Source of the DNA: Brevibacillus humidisoli
GTDB taxonomy: Bacteria > Bacillota > Bacilli > Brevibacillales > Brevibacillaceae
Length of the DNA stretch: 64,000 nt
Assembly: GCF_020923435.1 (NCBI RefSeq)
Contig: NZ_CP087263.1
Span: forward strand, 1-64,000
Direction of reading: 5' to 3'
Part shown: piece after piece, positions 1 through 64,000 of the stretch
Layout of the letters: every line of letters begins with the position of its first letter
Numbering within the stretch: the stretch's first letter is position 1
Notes under the pieces: model-generated
The model's database searches: none
What the model saw: the letters and a program-made list of their open reading frames with translations, nothing else
Told to the model about the DNA's origin: nothing
Translations under genes and position numbers: made by a program

Positions 1-786
1 GAGGATAAAACCCTTCTCAAGCTTATTAGAAGTTACTTAGAGTCCGGCATCATGATTAACGGCCTTGAAACAATTAATGAACAAGGAGTACCGCAAGGTG
101 GCCCTCTCAGTCCACTTCTATCTAACATCATGTTACATGAGCTAGACAAGGAACTGGAGAAGAGAAATCTTCACTTCGTCCGGTACGCAGACGACTGTAA
201 CATATATGTCTCCTCAAAGAAGGCTGGCCTACGGATAATGGAATCCATTACTAAGTTCATGGAAGAGAAGCTGAAACTTAAGGTCAACAAAGACAAAAGT
301 ACGGTGGATCGTCCATGGAGACGAAAGTTTCTTGGTTTCAGTTTTACCTCCCAATTCGAACCGAGAATTCGAGTAGCCAAAGAAAGCATGAAGAAGGTAA
401 AACAGAGAATTCGGGAATTTACCTCAAGATCTAAACCATTACCTATGGAGTATCGGATTGAACAGCTAAACCAATACCTTATCGGCTGGGTTGGATCCTT
501 CTCGCTTGCGGATACACCTTCGGTATTCTCCAGTTTAGATGAATGGATAAGAAGAAGACTCCGCATGTGCCTATGGAAACAGTGGAAGAAACCTCAAACA
601 AAAGTAAAAAGGCTTTTAACGTTGGGAGCTCCCAAAGTAAAAGCCTATGAATGGGGTAATTCTCGTAAGAAATACTGGCGGATTGCTTGTAGTCCAATAC
701 TTCACAGAACTTTGGATAATGCCTATTGGCAGACCGAAGGTCTGAAAAGTCTTAAGGAGAGGTACTCTCTTTTACGTCATACTTAG
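1..786 (+). CDS. Group II intron reverse transcriptase/maturase, 5' end outside the window
   Basis: This is the C-terminal part of an intron-encoded protein that splices and mobilises its own intron RNA. The reading frame is open from base 1, so the start lies upstream. Motifs visible are QGGPLSPLL (RT domain) and the catalytic YADD box at about nt 184-195. They are followed by a basic maturase (domain X) segment with RRRLRMCLWKQW and a C-terminal run rich in basic residues. The order and wording resemble the bacterial class C (group IIC) proteins. The stop is directly followed by intron domains V and VI, as expected for an ORF in domain IV. It appears intact over the visible part. Confidence 0.92.
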   Translation, partial: EDKTLLKLIRSYLESGIMINGLETINEQGVPQGGPLSPLLSNIMLHELDKELEKRNLHFVRYADDCNIYVSSKKAGLRIMESITKFMEEKLKLKVNKDKSTVDRPWRRKFLGFSFTSQFEPRIRVAKESMKKVKQRIREFTSRSKPLPMEYRIEQLNQYLIGWVGSFSLADTPSVFSSLDEWIRRRLRMCLWKQWKKPQTKVKRLLTLGAPKVKAYEWGNSRKKYWRIACSPILHRTLDNAYWQTEGLKSLKERYSLLRHT

Positions 787-860
787 CTGAACCGCCGTAT
801 ACCGAACGGTACGTACGGTGGTGTGAGGAGACGGGGGTTAGCCGCCCCCTCTTACTCGAT
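787..860 (+). ncRNA. Group II intron 3' end: domains V and VI
   Basis: Domain V can be folded from 791-822: ACCGCC pairs with GGTGGT, GTAT pairs with GTAC, a two-base AC bulge follows, then ACC and GGT close a GAAC tetraloop. The lower stem holds CGC where many group II introns have AGC, a feature of the IIC class. Bases 824-857 fold as domain VI with a GGGGG/CCCCC stem and a TTAC segment that can supply the bulged A. The intron probably ends at about 860. The exon junction was not verified because the 5' exon is outside the window. Confidence 0.8.
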
Positions 861-937
861 TGAAAAAGAACGATCACAGCAGAGCGGCCGTTCTCTGATC
901 GGAACGACTATTCCAACGGTACAGACGGAGGTGAGAT

Positions 938-3262
938 TTAATCATCATCATCCTCTTCCTGCGTTTTTTCAGCCTTTCTCACCATGTACCGATACAGCAT
1001 GTCTGCAGCTTCGCCGAGACTGACGCTCTCTGCAGGCTGGAACGTATCGCCTGACACCTGCAGCAGCTCCATCTTCATTCCCAGTGCAACGTGTCCTCGC
1101 TGTTTGATCTGGTCCTGATCGGCAAAGGGAAGTTGAAACAGCTCGTCATCACTGGCTAGTTCGGCGTACCCTAACGCATTCACCAGAGAGACAAGCGCTT
1201 CTTCGCGGGTGATCGGGCGATCCGGCTCAAAGTTGCTCATTGTCGTGGCTACCCGCTTTCGTTCTACTGCCCACTCAATCGCTTGATAATAGGGATGATC
1301 GGCGCTGACATCGGCAAAGCTTGGTTCGCGATCAACGGTCGGCTGACTTTTGCTCCATGACGGTGACAGGTAGCGATGCGGGTGTTCCAGCGTGTACCAG
1401 ATGTCATAAAACTCTCCGCGAGAGATGGACCGTTCGGGATGCAGCAAACCGTCTTCTCCCACTTGGATGGCGCCAAGCTGCAGGAGATGAGCCAGTTCCC
1501 TGCCTGCGGCATGATCGCGGATGTCAGCCGGCAGCTCTCGTTGGGCTGGCGTATCCTCAGGCGACTTCCTCTCTTCTCCCGTCCGGTTGTCAATGATCTT
1601 ACCGGTCAGCGCATCCAACGAGTACCCTTGATTTCCCGGGGAGAGAAAGTCGTAGACCAATTGTGCTGTTGCGGGTGCACTTTCACTCGACCCGCTTCGT
1701 GCTCCTTCTGAGCGAAACAGCGTATACTGCAGACGCAAACGGCTGGCCTCCAGGTACAATCGTTTCGCTTGCTCCGGCGTGATAAACTGCTCCTTGGGAG
1801 GAATCGTTAGATTTTCGCTCCATTCCCGCTCGTACAGCACAACCTCCCCTGTCTTTTTTGACACTTCCACCGTGATGCGGTCCGATTGCACATTGACCCC
1901 GTCGACTTTTCGCTCGTATGAAAATCGGTAAAAGGCTCCATCCGCATCACCGCCGTACGCGTTGTTATCTGCATAGAGTTGATCCAGGTAACCGGCATTT
2001 ACTTTCTGCACAAAAGCAGTCGCTGTCTTCTCCGCCTGCTCTGGCGTGACCGGGAAGGGGCCTTCCGGCGGTTGGCGGAATGTAAAGTCTCCTTCCTGCG
2101 GCTTGTACAGGGGAGCAAGATTAAAGCGGAACAGGTTGCCTTTCTCGTCATATGCGGCGATTGCCCATCGGTGCGTTCCCTGCAAACTTTCGTATTCAGC
2201 GTCAATCGCATAATAAAACGGGCAGCCGCACTTCGGCCAGCTTGGGCCTTTCACTACTTGGTGAAGCGTTACACCTTCAGGAGGGATGTAGGTTTGTAAA
2301 AAAAGCTGTTTTACCTGCTCGGGGCTTACAGGCTGATCCGGCGAGCCAGTACTGGTCGACGTTGGCGCTTCTGCCATCTGATCCGTGTGCAGTCGGCTCG
2401 CTTCGTCTGTCCTCCGAAACGGGATCACGTCCCCGTGGTAGTTCCGATGTTGGCCGGTATGCGCGTCTATGTAGTACAGGGGATGGGTCAGTTCATAGGT
2501 GAAGGAGCCCTGCTTTTCCTGCGGTTTTTCACCCGAATAATCGGTTTCGATAAACGTAGCCAGCACCACTCCGGTCTCTTTACGCAGCGTCTCCATCACC
2601 GCATCGGGTGACAACATGTTCTCGACTGGTTCGAACGTTACGGATTCCGCATCCGGTCCATCGCGCCGCATCTCAAGAATCGTTCCGTCTCCTCTGACCA
2701 TTACCTCGATCCGCTGGTCGGCAAAAGGGATGCCGTCGATCATCGGGCTGAATTCCAGTTCATATTCTTCTCTAGGAGATAGGAGTATGGTTCGTGTTTT
2801 TTTCCATTGGTCAGGATCAAGCTGATAGTCGAGCTGTTGGTTCGGCGTTGTTTTTTTCAACCAATTCCTTGCTGCATCTGCCGCTTCCCGCATGCTGAGA
2901 GCAGGAGGAAAGACAGGTTTCAGGTTGTGGTTGCGGTAGGAAAACTCCCGGACGATACCGCTGTCGGCGTCAATTGTCACATGGATCCAACCTTGCTTGT
3001 CCTGTTCCGATCTCCAGGACACATCCCAGACGGGGATCTCAGACGGGCCGTATGTCTTTTTTTGGACAGTTGGTTCAGTATAGGAGTCTGGCACGGCTAC
3101 AAGATTTTGGGCGATCGCGATCGCTTCTGCTGATTCAATCTTGGCTTCCGGCCGCGTTGTCTGCGATGGAGTGTCTGCAGCCGTAGACGGCGGAATGATC
3201 GGGAAAACAAGGCAGGTGGCAACCAAGCTGGCAAGTACCCAGTTTGTGCGAATGATCATCAT
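938..3262 (-). CDS. Secreted YcdB/YcdC-type protein with C-terminal S-layer homology domains
   Basis: The 774-residue product has a signal peptide (residues 1-29, cleavage likely after PPSTAA). Then come several PepSY/YcdB-like segments, each opening with an xPEQA-type helix (for example VSPEQVKQLF, VTPEQAEKTA and ITPEQAKRLY). At about residues 590-760 there are three SLH-like repeats (FADVSADHPYYQAIEWA is the clearest), and the end is acidic (EEDDDD). SLH domains anchor proteins to pyruvylated cell-wall polymers, so it should be displayed on the cell surface. Its molecular function is unknown; PepSY-like modules often inhibit or chaperone peptidases. The ATG-ATG start follows an AAGGGG ribosome site. 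It is a stand-alone gene beside the intron. Confidence 0.8.
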   Translation of the reverse strand: MMIIRTNWVLASLVATCLVFPIIPPSTAADTPSQTTRPEAKIESAEAIAIAQNLVAVPDSYTEPTVQKKTYGPSEIPVWDVSWRSEQDKQGWIHVTIDADSGIVREFSYRNHNLKPVFPPALSMREAADAARNWLKKTTPNQQLDYQLDPDQWKKTRTILLSPREEYELEFSPMIDGIPFADQRIEVMVRGDGTILEMRRDGPDAESVTFEPVENMLSPDAVMETLRKETGVVLATFIETDYSGEKPQEKQGSFTYELTHPLYYIDAHTGQHRNYHGDVIPFRRTDEASRLHTDQMAEAPTSTSTGSPDQPVSPEQVKQLFLQTYIPPEGVTLHQVVKGPSWPKCGCPFYYAIDAEYESLQGTHRWAIAAYDEKGNLFRFNLAPLYKPQEGDFTFRQPPEGPFPVTPEQAEKTATAFVQKVNAGYLDQLYADNNAYGGDADGAFYRFSYERKVDGVNVQSDRITVEVSKKTGEVVLYEREWSENLTIPPKEQFITPEQAKRLYLEASRLRLQYTLFRSEGARSGSSESAPATAQLVYDFLSPGNQGYSLDALTGKIIDNRTGEERKSPEDTPAQRELPADIRDHAAGRELAHLLQLGAIQVGEDGLLHPERSISRGEFYDIWYTLEHPHRYLSPSWSKSQPTVDREPSFADVSADHPYYQAIEWAVERKRVATTMSNFEPDRPITREEALVSLVNALGYAELASDDELFQLPFADQDQIKQRGHVALGMKMELLQVSGDTFQPAESVSLGEAADMLYRYMVRKAEKTQEEDDDD

Positions 3263-3377
3263 CCCCTTATTTTGGAAATTCCAAGATGATTATAGCAGTT
3301 TTTGCTTGTTGGCTAAAGCATCATTCTTGTTGGCAACATCACGTTGCCTCATGACAATGCACAAGGGCAAATACAAT

Positions 3378-3405
3378 TTGACATATCGGTATTTTTAGAT
3401 ATAAT
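3378..3405 (+). promoter_or_regulatory. Sigma-A type promoter of the ArsR-family gene
   Basis: TTGACA at 3378-3383 and TATAAT at 3400-3405 are separated by 16 bp. Transcription should begin near 3412, which is essentially the ATG at 3413. ACATATCG inside the spacer recurs before the downstream transporter gene (about 3859-3867) and could be part of the regulator's binding site (inference). Confidence 0.7.
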
Positions 3406-3412
3406 AACACGT

Positions 3413-3715
3413 ATGAAACCAATTGAAGTGTTTAAAGCCCTGTCGAATGACGCGAGACTGCAAATCTTGCAATGGTTGAAAGATCCGGAAGCCCATTTTA
3501 CTCCCCATGAAGGGGTGGATATGAGAGAAACTGGGGTATGTGTAAGTCAAATCACGAAAAAGTTGAATATGACCCAGTCAACCGCTTCTCAGTACCTTTC
3601 GATGCTGCAGCGTGCCGGGCTGATCAAGACGGTGCGGATCGGCAAGTTTACGTATTACACAAGAGATGAGGACGCCATTCGTCAAATCGCCGATTACCTG
3701 AGAGAAGAATTGTAA
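3413..3715 (+). CDS. ArsR-family winged-helix transcriptional regulator
   Basis: This is a 100-residue DNA-binding protein. MKPIEVFKALSNDARLQIL is the usual ArsR opening helix, and QITKKLNMTQSTASQYLSML is the helix-turn-helix, followed by a wing (VRIGKFTYYTRD). The metal-site region reads ETGVCVS with a single Cys, so the classical CxC thiol pair is absent and the inducer cannot be read from the sequence. The frame stays open upstream to a TTG at 3344. The ATG at 3413 is preferred because the family homology starts there and a consensus promoter ends just before it. It probably represses the MFS gene that follows on the same strand, and itself. Confidence 0.85.
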   Translation: MKPIEVFKALSNDARLQILQWLKDPEAHFTPHEGVDMRETGVCVSQITKKLNMTQSTASQYLSMLQRAGLIKTVRIGKFTYYTRDEDAIRQIADYLREEL

Positions 3716-3776
3716 AAAGAACTGGATACCACGTTCGTATTCAGTTTCTTTCAGGCATACAAATTAACATTTCGCG

Positions 3777-3805
3777 ATATATTTTTTTGTAATATATTTT
3801 TTTGT
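3777..3805 (+). repeat. Two tandem 15-bp repeats in the arsR-MFS spacer
   Basis: ATATATTTTTTTGT occurs at 3777-3790 and again at 3792-3805. The AT-rich block overlaps a possible -35 (TTGTGA, 3802-3807) and lies just before a possible -10 (TAGATA, 3824-3829) for the transporter gene. It may be a regulator site or just curved DNA. Confidence 0.45.
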
Positions 3806-3997
3806 GATATGGATCGATAATTCTAGATATGTTTACTCGTAGGTATTTTTTTCAACCAAACATATCGACATATTCAAAAATGTATTGGTTGTTTTCTGAC
3901 TCCGTAAAAGGAGGTGACAAGCAAATCAGACCAAGGTCGAAAGAAGAACCTGATTGGCACATGCAAAACAATACAAGGAAAAAGGAGTGGAAGATTC

Positions 3998-5161
3998 TTG
4001 TCAAACACCTGGAACATTTACCTATTGGCCATTGTTAGTTTTTTGGTGGGAACATCTGATTATATCATTTCAGGTATTTTGGATAAAATCGCTGATGCGA
4101 TGGGTGTCACGGTCGTTGCCGCCGGTCAGCTCATTACTGTTTTCTCGTTTGTTTACGCGATAGGGACGCCGATTTTGATGGCCCTAACGGCACGAGCGGA
4201 TAGGCGTACTTTACTTGTTGCGGCTCTCGGAGTATTTGTAGCGGGAAACCTGCTTTCCTTTTTCTTGCCTAGCTTTGGGCTGCTCATGGTCGCGCGCATC
4301 ATCATGGCTCTTGGTGCCGGGGTCGTCGTCGTTACGGCACTTAGCTTGGCGGCCAAAATGGCCCCTCCGGGCAAGCAAGCTAGTTCCATCGCTACGGTCG
4401 TCATGGGATTTACGACCTCCTTGATTATTGGGGTGCCGCTTGGAAGAGTTATTGCTGCTGCCTATGGATGGGAATATGTATTTGTTGGTATTGCGCTCGC
4501 CGGTTTGGTCGCTTTGGCTGTTCTGTTCCTAACCATTCCTCAGATGGAGGGGGATGCTCCCGTGCCCCTGGGCAAACAGTTTGCCCTTTTGAAAAAAACA
4601 AAGGTTGCCCTGGGATTATCGATCACGTTTTTTTGGCTTGGCGGGTATTCGATTGCCTATACTTATCTGTCGCCCTACCTTCTCGACGTCGCGGGTATGA
4701 GCGAACAACTGCTGAGTACGGCCTTGCTCGCTTTTGGGATCGCCAGTCTGGTTGGCTCCAAAGCAGGTGGATACAGTGCAGATAAGTGGGGGGTATCGTT
4801 CACGCTCATCGTTGGCATGATCTTGCATGTCGTATCGCTCCTGCTGCTGTCTATCGCTGCTCCATCAACCACTGCCGTATTTGTACTCTTGATCGTATGG
4901 TCGTTTTCAGCCTGGTCATCTGGACCGACCCAACAATACAACCTGGTCACCCTTAATCCTGAATCCTCCGGTGTCATGTTGAGTCTCAACCAGTCGATGA
5001 TGCAGCTGTCCATGTCTGCCGGTGCAGCGATCGGGGGCATTGCCGTGGGGAACGTGTCGCTCTCTTCAATCACTTGGTTCGGGGCTTTGGGAGTAGCGAT
5101 CGCGATTGCCGCATCGCTGAAACTATCCCGTTTGTCGTTGCAAAAGAAGGTGGCAGGATAA
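3998..5161 (+). CDS. MFS transporter, DHA1 drug/nucleoside-efflux type
   Basis: A 387-residue inner-membrane protein with about 12 hydrophobic segments. It resembles the AraJ/PbuE branch of the DHA1 family: AAGQLITVFSFVYAIGTPIL is the conserved helix 2 region, and TARADRRTL matches the loop 2-3 signature. It should export a small molecule in exchange for protons; the substrate is not evident. The frame is open from a GTG at 3914, but that codon overlaps an AGGAGG. The TTG at 3998, ten bases after AAAGGAG, gives the normal family N-terminus (SNTWNIYLLAIVSFLVG). It follows an ArsR-type gene that probably controls it. A hairpin terminator is at 5244. Confidence 0.85.
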   Translation: MSNTWNIYLLAIVSFLVGTSDYIISGILDKIADAMGVTVVAAGQLITVFSFVYAIGTPILMALTARADRRTLLVAALGVFVAGNLLSFFLPSFGLLMVARIIMALGAGVVVVTALSLAAKMAPPGKQASSIATVVMGFTTSLIIGVPLGRVIAAAYGWEYVFVGIALAGLVALAVLFLTIPQMEGDAPVPLGKQFALLKKTKVALGLSITFFWLGGYSIAYTYLSPYLLDVAGMSEQLLSTALLAFGIASLVGSKAGGYSADKWGVSFTLIVGMILHVVSLLLLSIAAPSTTAVFVLLIVWSFSAWSSGPTQQYNLVTLNPESSGVMLSLNQSMMQLSMSAGAAIGGIAVGNVSLSSITWFGALGVAIAIAASLKLSRLSLQKKVAG

Positions 5162-5243
5162 AAACGAAGCATCTGCAAGGTGTATGACATCGCGATCCTT
5201 TGACGTTTGCAGCCGCATAATCAGGTAGACGAAAAGGAATGGA

Positions 5244-5268
5244 CTGCGGGCACATTGCCTGCAGTTTT
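5244..5268 (+). terminator. Rho-independent terminator after the MFS gene
   Basis: CTGCGGGC and GCCTGCAG form a stem around ACATT, followed by TTTT. Confidence 0.55.
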
Positions 5269-5355
5269 AGCATTGATGGGAGAGCGGAAAAAAGGTTACG
5301 TTAGATAAAGAGCGTCTGTATTACAACTCAATCAGATAGAAGGCCAGGTGAAGCC

Positions 5356-6375
5356 ATGATGGTAAGCTTAAGCGTATTGGATCAGTCTCCCATCCCGGAA
5401 GGAAGTACGCCTTCCGAAGCGTTGGCGCAAACAGCCAGGCTGGCCCAGGAAGTGGAGAAGCTCGGCTATCGCCGATTCTGGGTTTCTGAGCATCATTTTA
5501 CATATAGCCTTGCCGGGTCCAGTCCGGAAGTGTTGATCTCCCATCTCGCTGCCAAGACGGAAAAGCTGCGGATCGGATCAGGCGGTGTGATGCTGCCGCA
5601 CTACAGCCCGTATAAAGTAGCGGAAAATTTTCGTGTATTGGAGGCGCTTTATCCGGGGCGCATCGATCTGGGCTTGGGACGGGCACCAGGGGGGATGCCG
5701 TTAGCCACACGAGCACTGCAGGAGGGAAAGCAGATCGGGATCGACAGGTATCCGGATCAATTGGATGATCTGATCGCCTATCTACACGATTCGCTAGGGG
5801 AAAACCACCCATTTGCTGGGCTGGTCGCCACTCCAGTGATTCCCACGGCGCCGGACATATGGCTGCTTGGCTCGAGCGGGGAGAGCGCCAGGCTCGCTGC
5901 AGAGCGGGGGGCGGCGTTTGCCTTTGCCCAATTCATCAACGGACAGCAGGATGTGGGCGTAGAGGCGATGAAAACGTACTCGCGTCATTTTCGTCCGTCT
6001 GTGCTGGCGGAAAAGCCCCGGTCGATGGTGGCAGTATTCGCGATTTGTGCCGAGACAGAGGAAGAGGCAGAACGAGTGGCCTCCAGCCTCGACTTGTCCA
6101 TACTGCTGATTGAACAGGGGGGAGGACATAAAGGAGTCCCTTCTGTGGAGGCGGCGCAGTCGTATCCGTATACCACATATGACCAATACAGAATCAAAGC
6201 GAACCGGCAGCGAATGATCGTCGGTACCAAGGAACAGGTGAAGCGGCGAATCCTGGAACTTTGCGAGGCTTACAACACCGAAGAATGCATGGTGGTGACG
6301 ATTACCCACGATTTCGAAGCTAGACTGCAATCGTATCGCTTGCTGGCAGAAGCTTTTGATCTGGCTGCACAGTGA
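5356..6375 (+). CDS. LLM-class flavin-dependent oxidoreductase (luciferase-like)
   Basis: The 339-residue product belongs to the bacterial-luciferase-like monooxygenases that use reduced FMN and oxygen. The N-terminus SVLDQSPIPEG, then RFWVSEHH, and later LRIGSGGVMLPHYSPYKVAE and GRIDLGLGRAPGG are signatures of the MsnO8/YwcH-type group. Length is typical. The start is one of two tandem ATG codons at 5356 behind AGGTGAAGCC. The substrate is unknown and no flavin reductase lies nearby. It appears monocistronic, with a terminator about 40 bp downstream. Confidence 0.88.
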   Translation: MMVSLSVLDQSPIPEGSTPSEALAQTARLAQEVEKLGYRRFWVSEHHFTYSLAGSSPEVLISHLAAKTEKLRIGSGGVMLPHYSPYKVAENFRVLEALYPGRIDLGLGRAPGGMPLATRALQEGKQIGIDRYPDQLDDLIAYLHDSLGENHPFAGLVATPVIPTAPDIWLLGSSGESARLAAERGAAFAFAQFINGQQDVGVEAMKTYSRHFRPSVLAEKPRSMVAVFAICAETEEEAERVASSLDLSILLIEQGGGHKGVPSVEAAQSYPYTTYDQYRIKANRQRMIVGTKEQVKRRILELCEAYNTEECMVVTITHDFEARLQSYRLLAEAFDLAAQ

Positions 6376-6412
6376 ACGGGGGCACGATGTACGATCGCGG
6401 CAACATAAAACG

Positions 6413-6455
6413 GCGCAGCCTGGCGGTCTTCAAGGAGGCTGCGTCTTACTTTTTA
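6413..6455 (+). terminator. Rho-independent terminator after the LLM oxidoreductase gene
   Basis: GCGCAGCCT (6413-6421) pairs with AGGCTGCGT (6436-6444), followed by CTTACTTTTT. Confidence 0.75.
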
Positions 6456-6647
6456 AGTGGGGAAGACGAGCAAAACGAGCAGCATGGACGGATCGAATCG
6501 TCGGTTCGGTATCACGGCTGGTTTCTCCGTCTGGAGAAGGAGATTTTATCGTGATCGAGACGGTGTTCTTTCTGCGTGTCTGCGTGTTATGCTGGAATCA
6601 ACCAACGAGGTGGAAATCTATGCCTCAACGTAAAGGGGACAATGAAC

Positions 6648-6953
6648 ATGAACACGATTGCCAAAATTCTCACCCATGCCAGCACCTTTTTTGCTCCGAT
6701 CCTGGTTCCTGTGATCGTCTGGCTGCTGGTTGACGAGCGTGAAGTGCGAAACATCGCTTTGCAAGCGCTGCTGTTTCACATCATTATGGGTGTTCTGATC
6801 GGCATCTCTTACGTCTTTTCATTTATTTTGATTGGCATCCCGTTTCTTATCGTATTTGGGCTTGTCGCGTTGTATTATCCGATCAAAGGCATCATTTGCG
6901 CGTTGAATGACAGAGGGTTTCATTATCCGGTCATTGGTTCGTTTTTTCGGTAA
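6648..6953 (+). CDS. DUF4870-like small membrane protein
   Basis: The 101-residue product has three hydrophobic segments: FFAPILVPVIVWLL, an isoleucine-rich central helix, and IPFLIVFGLVALYYPIKG. The pattern of an FxPI...W helix followed by RNIALQALLFHI resembles the DUF4870/Tic20-like family of integral membrane proteins of unknown role. The ATG at 6648 has AAAGGGG nine bases upstream; the ATG at 6642 is too close to it. It is preceded by about 190 bp with no recognised gene after the LLM terminator. Confidence 0.7.
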   Translation: MNTIAKILTHASTFFAPILVPVIVWLLVDEREVRNIALQALLFHIIMGVLIGISYVFSFILIGIPFLIVFGLVALYYPIKGIICALNDRGFHYPVIGSFFR

Positions 6954-7029
6954 GGTGAGGCGCTAAACACGACGCGAAAACCAGCTGAACGATGGGTCAG
7001 CATGCATGTTTGAGAGGAGGGGGCAGGAT

Positions 7030-7503
7030 GTGCAGGTCGTATCTTTGCAACAAAGGCCGGATTTGTTTGAAGCAGTGGTGGAAGTATTCTGGAGACAGTG
7101 GGGAACGCAGGACAACTACAGGTTTTACCATGACTGCATGCTTCATTCTGGCCACCTAGGCAGCGATCTGCCGACGTTCTATGTAGCTGTACATGGCGAT
7201 TCCATCGTTGGAATATACGCATTGCTCAGAACAGATTTCGTTAGCCGTCAGGATCTGTTTCCATGGCTGGCTTGCCTGTACATCGTTCCAGAGCATAGGG
7301 GAAACAAGTATGGATCTTTGCTGCTGAAGCACGCTGCCGAAGAGGCATTCAAGAAAGGGTATGACAACGTGTATCTGTATTCGGATCTAGAAGGCTACTA
7401 CGAAAAGTATGGCTGGAGCTTTTTGGCGAACGGCTATACGATAGGTGGTCACGCCACAAAAATATACGTAAGAGCAAGCGAATCTACAGGAGATGACCAC
7501 TAG
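7030..7503 (+). CDS. GNAT-family N-acetyltransferase
   Basis: The 157-residue product has the GNAT fold that transfers acetyl from acetyl-CoA. LACLYIVPEHRGNKYGSLLL contains the acetyl-CoA-binding R-G-x-K-Y-G pyrophosphate loop (motif A), and DLEGYYEKYGW is the usual C-terminal motif B. The acceptor is not evident. The GTG at 7030 is six bases after GAGGAGGGGG, so it is preferred over the ATG at 7006, which lies before that ribosome site. It is a single gene; remnants of another gene start directly at its stop on the opposite strand. Confidence 0.85.
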   Translation: MQVVSLQQRPDLFEAVVEVFWRQWGTQDNYRFYHDCMLHSGHLGSDLPTFYVAVHGDSIVGIYALLRTDFVSRQDLFPWLACLYIVPEHRGNKYGSLLLKHAAEEAFKKGYDNVYLYSDLEGYYEKYGWSFLANGYTIGGHATKIYVRASESTGDDH

Positions 7504-7634
7504 AATATTTGCTTCATTTCCTCTATATTTGCAACTCTGTTAAACTCCCAACCGGACCAGTGTTTCTCCACCTCAAGCCAATTGATTCCTTCCGTCAATA
7601 GAGAACTTGCTGGTCTGGACTTATCCCTACATGG
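7500..7634 (-). pseudogene. Short open remnant, product unknown
   Basis: On the minus strand 44 codons are open down to a TAG at 7502-7500, with no start codon or ribosome site. The sequence reads like a protein end (INWLEVEKHWSGWEFNRV is the most protein-like part). It is out of frame with, and just downstream of, the phosphotransferase-like remnant at 7653-7979, so the two may come from one decayed gene. I do not recognise a family. Confidence 0.3.
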
Positions 7635-7652
7635 TCAATACGAAATGATATC

Positions 7653-7979
7653 CTATAACTCTTTAGTCAAGAGGCTCTTGGTTTTGGCTCTTTCCTGCAC
7701 TTGCTCCTCGCTTACATCGCGATTTCCGATGGTTTCGCCTTCAATAGATTCGTAGAGGAGATAAACTCTACTTTTCCCCTCGCATTTATAATCGCCATGC
7801 TTTGTTAAGATCGGTACAGGCATTTTATCTTTCAGGGAGCTATTTTGCAGAAGCCAAACCGTAACAGGCATATAATTATCAATAAGAGCCGTCCATTTTG
7901 AAGTGGACGTTCTTCTTTTTTCATAAATCTTTAGGAAGTAGGTTTGCTTGTCGTTAAACACTTTATTTTCTTTGAACAC
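7653..7979 (-). pseudogene. Truncated aminoglycoside/choline-kinase-like phosphotransferase remnant
   Basis: Roughly 108 residues are open. KQTYFLKIYEKRRTS and SRVYLLYESIEGETIGNRDV look like the nucleotide-binding lobe of the APH/choline-kinase fold: a K in the FLKIYE strand and a hinge-like LLYESIEGE. The catalytic loop (HxDxxxxN) and everything after it are missing because a stop occurs at 7653. No clear start exists: the open frame runs upstream into a terminator hairpin at 7993. The family call is by resemblance only. Confidence 0.4.
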
Positions 7980-7989
7980 CCTCCGCAAC

Positions 7990-8018
7990 AAAACGCTCTT
8001 GGAAATTCCCAAGAGCGT
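7990..8018 (-). terminator. Rho-independent terminator for the sigma-54 regulator gene
   Basis: Read on the minus strand, ACGCTCTTGG and CCAAGAGCGT pair around a short AAT-rich loop and are followed by TTTTG. It lies about 170 bp past the stop of the minus-strand regulator (8186). The 8019-8185 stretch holds nothing else I recognise. Confidence 0.65.
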
Positions 8019-8185
8019 GATTTTGTTAGAAACTAATCGTACCTAGTTCCCAATCAGCAACGATCGTAGCACTCCCACTAATTCATGTTTTATGGTGTTT
8101 TTTGAAAGCATATCAATATCTCCGTACATATCGATCTACATTACGTACTCTAATCAAAGCCTGTTGTGGTGCACTTGCTTGCCGT

Positions 8186-9883
8186 CTATTCCACGGCAAG
8201 ATGCCACCGTTTCAGCTTCTTTACCAGTGTTGAGTGATCCATTCCCAGATGCTGTGCGGCTTTTCGCAGCGAGCCATGCTTTTGGATCGCTTCCCGCACA
8301 ATCCGCTGCTCGAACTTTTCCACTCGTTCCTTCAGCGTCAGGGCCGTCCCGGGGGCGGTCGTCTGCTCGTAGATGTGCAGCGGCAGGTCGTGAGGTTCAA
8401 TCGTCTGTGAGGGGACAGAGACGATCATCCCTTCGATCAGGTTTTTCAGCTCCCTCACATTGCCGGGCCAGTGGTAGCTGCTCAGGATCGCCTTCGTCTC
8501 TGCCGCCAACTGCTTGTCGACGTGATATTGTTTGCAAAAGTAAGAGAAAAAGTGGTCGAGCAGCGCCCCTACGTCCTCTGCCCGCTCGGCCAAGGGAGGA
8601 ATGTGGATTTCTACCACCTGCAGACGGTAGTACAAGTCTTCGCGAAACGTTCCACGCCGAATCAGTGCTTTCAAGTTCTGGTTAGTAGCCGAGATAATCC
8701 GAATGTCCAGCTTGCGAACCGTGCTGCTGCCGATTCGCTGGATCTGTTTTTCCTGCAGGACCCGCAGTAGTTTTACCTGGAGGGGCAGGGGAAGCTCACC
8801 GATTTCATCCAGCATCACCGTTCCTTGATCGGCCAGTTCTAGAAGGCCGATTTTCCCTTCTTGGCGAGCCCCGGTAAACGCTCCTTTCTCGTATCCGAAC
8901 AACTCCGATTCCAGCAGCGTCTCTGGAATCGCTCCGCAGTTCACTTTGATAAACGGACGATCTTTTCGTTGGCTCAGGTCATGGATCAGGTTGGCGACCA
9001 CCTCTTTGCCCACACCGGAAGGACCGGTCAACAGAATGCTGGTGGGATAGGGTGCAACCTGCTGAACTTTGTTGAAAATCTGCTTCATCGGATTGCTGCG
9101 AAAGATGATCTTGTCATCCGAACTGCTGAACGAATAGGTATAGCGGTTCTGATTGATTTGCGAAAAGCTTTTCGCCTTCTCCATTTCCCGCTTCAGCTCA
9201 TTGAGATGGGTGATGTCTCTGACGCTGGTCACCACCATCTCAATCTCCCCGGAATCATTGAAAAAGGGATTGCCTGTGACGATGACATCTTTTTTTCCGC
9301 CGATCTTCTGCAAGATAGAGATGCATTTCTTTTTTTCCAGGACAAGCAGTGAGACCGACTGATCGAAATAACCCTGGCTGGTTAACTCGGCCATGTGCCG
9401 ACCGACCAACTCATCCCTGCGAAAGCCGGTAATCTCCTCGTACGCGGTGTTGACTAGCAGCGTAATGCCGTTCTTGTCCACTACGTAGATACCGTCCGTT
9501 GCACATTCGATGATCGTCTCCATTTGTTTAAACAAGGAGCGGTAGTGCTCCATCTCGGAGATGTCCTGTATCACGCCGATCGCACCGATCAGCCGGTCAT
9601 CTTCGTAGATCGGGGTGCGGTTGACCATACACTGGCGGCCGGCGATCTCCATCTTCACGCCGATCGAACGCTCCCCGCTTTGCAGCACTTTTGGCATCTG
9701 CGTGGTAGGGATCAGAGCCCGGATATCATGCCCCTCCCAGTTCTCGTCTTGAATGTTCAGCAGTTCTTTGGCCGAATCGTTGATTAAAAGAATCTTGCTC
9801 TCTGCATCGACGACGATCACGCCATTATGCATGGAAGAAAAGATACGTTCCCAAATCCGCTGTGTGACGATTGGCTGGTTCAT
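8186..9883 (-). CDS. Sigma-54-dependent enhancer-binding regulator, PAS-PAS-AAA+-TyrR-type HTH
   Basis: The 565-residue product is a bacterial enhancer-binding protein that opens sigma-54 promoters using ATP. Two PAS sensor domains lie at about residues 10-115 and 125-230. The AAA+ core has Walker A GPSGVGKE, the sigma-54 contact loop GAFTGA, and Walker B VMLDEIGEL. The C-terminal helix-turn-helix reads RKAAQHLGMDHSTLVKKLKRW, the TyrR/PhhR style. The ATG at 9883 sits eight bases after AAGGGAGG; a GTG-type start further upstream (9904) would overlap that site. It is divergent from the aldehyde dehydrogenase operon and almost certainly activates it through the paired sites between them. The PAS ligand is unknown. 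Confidence 0.93.
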   Translation of the reverse strand: MNQPIVTQRIWERIFSSMHNGVIVVDAESKILLINDSAKELLNIQDENWEGHDIRALIPTTQMPKVLQSGERSIGVKMEIAGRQCMVNRTPIYEDDRLIGAIGVIQDISEMEHYRSLFKQMETIIECATDGIYVVDKNGITLLVNTAYEEITGFRRDELVGRHMAELTSQGYFDQSVSLLVLEKKKCISILQKIGGKKDVIVTGNPFFNDSGEIEMVVTSVRDITHLNELKREMEKAKSFSQINQNRYTYSFSSSDDKIIFRSNPMKQIFNKVQQVAPYPTSILLTGPSGVGKEVVANLIHDLSQRKDRPFIKVNCGAIPETLLESELFGYEKGAFTGARQEGKIGLLELADQGTVMLDEIGELPLPLQVKLLRVLQEKQIQRIGSSTVRKLDIRIISATNQNLKALIRRGTFREDLYYRLQVVEIHIPPLAERAEDVGALLDHFFSYFCKQYHVDKQLAAETKAILSSYHWPGNVRELKNLIEGMIVSVPSQTIEPHDLPLHIYEQTTAPGTALTLKERVEKFEQRIVREAIQKHGSLRKAAQHLGMDHSTLVKKLKRWHLAVE

Positions 9884-9909
9884 TGCTGAAACCTCCCTTG
9901 CCATCGAAT

Positions 9910-10004
9910 GGTGAAGAATATCACCGTTCGGTGAATATAATCACCACTGGTTTTCTTCGCCTCTGGTTAGTGAAAACCCTGCATAGGCGGTGATTTTTAT
10001 CACC
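9910..10004. promoter_or_regulatory. Three GGTGA-N6-TCACC sites (enhancer of the divergent sigma-54 regulator)
   Basis: Exact copies of GGTGA-six bases-TCACC lie at 9910-9925, 9930-9945 and 9989-10004. The half-site spacing equals that of TyrR boxes (TGTAAA-N6-TTTACA), which fits the TyrR-type HTH of the adjacent regulator. The first two are centred 20 bp apart (two helical turns). The third is about 59 bp from the second and about 44 bp before the -24 element. The first lies 27 bp upstream of the regulator's ATG, so self-control is also possible. Confidence 0.8.
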
Positions 10005-10047
10005 ACTGTGTTTTTCAGAAGGCGTTCAAAACCGCGTTACATCCTGT

Positions 10048-10063
10048 TGGCATGGGGATTGCT
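10048..10063 (+). promoter_or_regulatory. Sigma-54 (-24/-12) promoter of the lactone/aldehyde operon
   Basis: TTGGCATGGGGATTGCTT contains the invariant GG (10049-10050) and GC (10061-10062) ten bases apart, close to the consensus TTGGCAC-N5-TTGCA. Transcription should begin near 10074, 39 bp before the aldehyde dehydrogenase ATG. Confidence 0.85.
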
Positions 10064-10112
10064 TATATGACTCGAACGAGGGAAGCGCTTACAGCAGGAG
10101 AGGAGGAAAGAG

Positions 10113-11546
10113 ATGAATGAAATGACAAAAGGGCTTTTTCTCAATGGGAAGTGGGTCGCCAGAGACAGGACATATCCACTGCACGCTCCGTACGATGGAA
10201 AACAGTTGGCCACGATCAGCATGGCCGATACCGACGATGTAAAACGGGCCATCGAAGGAGCTTATCAAGCGTACCAGACCATGCGCCAGATGCCGGCGCA
10301 CCAGCGTGCGGAGATCTTGTACCGCCTGGCCGACCTGTTGCAGGAGAGGAAGGAACAACTGGCCCGCATCGTCGCCGAGGAGGCTGGCAAACCGATCCGT
10401 ACCGCGCGAGCAGAGGTGGCCAGAACGATTGTTACCTACCGCTTTGCGGCAGAGGAAGCGAAACGGATCTACGGCGAAACAATCCCAATGGATGCAGCCC
10501 CGGGCGGCGAGCATCGGCTGGGGATGACCTGGCGGGAACCGTTGGGTGTTGTCGTGGCCATTACACCGTTTAACTTCCCGCTCAATCTGGTGGCTCATAA
10601 ACTGGGGCCCGCCTTTGCGGCAGGAAATACGGTCGTCTTGAAACCAGCCGAACAAACCCCGCTCAGTGCTTTGCAGATTGCGGAGCTTTTTCAGCAAGCT
10701 GGTCTCCCGGACGGAGCGCTGCAGGTACTGACTGGCAGCGGTCGTGAACTGAGCGATGCTCTGATAACCGACCAGCGGGTGAAAAAAGTGACCTTTACCG
10801 GCAGTGCTGCCGTCGGCAAGCTGATCAAAGCAAAGGCGGGGCTGCGAAAAGTGACGCTGGAGTTGGGCTCCAACTCGGCGTTGATCGTGGAGCCGGATGT
10901 TTCCTTGGATCAGATCATCCCGCGCTGCGTGGAGGGGGCATTTACGTATGCTGGTCAGGTATGTATCTCTTTGCAGCGGATTTACGTGCATGAATCGATC
11001 TACGAGCCGTTTAGCAGCGCTTTTATCGAACAGACCCGACGGCTGCAGGTAGGCGACCCGCTGTTAGAGACAACCGACATCAGCGCCGTGATCCATGAGC
11101 GGGAGGCGGAGCGCATCCAGTCGTGGATCGATCAGGCTGTGCAGGCGGGAGCGAGTCTTGGCTGTGGTGGAACGAGTGAAGGCTCACGGGTCACCCCAAC
11201 CGTTCTGCTGGATGTCACGCCAGATATGGCCGTCTCCTGCGAAGAGGCGTTCGCTCCCATCGTCTCTATCGTGCCCTACAAGGACTTGCCGGAAGCCATC
11301 AATCTGGTCAATGATTCCGTATACGGGCTAAACGTTGGCATCTACTCACGGGACATCGACCGTGCACTATATGCAGCGCGCCAGTTGGAGGCTGGTGGCG
11401 TGATTGTCAACGATATCCCTACGTTCCGCGTCGATCACATGCCATATGGCGGTGTAAAAGAAAGCGGTTACGGGCGTGAAGGGGTCAAGTATGCCATGCA
11501 AGAAATGACGGAAGTGAAGTTTGTATCGATCAAAACGAGCCTGTAA
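10113..11546 (+). CDS. NAD(P)-dependent aldehyde dehydrogenase
   Basis: The 477-residue cytoplasmic enzyme oxidises an aldehyde to its acid. Visible motifs are TPFNFPLNL (active-site Asn), VVLKPAEQTP, VTFTGSAAVG (cofactor fold), LELGSN with the general-base Glu, and GQVCISLQR with the nucleophile Cys. The LELGSN variant is common in lactaldehyde and semialdehyde dehydrogenases. It is the first gene of a sigma-54 operon, behind GGAGAGGAGGAAAG. With a lactonase and an alcohol dehydrogenase following, succinate semialdehyde is a plausible substrate (inference from the Agrobacterium AttK/BlcA analogy). Exact specificity cannot be read from sequence. Confidence 0.93.
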   Translation: MNEMTKGLFLNGKWVARDRTYPLHAPYDGKQLATISMADTDDVKRAIEGAYQAYQTMRQMPAHQRAEILYRLADLLQERKEQLARIVAEEAGKPIRTARAEVARTIVTYRFAAEEAKRIYGETIPMDAAPGGEHRLGMTWREPLGVVVAITPFNFPLNLVAHKLGPAFAAGNTVVLKPAEQTPLSALQIAELFQQAGLPDGALQVLTGSGRELSDALITDQRVKKVTFTGSAAVGKLIKAKAGLRKVTLELGSNSALIVEPDVSLDQIIPRCVEGAFTYAGQVCISLQRIYVHESIYEPFSSAFIEQTRRLQVGDPLLETTDISAVIHEREAERIQSWIDQAVQAGASLGCGGTSEGSRVTPTVLLDVTPDMAVSCEEAFAPIVSIVPYKDLPEAINLVNDSVYGLNVGIYSRDIDRALYAARQLEAGGVIVNDIPTFRVDHMPYGGVKESGYGREGVKYAMQEMTEVKFVSIKTSL

Positions 11547-11591
11547 AGCAGAAGCGTGTAAAAGAACGAGCATCGAAGAGGAGGAATAGGA

Positions 11592-12440
11592 ATGTCTAAT
11601 GTTGTGAAAGCCAAACCGAAGCTGTACGTACTGGATAATGGTCGGATGCGAATGGATAAGAATTGGATGATCGCCATGCACAATCCGGCCACGATCCACA
11701 ATCCCCATGTACCGACTCAGTTCGTCGAATTTCCGATTTATACCGTGTTGATCGATCACCCGGAAGGGAAAATCTTGTTTGACACAGCCTGCAATCCCGA
11801 TTCGATGGGCGCACAAGGTCGCTGGGCGGAATCGACACAGCAGATGTTTCCCTGGACCGCCAGCGAAGAGTGTTATCTGCACAATCGATTGGAGCAACTG
11901 AAAGTGAGACCGGAGGAGATCAAGTACGTGGTCGCCTCCCACTTGCACCTCGACCATGCAGGATGTCTGGAGATGTTCACCAATGCCACGATTATTGTGC
12001 ATGAGGATGAGTTGAACGGAACGCTGCAAAGTTATGCCCGCAACCAAAAAGAGGGAGCTTACATCTGGGCGGATATTGATGCCTGGATCAAAAACAACTT
12101 GCAGTGGCGTACGGTAAAGCGGGGAGAAGACAACTTGAAGCTGGCGGAGGGAGTACATGTGCTCAACTTTGGCAGCGGGCACGCCTGGGGGATGATCGGG
12201 CTGCATCTGCAAATGCCGGAGACAGGCGGCATCATCCTGGCGTCCGATGCTGTCTACACGGCGGAAAGTTACGGACCGCCGATCAAACCGCCAGGCATTA
12301 TCTACGATTCGCTTGGCTATGCCAACACAGTGGAAAAGATTCGCCGGATAGCCACAGAGACCAACTCCCAGGTCTGGTTCGGCCATGATGCGGAACAGTT
12401 TAAGAAATTCCGCAAGTCGACCGAAGGCTGCTACGAGTAA
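11592..12440 (+). CDS. Metallo-beta-lactamase-fold lactonase, AttM/AiiA-like
   Basis: The 282-residue hydrolase carries the dinuclear zinc signature SHLHLDHAG (HxHxDH) at about residues 117-125. Further metal ligands lie in GSGHAWGMIGLH and ASDAVYT, and a final GHDAEQF provides the last His. Length and motif spacing match the AHL-lactonase / gamma-butyrolactonase group (AiiA, AttM/BlcC). It should open a lactone ring. It lies 45 bp after the aldehyde dehydrogenase and 15 bp before an iron alcohol dehydrogenase, so its product could be a hydroxy acid for oxidation by the neighbours. Quorum-signal cleavage is an alternative role. It starts with ATG behind GAGGAGGAATAGG. Confidence 0.88.
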   Translation: MSNVVKAKPKLYVLDNGRMRMDKNWMIAMHNPATIHNPHVPTQFVEFPIYTVLIDHPEGKILFDTACNPDSMGAQGRWAESTQQMFPWTASEECYLHNRLEQLKVRPEEIKYVVASHLHLDHAGCLEMFTNATIIVHEDELNGTLQSYARNQKEGAYIWADIDAWIKNNLQWRTVKRGEDNLKLAEGVHVLNFGSGHAWGMIGLHLQMPETGGIILASDAVYTAESYGPPIKPPGIIYDSLGYANTVEKIRRIATETNSQVWFGHDAEQFKKFRKSTEGCYE

Positions 12441-12455
12441 GCAAGGGGGATTCAG

Positions 12456-13636
12456 ATGGAAATGGCCAAACTGGTGTTTACGCCACTTAGTTATACCGGG
12501 TGGGGGCACTTCAGCAATTGCTCTCAGAAGTAAATCGATTTTCTCCCCAGCGCATCCTGGTGGTGACAGACCCGACCCTGCAGCAGATCGGGTTGGTGGA
12601 ACAGGTCGTCGCCCCGCTTCGGAAAGCGCAGTATGATGTAGACGTGTATACAGATGTGCTGCCGGAACCACCGCTGGAGACGGGAGAGCGACTGGTCAGC
12701 TACACCAGAGACGGCAAGTTTGACCTGGTGATTGGTCTTGGCGGGGGCAGCGCACTGGATTTGGCCAAGCTGGCTGCCGTACTGGCCGTACATGAGGGAG
12801 CGGTCGAAGAGTACCTCAACCTGACGGGGTCGCGCCAGATCGAGCAGAAAGGCTTGCCCAAAATCTTGATTCCCACAACCTCCGGCACGGGCTCGGAAGT
12901 GACCAATATCGCCGTCCTATCCCTGCAGACGACCAAAGACGTGGTGACCCACGATTATCTGCTTGCCGACGCCGCGATTGTAGACCCGCAAGTAACGGTG
13001 TCCGTTCCTCCCCGGGTCACGGCTGCCACCGGTATCGACGCACTGACCCATGCGGTAGAGGCTTATGTATCGGTCCAGGCCAGCCCGGCGACTGACGGCT
13101 TGGCCCTGCAGGCGATGCGGCTGATCTCCCGCTCGATTCGTCGGGCGGTAGAGAACGGAGCGGACCGGGAAGCGCGCTCGGATATGAGCTACGGAAGCTA
13201 TCTGGCCGGCCTGGCTTTCTTTAATGCCGGGGTAGCGGGGGTGCATGCGCTCGCTTATCCGTTGGGCGGCCAGTTTCACCTCGCACACGGCGAGTCTAAC
13301 GCCGTCCTGCTTCCCTATGTGATGGGCTATATCCGTCACAGCTGCCCCAAACGAATGGCTGATATGCTGAATGCGCTGGGCGGAAACTCAAGCTATCTGT
13401 CGGAGACAGAAGCTTCTTACAAGTGCGTCGAAGCATTGGAACGGCTGGTCGGGGATGTCGGCATACCCCGTACGCTAGGTGGCTTCAACATCCCGGAAAC
13501 GGCCCTGGAGAGCCTTACCCAAGACGGGTTGAAACAAAAACGGCTGCTGGCGCGGAGTCCGTACCCGCTGCAGGAACATGATATCCGTGCCATCTACCAG
13601 TCGGCATTTGAAGGGATCGTTAGAGAGCCTGACTAG
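12456..13636 (+). pseudogene. Iron-containing alcohol dehydrogenase with an apparent one-base frameshift
   Basis: The ATG at 12456, seven bases after AAGGGGG, starts a good family N-terminus (MEMAKLVFTPLSYTGW) that hits a stop at 12533. The rest of the protein (378 codons) is open in another frame from a GTG at 12500 that has no ribosome site. Adding one G to the five-G run at 12502-12506 would join them as YTGWGALQQLL. The body is complete: GGGSALDLAK, PTTSGTGSEVTN, and the iron ligands in GIDALTHAVE, VAGVHALAYPLGGQFHLAHG. It would interconvert an alcohol (possibly 4-hydroxybutyrate) and an aldehyde. The shift may be a sequencing error, slippage control, or a true lesion. Confidence 0.8.
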
Positions 13637-13718
13637 ACTTTGGGTCCAATGATGGTTTTCTAAACTTCGTTATTCAGGTTTGGTTGACCGGCGATTAACG
13701 ACTTTTGAGGAAAGCATA

Positions 13719-13764
13719 CAGGCGGCAATCCTTCACCGTTTTGTCCGGGAAGGATTGCCGCCTG
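13719..13764. terminator. Perfect 16-bp inverted repeat, possible bidirectional terminator
   Basis: CAGGCGGCAATCCTTC (13719-13734) is exactly repeated in reverse complement at 13749-13764 with a 14-base loop. It lies between two converging genes. No T-run follows on either strand, so termination is likely but not certain. Confidence 0.45.
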
Positions 13765-13820
13765 ATCAGAATAACGACTTCTATCTTTACTATGGAAAAT
13801 GCATTCATCAGGAAAGGTAT

Positions 13821-15029
13821 TCATTTTCCCTCCACTGTTACATATCCACTCCTGCCAGCTAGGGTCCCGACGGCTATCAACAGAACAGACACCACCATCA
13901 ACAGCAGCAACGGGATGGTATAGCTCTCCGTCACATCGTGAAGCCAGCCAAACAAGGTCGGCCCTGCAGCGGCTAGCAAGTATCCGAACGACTGAGCCAT
14001 ACCGGACAGTTCGGCTGACTGTTGTGGGTCGCGAGAGCGGAGCACGAAAAACATCATGGCCAGACTAAACGATGCGCCAGCCCCGATTCCCAACAGGATC
14101 ACCCATATCGCCACCAGTGTGTTGAATCCGCTCAAGAGACCGCCAAGTCCGATCAGGATAAAAAATCCAGCGGTGACGGCCAGACCCCGCTGGCTGGAAC
14201 GACGACCTGCCGCAACGGGTACGAGAAAGGTAACCGGCAGTACCACAAACTGCATCAGCGACAGCATCCAGCCCGCGTTGGCGCCGGTCATCCCCTGCTG
14301 TTGCAAGATCTCAGGCAGCCAGGCGATGGTGACGTAAAACACCATCGATTGCAATCCCATAAAAAGCGTCACCTGCCAAGCCAAACGTGAGCGCCACAGT
14401 TGAACGGGTGAGCTGACGGGAGTCTGGATCGCACGCTTTCGGAAGCGCAGCTGCGGCAGCCAAACGAGAATGGCGGCTGTGGAAAGGATCGCCCAGCAGC
14501 CCAGTGCTCCACTCCACCCCATCCCAAGCCCCTGGGCGATCGGGATGCTGACACCAGAGGCAATCGCCCCCCACAGGTTCATACTGACTGTATAGACGCC
14601 GGTCATGACGCCGACGCGTTCTGGAAAGTCCCTTTTGACCAGACTGGGAACCAATACATTGCCGAGGGCAATCGCCAGACCCAATAGGGCAGTACCCAGA
14701 AACAAGGTGACAACCCCTTGGGATGAACGCAGGATAATCCCCGCGGTCAGCAGGATCATCCCTGTCCAGATCGTCGTCTCCAACCCGAACCTGCGAGCGA
14801 TCCGCGGAGCAAAGGGGGAGAGCAAAGCGAAAGCGAGCAGTGGCAAAGTAGTCACCACACCGGCCGCTGCATGGGAGATTCCCAGATCATGACTGATGTC
14901 TCCAATGATGGGGCCAACGACCGTGATGGGTGCGCGGAGATTGGCCGCTACAATCACGATCCCGAAGATAAGCATCAGGGACGCAGCTTTAGCTTGGGCG
15001 CGTTGATTCCCTGCTTGTTTGGTCAACAT
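13821..15029 (-). CDS. MFS transporter, CynX/NimT (cyanate permease-like) family
   Basis: This is a 402-residue membrane protein with about 12 hydrophobic helices. The opening (ANLRAPITVVGPIIGDISHD) and the loop 2-3 motif APRIARRFGLE are typical of the CynX/NimT group (relatives of YeaN and YycB). It likely moves a small anion or antimicrobial such as 2-nitroimidazole; the substrate is unknown. The start is an ATG at 15029. The preceding minus-strand aminopeptidase gene has its own terminator, so this gene is probably transcribed separately. Confidence 0.86.
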   Translation of the reverse strand: MLTKQAGNQRAQAKAASLMLIFGIVIVAANLRAPITVVGPIIGDISHDLGISHAAAGVVTTLPLLAFALLSPFAPRIARRFGLETTIWTGMILLTAGIILRSSQGVVTLFLGTALLGLAIALGNVLVPSLVKRDFPERVGVMTGVYTVSMNLWGAIASGVSIPIAQGLGMGWSGALGCWAILSTAAILVWLPQLRFRKRAIQTPVSSPVQLWRSRLAWQVTLFMGLQSMVFYVTIAWLPEILQQQGMTGANAGWMLSLMQFVVLPVTFLVPVAAGRRSSQRGLAVTAGFFILIGLGGLLSGFNTLVAIWVILLGIGAGASFSLAMMFFVLRSRDPQQSAELSGMAQSFGYLLAAAGPTLFGWLHDVTESYTIPLLLLMVVSVLLIAVGTLAGRSGYVTVEGK

Positions 15030-15135
15030 GTCTATCTGCCTCGTTCCCTTTCAAGTTAATAGAAAAATAGCTGTATTGGCTTAGTTTTGCAAACAGTGCT
15101 TTCTGTAGTGGTAACGTTACTTTTCCAAGAATGGG

Positions 15136-15182
15136 AAAAGACCGGTCGCAGTCGTCGCAAAGCGATGCTGAGCGGTCTTTTT
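15136..15182. terminator. Bidirectional hairpin terminator after the M29 aminopeptidase gene
   Basis: AAAAGACCG (15136-15144) pairs with CGGTCTTTTT (15173-15182), with a second inner stem CGCAG/CTGAG. A-run and T-run flank the stem, so it can work on both strands. On the minus strand it follows the stop at 15212. Confidence 0.75.
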
Positions 15183-15211
15183 CCGTACGCCTCTAGGCTA
15201 GAACAGCTAGT

Positions 15212-16324
15212 CTATACGAGATTTTCCGGATTCAACCCTTCCAATTCCGGCAAAACAAAGCGACCATCCTTGCGGATCAGCACGTCGTCGAACCAGATCT
15301 CTCCGCCTCCGTACTCGGGTCGTTGGATTTGCACCATATCCCAGTGGATGGCCGATCGGTTGCCGTTGTCGGCGATGTCATAAGCGTTGCCAGGCGTGAA
15401 GTGGAAGCTGCCGGCAATCTTTTCATCGAATAAGATGTCCTGCATCGGATGCAATATATGCGGATTAAAGCCAATCGCGAACTCGCCGATGTACCGTGCT
15501 CCTTCGTCCGTGTCGAGAATTTCGTTGAGTGCTTTGCTGTTGCTCGCGGTCGCCTCGACGATTCGTCCTTTGGAGAAAGTTAGTTTGACGTCGGTAAACG
15601 TCGTTCCTTCGTGGTTGGTCGGGGTATTAAAGGCGATCGTACCCTCGACAGAATCTCGCACAGGAGCGGTGTACACTTCGCCGTCCGGGATGTTGCGGTC
15701 TCCGGCGCACTTGATCGCCGGGATCCCTTTGATAGAGAAGCTGAGGTCCGTTCCCGGTGCGGTAATCCGTACCCGGTCGGTTCGCTCCATTAGTTCCTTG
15801 AGCGGGTCCATCGCTCTCGACATCTTGGCGTAGTCCAGGTTGCAGACAGAGAAGTAGAAATCCTCAAAAGATTCCAGGCTCATGTTGGCTGCTTGTGCCA
15901 TCGATTTGTTTGGATAGCGGAGCACGACCCAACGTTTGTGTGGGACACGCTCGCCCAGATGTACCGGCTTGTAGTAAACCCGCGAGTACAAGCTCATTTT
16001 TTCTTCCGGAATGTCTGCGTACTCGTTGATGTTTTCATAGGCTCGTACGGCGACGTAGGCGTCGACATCTTTCATCCGAGCCAATTCGTGTTTGGCAAAC
16101 AGCTCCATCTGTTCTTGATTGCTGCCGAGAATCATCTCCCGCATCACTTCCTGGTCTTTCAGCGTGACCAAGGGGATCGCGCCCACAGCGTACGCTTCGC
16201 GGATCAGCGCTTTGACGATTGGCGCCTGCAGGTCGATGTTTTCGATTAGCACCTTTTCTCCCTGCTGCAGGTTGAGGGAGTAGCGAATCAAGCGACTCGC
16301 CAATTCTTTGACTCGTGGATCCAT
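15212..16324 (-). CDS. M29-family (thermophilic) metallo-aminopeptidase
   Basis: The 370-residue cytoplasmic enzyme removes N-terminal residues from peptides. The family's opening (ELASRLIRYSLNLQQGEKVLI) is clear, as are the conserved segments NHEGTTFTDVKLTFSKGRIVEA and TPGNAYDIADNGNRSAIHWDMV near the C-terminus, which supply Glu, His and Asp metal ligands in M29 enzymes such as AmpS. Length is typical for the short form. The ATG at 16324 follows AGGAGACACC-like sequence. It lies 31 bp after the iron alcohol dehydrogenase gene on the same strand, so the two may be cotranscribed. Confidence 0.9.
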   Translation of the reverse strand: MDPRVKELASRLIRYSLNLQQGEKVLIENIDLQAPIVKALIREAYAVGAIPLVTLKDQEVMREMILGSNQEQMELFAKHELARMKDVDAYVAVRAYENINEYADIPEEKMSLYSRVYYKPVHLGERVPHKRWVVLRYPNKSMAQAANMSLESFEDFYFSVCNLDYAKMSRAMDPLKELMERTDRVRITAPGTDLSFSIKGIPAIKCAGDRNIPDGEVYTAPVRDSVEGTIAFNTPTNHEGTTFTDVKLTFSKGRIVEATASNSKALNEILDTDEGARYIGEFAIGFNPHILHPMQDILFDEKIAGSFHFTPGNAYDIADNGNRSAIHWDMVQIQRPEYGGGEIWFDDVLIRKDGRFVLPELEGLNPENLV

Positions 16325-16355
16325 AGGAAGGAGACACCTCCGTTATTGGAGTTGA

Positions 16356-17554
16356 TTAATAACAAGCTTCGTATAAGGCCAGTACATCATCGGTATACAG
16401 AGGGCGGGAACTGCTGATATGATCGCTTCCCTGACCGCCAATGCGCACCGATTCCTGGGCCATCACCGCCAATGAGTCGCGTGAGATGGCAAAGTCGGAC
16501 AGCCGCTGCGTGATGCCGATCCGGGCAAACCAGGCAGATACCGCTTCGATGGTCGCTTCTGCGGCGACACGTTCGTTGCTTTCGGTTACCCCGAAACACT
16601 CTCTGCCCATCCGAGCCAACCGTTCGGGACGGTCTTCGAGGATCACCTGACGGAAATACGGGATCGCCAGAATGGCCAAACCCCGTCCGTGGGCAATGTC
16701 GTAAAAGCCGCTTACCGTATGCTCTACCTTGTGCAGGGGGTAGCCGACGTTGCGGCCGGACAGCGTAAAGGGACTGATCGCCAGGGTGCTGGTCCAGAGC
16801 AGTGTGGAGCGTGCTTCTTCATGGCTTGGCTCTTCCATCGCCACGGAGGCAAAACGAACCACCTGGCGGATCAGCGACTCTGTGAAACCGTCCTGTACGG
16901 GCGTGCTGGCTCTGCTGATCAGGTAGGCTTCAAACAGATGGGAAAATATATCAGCAGAAGCTTCCGCTGTCACATGGGGTGGTACAGTGTACGTCAGCGA
17001 CGGATCGAGAATGGCCACTTTGGGAAAGAGGCCCGGTCCGGAAATGGAGGACTTCTCATGCGACTCCCAGTGCGTCAGCACACTGATGCTGTTCGCTTCC
17101 GAGCCAGTTGCTGCAACCGTCGGGATGGTGATCAGCGGCAGCGCCTGTTGGACCGGCACCAACTGTTTGGCGGTACCGGAGGGGTTGCCCCGCATATAGT
17201 CATAGATCGGACGGCCAGACAAAGCAGCGGCGGCGATTGCCTTGGCCGCATCCATCACTGAACCGCCGCCTACCGCAATCACACCATCGCAGCCTTCTTC
17301 ACGGGCGATGCGGGCTGCGCTGTCAACGGTCGTGGTACGCGGATTGGGCTCTACGCCTTCAAACAGGACGTAAGCAACTTGTGCCGATTGCAGCCGTTCA
17401 CAGATCCGCTCCAACAAACCGGTTTTTTGGCCGAACTGCCACCGGTGACAAGCAGAACCTTTTCTCCCAATTGCTTGGCCTCGCCCCCGATCCGGTCTAC
17501 TTCACCCACGCCAAACAGGATTCGGGTGGGAAAAGAGAGTTCAAAAGGAAACAC
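16356..17554 (-). pseudogene. Second iron-containing alcohol dehydrogenase, apparent one-base frameshift
   Basis: A GTG at 17554, behind AAGGGGTGATTC, starts a normal N-terminus (FPFELSFPTRILFGVGEVDR, then VLLVTGGSSAKK). The frame then runs into a stop at 17351. The remainder (353 codons from 17417) is open in another frame, continuing with LLERICERLQSA. One extra A in the six-A run at about 17430-17435 (minus strand AAAAAA) restores the enzyme. The body has GGGSVMDAAK, PTVAATGSEANS, and iron-ligand segments ADIFSHLFEAY and HKVEHTVSGFYDIAHG. It resembles the butanol-dehydrogenase branch. It is upstream of the M29 gene and near a truncated IS element. Whether the lesion is real cannot be told here. 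Confidence 0.8.
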
Positions 17555-17666
17555 GGTAGAATCACCCCTTGCTTTGTGCAGAAAATGAGTATGTACGTTT
17601 CCATTGTATCATAATCAAAATACAGATATCTCGAGTAGAGCGGGTGCACAACCTAATCAAGACTGG

Positions 17667-18731
17667 CTAGCCCGCATCAGCTATGACGGTGTTTGGCAGC
17701 TTGCCGAACTGTGATTTTATTTTCTCCAGATGAGGGATGAGGCAGCGTGTATCAGTTGGCCGCTGATGGACACTGTAGCCGAGAATGAATTGATTTTCGG
17801 TACCGATCTGAACGTTGTAACCCGGCTTGAGCTGGCCGTTTCGCATGTGGTCTTCTTTCATCCTCATAAACGTAGCATCATGGTCCGTTTTGCTGTAGCT
17901 GTTTCGCTTGCCTAAAATCGTCTCATGCGTCTCATACTTTTGGAGGCGAGGAAGCAGATCCTTGCGGAGTGTGCGAACCGCCTTCTTTAGTGGCTTGTCT
18001 TTTGGCTTCTTCTGCAGGCGCTCTTCCAATTGCTTGACGACATTCTCCAGCTTTTCACTGGTGATGGCAGAGGACTCGCCCAGTTCGTGAAGATCCTTAC
18101 CCCCGTGTGCCCCTTCTTCTTGCTTCTCCGCTTCCTCAATGGCAGCGAACAAGGTCTGGACTTTCTCTTGGAGCTTGGCTTTGTGCTTGACGACAGCTTT
18201 TCCCCAAACAAATGTATACCGGTTGGCATTGGCTTCGATCTTGGTGCCGTCCACAAAGTAATGCTCCAGTTGTATGTAATTCTCCTCAACCAGAAATGGA
18301 AGAACTGCGGTACATACGGTTTCTAGCACGGTTTTCATTCGTTCTGAGCGAAACCGGTTGATGGTGCGGAAGTCCGGACGTTGTCTGCCTGCGATCCACA
18401 TGAACATCATGTTTTCACGGACGGCCTTGGCAATCTGGCGAGAGGAGTAGATACGCTGGGTGTAGGCGTATATGATGATTTTGGTGAGCATCTTGGGGTG
18501 GTAGCTGTTACGTCCGCCTCCGGGGTAAGCCGCATCGAAGATGGCGTCGTCGAGACGATTGACGGCGGCATTGACCACACGAACGAGATGATTGGCGGGA
18601 ATGTCTTCTTCTAAATCCATTGGTAAGTAGAGTTGATCCATGGTATATTGAATGTACAAAGAAACCGTCTCCTTTTTGTAAATGGTTGGTGGTACTTCCA
18701 TTTTACCAAAAGGCGGTTTCTTTTGTTTCAT
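17667..18731 (-). pseudogene. IS1182-family transposase, C-terminus missing
   Basis: There are 354 codons of a transposase normally around 450 or more. The N-terminal DUF772 domain is intact ([22 protein letters not shown], given here in part: [11 protein letters not shown]) with [13 protein letters not shown]. The DDE catalytic region begins with [17 protein letters not shown] and continues to [15 protein letters not shown] and NTVIADAG. The frame then stops exactly where GYGSEEN-type sequence with the last acidic residue would follow. A charged coiled segment lies at about residues 210-290. It should be inactive for transposition. Confidence 0.85.
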
Positions 18732-18788
18732 GAAATGAAAAAGAGGGTCGCCCCTCAGTCATCTATGATGACTTTTGGGACACCCTCT
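17667..18788 (-). mobile_element. Truncated IS1182-type insertion sequence
   Basis: One terminal end is present at about 18770-18788, reading on the minus strand GAGGGTGTCCCAAAAGTC, which matches the GGGTGTCCC-type ends of IS1182 relatives. The opposite end and the 3' part of the transposase gene are missing; foreign sequence begins at about 17666. The remnant lies about 110 bp upstream of the frameshifted alcohol dehydrogenase. Confidence 0.75.
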
Positions 18789-18811
18789 GAATGTAAAATC
18801 AAGAGCAACAC

Positions 18812-19399
18812 TTACTTCTTATACTTTTCAATCACCTGTTTGTGCATGTTCTTATATGGTTCAAACTCTTCAAGCAAACTGTTGGTAGTATCGTCCTGTA
18901 ACGGATAAACACCAAATATTACCGATTTCGGGACGAACATTGGAAAGGCCTTGTCTTTTCTCAGAAATAGTACGTATTTTTTATTGTCTTCCATGAGTTG
19001 ATATCCTTCAATTGTTCGTAATACTTTCTCTCCTTTTTTGTTTTCGTATATTACCGCAGGTTCGTATACAACGATATCGTCCCCTTCAGAAAGATTTTCA
19101 CCTGTTTCATTCTTAAACACTTGTTCAACCTTTATGGTTCGCTTGGTAGCAAAGTCCTCGATGAGACCATCTTCATCTCTCTTGATGTAATTTTCTTTTT
19201 GTTCAAGCGCTGTTCCGATGATGATGGCATTGGCATCTTCCTCCAGTTTAACTAACTCGTCATAACCTTTGAACGATCCGTGGAGGCTCTCCACTTTCAG
19301 GGAAGTTTCTTTTTCAATAGGGTCAGTACGATCCTCAATGGCCGGGTTTCCACCTAACAAAAGGGCTACTATACTCGAAAGAACAATTAGTGATTTCAT
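18812..19399 (-). CDS. Secreted protein of unknown function
   Basis: The 195-residue product has a short hydrophobic N-terminus (MKSLIVLSSIVALLLGGNP) that looks like a signal peptide without a lipobox Cys. The rest is acidic and lysine-rich with many predicted beta strands (ANAIIIGTALEQKENYI, TIKVEQVFKNETGE, DDIVVYEPAVIY, KKYVLFLRKD). I do not recognise a family with certainty; the strand pattern resembles small secreted beta-rich proteins. The ATG follows GAGAGGTGAATTTTCA. It lies 48 bp after the matrixin-like protease gene on the same strand, so they may form one transcription unit and work together outside the cell. Confidence 0.7.
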   Translation of the reverse strand: MKSLIVLSSIVALLLGGNPAIEDRTDPIEKETSLKVESLHGSFKGYDELVKLEEDANAIIIGTALEQKENYIKRDEDGLIEDFATKRTIKVEQVFKNETGENLSEGDDIVVYEPAVIYENKKGEKVLRTIEGYQLMEDNKKYVLFLRKDKAFPMFVPKSVIFGVYPLQDDTTNSLLEEFEPYKNMHKQVIEKYKK

Positions 19400-19447
19400 T
19401 GAAAATTCACCTCTCTAAAGTTAAGTACTAGTCTTCGCAACGCTGCT

Positions 19448-20008
19448 CTAAATGCTCTTTATCAGCGTCTTGGACAAGTAGTAGAATTTACAAGTATTTA
19501 TTACGGATGCTAGGTAATAACCATTTCCATCGTCAAGGACATGTCCTAAACTTAGACAGTGCCCGAACTCATGCGTAGTTGTTTGTTGTATAGATTTATC
19601 TTCAGAATATTCCAGAGTTCTACGGTTAAGGCGGACATTCGCTAACGCCCAAGTCTCTTCAGCTTCCTCATCGATACCTTGTTTATTCTCACTATTGTAG
19701 TAAGGTTCTTGTAACCCATCCATATCCCATGTGTAGGTTCCAGCATATACTCGTATATCTGAATCAGATTTACTGGATACTTCTGATAACTCAACATCTG
19801 GAGTTATGTCATTCCAGTCATCAATAGCTTCATCAACAAAATCGGTCCAACCTGTATCCGAAACGGAGGAGTGATTCCAAACTTTTAGGTCGTTGGCTGA
19901 AGAAAACCTTCCTTCCCATGTGTGGCAATCATAGCCCCCATAACACCCTGGATCATGGGCATTGACGCTTAAGGGGTTGACTGACATAAGGAAAGTAAAC
20001 ATAAACAA
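19448..20008 (-). CDS. Matrixin-like secreted zinc metalloprotease
   Basis: The product has the metzincin zinc site THEFGHCLSLGHVLDD (HExxHxxxxxH) near its C-terminus, preceded by regions typical of matrixins: WTDFVDEAIDDWNDI, then SDIRVYAG. It should be an extracellular peptidase. The coordinates use the TTG at 20008; ATG at 20002 is also possible, but neither has a ribosome site. The frame is open to an ATT at 20035, which directly follows AAAGGGTGATGT. That start would give a full signal peptide (MERRNLVFCLFMFTFLMSVN). After the zinc site only about 20 residues follow, and no Met-turn is obvious, so the C-terminus may be shortened. Confidence 0.72.
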   Translation of the reverse strand: MFMFTFLMSVNPLSVNAHDPGCYGGYDCHTWEGRFSSANDLKVWNHSSVSDTGWTDFVDEAIDDWNDITPDVELSEVSSKSDSDIRVYAGTYTWDMDGLQEPYYNSENKQGIDEEAEETWALANVRLNRRTLEYSEDKSIQQTTTHEFGHCLSLGHVLDDGNGYYLASVINTCKFYYLSKTLIKSI

Positions 20009-20035
20009 GCAGAAAACAAGGTTTCTTCTCTCAAT

Positions 20036-20359
20036 ACATCACCCTTTCAAATTTTTTTCAGGTAAAATATATAATATAATCCATTTTGTATAAAGTAATT
20101 TTTTATAATAAAATCCCAAATAATAGTTTGGGATCCTAGTATAGGTGTTTGTCTGTGTGCCGATACCACATCAATAACACATCATATTTAAGTTTCCATG
20201 ACGTTGCACAGGAGCATCACGAAAACCCGAACAATTACCACATTCAAAACCTTTCTCTTTCAGTTGAAAAAATACGTATATTTATGTTTTAATGTAATAG
20301 TAATGTTCGTGTTTAATCTCCTTAATAACTGCTGTGCGCAAAGAGAGGGGACTTTTTTT
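20036..20359. other. Intergenic region between matrixin gene and purC
   Basis: It is AT-rich. It contains a hairpin at 20113-20134 (ATCCCAAA, loop TAATAG, TTTGGGAT), followed on the minus strand by TTTATT, so it looks like a terminator for minus-strand transcription arriving from a gene no longer present. CCCGAACAATT at 20226-20236 resembles a PurBox half. The purC promoter follows at 20264. No guanine riboswitch was found here. Confidence 0.5.
20264..20311 (+). promoter_or_regulatory. purC promoter with PurBox-like site
   Basis: TTGAAA (20264-20269), an 18-bp spacer and an extended -10 TGTTTTAAT (TTTAAT at 20288-20293) form a sigma-A promoter. AATGTTCGTGTTT around 20302-20314 matches the reverse complement of the B. 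subtilis PurBox (AWWWCCGAACWWT) at 11 of 13 positions and lies over the expected start of transcription. The purH promoter has the same arrangement. Confidence 0.6.
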
Positions 20360-21079
20360 GTGGAAAAACAAGAACAACTGTATGAAGGGAAGGCGAAAAA
20401 GGTCTTTCGCACTTCTGATCCTGAGGTATACTGGGTATCATACAAAGATGATGCAACCGCGTTTAATGGCGAAAAAAAAGGAACGATCGTGGGCAAAGGC
20501 GAGCTGAACAATCGGATCAGCGCGATCTTTTTTTCGCTGCTGAAAGAGCGAGGCGTGGACAATCACTTCGTCAAACTGCTTTCTGCCACAGAACAGCTGG
20601 TTCGGCGGGTGGAGATTATTCCGTTGGAAGTGGTGATCCGCAACATCGCAGCAGGTTCCCTCGCCAAGCGCTTGGGGTTGGAGGAAGGCACGGTTCTCCC
20701 TCAGCCTGTCGTGGAGTTTTACTATAAAGATGATGCACTGGGCGATCCGCTGATCAACGATTCGCACATACAGGTGCTGGGGATCGCCGATGATTCGACC
20801 GTACAGACGATGGAGAGAATCGGCCTTAGAGTAAATGAGATTTTGCAGGCATTTCTCAGAGAGCGCAAGGTGATCCTGGTCGATTTCAAGCTGGAATTCG
20901 GACGTGCTGCTGACGGCAGCGTGCTCTTGGCTGACGAGATTTCGCCCGACACGTGCCGCTTCTGGGATGAGGAGACGCGCGAGAAGCTGGACAAAGACCG
21001 CTTTCGCCGTGATTTGGGAGATGTGGAGCAGGCGTATCAGGAAATGCTGCGCCGGATAGGAGGAGATTTTGATGTGTAA
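20360..21079 (+). CDS. purC: Phosphoribosylaminoimidazole-succinocarboxamide synthase (SAICAR synthetase)
   Basis: The 239-residue ATP-dependent enzyme joins aspartate to CAIR in de novo purine synthesis. [12 protein letters not shown] is the N-terminal nucleotide-binding signature, [17 protein letters not shown] the SAICAR synthetase signature 1, and [10 protein letters not shown] signature 2. The GTG at 20360 lies nine bases after GAGAGGGGA, and the N-terminus matches family length there. The frame is open further upstream (20198), but that part is not family sequence. It overlaps purS by 8 bp. Unlike in B. subtilis, purE, purK and purB are not found upstream. Confidence 0.96.
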
Positions 21080-21320
21080 AGCAATCGTCTATGTCACACT
21101 ACGCGAGAGTGTGCTCGATCCTCAAGGGCAGGCCGTACAAGGAGCCCTGCACTCGTTGGGATTTGATGAGGTAAAAGGGGTGCGAATCGGCAAGTATCTG
21201 GAAGTGAACCTTGGCACTGCTGACAAAGTACAGGCGGAAGAGCGCGTCCGGGAGATGTGCGAAAAACTGTTGGCCAATCCGGTGATCGAAGACTATCGCT
21301 ACGAGATTGTGGAGGGATAA
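21072..21320 (+). CDS. purS: Phosphoribosylformylglycinamidine synthase subunit PurS
   Basis: The 82-residue small subunit of the FGAM synthase complex binds PurL and PurQ and supports ammonia transfer. [21 protein letters not shown] and [16 protein letters not shown] are typical. The ATG at 21072 follows GGAGGAGATTTTG and overlaps the end of purC, which indicates coupled translation. Gap to purQ is 3 bp. Confidence 0.95.
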
Positions 21321-21323
21321 GCG

Positions 21324-22016
21324 ATGAGAGCAGCAGTGGTCGTGTTTCCCGGGTCCAACGCCGATGTCGATATGTTCCAAGCGGTTGAAGATGTGCTGCA
21401 GGTGCCGGTGAGCTATGTCTGGCACGGTGAGACCGATCTGTCCGCCTATGACGTGATTTTGCTGCCTGGCGGGTTTTCCTACGGCGACTACCTTCGCTCC
21501 GGCGCTGTTGCCCGCTTTTCGCCGGTGATGGAGGAAGTGATCAAAGCAGCGAAGGCAGGCAAACTGGTGATGGGTGTCTGCAACGGGTTCCAAATCTTGT
21601 TGGAAGCAGGATTGCTCCCCGGTGCGATGCTGCGCAACCGTTCGCTCAAGTTCCGCTGCACGATGTCCAGACTGCGTGTGGAGAACCACCAGACTCCGTT
21701 TACCTGTGAGTACGGCAACCAGGAAGTGATTGAGATCCCGATCGCTCACGGGGAAGGCAACTACTTTTGCGACGAAGCGACCTTGACCAAGCTGAGGGAA
21801 AACAATCAGATCGTGTTCCGCTACGAGGGGGAAAATCCGAACGGATCGATTGACGATATTGCCGGCATTTGCAACGAGCAAGGCAATGTGTTGGGCATGA
21901 TGCCGCATCCGGAACGCGCCGTACATGACTGGATGGGCTCAGCCGACGGTCAGCGGATCTTCCGCTCGATACTAACGACATGGAGGGAACGTCATCGTGC
22001 CGCAACTCACGCATAA
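21324..22016 (+). CDS. purQ: Phosphoribosylformylglycinamidine synthase subunit PurQ (glutaminase)
   Basis: The 230-residue class I glutamine amidotransferase supplies ammonia to PurL. The nucleophile Cys lies in [19 protein letters not shown], and the His/Glu of the triad in [23 protein letters not shown] is the standard N-terminus. It overlaps purL by 20 bp. Confidence 0.96.
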
Positions 22017-24237
22017 AGAACCGACTCCGGAGGTAATCGCCGAACAACGTCTCTATGCCGAGATTGGCCTGACCGATGAGGAGTACGAGCGCGTCGTGAC
22101 GCTGCTTGGCCGCCAGCCCAACTGGACGGAGACCGGCCTGTACAGCGTGATGTGGTCGGAGCACTGCTCCTATAAAAACTCCAAACCTGTGCTGCGCCGC
22201 TTTCCGACCAAAGGACCGCGCGTGCTGCAGGGACCAGGCGAAGGAGCAGGAATTGTCGATATCGGCGACAATCAGGCCGTTGTGTTTAAGATCGAAAGTC
22301 ATAACCATCCGTCTGCGATTGAACCGTACCAAGGGGCTGCCACCGGTGTCGGCGGGATCATCCGCGACGTCTTTTCCATGGGGGCGCGTCCTGTGGCGCT
22401 GCTTAACTCGCTACGTTTTGGCGAACTGGATAAACCGCGCGTCCAGTATCTGTTTGAACACGTTGTCGCCGGGATTGCGGGATACGGCAACTGCATCGGC
22501 ATCCCGACCGTTGGCGGCGAAGTAAACTTTGACCCCACCTACGAGGGGAATCCGCTGGTGAACGCGATGTGTGTCGGTCTGATTGACCACGACAAGATCC
22601 AAAAAGGAGTAGCCAAAGGGATCGGCAACCCGGTCATCTACGTCGGGGCCAGTACCGGTCGTGACGGGATTCACGGAGCCACTTTTGCTTCCGAAGAATT
22701 AAATGAAGAGTCAGAGAAAAAACGGCCTGCCGTGCAGGTGGGTGACCCGTTTATGGAAAAACTGTTGTTAGAAGCCTGCCTGGAGTTGATCGACTCCGGA
22801 GCGGTGGTCGGCATCCAGGATATGGGGGCCGCCGGTCTCACCTCCTCCAGCGCAGAGATGGCTTCCAAAGCGGGGAACGGCATCGAGCTGAACCTCGACC
22901 TGGTGCCGCAGCGCGAAGCAGGCATGTCCGCCTACGAGATGATGCTCTCTGAATCACAGGAACGGATGCTGGTCGTCGTGGAAAAAGGACGGGAAGCAGA
23001 GGTAAAAGCGATTTTTGACAAGTGGGGGCTGTATTCCGCTGTAGTCGGACGGGTGACGGACGACGGGAAACTGCGTCTGATCCATCACGGTGAAACGGTG
23101 GCAGACGTACCGGTCGACAGTCTGGCCGAGGACGCGCCAGTCTACCACAAACCATCCAGCGTGCCCGCTTATTACGAAGCGTATGCGAACATCGATACGA
23201 CAGATCTGCCGCAGCCGGACGATCTCAACAAGGTACTGAAACAGGTACTGGCGCAGCCGACCGTGGCCAGCAAGCAGTGGGTCTACGAACAGTACGATCA
23301 TATTGTACGGGCCAACACCGCAGTCAGACCGGGCTCGGATGCAGCTGTGGTGGTGGTGCGCGGTACCCGCAAGGCATTGGCGATGAGCACCGACTGCAAC
23401 GGTCGCTATGTCTATCTCGATCCGGAAGTGGGCGGCGCGATTGCGGTGGCGGAAGCGGCGCGCAACGTGGTCTGCTCGGGGGCGGAACCACTCGCGATTA
23501 CCGACTGTCTCAACTTTGGCAGCCCGGAGAAGCCGGAGGTATTCTGGCAGTTTGAGAAAGCTGTTGACGGTATGAGTGCCGCCTGCACCGCGCTGAGCGC
23601 TCCGGTCATCGGCGGAAACGTATCGTTTTATAATGAACGCAGCGGTGGGGCCATCTATCCGACACCAATCGTCGGGATGGTTGGGCTGATCGCCGATGTG
23701 GATCATATCACCACCCAAGATTTCAAAGCGGAAGGCGACGTGATTCTCCTCTTGGGCGAGACGTACGGCGAACTGGGCGGCAGCGAGTATCAAAAACTGA
23801 TTCGCAAAGAGATCGCCGGTCGACCGCCTATGTTGGACCTGCAAAAAGAAGCGGTTGTGCAGAAGCTGGTGCTCCAGTTGATCCGGGACGGACTGGTTCG
23901 ATCGGCGCACGACCTGTCCGAAGGCGGCTTGGGCGTTGCCGTGGCCGAGAGCTGCTTTGCGAACGGGATCGGTGCCGTGCTGAACTGGGAAACGACGCTT
24001 CGTCCGGATGTTGCGCTGTTTAGCGAGTCACAGTCGCGTATTCTGCTCAGTGTATCTGCCGATGTTGCGGCGCAAGTGAAACAGCGGGCCCAGCAGGAAG
24101 GCGTGGCATGCACGGAGATCGGCACGACGGGCGGCGATCGGCTGGTGGTTAGCATCAATGGCAACGAGGCGGTGAATGCTCCGCTCGACGAGTTGAAAGC
24201 AGCTTGGAAGGATGCGATTCCATGTTTGATCGGCTAA
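21997..24237 (+). CDS. purL: Phosphoribosylformylglycinamidine synthase subunit PurL
   Basis: The 746-residue large subunit converts FGAR to FGAM with ATP and the ammonia from PurQ. It has the length of the small-type (Gram-positive) PurL. Typical segments are [13 protein letters not shown] near the N-terminus, [20 protein letters not shown] (ATP/Mg site), [16 protein letters not shown] and [21 protein letters not shown] at 21997 behind TGGAGGGAACGTCATC is the start. It overlaps both purQ and purF, so the operon is tightly coupled. Confidence 0.97.
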
Positions 24238-25640
24238 TCTGGGACAAGTTAAATGAAGAGTGCGGTGTGTTTGGCATCTACAATCATCCCGAGGCGTCGC
24301 AGCTCACCTACATGGGTCTGCACGCCTTGCAGCACCGCGGCCAGGAGAGTGCAGGGATGTGCGCCTCCGATGGCGAGAAATGGTATAAACATCGCGGGAT
24401 GGGACTGGTCAGCGAAGCGTTTGGCAAGGGCGATCTGGAAAAGTTTCGCGGACATATCGCGATCGGACACACCCGCTACACGACGGCCGGTTCCAGCAAA
24501 ATCGAAAACGCTCAGCCGCTGTTTTTCCGCTATGCACAGGGGAGTATGGCTGTTGCTCACAACGGGAATCTGGTCAACGCTTCAAAGCTGCGCAAACAGT
24601 TGGAACAACAGGGCTCCATTTTTCAAACATCCAGTGATACCGAGGTAATCGCCCACCTGATCGCCCGCGCCAAAAGCAAAGACCTGCCCGGGGCGGTACA
24701 CGAAGCGCTGCAGCAGATCAAAGGTGCGTACGCACTGCTGGTGATGAACGAACGGCAATTGATCATCGCGCTCGATCCCAACGGGCTTCGTCCGCTCTCT
24801 CTGGGACGCTTGGGCGAAGCGATCTGTGTCGCTTCGGAGACCTGCGCCTTTGACATCGTCGGTGCCCAGTACTGGCGGGACGTGCAGCCTGGCGAGATGA
24901 TCGTGATTGACGAGCAAGGCATCCAGACCAGCCTGTTTGCCGAGAAGACAGAGCGTGCGATCTGCACGTTTGAATATATCTACTTCGCCCGGCCGGACAG
25001 CGATATCGACGGGATCAACGTGCACATGGCCCGCAAGCGTTTAGGCAAACAGCTTGCGCAAGAATCGCCGGTACAAGCCGACGTCGTGACCGGTGTGCCC
25101 GACTCCAGCATCTCTGCGGCGATCGGTTTTGCCGAAGCTACCGGGATTCCTTACGAGCTGGGACTGATCAAGAACCGCTATGTGGGCCGGACGTTTATCC
25201 AGCCGACCCAGGAACTGCGGGAACGGGGTGTGCATCTGAAGCTGTCGGCGGTGCGCAAGGTTGTCGAGGGGAAACGTGTCGTGATGATTGACGACTCTAT
25301 CGTGCGGGGAACCACCAGCGGCAGGATCGTCAAGATGCTGCGGGAGGCGGGAGCGACCGAAGTGCATGTGCGGATCAGTTCGCCCCCGGTGATGAATCCC
25401 TGCTTCTACGGCATCGATACCTCTACGCGAGATGAACTGATCGCGGGGACAAAATCGGTAGAGGAAATCCGCCGCTTTATCTGCGCGGACTCCCTCTCAT
25501 TTCTCTCAGTAGAAGGAATGTTGGAGGCGATCGGCCGCACAGATACAGCAGCCAATCGCGGACATTGTCTGGCTTGCTTCACCGGGAACTATCCGACGGA
25601 GACCGAGTACGAAGAAGCACTGCCGGCAGAAAAGTGTTGA
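24222..25640 (+). CDS. purF: Amidophosphoribosyltransferase (glutamine PRPP amidotransferase)
   Basis: The 472-residue enzyme makes phosphoribosylamine, the first committed purine step. With the ATG at 24222 (behind GGAAGGATG) the nucleophile Cys is residue 14, after a short propeptide (LNEE/CGVFG) that is removed on maturation as in B. subtilis PurF. The PRPP loop reads [15 protein letters not shown]. Cysteines in [16 protein letters not shown] and GHCLACF match the ligands of the oxygen-sensitive 4Fe-4S cluster, so the iron-sulfur form is indicated. It overlaps the end of purL. Confidence 0.96.
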
Positions 25641-25666
25641 CCCACTGTTGATGAGGAGGAGAAACG

Positions 25667-26707
25667 ATGACAGACCCGTATAAACAGGCAGGCGTCGACA
25701 TTGAGGCGGGCAATCAGGCCGTTGAACGGATGAAAAAGCATGTCCAGCGCACCTTTCGTCCGGAGGTGTTGACAGACCTGGGCGGCTTCGGCGCCCTGTT
25801 TCGGTTGAATGCCAAACAGTACGAGAACCCGGTGCTGGTCTCCGGCACAGACGGGGTGGGCACCAAGCTGAAGCTCGCTTTTGCCATGGATCGTCATGAT
25901 ACGATCGGCGTTGATGCGGTGGCAATGTGCGTCAACGACATCGTCGTGCAGGGAGCGGAGCCGCTCTTTTTCCTGGATTACCTGGCCTGTGATCAAGTGA
26001 TCCCCGAAAAAATGGAAGCGATTGTAAAAGGGATCGCCGACGGATGCCAGCAGGCAGGTTGTTCGCTGATTGGCGGGGAGACAGCGGAGATGCCGGGGAT
26101 GTACAGCGCTGGTGAATACGATATCGCCGGCTTTGCGGTAGGTGTGGTGGATGAACCAAACTTGATCGACGGCCGGTCGATCGAGCCGGGCGATGTGCTG
26201 ATTGGCATCGCAGCGAGCGGTTTGCACAGCAACGGGTACTCTCTGGTCCGCAAGGTATTTCTGCAGGATCGCGGGATGTCGCTGTCTGACCATGTGGACG
26301 AACTGGGTAAAACATTGGGAGAAGAGTTGCTTACCCCGACCAAGATTTACGTCAAACCGATTCTTTCCCTTTTGCAGAAGTACACCATCAAAGGGATGGC
26401 CCACATTACCGGCGGCGGCTTTACGGAGAACATCCCCCGCGTACTGCCGGATGGTGTACAAGCGGAGATCGACTACGGCTCGTGGCCTGTGCTGCCGATC
26501 TTTTCCCTGCTGGAGCAAGCGGGCGGCATCGAGCGGGCCGCCATGTTCCGCACGTTTAACATGGGGATCGGGATGGTGCTGGTCGTCCGCAACGAAGATG
26601 CTGTGGCCATCGTGCAAGAGCTGGAGCGGCAGGGGGAAAAGGCATATCTGATCGGACGAATCTCTGCCGGTGAGCCGCAAGTGACCTATGGAGGAGTGGC
26701 CTGGTGA
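25667..26707 (+). CDS. purM: Phosphoribosylformylglycinamidine cyclo-ligase (AIR synthase)
   Basis: The 346-residue ATP-dependent enzyme closes the imidazole ring (FGAM to AIR). [15 protein letters not shown], the [20 protein letters not shown] segment and [14 protein letters not shown] are family signatures. It starts at an ATG behind GAGGAGGAGAAACG, 26 bp after purF, and overlaps purN by 4 bp. Confidence 0.96.
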
Positions 26708-27312
26708 TGCGGCTGGCCGTATTTGCTTCCGGCTCCGGCAGCAATTTTGAGGCGATTGTGGAGGCGACGCGCGACGGGCGGCTCTCCGGTGCGGAGGTTG
26801 CGCTGGTTGTGTGCGATAAACCAGGTGCCTACGTGTTGGAGCGGGCCGCCCGCTTGGGTATCGATAGTTTTGTGTTCAACCCCAAGGAATATCCCGAAAA
26901 GGCGGCGTTTGAGCAGGAGATTGTGCAAGAGCTGCATCGTCGTGACGTCTCCTTCGTCGTGCTGGCTGGCTATATGCGGCTGGTCGGCCCCGTCCTGTTG
27001 TCTGCCTACGAGGGCAAGATGATCAATCTGCATCCGTCGCTGCTGCCTGCTTTTATGGGCAAGGACGCGATCGGGCAGGCTTTTTCGTATGGGGTGAAGA
27101 TTACCGGGGTGACCGTTCATTTTGTTGACGCCGGACTGGATACCGGACCGATTATCGCACAAGAGGCCGTTCCGGTTGCGCCAGCCGATACGCTGGAGAC
27201 GCTGACGGCGCGTATTCACGGTGTGGAGCATCAGTTGCTGGTAGAGGCGATCCAGGACGTTGTAGCAGGTCGGCTGCATCTGGAGGGGCGGATTGTCAAA
27301 CGGCAAGCGTAG
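26704..27312 (+). CDS. purN: Phosphoribosylglycinamide formyltransferase (GAR transformylase)
   Basis: The 202-residue folate-dependent enzyme formylates [14 protein letters not shown] is the phosphate-binding loop, [13 protein letters not shown] carries the catalytic Asn and His, and [18 protein letters not shown] contains the catalytic Asp. It starts at GTG 26704 or ATG 26707, overlapping purM. It is the last gene of this purine unit: purH does not follow, but lies about 3 kb away behind its own promoter. Confidence 0.96.
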
Positions 27313-27403
27313 GGGACTGTGTTGTAACGCTGATTTGATCCAGACGGTTCCCTTATTGGGCGAAACATGTCCGCCCTGCTGCTAGAAGCGAATCAAAGAA
27401 AAT

Positions 27404-27449
27404 AGAGAACGGCTCTGTCACAGATGATGTGAACAGAGCCGTTTTATCG
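27404..27449 (+). terminator. Hairpin repeat copy A, terminator of the purC-purN unit
   Basis: AACGGCTCTGT (27408-27418) pairs with ACAGAGCCGTT (27433-27443), with CACA/TGTG extending the stem, followed by TTTATC. A second copy of the 46-bp element lies at 28984-29029. Confidence 0.75.
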
Positions 27450-27718
27450 TATGGCGCTAGGCGAGTAAAAGATACGCCGCAGGTAAGGGGAAAGGAATCA
27501 GGCGCCCATTCTGTATTTCGTATAGATATTTGGATTAACTCAAAAAGTGTATACAAGGGCAAGTAAAAAACTCTATTTTTTTAGATGGATTTACTGGGTA
27601 TATTTACCTTAGTAAATATTTACAGCTGGTGGTGTGGGTGATAACATGACAGTGAGGTAGAAAATTTACAATAAGTATAATTTTTTGCCTATAATATCAT
27701 TTTAAGGAGTTGTTTAGT
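27450..27718. other. AT-rich intergenic stretch
   Basis: No gene is evident. Near the end TATAAT at about 27690-27695 and AAGGAGTTGTTTA form the probable promoter and ribosome site of the decayed secreted-protein gene that follows. A TTTACA-like -35 is about 19 bp before the -10. Confidence 0.4.
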
Positions 27719-28169
27719 GTGAAACGTGTGCTTTTTGGAGTTCTTTGCAGTCTAGCTCTCATCTCAGTCCCACTAGGAGCCGTCCAAGCAAAAAAGGCAG
27801 AGGAAGAGAAAGGTAAAGTGAATCGCAAAGAACGAATAGAGTATGTTAACGAGCAATAAAGAAGCTTGGCGGAAAGGGTAATGATGCAGTTGAAGAGTGG
27901 CTGTTGGAAAATGGATTCGTAAAATTCAAGAAGGGAAAGCAGTCTTCAAATTCTGAAATCAGTCCTCTAAGTTCAAATGGAATGATTGATTTAGAACTTA
28001 TTATGATACATTGACGAATGCGTATTGCCTCAAGGGAACGTGGGAATGGAAAGATGAGCAATATCCGGATAGTGATGAGGGTCCCGAAGAGGTGCTCGCT
28101 TTAGTGATGTCGGATGATGATGGGGACCCTATTGATGGGCATGAATGGGAAGACGCTGAGATTGAGTAA
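27719..28169 (+). pseudogene. Decayed secreted protein gene with two frameshifts
   Basis: A GTG at 27719 behind AAGGAG starts a signal peptide (KRVLFGVLCSLALISVPLGA, cleavage near AVQA) and stops at 27859. Protein-like sequence goes on in a second frame (KKLGGKGNDAVEEWLLENGF) until about 28014. It then continues in a third frame from about 28000 (YYDTLTNAYCLKGTWEWKDE, then acidic residues) to a TAA at 28167-28169. Joined together this would be a secreted protein of about 145 residues. I do not recognise the family. Neither shift lies in a long homopolymer. Confidence 0.55.
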
Positions 28170-28199
28170 ATGAATCCTTCTGTGATGGAGGCGTCAACA

Positions 28200-28838
28200 G
28201 TGAAAGGCAAACATACAGTGTTTTATCTGATTGCAGCTTTTGTTTTTTCTGTGTTTGGTTTGCATGGTTGTGGAAACACAAACGCAAATGAAGAACTGAT
28301 CGGAACATTTTCGGACGTGTACTACAAGGAACTCGATGATCTGCACATCATTACTCAAACCTTGCAAATGAAACTGGAAGCCTTTCAGAAGGACGACCCT
28401 GGCACCGTGCATTATCTGGACGAAGCAATAGGTGCAATGGAAATATGGGCTAAGACCAAGCCACACATCTTTTACAGCATAGACTCTTTGCCACAGGATA
28501 ACGCGGAACAGGTCGTTCATAGTGAATTGAATCAGAAAGTGGAACAAGTCTATGACACGATGTTGAGATCGTTGACGGATGTTCGAGAAAAGATATTCGT
28601 TCCCGTATCCACTGCCTTACATAAGGATGGAACGTTGAACGCCGAACAGGCAGGAATAATCGACAACGTCCAGGTTTATCTGAAGGAACTTAACGAAGTA
28701 TTGTACGAAAGTTTCCACGACTTGCCCAATCAAAGGGAATATCTCTACGACACCCGAATATTTAATGAGGATTTAATGGCATCACTTGATAACATTTTGT
28801 CTATCTCTAATAAAATACAACAATCCATTCCAGATTAA
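28200..28838 (+). CDS. Lipoprotein of unknown function
   Basis: The 212-residue product has a lipoprotein signal peptide ending in FGLHGCG, so it should be anchored outside the membrane through the Cys. The mature part is helical and hydrophilic (LQMKLEAFQKD, EQVYDTMLRSLTDVREK, and DNILSISNKIQQS at the end). No domain is recognised. The GTG at 28200, eight bases after GGAGG, is preferred over the ATG at 28170, which adds ten unlikely residues. It follows the decayed gene directly and has its own terminator. Confidence 0.7.
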   Translation: MKGKHTVFYLIAAFVFSVFGLHGCGNTNANEELIGTFSDVYYKELDDLHIITQTLQMKLEAFQKDDPGTVHYLDEAIGAMEIWAKTKPHIFYSIDSLPQDNAEQVVHSELNQKVEQVYDTMLRSLTDVREKIFVPVSTALHKDGTLNAEQAGIIDNVQVYLKELNEVLYESFHDLPNQREYLYDTRIFNEDLMASLDNILSISNKIQQSIPD

Positions 28839-28856
28839 AAACACTCGTTTAGGTGG

Positions 28857-28892
28857 TAGCCTCCTGTTTGTACGGGAGGCTTTGTCTTTGGG
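28857..28892 (+). terminator. Rho-independent terminator after the lipoprotein gene
   Basis: AGCCTCC pairs with GGGAGGCT around TGTTTGTAC, followed by TTGTCTTTG. Confidence 0.7.
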
Positions 28893-28983
28893 ACAAATAG
28901 TGCCCCGAAAAGTTGAATGAGATCGATGGTGACCGCCAGTAAGCAGGCGGCATAGACAGAGGGGAACCTAAACCTGACAAGAC

Positions 28984-29029
28984 AGAGAACGGCTCTGTCG
29001 CCAATGATGCGAACAGAGCCGTATTACGA
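28984..29029 (-). repeat. Hairpin repeat copy B, terminator of the VOC gene
   Basis: This is the same 46-bp element as at 27404-27449: ACGGCTCTGT and ACAGAGCCGT at identical spacing. In the inner stem one A-T pair of copy A is a G-C pair here (CAC/GTG against CGC/GCG), so the fold is conserved although the bases changed. It lies just past the stop of the minus-strand VOC gene. Confidence 0.7.
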
Positions 29030-29072
29030 TCGGCTAGCACGAAACATACAAAAGTGCCGCTCAACCCGTCCT

Positions 29073-29504
29073 TTACTGTTGCTCCTTGCCTTCGGTATAG
29101 ATCTGGAAGGTTACACCGAACTTGTCCGTGACAATACCATAGGCAGGGCTGAAAAACGTTTCCTGCAGCGGCATGTTCACTTGGCCGCCTTGCTGCAGGG
29201 CTTCATAGATTTGTTTTGTTTTTTCCTTGTCGTCCGTTGAGATGCAGATGGTTACCTGATTCCCTGCTTGAAAGGGCTGACCTGGAAAGATATCAGAAAA
29301 CATCAGCTCCGACTCGCCGATTTTGACCATGGCGTGGGACAGACGTTCCTTGGCCTCTTCTGGCAAAGGGTATTCAGAGTTTTCCGGCATTTCTCCGAAC
29401 GTTTGTTGAAAGAGAACTTCGGCCCCCAACGCCTGTTGGTAAAAATCGATCGCTTCCTTCGCATTCCCGTCCATCATGAGATAGGGAGTCAAACGCAATG
29501 CCAC
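29073..29504 (-). CDS. VOC-superfamily (PhnB/glyoxalase-like) protein
   Basis: The 143-residue product opens with LTPYLMMDGNAKEAIDFYQQ, the standard start of PhnB-like VOC proteins. It ends with SPAYGIVTDKFGVTFQIY, the second half of the vicinal-oxygen-chelate fold. Such proteins are often metal-dependent lyases or dioxygenases, or bind antibiotics; a role cannot be assigned. The metal ligands seen in true glyoxalases are only partly recognisable (His in LSHAMVKIGESELMFSD). The GTG start at 29504 follows AAAGGAGC. It is a single gene. Confidence 0.8.
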   Translation of the reverse strand: MALRLTPYLMMDGNAKEAIDFYQQALGAEVLFQQTFGEMPENSEYPLPEEAKERLSHAMVKIGESELMFSDIFPGQPFQAGNQVTICISTDDKEKTKQIYEALQQGGQVNMPLQETFFSPAYGIVTDKFGVTFQIYTEGKEQQ

Positions 29505-29779
29505 AATACTTCAGCTCCTTTGGTTCCCAAATTTTTTGGTTGGATCAATCATCTCGCAAACTATGGACACGTCTCATGCTCTCAACTCTACATCCTATTA
29601 TGTCCAAAATGTGACGCCAAAACCAATCTATCACGAAAATGCTTTTTCCGTTTCTTCTCGATTGCGCTTTTTCCACAACCAGTCGTGTCACTTGTTCCGG
29701 TTGCCTGTCAGCTTCTGCTTACATACCCTGTCTAGGAGCGAATAAATCCTGTCGTTCGCGCAGGGGAAGAGGTGGTTCG

Positions 29780-30220
29780 GTGAGTGGCGATTGGATTAGC
29801 GACATGCTGGGAAAGCTAAGCGAAAAGACGGGGCGGGAATGGTCCTTGATGGATCTGATCCGCCTGGCGCAAAAGATGCCGGAACTAAGCGAAAACAATG
29901 TTGACGCTCTTCTCTCAGAACTGTCCGAAATGGGCTTGAATCTGCCGGAACAGAAGAGAGATAGGTTGAAGCAAAAGGTGATGCGTGAAGAGGGAGTAAC
30001 TCCCGATGATCTGGAAGAGTTGAAAAAACGATTTGCGGAAAAGGAAGCGAAGGAAGAGGCCAAACACCCTAAAGCAACTGCCAAATACAGCAGAAGGTTG
30101 CCAGCCCGCCGCAGACGGACCAGGTCCCGTCGCCGGGTTTTCAAAAGTGCTGAACAGCGGTACACCGAAAAGGTGGCCAGACAGCTTCGCCAGTTAAGAA
30201 AAAAACGGAGAACGAGATAG
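29780..30220 (+). CDS. spoVIF: Stage VI sporulation protein F-like protein
   Basis: The 146-residue product matches the SpoVIF (YjcC) family over its first 85 residues: DMLGKLSEKTGREWSLMDLI, then LSENNVDALLSELSEM and EQKRDRLKQKVM. In B. subtilis SpoVIF is needed for proper spore-coat assembly in the mother cell. The C-terminal 50 residues are extra and very basic (PARRRRTRSRRRVF and LRQLRKKRRTR), which could bind nucleic acid or coat polymers. The GTG at 29780 lies a few bases after GAGGTGG. It separates the purCSQLFMN part from purHD and has its own terminator. Confidence 0.75.
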   Translation: MSGDWISDMLGKLSEKTGREWSLMDLIRLAQKMPELSENNVDALLSELSEMGLNLPEQKRDRLKQKVMREEGVTPDDLEELKKRFAEKEAKEEAKHPKATAKYSRRLPARRRRTRSRRRVFKSAEQRYTEKVARQLRQLRKKRRTR

Positions 30221-30225
30221 CCGTG

Positions 30226-30254
30226 GGCGCCTGATTGACAGGTGCCTTGATTTT
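30226..30254 (+). terminator. Rho-independent terminator after spoVIF
   Basis: GGCGCCTG pairs with CAGGTGCC around ATTGA, followed by TTGATTTT. Confidence 0.7.
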
Positions 30255-30276
30255 GATCTGACAACGGGGAGAAACC

Positions 30277-30323
30277 TTGAACAATCCGTACGTTTGTGTT
30301 TTAATATGGAGGAAATGTTCGTG
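30277..30323 (+). promoter_or_regulatory. purH promoter with PurBox-like site
   Basis: TTGAAC (30277-30282), a 17-bp spacer and an extended -10 TGTTTTAAT (TTTAAT at 30300-30305) form a sigma-A promoter. ATGTTCGTG at 30315-30323 begins nine bases past the -10, exactly as at purC. The 23 bases ending in the -10 differ from the purC promoter at only four positions. Confidence 0.65.
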
Positions 30324-30366
30324 ATTTGAGTGCGTTGCTTATCAAGATGTCAGGAGGTCTTCTTTT

Positions 30367-31920
30367 GTGAACACGAAAAAAGCGCTGATCAGCGTTTCTG
30401 ACAAAACCAACATTGTCCCATTTGCCCGCAGACTCGACGAATTGGGTGTGGAGATCATTTCCACTGGGGGAAGTGCCAAACTGTTGAAGGAAGCAGGGAT
30501 TGATGTAACCGGCATCTCTGAGGTGACAGGGTTTCCAGAAATTCTCGATGGTCGTGTCAAAACACTGCACCCGACGATCCACAGCGGACTGCTGGCCGTA
30601 CGGGACAATCCGGAGCATCAGCGTCAGTTGGACGAGCTTTCCATTGCCCCTATTGATTTCGTGATCGTGAACCTCTATCCTTTTAAGCAGACAGTGGCAA
30701 AGCCAGATGTGACATTTGAGGATGCGATTGAAAACATTGATATCGGTGGACCGACGATGCTGCGTGCGGCTGCGAAAAACCATGCCCACGTCACGGTGAT
30801 TGTCGATGCTGCCGATTATGACACGGTCCTTGCCGAACTTCAGGCACAGGGGAGCACCTCGCTTGAGACACGTCGTCGTCTCGCGGCCAAAGTATTCCGG
30901 CACACTGCCGCCTACGATGCGCTGATTGCAGGGTACCTGAGTGAGCAGATGGGCGAGCCGCTCGCCGAGAACCATACGGTTACCTATGAAAAAGTGCAGG
31001 ATCTCCGTTACGGGGAAAACCCGCACCAACGGGCTGCCTTTTATCGGGAACCGCTGGCTGCCGCCGGTACGATCGCAACGGCTGAGCAGCTTCATGGAAA
31101 AGAACTCTCTTATAACAACATCAACGATGCGGACGCAGCGCTGGCGATCGTGCGCGAATTCAGCCAACCGGCAGTCGTTGCCGTGAAGCATACCAATCCG
31201 TGTGGTGTTGGAATTGGAGCGACGATCAGCGAAGCGTACCGGAAGGCCTATCAGGCTGATCCGGTCTCGATCTTTGGCGGCATTATCGCTGCCAACCGGG
31301 TGATCGACCGCGAGACCGCACTACAGTTGAAGGAGACGTTTCTGGAGATCGTGCTCGCTCCCGATTTTAGTGAGGAAGCGCGAGCGATTCTGCAGGAGAA
31401 GAAAAATCTGCGCCTGCTGCGTCTCGGAGAGTTTGGCAGTCAAGCAGCAGCAAACGGACGTGCTGCCCTGCGGGTTGCTCCAGTGGCTGGCGGCTTGTTG
31501 GTGCAGGAGTACGATCTGCATCAACTCCAGGAGACCGATATGACAGTAGTGACCGAGCGGAAGCCGACGGAGGAGGAGCTGGCGCAGCTGGCCTTTGCCT
31601 GGAGGGTTGTGAAGCACGTCAAGTCAAATGCGATCGTGTTGGCTCGGGAGAACATGACCATCGGCGTAGGAGCAGGTCAGATGAACCGGGTGGGAGCGGC
31701 CCGGATTGCGATTGAGCAGGCCGGAGAAAAAGCGGCAGGGGCCGTACTCGCTTCCGATGCCTTCTTTCCCATGCCGGATACGGTGGAAGAGGCGGCGAGG
31801 GCAGGTGTGACCGCGATCATTCAGCCTGGTGGTTCGGTTCGTGATCAGGATTCGATTGAGGCCTGCAACCGCCACGGTATCGCGATGGTATTTACCGGTG
31901 TGCGCCATTTCAAGCATTAA
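30367..31920 (+). CDS. purH: Bifunctional AICAR transformylase / IMP cyclohydrolase
   Basis: The 517-residue enzyme performs the last two steps to IMP. The N-terminal MGS-like cyclohydrolase domain runs from [20 protein letters not shown] to about residue 195 ([20 protein letters not shown] is conserved). The AICAR transformylase domain follows with [14 protein letters not shown], which holds the catalytic Lys-His. A GTG start at 30367 follows AGGAGGTCTTCTTTT. purD follows 18 bp later. In B. subtilis purH directly follows purN; here it has a separate promoter. Confidence 0.96.
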
Positions 31921-31938
31921 GTTGGGAGGCTTTTGGAA

Positions 31939-33210
31939 ATGAACGTACTGGTTGTTGGGAGCGGTGGGCGAGAACACGCCATTGCCTGGAAGCTGGCGCA
32001 AAGTCCCAAGGTGGAGAAGGTGTTTTGTGCCCCAGGCAACGGCGGCACACAGGAAGTGGCCCAAAACGTACCGATTCCCGCAGACGATTTTGCAGCCCTG
32101 GTTCAATTCGTCAAGGACGAAGGGATCGATCTGACGGTAGTAGGACCGGAGGCACCGCTGCTTGACGGCATCGTCGATTTCTTTATGCAGCGCGGCCTTA
32201 CGATCTTCGGACCCACGGCCATGGCGGCCAAGATTGAGGGCAGCAAATCATTTGCCAAGTGTTTGATGAAGCGGCACGGTGTGCCAACTGCCGCCTATGA
32301 ATCATTTATCGACTATCAGTCTGCGCTGGCTTACGTGCGTGAGCAGGGAGCGCCGATCGTGATCAAGGCTGATGGACTGGCAGCCGGAAAAGGTGTAATC
32401 GTCGCCCGTACACTGCAAGAAGCGGAGCAAGCTTTGTTCCAGATCATGCAGGTTGGTGAATTCGGACAGGCTGGCAGCCGGGTCGTGGTGGAAGAATACA
32501 TGGAAGGCGAAGAATTGACCCTGCTCTCCTTTGTTGACGGGGAGACGGTCAAACCGATGATCACGGTACAGGACCACAAAGCCGCCTATGACGGTGACAA
32601 AGGGCCCAATACAGGTGGGATGGGCACATACGCGCCAGTCCCCCATGTATCTCAGGAACTGGTTGAACAAATCGTAGAGACAATCATCGTCCCTGCGGCC
32701 AAAGGAATGGTTCGTGACGGCATGCCCTTCCGCGGAATTCTCTACACGGGATTGATGCTGACCGCTGACGGGCCAAAAGTGGTGGAATTTAATGCCCGCT
32801 TCGGCGATCCAGAAGCGCAGGTAGTGCTGCCACTGCTGGAAACCGACCTGCTGGACATCCTGCTCGCTGCGGTAAACGGTGAGTTGGATTCGGTTGACGT
32901 CAAGTGGAAACAAGAGAGCGCGGTATGTGTCGTGATGGCATCAGCCGGGTATCCGGGCGACTATGAGAAAGGCATTGCGATTACCGGACTTGAGCAGGCG
33001 GCAGCCCGGACAATCGTCTTTCACGCCGGAACCAAGCGAACAGAAGAGGGACTTGTTACCAGTGGCGGACGTGTACTCGGTGTGACGGGGATCGGCAGCA
33101 GTTTGCCTGCTGCTAGGGAAGCTGCCTACAGCGGAGTAGAGCAGATCAGGTTTGCCGGTGCCCACTACCGTACCGATATCGGAGAAAAGGCGCTGCGCCG
33201 CCAAGTCTAG
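31939..33210 (+). CDS. purD: Phosphoribosylamine-glycine ligase (GAR synthetase)
   Basis: The 423-residue ATP-grasp enzyme joins glycine to phosphoribosylamine. MNVLVVGSGGREHAIAWKL is the N-terminus, GPTAMAAKIEGSKSFAK and IKADGLAAGKGV the ATP-grasp segments, and EFNARFGDPEAQVVLPLL the family signature. The ATG at 31939 has GGGAGG upstream; TTG at 31933 is possible. It is the last gene of the purHD unit, followed by a terminator. Confidence 0.96.
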   Translation: MNVLVVGSGGREHAIAWKLAQSPKVEKVFCAPGNGGTQEVAQNVPIPADDFAALVQFVKDEGIDLTVVGPEAPLLDGIVDFFMQRGLTIFGPTAMAAKIEGSKSFAKCLMKRHGVPTAAYESFIDYQSALAYVREQGAPIVIKADGLAAGKGVIVARTLQEAEQALFQIMQVGEFGQAGSRVVVEEYMEGEELTLLSFVDGETVKPMITVQDHKAAYDGDKGPNTGGMGTYAPVPHVSQELVEQIVETIIVPAAKGMVRDGMPFRGILYTGLMLTADGPKVVEFNARFGDPEAQVVLPLLETDLLDILLAAVNGELDSVDVKWKQESAVCVVMASAGYPGDYEKGIAITGLEQAAARTIVFHAGTKRTEEGLVTSGGRVLGVTGIGSSLPAAREAAYSGVEQIRFAGAHYRTDIGEKALRRQV

Positions 33211-33217
33211 TACGTGC

Positions 33218-33256
33218 AAAAGGAAGGTCGCTTATTTGTAGCGGTACCTTCCTTTT
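33218..33256. terminator. Bidirectional terminator between purD and the small membrane protein gene
   Basis: AAAAGGAAGGT pairs with ACCTTCCTTTT, with CGC/GCG inside. A-run and T-run on either side fit use on both strands. The stem overlaps the last codons of the converging small gene. Confidence 0.75.
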
Positions 33257-33372
33257 CTTCTTGCCGTATTGACTGCAAAGACGATCATTGCCACCACTGC
33301 CCCGATGATCAGCGCGGCCACAAACAGGTTGTGCGAAAACCACTCGTACAGCGGCGGGCCAATGACACTCAT
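33232..33372 (-). CDS. Small single-span membrane protein (46 residues)
   Basis: MSVIGPPLYEWFSHN is followed by a hydrophobic helix (LFVAALIIGAVVAMIVFAVN) and a basic tail (ARRKGRYRYK). The ATG at 33372 has a very good ribosome site, AGGAGGTGAGCGGG. The form resembles the small EYxxD-type membrane proteins found near purD/yerA in Bacilli, although the motif here reads YEWFSHN. Function is unknown. It lies in the same direction as the DUF2892 gene just upstream (12-bp gap), so they may be cotranscribed. Confidence 0.7.
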   Translation of the reverse strand: MSVIGPPLYEWFSHNLFVAALIIGAVVAMIVFAVNTARRKGRYRYK

Positions 33373-33384
33373 CCCGCTCACCTC

Positions 33385-33879
33385 CTAATAGGTGGGGTAC
33401 AATCGTTCTTCCTCTCGGTATTCCCTCGCCGAGCGGTTGCGAGTCGATTCAGAGGCGTTCTTCTGTCTGTTGGTTTCCGTGGAGTGGTTCTCACGCGAAG
33501 CAGATGTAAGCACTTCTTCCATCTCATTGGCAATCGACTGTATGGTCTGATTGGCTGGCATCATCTGATCAGATCGTACCTGGTCTCGCTTTTGCGAGTT
33601 TGCTGACTGTTTGTTGTGGTGGGTATGATCCTGGTTGCCGTTGCCCATCATGTTTCTCATCATCTTCATGCCTTCTCCGTCACGAGTGCTTGTACCCATG
33701 CTGTATAACATCGGACAGAAGCGGGTGACTCCTTCTGCTACTTTCATTGCCGATAGAAACATCAGCATCCAGGGTGTCCGATACGGTCTGCGGGACATTC
33801 GTCCGACACTGTAGGCCAGTCCCATGATACCGGCAGTGATGCGAATCGTTGCATCAAGCGTACCCACGTTTTTACGCAT
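33385..33879 (-). CDS. DUF2892-domain membrane protein with a long hydrophilic tail
   Basis: The 164-residue product starts with the YgaP-like DUF2892 pattern: MRKNVGTLDATIRITAGIMG, a membrane segment, and GVTRFCPMLYSMGTST. Usual members are about 70 residues. Here a hydrophilic tail of about 90 residues follows, first methionine-rich (GMKMMRNMMGNG) and then rich in Asn, Gln, Ser and Arg. Such tails occur in proteins facing the spore or wall, but that is inference. The ATG follows AAGGAGGGAAGCCGAATC. Confidence 0.7.
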   Translation of the reverse strand: MRKNVGTLDATIRITAGIMGLAYSVGRMSRRPYRTPWMLMFLSAMKVAEGVTRFCPMLYSMGTSTRDGEGMKMMRNMMGNGNQDHTHHNKQSANSQKRDQVRSDQMMPANQTIQSIANEMEEVLTSASRENHSTETNRQKNASESTRNRSAREYREEERLYPTY

Positions 33880-34008
33880 GATTCGGCTTCCCTCCCTTGT
33901 TGTATGGATAGTTTGTACGAGTGAGAAAAAAAACAGACAAGGGAATTTCTGTTAGGCCGGCGAAAGTATGCAGTACCGAAGTACTTCAGAAAGAAGGGTG
34001 ATTGGATC

Positions 34009-35781
34009 ATGCGAGTACGAGAGGTAACGAAAGAGGCGCATCTACAGCTCGTCCGTACTGCGAAACAGCAGCAGCCGGCCACTATGTGGATCAAAGGCGG
34101 TCGCATTCTCGATGTGTATCTGAGGAGGTGGCGAGAGGCAAATATCGTAATCGCCGGCGAGCGGATTGCCTATGTCGGCGAAAAGGAACCCTTGGTCGAT
34201 GATCAGACAGAAGTGATCGAAGCAGCCGGCTACCATGTCGTTCCGGGCTACATCGAACCGCATGCCCATCCTTTCCAGTGGTACAATCCGCACACCTTGA
34301 GCGACTACGCCCTGCGTACCGGGACGACGACAGTTATAGCCGACACCTTAACCTTATACAGATTGCTGCCATTTGAGCAGGTGTCAGAGATCATGCAGCG
34401 CTTGGCTGCTCATCCAGTCAAATACTTCTTTTGGGCACGACTTGATCCGCAAAACAAAAGTCCGCAGTTGAGAGATTTGTTTAGGATGGAGCGGCTCCAA
34501 CAGATGATTGACCATCCCCAGGTGATTCAAGGAGGGGAGCTGACTGACTGGCACGGTGTGCTGTATGAGGATGAACAGCTGCTGTATGGGCTGCGGCATG
34601 TACGTGATGTCGGCAAACGGATGGAGGGGCATCATCCCGGTGCTTCCGACCATACGCTCAATATTGCGGCAGCAGCCGGTGTTACCGCCTGCCATGAGAG
34701 CATTACGGCAGCAGAAGTGATCAACAGGCTGCAGCTAGGGTATTACGTGGCACTGCGTCATTCCTCGATTCGCCCGGATCTGCCTGAGCTGATCAAGGGG
34801 TTGATCGAACAGGGTATCACCTACTCACCCCGGTTGATGCTTACCTCGGATGGTTCCACCCCGCCGATGATGAGGGCCGGTTTTACGGATTCGCTGATTC
34901 GTCTGGCGATAGAGGCTGGCCTGGCTCCGGAGGATGCGTATGCGATGGCTACCCTGAATCCGGCTGCCTATTACGGCTTGGATGCCGAGATTGGTGGGAT
35001 AGCACCTGGCCGACTGGCCGATATCTTATTGCTCGCTACGCCAGAAGATCCGACACCGGAAGTGGTAGTGGCTGACGGACGTCGCTGGTCGGAGCGCAAG
35101 CAGCTGCTGCGGCCGCTGCCTAGCCTCAACTGGCAGGAGTACAGCTTCCCCACACCTGCCGCAGCCGAGATGCCCATCGTGCCGGAGCTTTTTAGCATTC
35201 GACGCAGTGAGCGGGCGGTACCTGTCATCAACATGCGAAATGCCGTCATAACAGAAAGTGAACAGACAGCACTCACGTATGACGCAGATGGGATGTTGCT
35301 CTTGGAAGATCCGGAATTGGCGCTGCTAGTCTTGATTGATCCGATTGGCAAAAAAGTAACCCAGGCTGTGGTCCGTGGTTACGGGCGAGAGATTGAAGCG
35401 ATCGCGAGTACGTATACGATCTCCTCTGATTGGATCGTCATCGGTCGTCATCCACAATCGATGGCTGCTGCATTGCGCAGGGTGCTGGAGATGGGCGGAG
35501 GAGTAGCGATGGTTGAGCAGGGGGAAACCGTCTACGAAATGGCGCTGCCGATCGGCGGATTGATGACCGATGCCCCGATGGAGGAAGTGATTCGCAAAGC
35601 AGAATCGTTCGTGCAGCTCATGAAAGAAAAAGAGCATTCGCACATCGATCCGATATACTCTTTGCTGTTTTTTACCGCGACTCATCTGCCGTTTATCAGA
35701 GTCACCTCCGATGGGGTATACGATGTAAAGCGGGGGTGTATCCTCACGTCTTCAGTTGAGGTTGCCGACTTGATTGGCTAA
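34009..35781 (+). CDS. yerA: Adenine-deaminase-like amidohydrolase YerA
   Basis: The 590-residue metal-dependent amidohydrolase has EPHAHPFQW (metal-binding HxH), GTTTVIADTLTLY, HHPGASDHTLNIAAAAGVTA, and ASDG-like LTSDGSTPP with the catalytic Asp. The C-terminal half matches the adenine deaminase C-terminal domain. In B. subtilis yerA lies next to purD, as here, and its product is annotated as a putative adenine deaminase distinct from AdeC; activity is not certain. The ATG at 34009 follows GAAAGAAGGGTGATTGGATC. Its location next to purHD suggests purine salvage or breakdown. Confidence 0.85.
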   Translation: MRVREVTKEAHLQLVRTAKQQQPATMWIKGGRILDVYLRRWREANIVIAGERIAYVGEKEPLVDDQTEVIEAAGYHVVPGYIEPHAHPFQWYNPHTLSDYALRTGTTTVIADTLTLYRLLPFEQVSEIMQRLAAHPVKYFFWARLDPQNKSPQLRDLFRMERLQQMIDHPQVIQGGELTDWHGVLYEDEQLLYGLRHVRDVGKRMEGHHPGASDHTLNIAAAAGVTACHESITAAEVINRLQLGYYVALRHSSIRPDLPELIKGLIEQGITYSPRLMLTSDGSTPPMMRAGFTDSLIRLAIEAGLAPEDAYAMATLNPAAYYGLDAEIGGIAPGRLADILLLATPEDPTPEVVVADGRRWSERKQLLRPLPSLNWQEYSFPTPAAAEMPIVPELFSIRRSERAVPVINMRNAVITESEQTALTYDADGMLLLEDPELALLVLIDPIGKKVTQAVVRGYGREIEAIASTYTISSDWIVIGRHPQSMAAALRRVLEMGGGVAMVEQGETVYEMALPIGGLMTDAPMEEVIRKAESFVQLMKEKEHSHIDPIYSLLFFTATHLPFIRVTSDGVYDVKRGCILTSSVEVADLIG

Positions 35782-36381
35782 CGCAGAAAAAGGTTTGCCA
35801 GTCAATCAAATTCTTCGTATAATCTTTCGATTGTAAAAAACAGGTTTTGCAAAAAAACTATTTCTGTCTTGTAAATTTTCTAATTTGTCATAAAATAATA
35901 AAGGGACTAGATAAATCCGACCATAGTCGATCGCAACGACAATAGCAACAGTAACTGCAATTGTGCATCCCATCCTTTAGAGAGACCAACCAAACTAGAA
36001 TGTTGAGGCGGAAATGTGATTGATTCTTCAAAGAAGGAAGGATAGAAAAAGGGGATCAATGGAATCGCACGGATCCGTCTCAGCTTTTTGCATCCTGGCA
36101 GCGGCTGACCAACCAGATGCAGAGACTGCGACAGGGGAATGCGCCTCGCAAAAGCCCGCTTGTAGGTTCACACCACCAAGAATGTAGCTAGTAGCTCTTT
36201 TTTCCTATTACGTACATCTTTTCGAAAGACAGTGAACCATTATATAATTGATAAAAGTTCCGCGATTTAGCCTCATCCAGCCACGGGGCGGCACGAAGGT
36301 GTACGCCCCTTCACTTTGTACAAAGGGTGCGGCGGCGGCTCTCAGCCGAAACATCTAGTCAGGGGGAAATGAGGGAAGACA
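35782..36381. other. 600-bp leader region before the liv operon
   Basis: No known riboswitch or T-box motif was found. TATAAT at 36243-36248 is a probable -10 for livH. Downstream are three consecutive hairpins: GGGGCG/CGCCCC (36285-36309), CACTTTG/CAAAGGGTG (36312-36329) and CGGCT/AGCCG (36336-36348). The ribosome site GAGGGAAGACA follows. At 36059-36187 there is a 42-codon ATG frame with AAGGGG upstream. An overlapping frame without a start reads QLFASWQRLTNQMQRLRQG, so a short peptide gene is possible but unproven. Confidence 0.4.
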
Positions 36382-37332
36382 ATGTTGAGCATTTTACCGC
36401 AAGTATTGATTGACGGGCTTACGCTCGGGTTTATGTACGCCGTCGTGGCATTGGGCTACACCATGGTATACGGGATTCTTGAATTCATCAATTTTGCTCA
36501 TGGCGAAATCTTCATGGTGGGAGCGTTTGTTGGGACGGAAGTACTCTTGATCAGCGAATCGCTGGGCATTTTGCAGGAGATGAATCCGTTTGTGGCCTTC
36601 CTGCTGTCACTGCTGCTGGCGATGGTTGTCTCTGGCGCATTGGGTGTTGGAGTGGAGCGGGTAGCGTACCGGCCACTCAGGGGAGCACCCCGCCTGGTCG
36701 CGCTTATCTCTGCGATCGGGGTTTCGTTCTTGCTGCAGGACCTGGTTCGCTTCACCGAGGCGGTCGCTCGCAACGAATTCTATCTGAACAGTCCGACGCT
36801 GTTTTCGGGAGCGATCGGGATCGGTGACTTTGCGCAGATCCCGGTAAAAGCAATTGTGGTCATTGCCTTTGCGATTGTGATGATGGTCACGCTCACCCTG
36901 TTTATCAACAAGACCAAATGGGGTATCGCGATGCGTGCCGTCGCGCAGGATCAGTCTACTGCTTCGCTGATGACGATTAACGTGGACAAGGTGATTTTGC
37001 TTACCTTTTTGATCGGTTCCAGCCTGGGCGGTGCGACAGGGGTCCTGTTCGCCCAAAACTACGGCACGATCGATCCGTACATCGGCTTTATCCTGGGATT
37101 GAAAGCATTCACAGCTGCTGTCCTCGGGGGGATTGGCAACATCCGTGGCGCGATGGTGGGCGGTGTGCTGCTCGGCCTGTTGGAGTCGCTCGCCGGTGCC
37201 TATCTGGATACGCTGACCTTTGGCGTGTTTGGTTCGGAGTACAAAGACGTATTCGCCTTCTCCATCTTGATTCTGGTGCTTCTGCTGAAACCAGAAGGTC
37301 TGTTTGGAGAAGCCGTGAAAGAGAAAGTGTAG
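36382..37332 (+). CDS. livH: Branched-chain amino acid ABC transporter permease LivH
   Basis: The 316-residue inner-membrane permease has about eight hydrophobic helices. LPQVLIDGLTLGFMYAVVAL, then YGILEFINFAHGEIFMVGAF, and ERVAYRPLRGAPRL are the usual LivH signatures; AFTAAVLGGIGNIRGAMVGG is the cytoplasmic EAA-like loop that contacts the ATPases. It forms the channel together with LivM. It is the first gene of a four-gene operon. No periplasmic-type binding protein gene (livJ/livK) is adjacent. Confidence 0.93.
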   Translation: MLSILPQVLIDGLTLGFMYAVVALGYTMVYGILEFINFAHGEIFMVGAFVGTEVLLISESLGILQEMNPFVAFLLSLLLAMVVSGALGVGVERVAYRPLRGAPRLVALISAIGVSFLLQDLVRFTEAVARNEFYLNSPTLFSGAIGIGDFAQIPVKAIVVIAFAIVMMVTLTLFINKTKWGIAMRAVAQDQSTASLMTINVDKVILLTFLIGSSLGGATGVLFAQNYGTIDPYIGFILGLKAFTAAVLGGIGNIRGAMVGGVLLGLLESLAGAYLDTLTFGVFGSEYKDVFAFSILILVLLLKPEGLFGEAVKEKV

Positions 37333-37340
37333 GTGAGAGC

Positions 37341-38630
37341 GTGGTGAAACAAGTGATCAAAAATGTACTGACGGACAAACAAATCCCGCTGCTCGTAACC
37401 ATTTTGTGGACGGTTGTCTTCACGTTGGCGCTTTTCTTTCTGGAGCAATCGGTGCTTGCCTTTATGGGAGTGTTGCTCTCTCTCTTGCTGGTTTACTATA
37501 CAAAGACAAGCAATGCCGTGCGCCTTACGCTGGGAGTTTTGATTTTACTTGTATTGATTCCACTGGTGGCCGGAGACAACCGCTACTATATGGAAGTGGC
37601 CTCCCAGGTGGGGATATACGTGGCCATGGCACTGGGACTAAACATCGTGGTCGGCTTTGCCGGACTGCTTGACCTTGGATATGTCGCCTTCTTTGCAGCG
37701 GGTGCCTATGCTTATGCCATCTTCGCTACCGCACAGGCCAACGAGTTTATCCCTGGCGATTTGTTTCCGCTGGGCGGTGAATGGTTCTGGCCGTTTTTGA
37801 TCGTTGGCTTGCTGGTGGCGGCCGTGTTTGGGATTCTGTTGGGGCTGCCTGTACTGCGGGTAAAAGGGGATTATCTGGCGATTGTGACACTTGGCTTTGG
37901 TGAAATCATTCGGATCATTTTTAACAATCTGGACCATCCGGTTAACATCACCAATGGCCCGCAGGGGCTGACGCCCATTGCGACGCCCGAGTTGTTTGGT
38001 TACCCGCTTAATACACCGTTTTACTTCTACTTTATCGTCCTGTTCGTGATCGGTTTTATCGTCCTGGCCAATATTCGTTTTGAACATTCCCGGCTGGGGC
38101 GGGCGTGGATTGCCATTCGCGAAGACGAACTGGCAGCGCAGTCGATGGGGATTCCTCTGCTCAATACCAAGTTGGCCGCCTTCGCGGCAGGTGCTTCATT
38201 CGCCGGGGTGGTGGGTGTCATCTTTGCCGCCAAGCAGACCTTTATCGATCCGACTTCGTTTACGCTGATGGAATCGATCGGCATTCTGGTCATGGTGATC
38301 CTCGGCGGCAGCGGCAGTATTCCCGGTGTCGTGCTGGGTGCCGCCTTTGTGACGGTTCTGCAGGTTCAACTGCTCAAAGAGTTTTCCAACTTCCTGCATG
38401 CCCTGAATACCTCCGGCGTGATCAGTCTGCCGAACCAGTTGGATCCCTCCAAGTTTCAGCGGCTCATCTTCGGGGTGTTGTTGATTCTGGCCGCATTGTA
38501 CCGCCCGAACGGGCTGATTCCGGCTAAGCGGAACATCAACGATCTGGAAGAGATCAAAAAGAGCCGTTTTGCCAAACAAAAACTGGGTATTCTGGCCAAC
38601 CTTGATGAAAGCAAGCGACAAACCAGTTAA
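37341..38630 (+). CDS. livM: Branched-chain amino acid ABC transporter permease LivM
   Basis: The 429-residue permease is longer than most LivM proteins owing to about 90 residues of extra N-terminal hydrophobic sequence. ALGLNIVVGFAGLLDLGYVA, RGDYLAIVTLGFGEI-like RVKGDYLAIVTLGFGEIIRI (20 residues), and VILGGSGSIPGVVLGAAFV are typical. The C-terminus is basic (LEEIKKSRFAKQK). It starts at a GTG at 37341 or 37344 after GTAGGTGAGAGC, 8 bp past livH. Confidence 0.92.
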   Translation: MVKQVIKNVLTDKQIPLLVTILWTVVFTLALFFLEQSVLAFMGVLLSLLLVYYTKTSNAVRLTLGVLILLVLIPLVAGDNRYYMEVASQVGIYVAMALGLNIVVGFAGLLDLGYVAFFAAGAYAYAIFATAQANEFIPGDLFPLGGEWFWPFLIVGLLVAAVFGILLGLPVLRVKGDYLAIVTLGFGEIIRIIFNNLDHPVNITNGPQGLTPIATPELFGYPLNTPFYFYFIVLFVIGFIVLANIRFEHSRLGRAWIAIREDELAAQSMGIPLLNTKLAAFAAGASFAGVVGVIFAAKQTFIDPTSFTLMESIGILVMVILGGSGSIPGVVLGAAFVTVLQVQLLKEFSNFLHALNTSGVISLPNQLDPSKFQRLIFGVLLILAALYRPNGLIPAKRNINDLEEIKKSRFAKQKLGILANLDESKRQTS

Positions 38631-38646
38631 GGGGGGAGAAGCCAAG

Positions 38647-39423
38647 ATGGCACTACTGGAAGCAAAAGGGCTAACCAAACGTTTTGGCGGGCTTGTTGCC
38701 AACGAAAATGTAACGGTTGAGATAGAAAAGGGAACGATTACAGCAGTGATTGGCCCGAACGGCGCGGGAAAAACCACGTTTTTCAACATGATTACCGGGT
38801 TTTACGAGCCGGATGAGGGGGAAGTCCTGCTCAACGGCAAAAAGATTCATGGACTCCGTCCGGACCAGATCGCAGAGCGCGGAATCACCCGTACCTTTCA
38901 GAATATCCGTCTGTTTAAGCAGATGACTGCGCTGGAGAATGTGATGGTCGGCAAGCACAGTCGTCTGCAAGCAGGGATGTTGGGGATTTTGCTCGCTAGC
39001 AAGCGAGTAAAGGAAGAGGAAGAGCGGGCCCGGGTAGAGGCTTATCAACTGCTCGAATATGTAGGGATCGCCCATGTGGCCAACGAGGAGGCGGGCAGTT
39101 TGCCGTATGGATTGCAGCGCCGTCTGGAAATCGCTCGCGCTTTGGCGACCAAGCCGCAGATTATTTTGCTGGACGAACCGGCAGCGGGGATGAACCCACG
39201 TGAGACAGTGGAAATGACGCAGTTCATTCGCCGGATGCGCGATGAGCTGAAATTAACGATCATCCTAATCGAGCATGATATGAAACTGGTTATGGGGCTG
39301 AGCGAGTATATTCACGTACTGGATCACGGACAAAAAATCGCCGAAGGCACCCCGGAGGTAATACGCACCAATCCGCAGGTGATCGAAGCATATCTGGGCA
39401 AATCGGCGACGGAAGTGTCGTAG
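38647..39423 (+). CDS. livG: Branched-chain amino acid ABC transporter ATP-binding protein LivG
   Basis: The 258-residue ATPase has Walker A GPNGAGKTTFF, a signature region reading SLPYGLQRRLEIARAL, and Walker B IILLDEPAAGMNP, with switch His in IEHDMKLVMGL. FNMITGFYEPDEGEVLLNGK is typical of LivG. The ATG at 38647 follows AAGGGGGGAGAAGCCAAG. It pairs with LivF to power LivHM. Confidence 0.94.
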   Translation: MALLEAKGLTKRFGGLVANENVTVEIEKGTITAVIGPNGAGKTTFFNMITGFYEPDEGEVLLNGKKIHGLRPDQIAERGITRTFQNIRLFKQMTALENVMVGKHSRLQAGMLGILLASKRVKEEEERARVEAYQLLEYVGIAHVANEEAGSLPYGLQRRLEIARALATKPQIILLDEPAAGMNPRETVEMTQFIRRMRDELKLTIILIEHDMKLVMGLSEYIHVLDHGQKIAEGTPEVIRTNPQVIEAYLGKSATEVS

Positions 39424-39437
39424 AGGGGGGACTGACG

Positions 39438-40145
39438 ATGGCGCTATTGGAACTTGATACCATACACACCTATTACGGCGGGATTCACGCGTTGAAAGGC
39501 CTCACCCTCACGGTAAACGAGGGGGAGATCGTGACCCTGATCGGCTCAAACGGTGCAGGCAAATCGACGACACTGAAGACCATCTGTGCGCAAGTCCGTG
39601 CCCGTTCCGGATCGGTGCGCTTCAACGGAACAGATATCACTCGGCTGAAAACACATGAAGTGGCTCTCAAAGGGATTGCCCACGTGCCGGAGGGGAGACG
39701 GATTTTCCCCAAACTGACCGTGCGCGAAAACCTGGAGATGGGAGCCTTCGCGCTCAAGGATAAACAGTTGATTGAAGAGGGAGTGGAACGGGCTTTTCAC
39801 TACTTCCCACGGCTGAAAGAGCGGGTCAACCAAAAAGGCGGCACGATGTCCGGTGGTGAGCAGCAGATGCTGGCCATCGCCCGTGGACTGATGATGAAGC
39901 CGAAGATTTTGATGCTGGATGAACCGTCGATGGGGCTGGCACCGATCTTGGTCGAGCAGATTTTTGAGATTGTCAGCGAAATGAACCGGGAAGGAATGAC
40001 GATCCTGCTGGTAGAGCAAAATGCCAACCAGGCGCTTGCTGTGGCTCATCGCGGATATGTGATTCAGACAGGAGAGATTATCCTGCAGGACGACGCGCAG
40101 AAGTTGCTGAGCGACCCGCAGGTGCAGGAAGCATATCTGTCGTAG
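39438..40145 (+). CDS. livF: Branched-chain amino acid ABC transporter ATP-binding protein LivF
   Basis: The 235-residue ATPase has Walker A GSNGAGKSTTLKTI, signature MSGGEQQMLAIARGLM, Walker B ILMLDEPSMGLAPI, and the switch region LLVEQNANQAL typical of LivF. IHTYYGGIHALKGL is the usual N-terminus. It starts 14 bp after livG behind GAGGGGGGACTGACG and is followed by the operon terminator. Confidence 0.94.
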   Translation: MALLELDTIHTYYGGIHALKGLTLTVNEGEIVTLIGSNGAGKSTTLKTICAQVRARSGSVRFNGTDITRLKTHEVALKGIAHVPEGRRIFPKLTVRENLEMGAFALKDKQLIEEGVERAFHYFPRLKERVNQKGGTMSGGEQQMLAIARGLMMKPKILMLDEPSMGLAPILVEQIFEIVSEMNREGMTILLVEQNANQALAVAHRGYVIQTGEIILQDDAQKLLSDPQVQEAYLS

Positions 40146-40159
40146 GAGGATAGAAGGAA

Positions 40160-40192
40160 AACTCGCCCCCGTATCAGGGAGGCGAGTTTTTT
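40160..40192 (+). terminator. Terminator of the livHMGF operon
   Basis: AACTCGCC pairs with GGCGAGTT, with CCC/GGG inside, followed by TTTT. Confidence 0.85.
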
Positions 40193-40203
40193 GCTGTATG
40201 GGG

Positions 40204-40968
40204 CTACACCTTCATCCAATACTTGCTGCCATCCGCGGTCCTATCCAGCAAACCGTACTCGATCAGATAGCGTCGCAGCGTGACATAATCGTGGTAGACC
40301 TCGCCTAGGATGGTGTTTACCTCTTGTTCGCTGTATGTCTTGTTCTGTTCGAACCGATGGATGATGTGCGTTAGGATGGCCACTTTGCGCTTCTCTTTTT
40401 TCGGAAACTCGGACAGCGGGCCGTCTAAGCCCTCCTTAAAATAGGCGTGCAGGATCTCCGCCCGCTCTCCTTCGGTCATGGCGAAACGTTCGTCGGCCAT
40501 CGGTGTCGTACGGGGGATCTCAATAAACGGCTCCTGTCCCGCCGCCTTTTTCTCGACCAATTCCATGATCGCCAGGAAGAGTTTGGCCTGCTTGGCTTTC
40601 TCCCGCAGGGCAAACCGATGGTTGCGGATCGTCGACTTGCTGCCCCCGCCCAATTGCTTAACGATCTCCGTGTCGTTCAATCCCTGATAAAAGTAGTGAA
40701 TAATCGTTTTCTGATGATCGGTTAAACCGATAAATTTTTTGTCCAGACTGATCAGGTAGTCAAACATGGAGTCGTGCTCTTTGCTGATGTGCACTTGCGT
40801 ATACTTCTCCGCCTCGTAAAGTCCCCCCTCAAAGGGATAGATCACCCCTTTTGTAAAACGCTCGCCGCAAATCAGGCAGCAGTACGACTCTACCGATTCG
40901 TCATACATGTAGCCGCGGACGATCTCTTCGACAGATGCATTCCAAAACATCGCAGATAAATCACTCAT
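40204..40968 (-). CDS. DUF2087-domain transcriptional regulator with a CxxC zinc-like site
   Basis: The 254-residue product has CCLICGERF near residue 30 and HISKEH further on, a CxxC...H...H pattern that could bind zinc. A LuxR-like helix-turn-helix follows (LTDHQKTIIHYFYQGLNDTE, then STIRNHRFALREKAKQ). At residues 170-254 a DUF2087 domain has EFPKKEKRKVAILTHIIHRF and VTLRRYLIEYGLLDRTADGS. It is a probable DNA-binding regulator; its target and signal are unknown. Being convergent with liv it does not share that promoter. On the minus strand TTGCAA (41036-41031) and TATGAT (41013-41008), 17 bp apart, form its promoter. Confidence 0.78.
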   Translation of the reverse strand: MSDLSAMFWNASVEEIVRGYMYDESVESYCCLICGERFTKGVIYPFEGGLYEAEKYTQVHISKEHDSMFDYLISLDKKFIGLTDHQKTIIHYFYQGLNDTEIVKQLGGGSKSTIRNHRFALREKAKQAKLFLAIMELVEKKAAGQEPFIEIPRTTPMADERFAMTEGERAEILHAYFKEGLDGPLSEFPKKEKRKVAILTHIIHRFEQNKTYSEQEVNTILGEVYHDYVTLRRYLIEYGLLDRTADGSKYWMKV

Positions 40969-41132
40969 TCATAACACATCCCTGAATTGTTTGTTGTATG
41001 TATAGACATCATATCGAACTGTTTGTGATTTTGCAAATGTTTTTCTTTCTCTATTATAGACGGTATGCATTATTGTCGTGTAATTTATAAACAAATTTGA
41101 AACAAGTCTATATTTTGTGATCTTATGAAAAC

Positions 41133-41196
41133 AGCCGCCCCGTCCTGCAGACAGCGTACTTCTGAGCGCTGCCAGTCTGAGAGTGGACGGGGCGGG
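41133..41196 (-). terminator. Long hairpin terminator of the GH18 lipoprotein gene
   Basis: CCGCCCCGTCC (41135-41145) pairs with GGACGGGGCGG (41185-41195), with an inner CAGAC/GTCTG and CAGCG/CGCTG stem. On the minus strand CTGTTTTC follows. Confidence 0.75.
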
Positions 41197-41226
41197 AGAG
41201 CGGTTTAGCTAGCCAGGAATGGGAGA

Positions 41227-42510
41227 TTATCCTGCCTTTTTATTCGGTTGAGATTCGTCTTGAGCAAACTTTTTGACGCGGATGTTGTCCGGAATCACTT
41301 TCCATATGCCAGGGTCCTCCAGACCGAGCCGCCAGACGCCAATTCCCCCTAGATTGTAGGTTTCCAGCAACTGCAGCTTGGCCTGCAAGCTTTGACTGTT
41401 CTCATACCAGACGTCGTGCATAAAGCCGGCATCATCCCGGTAGCGGAAGCGGGAAGCGCGAGCCTGATCATCCCAGACCGGCTGTACGTCATACCTGCGC
41501 AGGTAGTTTGCTACCTCTGGATACGAAGTGTACTTTGCTTTGCCGCCAGCCTCACTCCAGTTCCAACCGTAGGCGGCTATGCCCACAAGGATTTTTTCCG
41601 GTGGAACTTTCTGGCTCAAAGCGTATCGAATGGTGCTTTCCGTCCAGTCGTATGATGCTACCGGACCAGGGGCCGTGCGCGGGTTATGTTCATCATAGGT
41701 CATCAGGACGATTCGGTCGGCATAACGGCCTAGTGAGCGATAGTCAAACGGGTGAGACCAGATATTGGCTCGTTCATCTCCGGTGTTGGCCGGGACACTG
41801 ACGGTGACCAGCTTGCCCTCCTGATGCAGATGTTCGCTCACCTGCTTGACCAACTGACTGAAAGCGTGCCGGTCGCTTGGATGCAGATTTTCGATATCCA
41901 GATTGATTCCGTCAAACCCATATGTCTCCACTTCTCTGATGATGTTGCGGATGAAACGGGAGCGTGTCTTTGGGTTGCGCAGGATGCGGCGGGCTACGTC
42001 TCTGCCTTTGTTCAGTGTGTCGTAAAACAGATTGTGGACAAGCAGATAGACATGGATGTTTTTTTCGTGAGCTTGTTGAATCACCCGTTTTCTCTCTTCA
42101 GCCGGAAGCGTTGCTACAAAGTAGCCAGGACGTTGGTCGTCCAATCGGTACCAGAAGGGAGCAATCGAGCTGATCAGACGATGCTGCTCTTCAACCACTG
42201 ATTCGGACCCCGGATAAGCTCCCTCCGCTTCGGTGTAGAAGCCCAGCACTTCCCGTGGAGGATGTTCGGCAGACGGCTCCTCTGTTGCAGCAAAAATTCC
42301 ATGGTTTTGCAGCGGCGAAGAGGGCACGGGGGTAAGGATGGTCGTCTCCGCCGTTACCTCATCCGAGGAGGGTTTGCCGATTCCATGGGTAGGCCGCTCT
42401 AGTGGGTCTGCTGTTGTACCATAGTCGCTGCCGATCCAACAGCCGGATGCGATCAGACAGATGATGAGCCAAACGATAATAAGGCGGTGTTTCCGTACCG
42501 GAAAGGACAT
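41227..42510 (-). CDS. Glycoside hydrolase family 18 lipoprotein
   Basis: The 427-residue product starts with a lipoprotein signal (RLIIVWLIICLIASGCW), so it should be tethered outside the membrane. A Ser/Thr/Pro-rich linker runs to about residue 85, then a GH18 barrel. FDGINLDIEN carries the DxxDxDxE-type catalytic Glu, and VLMTYDEHNPRTAPGPVASY and ILVGIAAYGWNW are further barrel motifs. Spore-forming relatives (YvbX, YdhD, YaaH) act on chitin-like or cortex glycans; no LysM domain is seen here. The ATG at 42510, eight bases after AAAGGAG, is preferred over the one at 42552. Confidence 0.86.
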   Translation of the reverse strand: MSFPVRKHRLIIVWLIICLIASGCWIGSDYGTTADPLERPTHGIGKPSSDEVTAETTILTPVPSSPLQNHGIFAATEEPSAEHPPREVLGFYTEAEGAYPGSESVVEEQHRLISSIAPFWYRLDDQRPGYFVATLPAEERKRVIQQAHEKNIHVYLLVHNLFYDTLNKGRDVARRILRNPKTRSRFIRNIIREVETYGFDGINLDIENLHPSDRHAFSQLVKQVSEHLHQEGKLVTVSVPANTGDERANIWSHPFDYRSLGRYADRIVLMTYDEHNPRTAPGPVASYDWTESTIRYALSQKVPPEKILVGIAAYGWNWSEAGGKAKYTSYPEVANYLRRYDVQPVWDDQARASRFRYRDDAGFMHDVWYENSQSLQAKLQLLETYNLGGIGVWRLGLEDPGIWKVIPDNIRVKKFAQDESQPNKKAG

Positions 42511-42653
42511 TCCTTCCGCTCCTTTATCCCAGATGTTCTTGTTTATCAGCATGTGAAAAAATCAGGAAAGGTATACCATGAGGTGTCGCAGTGATCGTTG
42601 ACAGAAAAAAGGGGGACGGGTAGAGTAGAAAAACAGAAGGAGTGGGGGAACGG

Positions 42654-43331
42654 ATGCAGATATCGCTGTTTGTGAGAGGGATGAGAGACATTCTGCCGGT
42701 AGCGGCTGCCGGGATCGTGGACGGGCTGGTTTTTGGTATATTAGCGCGGCAAGCAGGGATTGGCTTAATGGAGACGATGTTGTTTTCGCTGCTGATCAAT
42801 GCCGGGTCCGCGCAGTTTGCCGCTGTCGGCCTTGTGTCACAAGGGATTGTCGGCTGGCCGATGCTGGTCTCGACGTTATTTCTAAACGCGCGTCAGCTTT
42901 TATACGGACTCGGTCTTGGCCCTTCCTTTCGCGATACCGCTCCATGGAAATTGACGCTTGCATCTGCTTTTCTCAATGATGAGACTTACGCGCAGAAGAC
43001 GACGTACCTCCTGCAAGGGAACACGCCAAGTCTCGCTTATTTTTTTGGCGCCAGTTTTACCGATTATCTGATTTGGAACGGCAGTACACTGCTTGGAGCG
43101 GTGTTTGGCACGCTGATACCGGAGCCGGAGGCATATGGGCTGGACTTTGCCTTTCTCGCCACGTTTGTCGGCTTTCTCGCCATCAACCTGTTGTCCAAGC
43201 TGCACGTCAAGGTAGCGCTAGCCGCAGGCGTTGTGGCCAGTCTGGGATATTGGTGGAACGGGATTACGGCAGCGGTGATTACAGGTACGGTTACAGCAAT
43301 GGCGATAGGGGTTATGACGGATGAACGATAA
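42654..43331 (+). CDS. azlC: AzlC-family branched-chain amino acid exporter subunit
   Basis: The 225-residue membrane protein has the AzlC pattern: RDILPVAAAGIVDGLVFGIL, LFSLLINAGSAQFAAVGLV and FLNARQLLYGLGLGPSFR, the family signature. AzlC and AzlD form an exporter of branched-chain amino acids and analogues such as azaleucine. The ATG at 42654 follows AAGGAGTGGGGG; an earlier GTG (42642) lies inside that site. It overlaps azlD by 11 bp. Confidence 0.92.
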   Translation: MQISLFVRGMRDILPVAAAGIVDGLVFGILARQAGIGLMETMLFSLLINAGSAQFAAVGLVSQGIVGWPMLVSTLFLNARQLLYGLGLGPSFRDTAPWKLTLASAFLNDETYAQKTTYLLQGNTPSLAYFFGASFTDYLIWNGSTLLGAVFGTLIPEPEAYGLDFAFLATFVGFLAINLLSKLHVKVALAAGVVASLGYWWNGITAAVITGTVTAMAIGVMTDER

Positions 43332-43635
43332 TTTGCTGATACTGATCATACTGATGGCAGTAATTACTTATCTGACCCGCTATCCGATGCTGCTGCTCAG
43401 TTCCCGGGTCCATTTGCCCGACTGGCTCTCCCGCGGCTTGAAGCTGGTGCCGGTCGGTGTCTTCAGTTCGTTAACCATCCCCCCGCTTTTGTTTCATGCC
43501 CCTGAGGGGCACTGGAGTCCGGAGTACCTGGCAGTGGGGGCTGTTGCTTTTCTCGCTGCTTATCGGACGCGGCAGATCCCTGTTGCGCTGGTGGTTGGTG
43601 TAGTCGGAATCGTGATCTGGCGCAACTTGTTTTGA
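43321..43635 (+). CDS. azlD: AzlD-family exporter subunit
   Basis: The 104-residue membrane protein has AVITYLTRYPMLLLSSRVHL and KLVPVGVFSSLTIPPLLF, typical of AzlD, with three or four helices. It partners AzlC. It overlaps the azlC stop, so they are translationally coupled. A terminator follows. Confidence 0.92.
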   Translation: MNDNLLILIILMAVITYLTRYPMLLLSSRVHLPDWLSRGLKLVPVGVFSSLTIPPLLFHAPEGHWSPEYLAVGAVAFLAAYRTRQIPVALVVGVVGIVIWRNLF

Positions 43636-43642
43636 TGATAGG

Positions 43643-43685
43643 GAAGGAGGCTGCCATCATGCGGGAGACAGCCTCCTTCGCTTTT
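43643..43685 (+). terminator. Terminator of azlCD (may also serve the converging kinase gene)
   Basis: GAAGGAGGCTG (43643-43653) pairs perfectly with CAGCCTCCTTC (43669-43679), followed by GCTTTT. Confidence 0.8.
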
Positions 43686-45072
43686 ATGCCCGTTCTGCGT
43701 CGGTTGGAAGCGAGATGATAAAGCGCACACCAGGCGGCTCGTTTTTTGCCTGTATGGTTCCGCCGTGTGCCTCAATGACGGCGCGGGCAATCGCAAGTCC
43801 CAGCCCGTGTTTGCCGCTTTTGCCTTTACGGAAGCGTTGGAACAGGTGGGGCAGCAGCTGTTCATCGATAGGCGGACCGTCATTGGCAATGATCAACTGC
43901 AACTGGTTCGGTAATCGCTGCGCTTGTAAAAGCAGTGTCTGTTTGGCGTACCGCAGCTGGTTTTCGATGATGTTTTGAAAAGCGATGCTCAACTGTTCAC
44001 CGTCTCCCACTGTCTGCAGTACAGGCGGAAGCTGGTTGTCCCAGGCTACGCTTGGGTTTAGCACACTCAACCGCTGCTGCAAAAAGCTAAACAGTTCGCT
44101 GAGATTGAGCGGTTTCTTTTGCAGCATTTCCGACACGGATTCGATTTTAGTCAGATAGAGAAGCTGTTCGACGACTTTTTCCAGCCGTTTGCTCTCCTCC
44201 ATGATGATCTGCAGTCCTTTTTCTGCCTGCTCACCCTGAAATACACCTTCCTGCAGGGCATGGGCGTATCCTTGAATCGCCATGATCGGCGTTTTTAATT
44301 CGTGTGAGATGTTTTGAACGAAGTGGCGCTGTGATTCATCGTACTCTTTCAATTGGTTTTTCATCGTTTCAAACGAACGAGCCAACTCTCCAATCTCATC
44401 TTGTCGATCCAGCTTCAGTGGGATGTCAAACTGCCGCCGGGCGATGTTTTGACACCACTCCCCCAGCCGTCTCAGCGGGTTGGTCAGGTAACGGCTGAAC
44501 CAGATCGCCAGCACCCAACTGACAGCCAGCAGGATGGCAAAGACGACGATAAACTGTCGGGTGAGAATGGCGTTGATCTGATTTAATTCCTGCTCCTTGG
44601 AAAAAACAATCAGATAGTAGGGAAAGCCATGGTAATCCATCCGTTTGCTGACGAACAGATACGTCTCATCGCTCCGCTGCAGGGTACCCCGCTGCAGGCC
44701 TTTTTCCGAGTAAGAGGCAGCCATTCTGAACAGGCGGTTGGCATCTGCTACTGGAACCTTGGTCGTGCTGCGCGAACCAAGCAGCTGCCCGTTAGCGGAA
44801 TAGACGAGCATGTCAAAGGAATACTCGTAATTGGACAGGAGCAACTGCAGGAAAAAGGGAGCAGAGGCCGGGACCGGCAGCAGCTCGCGGTGTTCGGTAA
44901 AGGCGATGTGTCCGGCAAGCGTCTCAAATTCTTCTTCCAGCAGGGAATAGACGTTGTCCACCAGGTATTGCTTGACCGCGATCGGGTACAAAACACCCAC
45001 ACTGATGCCGAGCACAGTAGTGAGCAGCATGAACAGGATCAGGATTTGCCGGGCGAGCGGCCAATTCTTCAT
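43684..45072 (-). CDS. cssS: Sensor histidine kinase, CssS-like
   Basis: The 462-residue membrane kinase has a helix near residues 10-32, an extracytoplasmic sensor to about 165, a second helix (FIVVFAILLAVSWVLAIWF), HAMP, then HisKA with NISHELKTPIMAIQGYAH (phospho-His) and ATPase motifs NIIENQLRYAK and GLGLAIARAVIEAHGG. The N-terminus KNWPLARQI and the kinase motifs resemble B. subtilis CssS, which senses secretion and heat stress at the envelope. The ATG at 45072 follows AAGGAG; an ATG at 45090 overlaps the stop of the response regulator gene. No htrA-type protease gene is adjacent. Confidence 0.8.
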   Translation of the reverse strand: MKNWPLARQILILFMLLTTVLGISVGVLYPIAVKQYLVDNVYSLLEEEFETLAGHIAFTEHRELLPVPASAPFFLQLLLSNYEYSFDMLVYSANGQLLGSRSTTKVPVADANRLFRMAASYSEKGLQRGTLQRSDETYLFVSKRMDYHGFPYYLIVFSKEQELNQINAILTRQFIVVFAILLAVSWVLAIWFSRYLTNPLRRLGEWCQNIARRQFDIPLKLDRQDEIGELARSFETMKNQLKEYDESQRHFVQNISHELKTPIMAIQGYAHALQEGVFQGEQAEKGLQIIMEESKRLEKVVEQLLYLTKIESVSEMLQKKPLNLSELFSFLQQRLSVLNPSVAWDNQLPPVLQTVGDGEQLSIAFQNIIENQLRYAKQTLLLQAQRLPNQLQLIIANDGPPIDEQLLPHLFQRFRKGKSGKHGLGLAIARAVIEAHGGTIQAKNEPPGVRFIISLPTDAERA

Positions 45073-45086
45073 CGTCAGTTTCTCCT

Positions 45087-45797
45087 TCATGGTGCGGTGA
45101 GCCGGTAGCCAAAGCCATAGACTGTCTCAAGCGGCAGCTTCGGCATCTTCTTGCGGATTCGCTTGACCAGATCGTCCACTGCCCGATCTGATCCGATGTA
45201 ATCCTCACCCCAGATCGCGGACAAAATCTGCTCCCGATGCAGAGCCTGCCCCTGGTTGTGGATCAGGTAGCAGATTAAGTCAAATTCTTTGGTGGTCAAC
45301 TCAATCGCTTGCTCTCCCTCCTTGACCAGCCGTCCTTTTTCCGATAGGCGGTAGGGACCGATCGTCGTCCAGTCCTGAAATTGCTGTCCGCCAGCCACAG
45401 GTGACGTGAGCAAGCTTCGTTCATAGGTACGCTGCAGCAGTTTCTGCACCCGGATCACCAACTCGCGGGGCAAAAACGGTTTGGCCAGGTAATCGTCACT
45501 GCCAAGCTCCAGTCCGATTACCTTGTCTATGTCCTGGTCACGAGCCGAGATAAAGATGATCGGCACTTCCGACTTGCTGCGGATTTGCCGGAGCAGCTCG
45601 TAGCCATCAATGTCGGGCAGCATAATGTCGAGGATCCAGAGATGTGGTTCCTCTGCGGCAAGAACCTTGAGCACTTCTTCGCCTGTCTGAAAGGTCTTGA
45701 CACGGTATCCGGCGTTTTCCAGATAGGACTTGAGCAGTTCCAAAAGGGTAGTCTCATCGTCTACCAGGTATACCAGATAGGAAATGTCGGCGGACAT
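45087..45797 (-). CDS. cssR: OmpR-family response regulator, CssR-like
   Basis: The 236-residue regulator has a receiver domain with phospho-Asp in HLWILDIMLPDIDGYELL, conserved Thr/Ser in IIFISARD and Lys in DYLAKPFLPRELVIRVQKLL. It also has a winged-helix output domain (TTKEFDLICYLIHNQGQAL; DDLVKRIRKKMP). The receiver wording is very close to B. subtilis CssR, which activates quality-control proteases. The ATG follows GAGGAGATTTCCCG. It overlaps or abuts the kinase gene, so the pair is coupled. Confidence 0.85.
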   Translation of the reverse strand: MSADISYLVYLVDDETTLLELLKSYLENAGYRVKTFQTGEEVLKVLAAEEPHLWILDIMLPDIDGYELLRQIRSKSEVPIIFISARDQDIDKVIGLELGSDDYLAKPFLPRELVIRVQKLLQRTYERSLLTSPVAGGQQFQDWTTIGPYRLSEKGRLVKEGEQAIELTTKEFDLICYLIHNQGQALHREQILSAIWGEDYIGSDRAVDDLVKRIRKKMPKLPLETVYGFGYRLTAP

Positions 45798-46030
45798 CGG
45801 GAAATCTCCTCGCTTTCCGGTGCACAGCGGTTTCGCTGATGCGGCGTGTTTTCTACTTGATTATTGTACCAAACCGGCCTCGTCTGCGTCTTGCGGCCCC
45901 CCTTTTGTACAGGATAGCAAATCGCTGTGGCAGACTAATAACAGGAATGTGGGAATGTTGTGGGAGGAGTTATCCCGGCTGGCAGAGAATTTGTTGAGTA
46001 GATGACATGCACCTGAAAGGAGCGGACTTC

Positions 46031-47077
46031 TTGAAACGGCTAAAGCAAATCGTGCCTACCTTGTTCCTCACGTTGATTCTTGCCGCTTGCGCCCAAGAGG
46101 TGACGACCGATCCACAACCGACGAAGACACCTCCGACTCCCCCTGTGCAGACGGACGTACAAAAAGAGCCGCCCCTTCCCTATACGGCTCCGTTCACCGG
46201 GCTTGGTGCGGAGGAGAAGATAGAGAGACGGCCGGTGATGGTCATGATCAACAACCATCCCAAAGCACGACCCCAGTCAGGACTTGAACAGGCGGACATC
46301 GTCTATGAGATCCTCGCTGAAGGGGAAGTGACCCGCTTTGTCGCCATCTATCAAAGCCATAAGCCTCCGGTGATCGGGCCGGTGCGCAGCATCCGCCCTT
46401 ACTACATCGAGATCGGGGCAGGTTTTGACGCGGTGATGGTGCATGCCGGGGGCAGTCCGGAGGCGCTGCAAACACTGGGTCGCTCCGATTACGCCTACAT
46501 AAATGAGATTAACAACAGTGCTTACTTTTGGCGGGAGAAGTTTCGCCAAGCACCGCACAATCTCTATACCAGTGCCGAGCTGATTGAGAAGGCGATGAAT
46601 GACAAAGGGATGAGAATGACTACGGAACTGCCGGACTTTCCCTTTTTGCCTGCCGAGGCGAAAGTGATCGGCGGTGAGAAGGCCAATCAGATTGATGTAA
46701 CTTTCCACTCTTTGTACAGTGCCAGCTATACGTATGACGAACGGAAAGAAAAGTATCTTCGCTTTACCGAGGGCGAACCGCACATCGAACTGTCGACGGA
46801 GCAGCAGTTGGAAGTGACGAACCTGCTGGTGCTGGCTGCCAGACATCGCGTGTTGGATAGTGAAGGGCGCCGGCAAATCGATGTGGTGGGACCAGGCGAT
46901 GGCTATCTGTTCCAGCAAGGAACTGCGCGCAAGATCAAGTGGAAACGGAGCGGGGGTGTGATCCGGGCTTATCAGGATGAGGGGTTGACGCAAGAAGTGC
47001 CGCTTCTCCCGGGAAATACCTGGATCAATATTGTGCCTGATTCGCCCGGACTGTCCGCTGGTGTCTCGTTTCAGTGA
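46031..47077 (+). CDS. yerB: DUF3048 lipoprotein YerB
   Basis: The 348-residue product has a lipoprotein signal (LFLTLILAACAQ), a Pro/Thr linker and the YerB/DUF3048 domain: VMVMINNHPKARPQSGLEQA, DIVYEILAEGEVTRFVAIY and GPVRSIRPYYIEI, ending in a DUF3048 C-terminal part with NTWINIVPDSPG. Function is unknown; it is extracytoplasmic. The TTG at 46031 follows AAAGGAG by eight bases and gives the usual signal peptide. The order yerB-yerC-pcrB-pcrA-ligA matches B. subtilis. Confidence 0.9.
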   Translation: MKRLKQIVPTLFLTLILAACAQEVTTDPQPTKTPPTPPVQTDVQKEPPLPYTAPFTGLGAEEKIERRPVMVMINNHPKARPQSGLEQADIVYEILAEGEVTRFVAIYQSHKPPVIGPVRSIRPYYIEIGAGFDAVMVHAGGSPEALQTLGRSDYAYINEINNSAYFWREKFRQAPHNLYTSAELIEKAMNDKGMRMTTELPDFPFLPAEAKVIGGEKANQIDVTFHSLYSASYTYDERKEKYLRFTEGEPHIELSTEQQLEVTNLLVLAARHRVLDSEGRRQIDVVGPGDGYLFQQGTARKIKWKRSGGVIRAYQDEGLTQEVPLLPGNTWINIVPDSPGLSAGVSFQ

Positions 47078-47232
47078 CGGACTGCAGATGGTCGCACCAG
47101 CAGCGGCTTCTGCTTTCGTGGAAAGCTCTTGAATTGACGACGTTTTTTGCCTAAGATGATGGTAGGACTTTAACGTATGAAAATGTGAGAGAGAAAAGCA
47201 GAAAGTCCCACGATAACCGACGGGGTGATCAC

Positions 47233-47523
47233 ATGCAGTTGGAGAAACTGAAGGGCAAGGGCATTGAGCAGTTGTTTGAGGCAATTCTCACGCTGGAAAC
47301 GATAGAAGAATGTTATGCATTTTTTGACGATCTCTGCACAATCAACGAAATGCAGTCGCTTGCGCAGCGATTGGAGGTAGCCCGAATGCTTCGCAAGGGG
47401 TACACATACAATCAGATCGAAGCGGAGACAGGCGCCAGTACGGCGACCATCTCCCGCGTCAAACGCTGTCTGAATTACGGCAATGAAGGCTACCAATTGG
47501 CGTTGGAGCGGCTCGGCAAATAG
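47233..47523 (+). CDS. yerC: TrpR-related protein YerC
   Basis: The 96-residue protein of the YerC/YecD family has a TrpR-like helix-turn-helix: LTIN-type DDLCTINEMQSLAQRLEVA, then YNQIEAETGASTATISRVKR. It probably binds DNA; the regulated genes and any ligand are not known from sequence. The ATG at 47233 is preceded by GGGGTGATCAC; the frame is open 16 codons further upstream. It lies between yerB and pcrB. Confidence 0.9.
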   Translation: MQLEKLKGKGIEQLFEAILTLETIEECYAFFDDLCTINEMQSLAQRLEVARMLRKGYTYNQIEAETGASTATISRVKRCLNYGNEGYQLALERLGK

Positions 47524-47549
47524 CTTCGGGACTTCGGGAGGAAACGCAA

Positions 47550-48239
47550 TTGATCGATTACAGCGGCTGGCGGCACGCTTTTAAACTGGATCCAGACAAA
47601 TGGATTGACGATGAGTGGCTGGAGCGGATCTGTGAATCAGGGACGGATGCGATTATTGTAGGGGGGACGTTGGGCGTCACCTATGACAACACACTCGCGT
47701 TAATGTCCAGGATTCGCCGGTACGCCGTTCCCGCCGTTCTGGAGGTATCCAGTCTGCAGGCAGTGGTTCCGGGATTTGATGCCTATTTTATTCCGCTGGT
47801 GCTCAATGCAGGCGATCCCGATTGGATTCTCCAACCCCACGTCACCGGACTGCGGGAGTATGGCGCATACATCCACTGGGAGGAGATATTTACCGAAGGC
47901 TACCTAATTCTCAACCCGGAATCGGCTGCAGCCAAACGTACGGCGGCTCGCCCGGTGGCAGATACGGAGGAGGCAAAGGCATACGCCCGTGTTGCCTCTA
48001 AACTGTGCCGCTTGCCAATCTTTTACGTGGAGTACAGCGGAAGATACGGCGATCCGCGATGGGTAGCGGCCTGCCGCTCTGGTTTTGAAGAGGGGCACCT
48101 ATTTTATGGCGGCGGGATCTCCACCCCTGAACAAGCTCGTGAGATGGCGTCGGTAGCAGACACCATCGTCGTCGGCAATATCATCTATGACGATCCAAAG
48201 GCCGCGCTGGCAACGGTAGAGGCGGTTAAAGACTTATGA
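47550..48239 (+). CDS. pcrB: Heptaprenylglyceryl phosphate synthase
   Basis: The 229-residue TIM-barrel prenyltransferase joins glycerol-1-phosphate to heptaprenyl diphosphate. GTDAIIVGGTLGVTYDNTL, YVEYSGRYGD and LFYGGGISTPEQAREMASVAD (phosphate-binding region) are typical of PcrB. A TTG start at 47550 follows GGGAGGAAACGCAA. It lies 26 bp after yerC. A small terminator hairpin separates it from pcrA. Confidence 0.93.
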   Translation: MIDYSGWRHAFKLDPDKWIDDEWLERICESGTDAIIVGGTLGVTYDNTLALMSRIRRYAVPAVLEVSSLQAVVPGFDAYFIPLVLNAGDPDWILQPHVTGLREYGAYIHWEEIFTEGYLILNPESAAAKRTAARPVADTEEAKAYARVASKLCRLPIFYVEYSGRYGDPRWVAACRSGFEEGHLFYGGGISTPEQAREMASVADTIVVGNIIYDDPKAALATVEAVKDL

Positions 48240-48278
48240 GCGATAACACGCGGGCCGGTGATGCCGGCGCAGATGATG

Positions 48279-48304
48279 AAGGGTACTCAGCAGTACCCTT
48301 TTCT
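48279..48304 (+). terminator. Terminator between pcrB and pcrA
   Basis: AAGGGTAC pairs with GTACCCTT around TCAGCA, followed by TTC. It may only attenuate read-through into pcrA. The 48305-48476 leader shows no further element. Confidence 0.6.
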
Positions 48305-48476
48305 ATTGTCCACAATGGACGGAGGCGCACTCCGATTCTTAGGAGAGAAAGTACGAAAAGCTGGCACGACGCCCTAATCTGTGCCAAAATAAGAACATAT
48401 GCTTCGGTTTGCCGCAGCCAGAGAAGCGGCGACCGATGGGACGATTTCTCTCACAGGCGAAAGGTGGCAATTTTGC

Positions 48477-50753
48477 ATGTCTACTCAGGAAAAGATCCTG
48501 GCAGGATTAAATCCACAGCAGCAAGAAGCCGTACGGACGACGGAAGGGCCTGTGCTGATTCTGGCAGGAGCAGGAAGCGGCAAGACACGGGTGCTGACCC
48601 AGCGCGTAGCGTATTTGGTCGGGGAAAAAAACGTGGCCCCGTGGAGCATTCTGGCGATTACCTTTACCAACAAAGCGGCACGGGAGATGAAGGAGCGGGT
48701 GGCTCGCCTGGTCGGGCTCGGAGCAGACGATATCTGGATCTCTACCTTCCACTCTCTCTGTGTACGGATTCTCCGCCGCGACATTGACCGGATTGGATAC
48801 AATCGCAACTTTACCATATTGGACGCAGGCGATCAGCTAACCGTGATCAAGCAGTGTCTGAAAGAACTCAACCTGGATCCGAAAAAGTTTGAACCCAGGG
48901 CGATCTTGGCTACGATCAGTGCGGCCAAAAATGAGTTAACCTCACAGGGGCAGTTTGCCGAACAGGCGGGAGATCCGTTTCGCCGGGCAGCGGCTGAGGT
49001 GTACGAACGTTATCAAAAGAAACTGAAGCAGAACCAATCGCTCGATTTTGACGACCTGATTATGAAGACCGTGCAGTTGTTCCGCGAAGTTCCGGAAGTG
49101 CTCGATTTCTACCAAAAGAAGTTCCGTTACATTCACGTCGATGAGTATCAGGATACCAACCGGGCTCAGTACACCCTGATCTCGCTGCTGGCTGCCAAGT
49201 ACCGCAACATCTGTTGTGTCGGTGACGCCGATCAGAGTATCTACAAATGGCGGGGAGCGGACATTTCAATCATCTTGAACTTCGAACGGGATTATCCGGA
49301 GGCCAAGCTGATTAAGCTGGAACAGAACTACCGCTCCACCAAAACGATCCTGCAAGCGGCCAACGGAGTGATTGCCCACAACACCATGCGGAAAGAGAAA
49401 AAGCTGTGGACGGAGAATCCGACGGGCGAAAACATTCACTTATATCGGGGGAGCACGGAACACGATGAGGCTTATTACATCGTGGAGACGATCCGCCAAC
49501 TCCTCGCCACCTACAAGACGTACGACAAGTTTGCTATCCTCTACCGCACTAATGCTCAATCACGTGTAGTCGAGGACGTACTGGTGAAGTCAAACATTCC
49601 TTATACGATCGTCGGCGGCACCAAGTTCTACGATCGCAAAGAGATTAAAGACGTTCTCGCTTACCTGCGGTTGATCGCCAATCCTGATGATGATATTAGC
49701 CTCACCCGGATCATCAACGTGCCCAAGCGAAGCATCGGTGATACGACCGTAGAGAAAATCGAAGCGTACGCCAACCAGCACGGACTCAGCATGTTTCGTG
49801 CGCTGCAGGAAGTGGAGGCTATCGGTCTGGCTGCCCGTACCACCAATGCGATCCGCGCCTTTACAGAGGTGATCGAGCAGTTGATGCAGATGGTCGACTA
49901 CCTTAGCGTGACCGAACTGGTTGAAGAAACGCTAAAGCGGACAGGATACGAGCAAGCACTAAAAGAGGAGAATACGCTGGAAGCGGCGGCACGGCTGGAG
50001 AACATCGGTGAGTTCTTGTCCGTAACCCAGGAATTCGAGCGGAAAAGCGAAGACCGCAGCCTGGTTGCGTTCCTCACCGACCTGGCACTGATTGCCGATA
50101 TTGATGCGCTGGGAGAAGAGCCTGCCGAGCAGGGGCCGGCAGAGGGACAGGTTACCCTGATGACCCTGCACAGCGCCAAGGGGCTGGAGTTCCCTGTCGT
50201 CTTTCTGATCGGCCTGGAAGAGGGCATCTTTCCACACAGCCGCGCGTTGTTTGACGATACGGAGATGGAGGAGGAACGACGTCTCGCCTATGTAGGGATT
50301 ACCCGGGCGGAGGAAAAGCTGTATCTGACCAACGCGTACACACGAACATTGTACGGTCGGACAAACAGCAACCCGCCCTCCCGCTTTCTCACTGAGATAC
50401 CGGAGGAACTGCTGGATGGACAGGAATCGGCCGAATCGGGAGGAAGCTGGGGGAGCTTCTCTGCGTCCGCCCGCTCCGGCGGCTATGGCAGCAATGCTTC
50501 CTACGGGAGGCAGGCGGGCGGCACGGGCTCGTTCCGCGCAGCTACCCAGTCGAAAGGCACCCTGCCGCAGCATGGTTCGGCAGCAGGTGTAGATTGGAGG
50601 GCTGGTGACAAAGTGAAGCACGGCAAGTGGGGAATCGGTACGGTTGTCAAGACAAAGGGCAGCGGGGATGATCTGGAGTTGGACATCGCCTTCCCCAGCC
50701 CGATTGGCGTCAAAAAACTGTTGGCACGCTTTGCCCCGATTGAACGGGCGTAA
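48477..50753 (+). CDS. pcrA: ATP-dependent DNA helicase PcrA (UvrD family)
   Basis: The 758-residue 3'-5' SF1 helicase acts in repair and in removing RNA polymerase and RecA. Motifs are complete: [12 protein letters not shown] (I), [10 protein letters not shown] (Ia), HVDEYQDTN (II), [14 protein letters not shown] (III), [10 protein letters not shown] (IV), [14 protein letters not shown] (V) and [13 protein letters not shown] (VI). A Ser/Gly-rich linker (about residues 655-705) leads to the C-terminal RNA-polymerase-binding region [15 protein letters not shown]. The ATG at 48477 after AAAGGTGG gives the family N-terminus [14 protein letters not shown]. Confidence 0.97.
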
Positions 50754-50758
50754 GTTGA

Positions 50759-52789
<2,031 letters not shown>

Positions 52790-52829
52790 GATCTGTAGTC
52801 GACAGCCGGAACCAGGTAAAAGGATGTGA

Positions 52830-53738
52830 GTGGTGTTGAGAGCGAGCATTTCGAAAATCGTGTGGGTAGCCATGAGTTGTCTTTTGCTGCTTATGGGGTG
52901 CAATGCGAAGCCGAACAACACAGCTCGACAAGACACGACACCTCCTATCCAAGCAGCACAGATTCCAGGGGATTTGACCTATCAGGATGTTTTGCAAAAA
53001 GGAGAGTATGTGACGGCCGTGGGAATGTCCCCAAGTGAGCCGCGTATTTGGCTGGGGACTCATACCGGCTTATACCTTTCGGCTAATGCCGAACTGTGGA
53101 CGCTCCTGTCCGAACAGCTTGCGGAAGATGCTGTTACGGGATGGGTGATCGATCCGAAGCGGCCCGAGTTCATCGTTGTTGGCACCAGCAGCGGGAGCAA
53201 ACAAAGCACAGATGGCGGCAAGACCTGGCGCCAAGTGGGCAGTGGTTTGCCCGACCAGCCGAACATGAACCTGCTGACAGGAGGACGAGCGGCCAACCAG
53301 CTTCAATTGTTCGCGCACGTGAGAGAAGAAGGGATCTACCAATCTGATGACGACGGCAAGACTTGGCGCAAGTGGGCAGACCTGGAGCAGGCGGTGACGG
53401 CAATGCTCTATCTGCCGAAACAGCAGGTATTGTATGTTGTGACACAAGATTCCCTCCTTCATACGGACGACGGGCAGTGGGAACGAGAAGAGATCCCTGG
53501 TGTCCAGCAAATCTATTCGCTCGGTGCCGATCGGACCGAGGGGCTTCTCTACGCCGCGACGGATCAGGGTGTCTTTTGCAAGGACGCAGAAGGCTGGAGA
53601 TTATTGGAGGCCCAAACTCCGGAAAAGCTGATCATGCTTGGAGCCGGTTGGGGCGAGTATAGGTTGGTTGCTGTAGGAGAATCGGCTTACTTGTACACGT
53701 TGCACAACGGCAGCTGGAAAAAATGGGAATCGTCGTAA
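52830..53738 (+). CDS. Lipoprotein with Asp-box (sialidase-like beta-propeller) repeats
   Basis: The 302-residue product has a lipoprotein signal (MSCLLLLMGCNA), then beta-propeller-like sequence. Two clear Asp boxes are STDGGKTWRQV and SDDDGKTWRKW; weaker relatives are HTDDGQWERE and CKDAEGWRLL. Such folds occur in sialidases, Ycf48-like assembly factors and other surface proteins; no catalytic set is visible, so a binding role is likelier. Possible starts are GTG 52830, GTG 52833 and TTG 52836 after AAAAGGATG. It sits between ligA and camS, where B. subtilis has no gene. Confidence 0.75.
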   Translation: MVLRASISKIVWVAMSCLLLLMGCNAKPNNTARQDTTPPIQAAQIPGDLTYQDVLQKGEYVTAVGMSPSEPRIWLGTHTGLYLSANAELWTLLSEQLAEDAVTGWVIDPKRPEFIVVGTSSGSKQSTDGGKTWRQVGSGLPDQPNMNLLTGGRAANQLQLFAHVREEGIYQSDDDGKTWRKWADLEQAVTAMLYLPKQQVLYVVTQDSLLHTDDGQWEREEIPGVQQIYSLGADRTEGLLYAATDQGVFCKDAEGWRLLEAQTPEKLIMLGAGWGEYRLVAVGESAYLYTLHNGSWKKWESS

Positions 53739-53765
53739 GTTTTCAATCCAAAGGAGTTACCATTG

Positions 53766-54842
53766 ATGAACAAGCGAGTTAAGGTGCTTTTCTACTTTTT
53801 TCTTACTATCATCCTGTTGTGTACGGCAACAGCTTGTTCCCTTTTTCCTGACGGGGAGGAGAAACCTGCTCCAGCTACCCCTACGGTCTCTCCCGTGATC
53901 GAAGTGAGTGGAGACTACTATGGCAGCGTGATGCCGTATAAGCCAAACCAGACACGTGGCATGCTGTCCCGACTGTCCGGTTATCGCATTGATTTCAGTC
54001 ACTTGGAGCTGGGATTGCTGGAGATTGCCCGGGAGACGTTTGACCCTGAAGAATACCTGTTTCAGGAAGGACAGCAGATCAGCAGTCAGCAGGTGAGAGA
54101 CTGGCTGGCTCCTGCGTCCGAGGAGAACCCGAAAGGTTTGAATCCGGAGAATGGCAGCACGCTGCTGCTGCACGTGTTGGAGCACGATTATCTGGATGTA
54201 GAGAACCAGCAGTTGGCCGGGATGGTTCTCGGTCTTACCCTGTCGCCAGAGTACAAAGACGCCTCTGGTCAGGAAAAAGTGTACAGCACAGATGAGTTGC
54301 GGGCAAAAGGGCAAGCGCTCGCCGCCAAGATCGTCCAGCAGGTACGGGCTGACAATGCACAGATTCCAATGGTGATCGCTCTCTACCAAGTGCCCGATCA
54401 TAGCTCAACCATGATTCCCGGGAATTTCATCATGACTGGTACCGTCAACTCTGGGGAGGGCTCCGTATCCAAATGGCAGGCAATTGACGAGAAGTACTAC
54501 CTGTTCCCAGGGGACGCCGTATACAAGGATTATCCGCAGATTTCCTTGCAGTACGACAAACTGATGAAGCAGACAAAATCATTCTTTAGCGAGTTTATCG
54601 GCCTGACCGGGGTAGGCCGGTTTATGGGCAGAGACTTGGTAGAGCTGACGCTGACGGCAACTGCGGAATACGATTCGCGTACCGAAGTGATCCAGTTTAC
54701 CCAGTACTGTGCTTCCCAGATCAATCAGGTATTTGACAAACAGGTCCACGTCAATCTATATGTCGAATCGATCAATCGTCCACTGGCCATTTACGTTCGT
54801 CCAGCCAACGGGGAAGGATACATGCACGTTTATCGAAAGTGA
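53766..54842 (+). CDS. camS: CamS-family lipoprotein (sex-pheromone-precursor-like, YerH)
   Basis: The 358-residue lipoprotein has a signal ending LCTATACS and a CamS domain: YYGSVMPYKPNQTRGML, IDFSHLELGLLEIARETFDP and a C-terminal part with QVHVNLYVESINRPLAIYVRP. In enterococci and staphylococci a peptide from the signal sequence can act as a pheromone; the protein's own role is unknown. The ATG at 53766 follows AAAGGAGTTACCATTG. Synteny with ligA is conserved. Confidence 0.9.
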   Translation: MNKRVKVLFYFFLTIILLCTATACSLFPDGEEKPAPATPTVSPVIEVSGDYYGSVMPYKPNQTRGMLSRLSGYRIDFSHLELGLLEIARETFDPEEYLFQEGQQISSQQVRDWLAPASEENPKGLNPENGSTLLLHVLEHDYLDVENQQLAGMVLGLTLSPEYKDASGQEKVYSTDELRAKGQALAAKIVQQVRADNAQIPMVIALYQVPDHSSTMIPGNFIMTGTVNSGEGSVSKWQAIDEKYYLFPGDAVYKDYPQISLQYDKLMKQTKSFFSEFIGLTGVGRFMGRDLVELTLTATAEYDSRTEVIQFTQYCASQINQVFDKQVHVNLYVESINRPLAIYVRPANGEGYMHVYRK

Positions 54843-54890
54843 TGACAGCTTTCTCTGTAGAAGTTGCAAACAGTTTTGTTCAATCACTAA

Positions 54891-54928
54891 ACATCCTTGT
54901 ACACATGTGTACAAGGATGTAGTTTTTT
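54891..54928 (+). terminator. Terminator of the yerB-camS region: perfect 30-nt palindrome
   Basis: ACATCCTTGTACACA and its exact reverse complement are adjacent (54891-54920), followed by AGTTTTTT. Confidence 0.8.
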
Positions 54929-54992
54929 ACAAGGGCGTGTGGAACGGTGAATCTCCGCAAACAATACGGATGAACAGTTGGATTCAGGTAGT

Positions 54993-55008
54993 TGGTATGA
55001 TCTTTGCA
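54993..55008 (+). promoter_or_regulatory. Probable sigma-54 promoter of rocA
   Basis: TTGGTATGATCTTTGCAA has GG (54994-54995) and GC (55006-55007) ten bases apart as in -24/-12 promoters. In B. subtilis rocA is SigL (sigma-54) dependent and activated by RocR. Confidence 0.7.
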
Positions 55009-55057
55009 ATAAGCTCCATACGATAACAATGAGACGAAAATGGAGGAGGCGTTGATC

Positions 55058-56605
55058 GTGAGAGTAGAATTTCAGAACGAACCCTTTACGAATTTTCGAG
55101 TGCCTGAAAACAAGCAGGCGTTTCAGGAAGCGCTAGCAAAAGTGGAAAGCGAATTAGGACGTGACTACGATATTATCATAGGTGGAGAACGGATTCGGAC
55201 GGAGCAGAAAATCCGTTCCGTGAACCCTTCAAACAAGGAACAAGTAGTCGGCCATGTTTCCAAGGCAAGTCAGGAACTTGCCGAAAAGGCGATCCAGACT
55301 GCTGCCCAAACCTTTGAATCGTGGAAAGCGGTGCCGGGGACAGCACGTGCTCGCTATCTCTACAAGGCTGCTGCCATCCTGCGCCGCCGCAAGCATGAGT
55401 TTTCCGCTTGGCTGGTAAAAGAAGCCGGGAAAAGCTGGCCGGAAGCTGACGCCGACACGGCAGAAGCGATTGATTTCATGGAGTACTATGCCCGACAAAT
55501 GGACAAATTGTCGCAGCGCCAACCGCTCACCCGCATCCCGACGGAGGACAACGAGCAGTATTATATCCCACTCGGCGTGGGGATTGTGATCCCGCCGTGG
55601 AACTTCCCGCTGGCGATCATGGTTGGGATGACCACTGCCTCGCTGGTAGCAGGCAATACGGTTGTCTTGAAACCGGCTTCTACCACTCCGGTCATTGCCG
55701 CCAAGTTTATGGAAATACTGGAGGATGCCGGTGTGCCGGCCGGTGTAGTCAATTACCTGCCTGGCAGCGGCAGTGAAGTGGGCGACTACCTTGTTGAGCA
55801 TCCACTGACTCGTTTTATCAGCTTTACGGGTTCCCGCGATGTAGGACTCCGCATCAATGAACTGGCCTCCAAACGGAGCCCTGGCCAAAAATGGATCAAG
55901 CGCCTGATTGCAGAGATGGGCGGAAAAGACTCCATCGTTGTGGACAACGATTGCGATCTGGAAGCAGCCGCACAAGCGATTGTCAACTCCGCATTTGGTT
56001 TCTCCGGACAAAAATGTTCCGCCTGCTCGCGCGCCATTATTCACCAGGATGTGTACGATCAGGTATTGAACCGCGCCGTCGAGCTGACCAAGGAACTGAC
56101 TGTAGGGGACGTTGCCAACCCTGAGTTCTACACGGGCCCGGTGATTGATGATAGTGCCTACAACAAGATTCTCAACTATATCGAGATCGGCAAACAAGAA
56201 GGCAAATTGTTGGCAGGTGGCGAAAAAGGACCAGATACGGGTTATTTCATCAAGCCAACCGTCTTTGCCGACGTTGATCCAAAAGCTCGTATCATGCAGG
56301 AAGAAATCTTTGGACCTGTCGTTGCTTTCACCAAAGCACGCGATTTCGACCACGCCTTGGAAATCGCCAACAACACAGAGTACGGCCTGACCGGTTCGGT
56401 GTTCAGCCGCAACCGCGCCCATCTGGAAAAAGCACGTACGGAATTCCATGTAGGTAACCTGTACTTTAACCGCAAGTGTACAGGTGCTTTAGTCGGAGTA
56501 CATCCGTTTGGCGGCTTCAACATGTCGGGAACAGACTCCAAAGCGGGCGGCCCGGACTACCTGCTGTTGTTCACCCAGGCAAAACTGGTTTCGGAAGTAC
56601 TGTAA
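55058..56605 (+). CDS. rocA: 1-pyrroline-5-carboxylate dehydrogenase
   Basis: The 515-residue NAD-dependent enzyme oxidises glutamate semialdehyde to glutamate in arginine and proline catabolism. [20 protein letters not shown] is the RocA N-terminus, [13 protein letters not shown] the active-site Asn region, [17 protein letters not shown] the cofactor region, [13 protein letters not shown] the general-base Glu and [11 protein letters not shown] the nucleophile Cys. Length equals B. subtilis RocA. The GTG at 55058, eight bases after GGAGGAGG, is the start; an upstream ATG (55040) lies inside that site. It is a single gene with its own terminator. Confidence 0.95.
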
Positions 56606-56631
56606 CCCTATCTCAACCATCGCCAGACAGA

Positions 56632-56665
56632 AGCTGTCTTCCCATACAGGGAAGGCAGCTTTTTT
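56632..56665 (+). terminator. Terminator of rocA
   Basis: AGCTGTCTTCCC pairs with GGGAAGGCAGCT (one mismatch) around ATACA, followed by TTTTT. Confidence 0.85.
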
Positions 56666-56802
56666 CCGTCAGCTGCATGAGTGTCAGCAGCAGCGAAACT
56701 CCCCTCTGTGTAGATGAGCGTTCTTCTTTAAAAGGCTTGGTCGATATGGTAATGTAAATATTGTTCTGATCAGCCCGGAGTAAAAGGATTGGGGAGTTGT
56801 GT

Positions 56803-57642
56803 ATGAAAAAACTGATCCTCCGCGGTTTGCATCGCCTACCGCAGAATACGATGTCGAGAACGATGGGAAAGATAACGGCTTCCCGTTTTAGCAGGTTGGC
56901 GATTCGTCGTTATGTGCGGCATTACCAGATCGATCTGACATCGATTGAGAAACCTCTGCATGAGTATCGGACGTTGAAAGAGTTTTTTACGCGTCGTCTC
57001 AAGCCCGATTCCCGTCCGATCGCACCTGGCTCGCGAGTGATTGTCAGTCCTGTTGACGGAACCGTCTCACAGTTGGGCGACATTCACCAGGATACGCTGA
57101 TCCAGGCAAAGGGGAAGCAGTTTAGTCTGACAGATCTGCTCGGGGATGATCAGCAGATGGCAGCCCGGTTTCAGGGCGGGAAGTTCATCACGATTTATTT
57201 AAGTCCGCGTGATTACCACCGCATCCACATGCCGGTAGACGGCAGGCTCGTACAGTACACCTATCTGCCAGGCCGCCTCTATCCGGTAAATCGGATTGGG
57301 GTCGAGCATGTCGATCGCCTCTTTGCACGCAACGAGCGGCTGATTACCTATGTCCGCTCAGATGCAGCAGGATGTGTGGCCGTGATCAAAGTGGGTGCCT
57401 TGTTTGTAGGCAGTGTCAAGGTCACATACGGACAGGCCACGACAAATGTGCCGCATGGCAGGAAGGTTACGGAACAGATTGCTGCCCAACCCAACTACGA
57501 CAAGGGGAGCGAGCTGGGCTGGTTTGAGTTCGGTTCGACCGTGATCCTCCTGTTCGAAAAAGGACGGATCGAGTGGCAGCAGGATGTGGCTGAGGGACGG
57601 CCGCTGCTGATGGGACAACCGCTCGCCGTAGCCACAAATTGA
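56803..57642 (+). CDS. psd: Phosphatidylserine decarboxylase proenzyme
   Basis: The 279-residue membrane-associated enzyme makes phosphatidylethanolamine. It is cut autocatalytically at the Ser of the LGST-type motif, here FEFGSTVILL near residue 243, to form the pyruvoyl group. Other conserved parts are YRTLKEFFTRRLKPDSRPI, SPVDGTVSQLG and YLSPRDYHRIHMP (catalytic Asp/His). The motif has F in place of the usual L before GST. The ATG at 56803 follows TTGGGGAG. It lies just ahead of gatCAB but with a 67-bp gap and separate function. Confidence 0.94.
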   Translation: MKKLILRGLHRLPQNTMSRTMGKITASRFSRLAIRRYVRHYQIDLTSIEKPLHEYRTLKEFFTRRLKPDSRPIAPGSRVIVSPVDGTVSQLGDIHQDTLIQAKGKQFSLTDLLGDDQQMAARFQGGKFITIYLSPRDYHRIHMPVDGRLVQYTYLPGRLYPVNRIGVEHVDRLFARNERLITYVRSDAAGCVAVIKVGALFVGSVKVTYGQATTNVPHGRKVTEQIAAQPNYDKGSELGWFEFGSTVILLFEKGRIEWQQDVAEGRPLLMGQPLAVATN

Positions 57643-57709
57643 CGAATGATGACGGATTCAAGTATGATCAAACGTATATGAGAAAATGTGTTCCCGGAGG
57701 TGTCAGGCC

Positions 57710-58000
57710 TTGAGTGCCATTACCCGCAAAGAAGTAGAGCATGTCGCCAACCTCGCTCGTCTCACGCTGACGGAAGAGGAAGCGGAGCGGTATACCAATG
57801 ATCTCAACGCAATCCTCCAGTTCGCAGCCAAGCTGAACGAACTGGATACGTCAGACGTGCCGCCGACCAGCCACGCCACTGATGTGAAAAATGTGATGCG
57901 TGAAGATGAAAATCGCCCGTCGCTGCCGCGCGAAACAGTGCTAAAAAACGCAGCCGATCATGAAGACGGACAATTCAAGGTGCCAGCCGTATTTGAATGA
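57710..58000 (+). CDS. gatC: Asp-tRNA(Asn)/Glu-tRNA(Gln) amidotransferase subunit C
   Basis: The 96-residue subunit wraps and stabilises GatA in the GatCAB complex. [20 protein letters not shown] is the family N-terminus, and ALLREDEN-type [13 protein letters not shown] the conserved C-terminal part. A TTG at 57710 follows CCCGGAGGTG. First gene of gatCAB; 30 bp to gatA. Confidence 0.94.
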
Positions 58001-58030
58001 CGGACAGCTGCGGAAAGGAGGAGGAACGAC

Positions 58031-59512
58031 ATGTCCTTATTTGATAAACGGTTATCGGAAATACATAGCGCACTGACCAGCAAACAGCTTAGTGCAAATG
58101 AACTGGTGGAAGCTAGTCTAAAACGGATTCGCGAGGTGGATGGCGAACTGCGCGCGGTGATCATGGTGGACGAAGAAGCCGCCCGCCAGCAGGCAAAAGC
58201 GGTGGACGAGCGATTGGCCAAGGGAGAGAGCGAATTGGGTCTGCTGTTCGGTCTGCCTGCGGGTGTGAAGGATAACATCGTGACCGAAGGCCTGCGCACA
58301 ACCTGCGCGAGCAAACTGCTGGCCAATTACGACCCAATCTACGATGCGACGGTGAGCAAGAAGTTGAAGGATGCGGATGCCGTCATCGTGGCCAAATGCA
58401 ACATGGACGAGTTTGCGATGGGGGGCTCGACGGAGAATTCCGGTTTTGCTGCGGCACGCAATCCGTGGAATCCGGAATACGTTCCTGGCGGTTCCAGCGG
58501 TGGTTCAGCGGCAGCGATGGCAGCCCGTGAATTCTTTTTCACGCTGGGTTCCGATACAGGTGGATCGATTCGTCAACCGGCCGCGTTTTGCGGTGTCGTC
58601 GGGCTGAAACCGACCTATGGACGTGTCTCCCGATTTGGACTGGTGGCGTTTGCTTCATCGTTTGACCAGATCGGTCCGATTACCAAGAATGTGGAGGATG
58701 CGGCTTACGTGCTGCAGGCAATCGCAGGGCACGATCCATACGATTCCACTTCGGCTGATGTGGAGGTTCCCGATTACCTGTCCGCGCTTACCGGCGATGT
58801 GAAGGGACTGCGCATCGGCGTGCCCAAGGAGCTGATCGGTGAGGGGATTGACGCAGAAGTTCGGGAAGCCGTATTGGCTGCGCTCAAACAGTTGGAGGGC
58901 ATGGGTGCTTCTTGGAGTGAAGTATCGTTGCCCCACACGGAATACGCTGTACCGGCATACTACCTGCTCTCTTCCTCGGAAGCATCGTCCAACCTGGCCC
59001 GTTTTGACGGCGTCCGCTACGGTGTTCGCGCAGATAATGCGGACAACCTGATTGAGATGTACAAAGAGACGCGCAGCCATGGATTTGGCGCGGAAGTGAA
59101 GCGGCGGATCATGCTCGGAACCTATGCGCTCTCCGCAGGATATTACGATGCCTACTATAAAAAGGCGCAGCAAGTTCGTACCTTGATCATCCGCGACTTT
59201 GAGCAAATCTTTGACGAATATGACGTGATCCTGCATCCGACGACCCCGACTACCGCGTTTAAGCTGGGTGAAAAGTTGGACGACCCAGTCAAAATGTACC
59301 TGGAAGACATCTGTACCGTTCCGGTCAACTTGGCCGGTCTGCCGGCCATCAGCGTACCCTGCGGGTTTTCGGCCAAAGGTATGCCGATCGGGATGCAAAT
59401 CGTCGGGAAAGCCTTCGACGAATCAACGGTGTTGCGAGTGGCTCACGCCTACGAGCAGGCCACCGATCATCATACGCGGAAACCGGAACGGGTGAGGGGG
59501 GGAGAGAGATGA
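58031..59512 (+). CDS. gatA: Asp-tRNA(Asn)/Glu-tRNA(Gln) amidotransferase subunit A
   Basis: The 493-residue amidase releases ammonia from glutamine to amidate misacylated tRNA. The Ser-cisSer-Lys site is visible: Lys in [12 protein letters not shown], cis-Ser in [14 protein letters not shown] and nucleophile Ser in [16 protein letters not shown]. It overlaps gatB by 4 bp (ATGA). It starts at an ATG behind AAAGGAGGAGGAACGAC. Confidence 0.97.
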
Positions 59513-60945
59513 GCCAGTTTGAAACCGTGATCGGTTTGGAAGTGCACGCCGAATTGTCGACGAACAGTAAAATCTTCTGCGGCTGCCCGACCGAGTTTGG
59601 AGCACCGCCTAACACACATACCTGTCCGATCTGTCTGGGCCACCCGGGAGTACTGCCGGTGGTCAACAAACAGGCGGTGGAGTTCGCGATGAAAGCAGCA
59701 CTGGCGCTCAACTGCGAGATATCCCGGGAGACCAAGTTTGACCGCAAGAACTACTTTTATCCCGACCTGCCCAAGGCGTATCAGATCTCCCAGTACGACC
59801 AGCCGATCGGCAAAAACGGCTGGATTGAAATCGAGGTAAATGGAGAGAAAAAGCGGATCGGGATTAACCGTCTGCATCTGGAAGAGGATGCCGGCAAGCT
59901 GACCCACTCCGATTACGGAGGCGGATCCTTGGTTGACTACAACCGTGTCGGCGTACCGCTGGTGGAGATCGTTTCCGAACCGGACCTCCGCTCGCCGCAA
60001 GAGGCGAAAGCGTATCTGGAGAAGTTAAAAGCGATCCTGCAATATACGGAAGTGTCCGATGTCAAGATGGAGCAGGGATCGCTTCGCTGCGATGCCAACG
60101 TATCGATTCGGCCAGTCGGCCAAACCGAGCTGGGAACCAAGACGGAGTTGAAGAACATGAACTCCTTTCGCAATGTCCAGCTTGGCTTGGAGTACGAAGT
60201 AGAGCGGCAGGTTGAGGTCGTCACCTCCGGCGGCCAGGTGACACAGGAGACACGCCGTTGGGATGAGGCAGGCAAGAAGACGATTGTGATGCGCTCCAAA
60301 GAGGAAGCCCACGATTATCGCTACTTCCCGGACCCGGACCTGGTCCGGATGCAGATAGCAGAAGAGTGGATCGAGGCAGTCAAACAGTCGATCCCGGAAC
60401 TGCCGGATGCGCGGAAAGCCCGCTACATCGATAAATACGGGCTATCCAGCGAAGATGCGGAAGTGATTACGATCGCCAAAGAGTCGGCTGATTTCTTTGA
60501 TCGTGCAGTCGGAACCGGCGCTGATCCGAAAGCGATCGCCAATTGGCTGATGGGCGACCTGTTTGGCTATCTCAATGCCAACGATCTGGAGTTTGCCGAT
60601 CTGAAACTGACCCCTGAAGGATTGGGTGAGTTGGTGAAGTTGATCGAAAAAGGGACGATCTCGACCAAGATCGCCAAGACGGTTTTCAAAGAGATGCTGG
60701 ACTCGGGCAAAGACCCGGCCGCGATTGTAGAAGAAAAAGGGCTGGTGCAGATCAGCGATGAAGGCGCTCTGATGAAAATCGTCGACGAGGTGATTGCTGC
60801 CAACCCGCAGTCTGTACAAGACTACCAGAGCGGTAAAAAGCAGGCGATCGGTTACCTGGTCGGCCAGGTGATGAAACAGACAAAAGGCAAGGCAAACCCA
60901 CCGATGGTCAACAAACTGCTGGTGGAAGCAATTGAGAAGCTGTAG
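59509..60945 (+). CDS. gatB: Asp-tRNA(Asn)/Glu-tRNA(Gln) amidotransferase subunit B
   Basis: The 478-residue tRNA-binding kinase-like subunit activates the misacylated t[23 protein letters not shown] and two Cys pairs (CGCPTEF, CPICLG) form the Zn site. [15 protein letters not shown] and [18 protein letters not shown] are signatures, and a C-terminal YqeY-like tail domain follows (about 330-478). Indicates that this organism makes Gln-tRNA or Asn-tRNA indirectly. Confidence 0.97.
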
Positions 60946-60968
60946 GAGATGAATCATGCGAGGCAGAG

Positions 60969-61005
60969 AACCCTTTCCCGCCGCAAAGCGGGAGAGGGTT
61001 TTTTT
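60969..61005 (+). terminator. Terminator of gatCAB
   Basis: AACCCTTTCCCGC pairs with GCGGGAGAGGGTT around CGCAAA, followed by a T-run to 61005. Confidence 0.9.
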
Positions 61006-61076
61006 ACGATTAAACGACCCGTTTTGAGCGAGCAGGGAAATCGATTCAATCTGATTTGCTTGTTTTTTGGCAAGTC

Positions 61077-61105
61077 GAAAACTATTTCCCGCACTCGATC
61101 GTCTA
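61077..61105 (+). promoter_or_regulatory. ECF-type (SigV-like) promoter before the truncated sigV
   Basis: GAAAAC (61077-61082) and CGTCTA (61100-61105) are 17 bp apart, close to the TGAAAC/CGTCT elements of self-regulated ECF sigma genes in Bacilli. The element is intact although the gene it serves is truncated. Confidence 0.55.
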
Positions 61106-61214
61106 AGCTAGGAAAAGCAAACCGTGAGCAGGCGAAAGAGGTGTTCGTACGATGGCGAAAGGAAACAGCCGCTGCTTGAATCTCAACAGGATAAAGAGGA
61201 GGTGGTAGATCATC

Positions 61215-61406
61215 ATGCAAAAAGATGCAGCTATGGCCGTACTCTCAACATTTGTGATCGAAAACAAGGAGAAGTTCTACAGACTTGCCTATAGCTATGT
61301 AAAAAACAGTGAAGACGCCTTAGATATTATCCAGGAGGCGATCTACAAAGCGATACGATCCATTGACTCGCTGCATCACCAGGATGCGATCAAAAGCTGG
61401 AGGTGA
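61215..61406 (+). pseudogene. sigV: Truncated ECF sigma factor, SigV-like
   Basis: Only 63 codons remain: FVIENKEKFYRLAYSYVKNS and EDALDIIQEAIYKAIRSIDS match the region 2.1-2.2 helix of SigV, ending in DAIKSWR. A normal SigV has about 165 residues with region 4 for -35 binding; all of that is missing. The ATG at 61215 has an excellent ribosome site (GAGGAGGTGG), so the fragment may still be made. The stop codon overlaps the ribosome site of the next remnant, which marks the deletion junction near 61400. Confidence 0.8.
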
Positions 61407-61413
61407 TCAATCA

Positions 61414-61971
61414 TTGGAAAGCAGCCTGAACGAAAAATATTTGGCAGAGGGGAAGCGGCTATACGAAGAATTTATGACCGACATGGCGGACTTGCAGAAG
61501 AACGGAATAGAGGCTCATCTCGGGGTGGAGAGTGGATATGTCGTCAAGACGGATACGGAACAGATTTTATCAGTAGGCAGATATGTGGTGAATACAGTTG
61601 GTTCTTCTTCGACCACTTTTCAATACGATACCATCGATAAAAAGAATCAAGTCCTGATCACCCTGCCAAGCCTGTTCAAGGATGACCGATACATTGCAGT
61701 GATCAGCGAAAATATTAAAGAACAGATGAGGGACCAGATGGAAGCAGACCCTGAAAAGATCTATTGGGTCTCCGTTTTGGGACAAGAAGAGCCGTTCACC
61801 GTCTTTGAAGCGATCGCCAAAGACCAATCGTTCTATATCAACTCAGACAACAAACTGGTTATTTCGTTTGATAAATACGAGGTTGCTCCCGGGTATATGG
61901 GCGTTGTGGAATTCGTGATCCCTACAGAAGTGCTGTCCGACCTGTTGGTAAGTGATACGTACGTAAAATAA
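61414..61971 (+). pseudogene. rsiV: RsiV-like anti-sigma factor lacking its anti-sigma and membrane parts
   Basis: The 185-residue frame begins at a TTG (61414) right after GGAGGTGATCAATCA. It holds the extracellular part of RsiV: a PdaC/DUF4163-like segment (EAHLGVESGYVVKTDTEQIL) and a DUF3298 segment (VLITLPSLFKDDRYIAVISE) with the characteristic end SFDKYEVAPGYMGVVEFVIP. The cytoplasmic sigma-binding stretch and the transmembrane helix of a complete RsiV (about 285 residues) are absent. There is no signal peptide, so the product would stay in the cytoplasm. In complete proteins this domain binds lysozyme and triggers SigV release. Confidence 0.75.
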
Positions 61972-61981
61972 AGAGAGCAAG

Positions 61982-62010
61982 CAGCCCATCAGTGTCTCAC
62001 TGATGGGCTG
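61982..62010. terminator. Perfect 13-bp inverted repeat between rsiV remnant and SDR gene
   Basis: CAGCCCATCAGTG and CACTGATGGGCTG flank a TCT loop. The genes converge here, so it probably ends transcription from both sides; T-runs are weak. Confidence 0.6.
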
Positions 62011-62018
62011 TGGTACGT

Positions 62019-62690
62019 CTACAGAGCTACCACCTGACCGCTCTTCTGCTCGTACTCCTGCAACCATTGCACCAATTTCCGGGCTACGATAGATGGGTCC
62101 GTACCAGTCGTCTGCATATCTGTCCTCATCACACCTGGATTTAGCACATTGGCTGTGATGCCGTTTTGCGCCTCTTCCTCCTGCACCGTGTAGGTCAAGG
62201 TCTCAATCGCCGCCTTGCTGGCGCTGTACGATCCAAACCCGACACCGCCTGTTTTGGCCAAGCTGGACGTCAAACTGATGATTTGTCCGTGTTTTTGCTC
62301 TCTCATCACAGGGATGCATGCCTTTGTCATGAAGAAAACACTGTTTACATTATTGATGAATTGATAGTCCCAAGATTCCTTCGATGTTTCCGCAAGCAGG
62401 TAATTCTCGTACAAGGCTGCGTTGTTGATCAAAACATCAATCCGGCCAAAACGGGCGATCGTTTCCTGGACAAAGTGATCCGCGACAGCCTCATGAGAGA
62501 TGTCTGCTACTGCAACATAGGCATTTTTCTGCAGAGCATACAGCTCACTTTGAAGTCGCTTCACTTTGGCTGTCGACAGATCGCATGCGGCAATGTTTGC
62601 TCCAGCTTGTGCCAGTAAAAGCGCTGTCTCTCTCCCCAAACCGGCTCCTGCACCTGTAATGATAACCACCTGATTTTGTACAGCTCCCAT
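62019..62690 (-). CDS. Short-chain dehydrogenase/reductase (SDR)
   Basis: The 223-residue Rossmann-fold oxidoreductase has the cofactor loop ITGAGAGLGRE, NNAALYENY (NNAG motif variant), the catalytic Ser in SLTSSLAKTG, and YxxxK as YSASKAAIETL. CDLSTAK after strand 2 suggests NAD preference. The substrate is unknown. The ATG at 62690 follows GGGAGTGATTCGG; an ATG at 62699 is less likely. Confidence 0.9.
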   Translation of the reverse strand: MGAVQNQVVIITGAGAGLGRETALLLAQAGANIAACDLSTAKVKRLQSELYALQKNAYVAVADISHEAVADHFVQETIARFGRIDVLINNAALYENYLLAETSKESWDYQFINNVNSVFFMTKACIPVMREQKHGQIISLTSSLAKTGGVGFGSYSASKAAIETLTYTVQEEEAQNGITANVLNPGVMRTDMQTTGTDPSIVARKLVQWLQEYEQKSGQVVAL

Positions 62691-63042
62691 CCGAATCACT
62701 CCCGTTAACAGAATATTTGTATGATTGCTCTCATTTTAAAATAAAAGTAATCTTATCGGAATACCCTATTATGTTTTTTTTACATCGCTTTGGGTTCATT
62801 TGATCTCAGGGCACACATCCTTGCCTCGGAAAAATGCCTGCCATCTGGGAGGCGTAAAGCTGAGTTGACGTCTGCAGGTGTGACGAAAGGGGCTCTCATC
62901 TAGGACTGCAGCCGTTTTGCCGCATTATCTGCTTGAGGCAGGTTGACAAACAGACTTAATTGTAACTAAAATGGTTACAGATTAAAGGTAGGCGCGTATT
63001 TCCATGTGTCGTCTCCCATCTCTATACCAGGGGGTGAATACA
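62691..63042. other. Intergenic region between SDR and Rrf2 genes
   Basis: Apart from the Rrf2 promoter and operator at 62943-62979 I see no gene or structured RNA here. The left part is AT-rich and should contain the SDR promoter. Confidence 0.5.
62943..62979 (+). promoter_or_regulatory. Rrf2 gene promoter overlapped by a TGTAAC-N7-GTTACA operator
   Basis: TTGACA (62943-62948) and TAAAAT (62967-62972) are 18 bp apart. The palindrome TGTAACTAAAATGGTTACA (62961-62979) covers the -10, a place suited to self-repression. Confidence 0.75.
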
Positions 63043-63465
63043 TTGACGATTAGCAGCCGGTTTTCCGTCGCCGTCCACATCCTGTCTCTACTTCATTTTT
63101 GCAAGGATGAACGTCCGACGTCCGAATTCATCGCTGGCAGTGTCAACACCAATCCAGTCGTTGTCAGGCGGATCATGGGGATGTTGAGCAAGGCGGGGCT
63201 GATCAAGACGAGTCAAGGGGTGCCTGGAGCCACATTGGCCTGTCCGATCGGGGATATCACGATGCTGGATGTGTACCGTGCCGTTCAGGCTGATCAGGAC
63301 GAACTGTTCGCGATGCACGACCATCCCAATCCCAGTTGTCCAGTTGGCCGCACGATCCAGAAATCACTGGACGTGGTCTTTTCCCATGCGCAGCAGGCAA
63401 TGGAAAACGAGCTGGCAAACGTCACGATTGAACAATTCTGCTCCGATATGGCCCGACATATGTAG
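63043..63465 (+). CDS. Rrf2-family transcriptional regulator
   Basis: The 140-residue DNA-binding protein has TISSRFSVAVHILSLLHFC, the Rrf2 opening helix, TNPVVVRRIMGMLSKAGLIK as recognition helix and a wing at GVPGATLAC. Cysteines occur in HFCKD, LACPI, NPSCPVG and EQFCSD; the close Cys triad of Fe-S type members (IscR, NsrR) is not present, so thiol sensing is likelier. It resembles the YwnA type. The TTG at 63043 follows GGGGGTGAATACA. It probably controls itself and the NmrA-type gene that follows. Confidence 0.88.
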   Translation: MTISSRFSVAVHILSLLHFCKDERPTSEFIAGSVNTNPVVVRRIMGMLSKAGLIKTSQGVPGATLACPIGDITMLDVYRAVQADQDELFAMHDHPNPSCPVGRTIQKSLDVVFSHAQQAMENELANVTIEQFCSDMARHM

Positions 63466-63484
63466 TCGTTTTTTTCGGACTTCT

Positions 63485-63583
63485 TGTAACAAAAGGTGTT
63501 ACAGAATCTCGTGCACTCCATTCTTGCCAAAAAATCGTGCAAGGATCACTTTTTTTCTCTCACATGTAACTGAAACAGTTACA
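63485..63583. promoter_or_regulatory. Two more TGTAAC-N7-GTTACA operators before the NmrA-type gene
   Basis: TGTAACAAAAGGTGTTACA lies at 63485-63503 and TGTAACTGAAACAGTTACA at 63565-63583, 80 bp apart. The second ends 28 bp before the ATG at 63612. The same palindrome covers the promoter of the Rrf2 gene. Confidence 0.75.
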
Positions 63584-63611
63584 TAAATGCCTATGAAAAG
63601 GGGGACATAAC

Positions 63612-64000
63612 ATGTCTATTGTCGTTACCGGTGCAACCGGTCAATTGGGAAGTTTGGTCGTCCACCACTTGTTGAAGAAGGATGTTCCGGCAGGTGAAAT
63701 CGCCGTTGTTGCCCGACGCCCGGAGAAGGCATCCGCGCTCGCTGCGTTGGGGGTTGAGGTGCGCTACGGTGATTACGATGATGCGGCTTCACTGAAAAAG
63801 GCTTTTGCCGGAGCGTCCAAGCTTCTGCTGATCTCCGCTCCGTCGCCGGACAACACGCTGCGCATTCGCCAGCACGCCACGGCAGTTGAGGCGGCCAGGG
63901 ATGCCGGCGCTGGCTATATCGTCTATACGGGACTTGCTTTCGCCGAAAAACTGCAAACAGGATTGGAGCATGTGCACTTGGCTACCGAGTATGCATTGCG
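63612..64000 (+). CDS. NmrA/QorB-type NAD(P)H-dependent oxidoreductase, cut by the window end
   Basis: The first 129 residues are visible. SIVVTGATGQLGSLVVHHLL is the Rossmann dinucleotide loop (GATGQLG), and VVARRPEKASALAALGVEV and VRYGDYDDAASLKKAFAGAS are typical of NmrA-like quinone reductases of the QorB/YtfG kind. It may reduce quinones or other electrophiles. The ATG follows AAAAGGGGGACATAAC. The two operators upstream put it under the neighbouring Rrf2 regulator, in line with a role in redox or electrophile stress (inference). Confidence 0.85.
   Translation, partial: MSIVVTGATGQLGSLVVHHLLKKDVPAGEIAVVARRPEKASALAALGVEVRYGDYDDAASLKKAFAGASKLLLISAPSPDNTLRIRQHATAVEAARDAGAGYIVYTGLAFAEKLQTGLEHVHLATEYAL

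Follow-up and report, generated by a model that had tools for sequence, protein, structure and literature searches.

We propose that three exact copies of the dyad GGTGA-N6-TCACC in the 64-kb stretch of DNA analysed here (the window) are very probably the upstream activating sites of the adjacent sigma54 enhancer-binding regulator, through which it would switch on a lactonase operon from a sigma54 promoter (Table 1). The regulator almost certainly binds the three sites, judging from the sequences compared below; the sequence of the sites, their conservation, their spacing and their dependence on the presence of the regulator and on its recognition helix all enter into this link. The exact pattern occurs three times in the window compared to a mean of 0.06 in shuffled sequence, and none of 100 shuffles reached three. 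The original prediction of three sites with identical half-sites, the first two 20 bp apart and all next to a -24/-12 promoter, held up: the three copies are the only ones in the window, and the promoter element keeps its position in relatives. That conservation carries the promoter call, because the -24/-12 pattern was found six times in the window against 5.2 expected, which is chance level, and a lone match is not significant. Counted over 69 sites, the arms read (T)GGTGA/TCACC(A). The dyads lie about 70-160 bp upstream of the inferred transcription start and are helically phased, as is characteristic of sigma54 upstream activating sites.

Table 1. Predicted operator sites, promoter and genes of the regulator-lactonase region, in window positions
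Feature	Position	Strand	Evidence
Predicted distal operator site 1, GGTGAAGAATATCACC	9910..9925	.	Exact match; distal-pair spacing of 19-20 bp kept in relatives
Predicted distal operator site 2, GGTGAATATAATCACC	9930..9945	.	Exact match; 20 bp from site 1
Predicted proximal operator site 3, GGTGATTTTTATCACC	9989..10004	.	Exact match; distance of 59 bp both to site 2 and to the -24 element
Operon promoter of the -24/-12 (sigma54) type, TGGCATGGGGATTGC	10048..10062	+	TGGCAT-N5-TTGC; one mismatch to TGGCAC-N5-TTGC; matching element in relatives
Sigma54 enhancer-binding regulator, PAS-PAS-AAA+(GAFTGA)-HTH_50, recognition helix DHSTLVKK	8186..9904	-	Domain and motif matches
Aldehyde dehydrogenase, operon gene 1	10113..11546	+	PF00171, 5e-167; under all NCBIfam equivalog cut-offs
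AhlS/GcL-family lactonase	11592..12440	+	NF047976, 561 bits against a cut-off of 475; nearest solved structure GcL (6n9q)
Fe-containing alcohol dehydrogenase	12500..13636	+	PF00465/PF25137; frame seems to begin at ATG 12457

The remaining genome outside the window contains 11 further exact sites, 10 of them inside long open frames. No sigma54-like element was found within 400 bp of any of the 11, and on these grounds we rejected a wider regulon in this genome. A repeated dyad was also sought at paralogous activators, where no clear shared operator emerged.

The regulator has an AAA+ domain (PF00158, 9e-71) with intact GAFTGA and Walker A (GPSGVGK) motifs, and the genome encodes sigma54 (rpoN; PF04552, 219.8 bits). 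The ATG at 9883 is likely the true start of the regulator gene since a GGGAGG ribosome-binding site precedes it. The TyrR-type helix-turn-helix (HTH) that had been assigned to the protein was borne out by an HTH_50 match (PF18024, 43.3 bits against a cut-off of 27) and by the best solved match of the domain, 1g2h, a TyrR homologue (E 0.002). The broader likeness to TyrR stood in part. The sites share with TyrR boxes (TGTAAA-N6-TTTACA; PMC4374768) the HTH type that would read them, the N6 spacer and the essential G-N14-C pair, which runs from the first G to the last C of GGTGA-N6-TCACC. However, the arms TGTAAA/TTTACA agree with the GGTGA sites at three of six positions per arm, and the protein is not TyrR, scoring 283 bits on the TyrR profile (NF008085) against a cut-off of 576. 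TyrR acts at sigma70 promoters with aromatic amino acids (PMC4374768), whereas the window regulator has two PAS domains and is of the sigma54 type. The PrdR profile NF041552 is its best NCBIfam match, and at 484 bits against a cut-off of 795 the regulator is not PrdR either. Several regulator lineages lack the first PAS domain, as judged from protein lengths and a domain check at one locus (L086), suggesting that the second, adjoining the AAA+ domain, is the better sensor candidate.

The layout resembles that of GcsR from Pseudomonas aeruginosa (PMC4894688), a TyrR-like sigma54 activator with three 18-bp dyads of similar geometry upstream of the RpoN promoter of a catabolic operon, for which activation from the three dyads by a hexamer and looping has been proposed. 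GcsR differs in its site (TGTAACG-N4-CGTTCCG), its target (glycine cleavage) and its Gram-negative host. NorR (PMC2941729) also has three sites in a divergent intergenic region as a hexamer scaffold for a sigma54 promoter, and activation of the sigma54 polymerase by looping from the hexamer on its three enhancer sites is established; its sensor, a GAF domain for NO, and its site sequence are different. PrdR and the activators of Clostridiales provide a parallel for sigma54 control of catabolism in Bacillota. As described in the main text of PMC6615313, clostridial sigma54 activators mostly use TGT-N10-12-ACA sites; the GGTGA motif is absent from that main text, and the motif table sits in the supplement.

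We envisage that each dyad would be bound by one regulator dimer, the DHST helix of its TyrR-type HTH reading GGTG-N8-CACC. By analogy with NorR and GcsR, three dimers could nucleate a hexamer that loops to the sigma54-RNA polymerase at the 10048 promoter and remodels it, and the divergent aldehyde dehydrogenase-lactonase-alcohol dehydrogenase operon would be turned on. The signal is probably a lactone or a lactone breakdown product, with the AAA+-proximal PAS domain as its sensor.

To follow the sites across relatives, we collected 90 loci with distinct upstream regions, consisting of lactonase and regulator relatives fetched by protein together with the genomes from the paired-site search described below; a few of the 47 regulator-linked loci entered through that search. 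An exact site within 600 bp upstream was found in 41 of the 47 regulator-adjacent loci, rising to 43 of 47 once L033 and L163, mis-scored at first because a truncated first gene had created an operon-start artefact, were corrected. None of the 43 lactonase loci without an adjacent regulator had such a site. The -24/-12 element was present in 45 of 47 regulator-linked loci, both exceptions being artefacts of operon-start definition, compared to 0 of 43 others. The corresponding Fisher values (~1e-19 for exact sites and ~1e-23 for the -24/-12 element), counted by locus with relatedness ignored, overstate the evidence because the loci are related by descent and the site search itself contributed a few of the 47. 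The motif, which the original prediction had proposed to look for upstream of orthologous operons, is present at nearly all of those with the regulator and at none without it. Imperfect sites were recovered as well: L048 and L050 have two one-mismatch sites each, and L130 has GGTGT-N6-GCACC twice, 20 bp apart. Regulator exchange is seen in two Lysinibacillus loci (L105, L099), where the aldehyde dehydrogenase-lactonase-Fe-alcohol dehydrogenase set is without a sigma54 regulator and is preceded by a LacI-type one. Two Paenibacillus loci (L076, L052) have the lactonase without the sigma54 regulator; upstream lies a divergently transcribed regulator of the HxlR type, an assignment that was tested with Pfam in L076.

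The position of the sites bears on the possibility that they are mainly autoregulatory, with the regulator repressing its own gene. Site 1 is located just upstream of the ribosome-binding site of the regulator, at 27 bp from its probable start codon (9883), and the regulator is divergent from the operon in most loci, both of which fit such a role. In L036, L040 and L042, however, the regulator lies upstream in the same direction as the operon, and the exact sites remain between its stop codon and the operon, with none ahead of the regulator gene; this location indicates that the sites serve the operon, whatever added effect they have on the regulator gene. In addition, the distance is fixed relative to the -24 element of the operon, and a sigma70-like promoter of the regulator gene was sought and not found. 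We consider autoregulation improbable as the main role and rejected it on the strength of the three co-directional loci.

The sites were also associated with the recognition helix of the regulator. Over the class-wide and phylum-wide sets, GGTG-N8-CACC sites accompanied 18 of 18 regulators with the helix DHST and 0 of 36 with other helices. In the class-wide set, whose regulators were chosen by protein, GGTGA-N6-TCACC was found with 14 of 14 DHST helices and with none of 13 others (SQSA, DQST, HHTT and similar). In the phylum-wide set, drawn by HTH similarity, GGTG-N8-CACC lay upstream of a -24/-12 element in 4 of 4 DHST cases and 0 of 23 others, a result that is supportive and not independent proof, because the relaxed pattern was defined after L130, L191 and L194 had been seen and two of the four DHST cases (L198 and L199) have a single site each. 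The fifth base is A where DHST is followed by KK, and A, C, T or G where it is followed by RK. One locus with regulator and lactonase (L167) has an intact -24/-12 element and operon yet only degraded half-sites; its helix is HHTT instead of DHST, and it is possibly a case of operator-helix co-evolution. Comparison supports the idea that the dyad is the operator of this regulator family, with its scope narrowed to activators carrying the helix DHSTLVKK or DHSTLIKK.

We also evaluated whether the sites might bind another transcription factor encoded elsewhere, for example a lactone-catabolism repressor, since binding by the adjacent regulator is itself a prediction. Such a factor would not account for the loss of the sites from loci that lack the activator, some of which have a LacI-type or HxlR-type regulator close by, or for a site sequence that tracks the recognition helix of the activator across the phylum, and we regard it as highly improbable. 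The data favor the adjacent activator as the protein that would use these sites.

The spacing of the sites is conserved in relatives, across dozens of bacterial species. The distal pair is separated by 19-20 bp. In 40 of 44 cases the distance from the proximal site to the -24 element falls into one of three classes, 57-60 bp (as in the window), 67-70 bp or 76-78 bp, which differ by roughly a helical turn. Distances from the distal to the proximal sites group at 46, 53-59, 67-71 and 77-78 bp, and unusual site geometry was observed in L044, L047, L051 and L107. The Rayleigh values for helical phasing were computed ignoring relatedness. Spacing in helical steps fits DNA sites better than RNA hairpins or terminators, a reading of the dyads to which we give almost no credence and which, for terminators, we rejected: a simple scan marks sites 2 and 3 (+ strand) as terminator-like, but the stems are just 5-6 bp, and the dyads are not in the operon mRNA because they lie upstream of the operon promoter.

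Pairs of sites at a distance of 25-55 bp were sought in 399 Bacilli genomes, regardless of the encoded proteins, with the reversed pattern as the control. Nine places were recovered, eight of them between a regulator and a lactonase and the ninth with neither; the reversed pattern yielded none in these genomes. When the search was repeated on 398 genomes drawn from the whole phylum, it returned the window and a single genome from outside the Bacilli. In the latter, the sites are located just after a regulator of 44% identity with the helix DHSTLVKK. Next come a -24/-12 element and a lactonase-free operon whose genes encode a putative membrane protein, an Fe-alcohol dehydrogenase and an aldehyde ferredoxin oxidoreductase. 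Recent shared descent of the entire intergenic region, without function, is scarcely credible as the cause of the conservation: the loci are homologous, but the sites persist in number and spacing amid nearly random flanking positions, and the one further genome of the phylum search belongs to another class and carries a different operon. Outside the Bacilli, L186 and L218 have DHST-type activators and GGTG-N8-CACC sites upstream of operons for an Fe-alcohol dehydrogenase and an aldehyde ferredoxin oxidoreductase.

The window operon, transcribed divergently from the regulator, combines lactonase, alcohol dehydrogenase and aldehyde dehydrogenase, a gene content like that of BlcABC (AttKLM) of Agrobacterium (PMC5924552). 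BlcABC breaks down gamma-butyrolactone through hydroxybutyrate and succinic semialdehyde, and its lactonase also cuts AHLs; it is controlled by the repressor BlcR, whereas the window operon adjoins a sigma54 activator and not a BlcR-type repressor. The Fe-alcohol dehydrogenase N-terminus (MEMAKLVFTPLSYTGWG, as in an orthologue) is read in another frame from ATG 12457, with an apparent shift in a G run near 12500; either an error in sequencing or a genuine lesion may explain this frame shift at 12457-12510. A second Fe-alcohol dehydrogenase (16356-17500, - strand) also looks frameshifted, its N-terminus being out of frame and readable just upstream, and is adjoined by a transposase with a DUF772 domain (17667-18731). 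Positions 52-786 hold the 3' part of a group II intron maturase (RVT_1, GIIM).

The closest solved structures to the window lactonase are GcL and AaL (PDB 6n9q and 6cgy; PMC11423328, PMC6062542), which belong to the same family. Both papers treat the enzymes in isolation, and the word "operon" is absent from them; our literature search found no regulator or operator described for the AhlS/GcL lactonase family, and absence there is not proof. The lactonase of Parageobacillus caldoxylosilyticus NBRC 107762 (L034) is GcL itself, 100% identical over all 282 residues, and this native locus of the engineered enzyme GcL has the same regulator, exact sites and promoter as the window.

No substrate can be read from the protein families because the window aldehyde dehydrogenase and Fe-alcohol dehydrogenase score under every curated equivalog cut-off, and assignment by this route was dropped. 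The operon content suggests lactone or hydroxyacid catabolism similar to BlcABC. Most likely, though less certainly than the regulatory steps, a lactone would be opened and the hydroxyacid oxidised via the semialdehyde to the diacid. In L086 and similar loci, the same regulator and sites precede a lactonase, a Zn-type alcohol dehydrogenase and an SSADH-like aldehyde dehydrogenase (636 bits against the SSADH cut-off of 646). In that branch, unrelated or distant enzymes that carry out the same types of reaction take the place of both oxidoreductases, which supports this lactone-hydroxyacid-semialdehyde-diacid route. We consider lactone catabolism a probable role for the operon, and gamma-butyrolactone itself a tentative candidate for the substrate; AaL hydrolyses it with a kcat/KM of 1.4e5 per M per s (PMC6062542). 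A paper on Geobacillus evolution on 1,4-butanediol and adipate mentions a sigma54 cluster with an Fe-dehydrogenase and an aldehyde dehydrogenase (PMC13135583), whose equivalence to the lactonase operon is not established.

One recent paper favours quorum quenching as the native function of GcL (PMC11423328). Contrary to that role, a conserved sigma54 catabolic switch together with aldehyde and alcohol dehydrogenases points to lactones as nutrients and suggests that the GcL/AhlS-type lactonase normally works within a lactone-eating pathway. We give roughly even weight to a broader proposal, in which a subfamily of sigma54 activators in Bacillota follows a code (DHST for GGTG-N8-CACC, with the K or R of DHSTxxK/R going with the fifth base), the GcL/AhlS operon is the main target in Bacilli, and the lactonases evolved as lactone-catabolic enzymes with AHL cleavage secondary. 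The GcL, AaL and AhlS lactonases are anti-virulence tools, and a regulator, an operator and a promoter are now named for testing their role and finding the inducer. The helix-operator pairing would make the target operons of many unannotated activators predictable, and the regulator-operator pair could serve as a lactone biosensor part.
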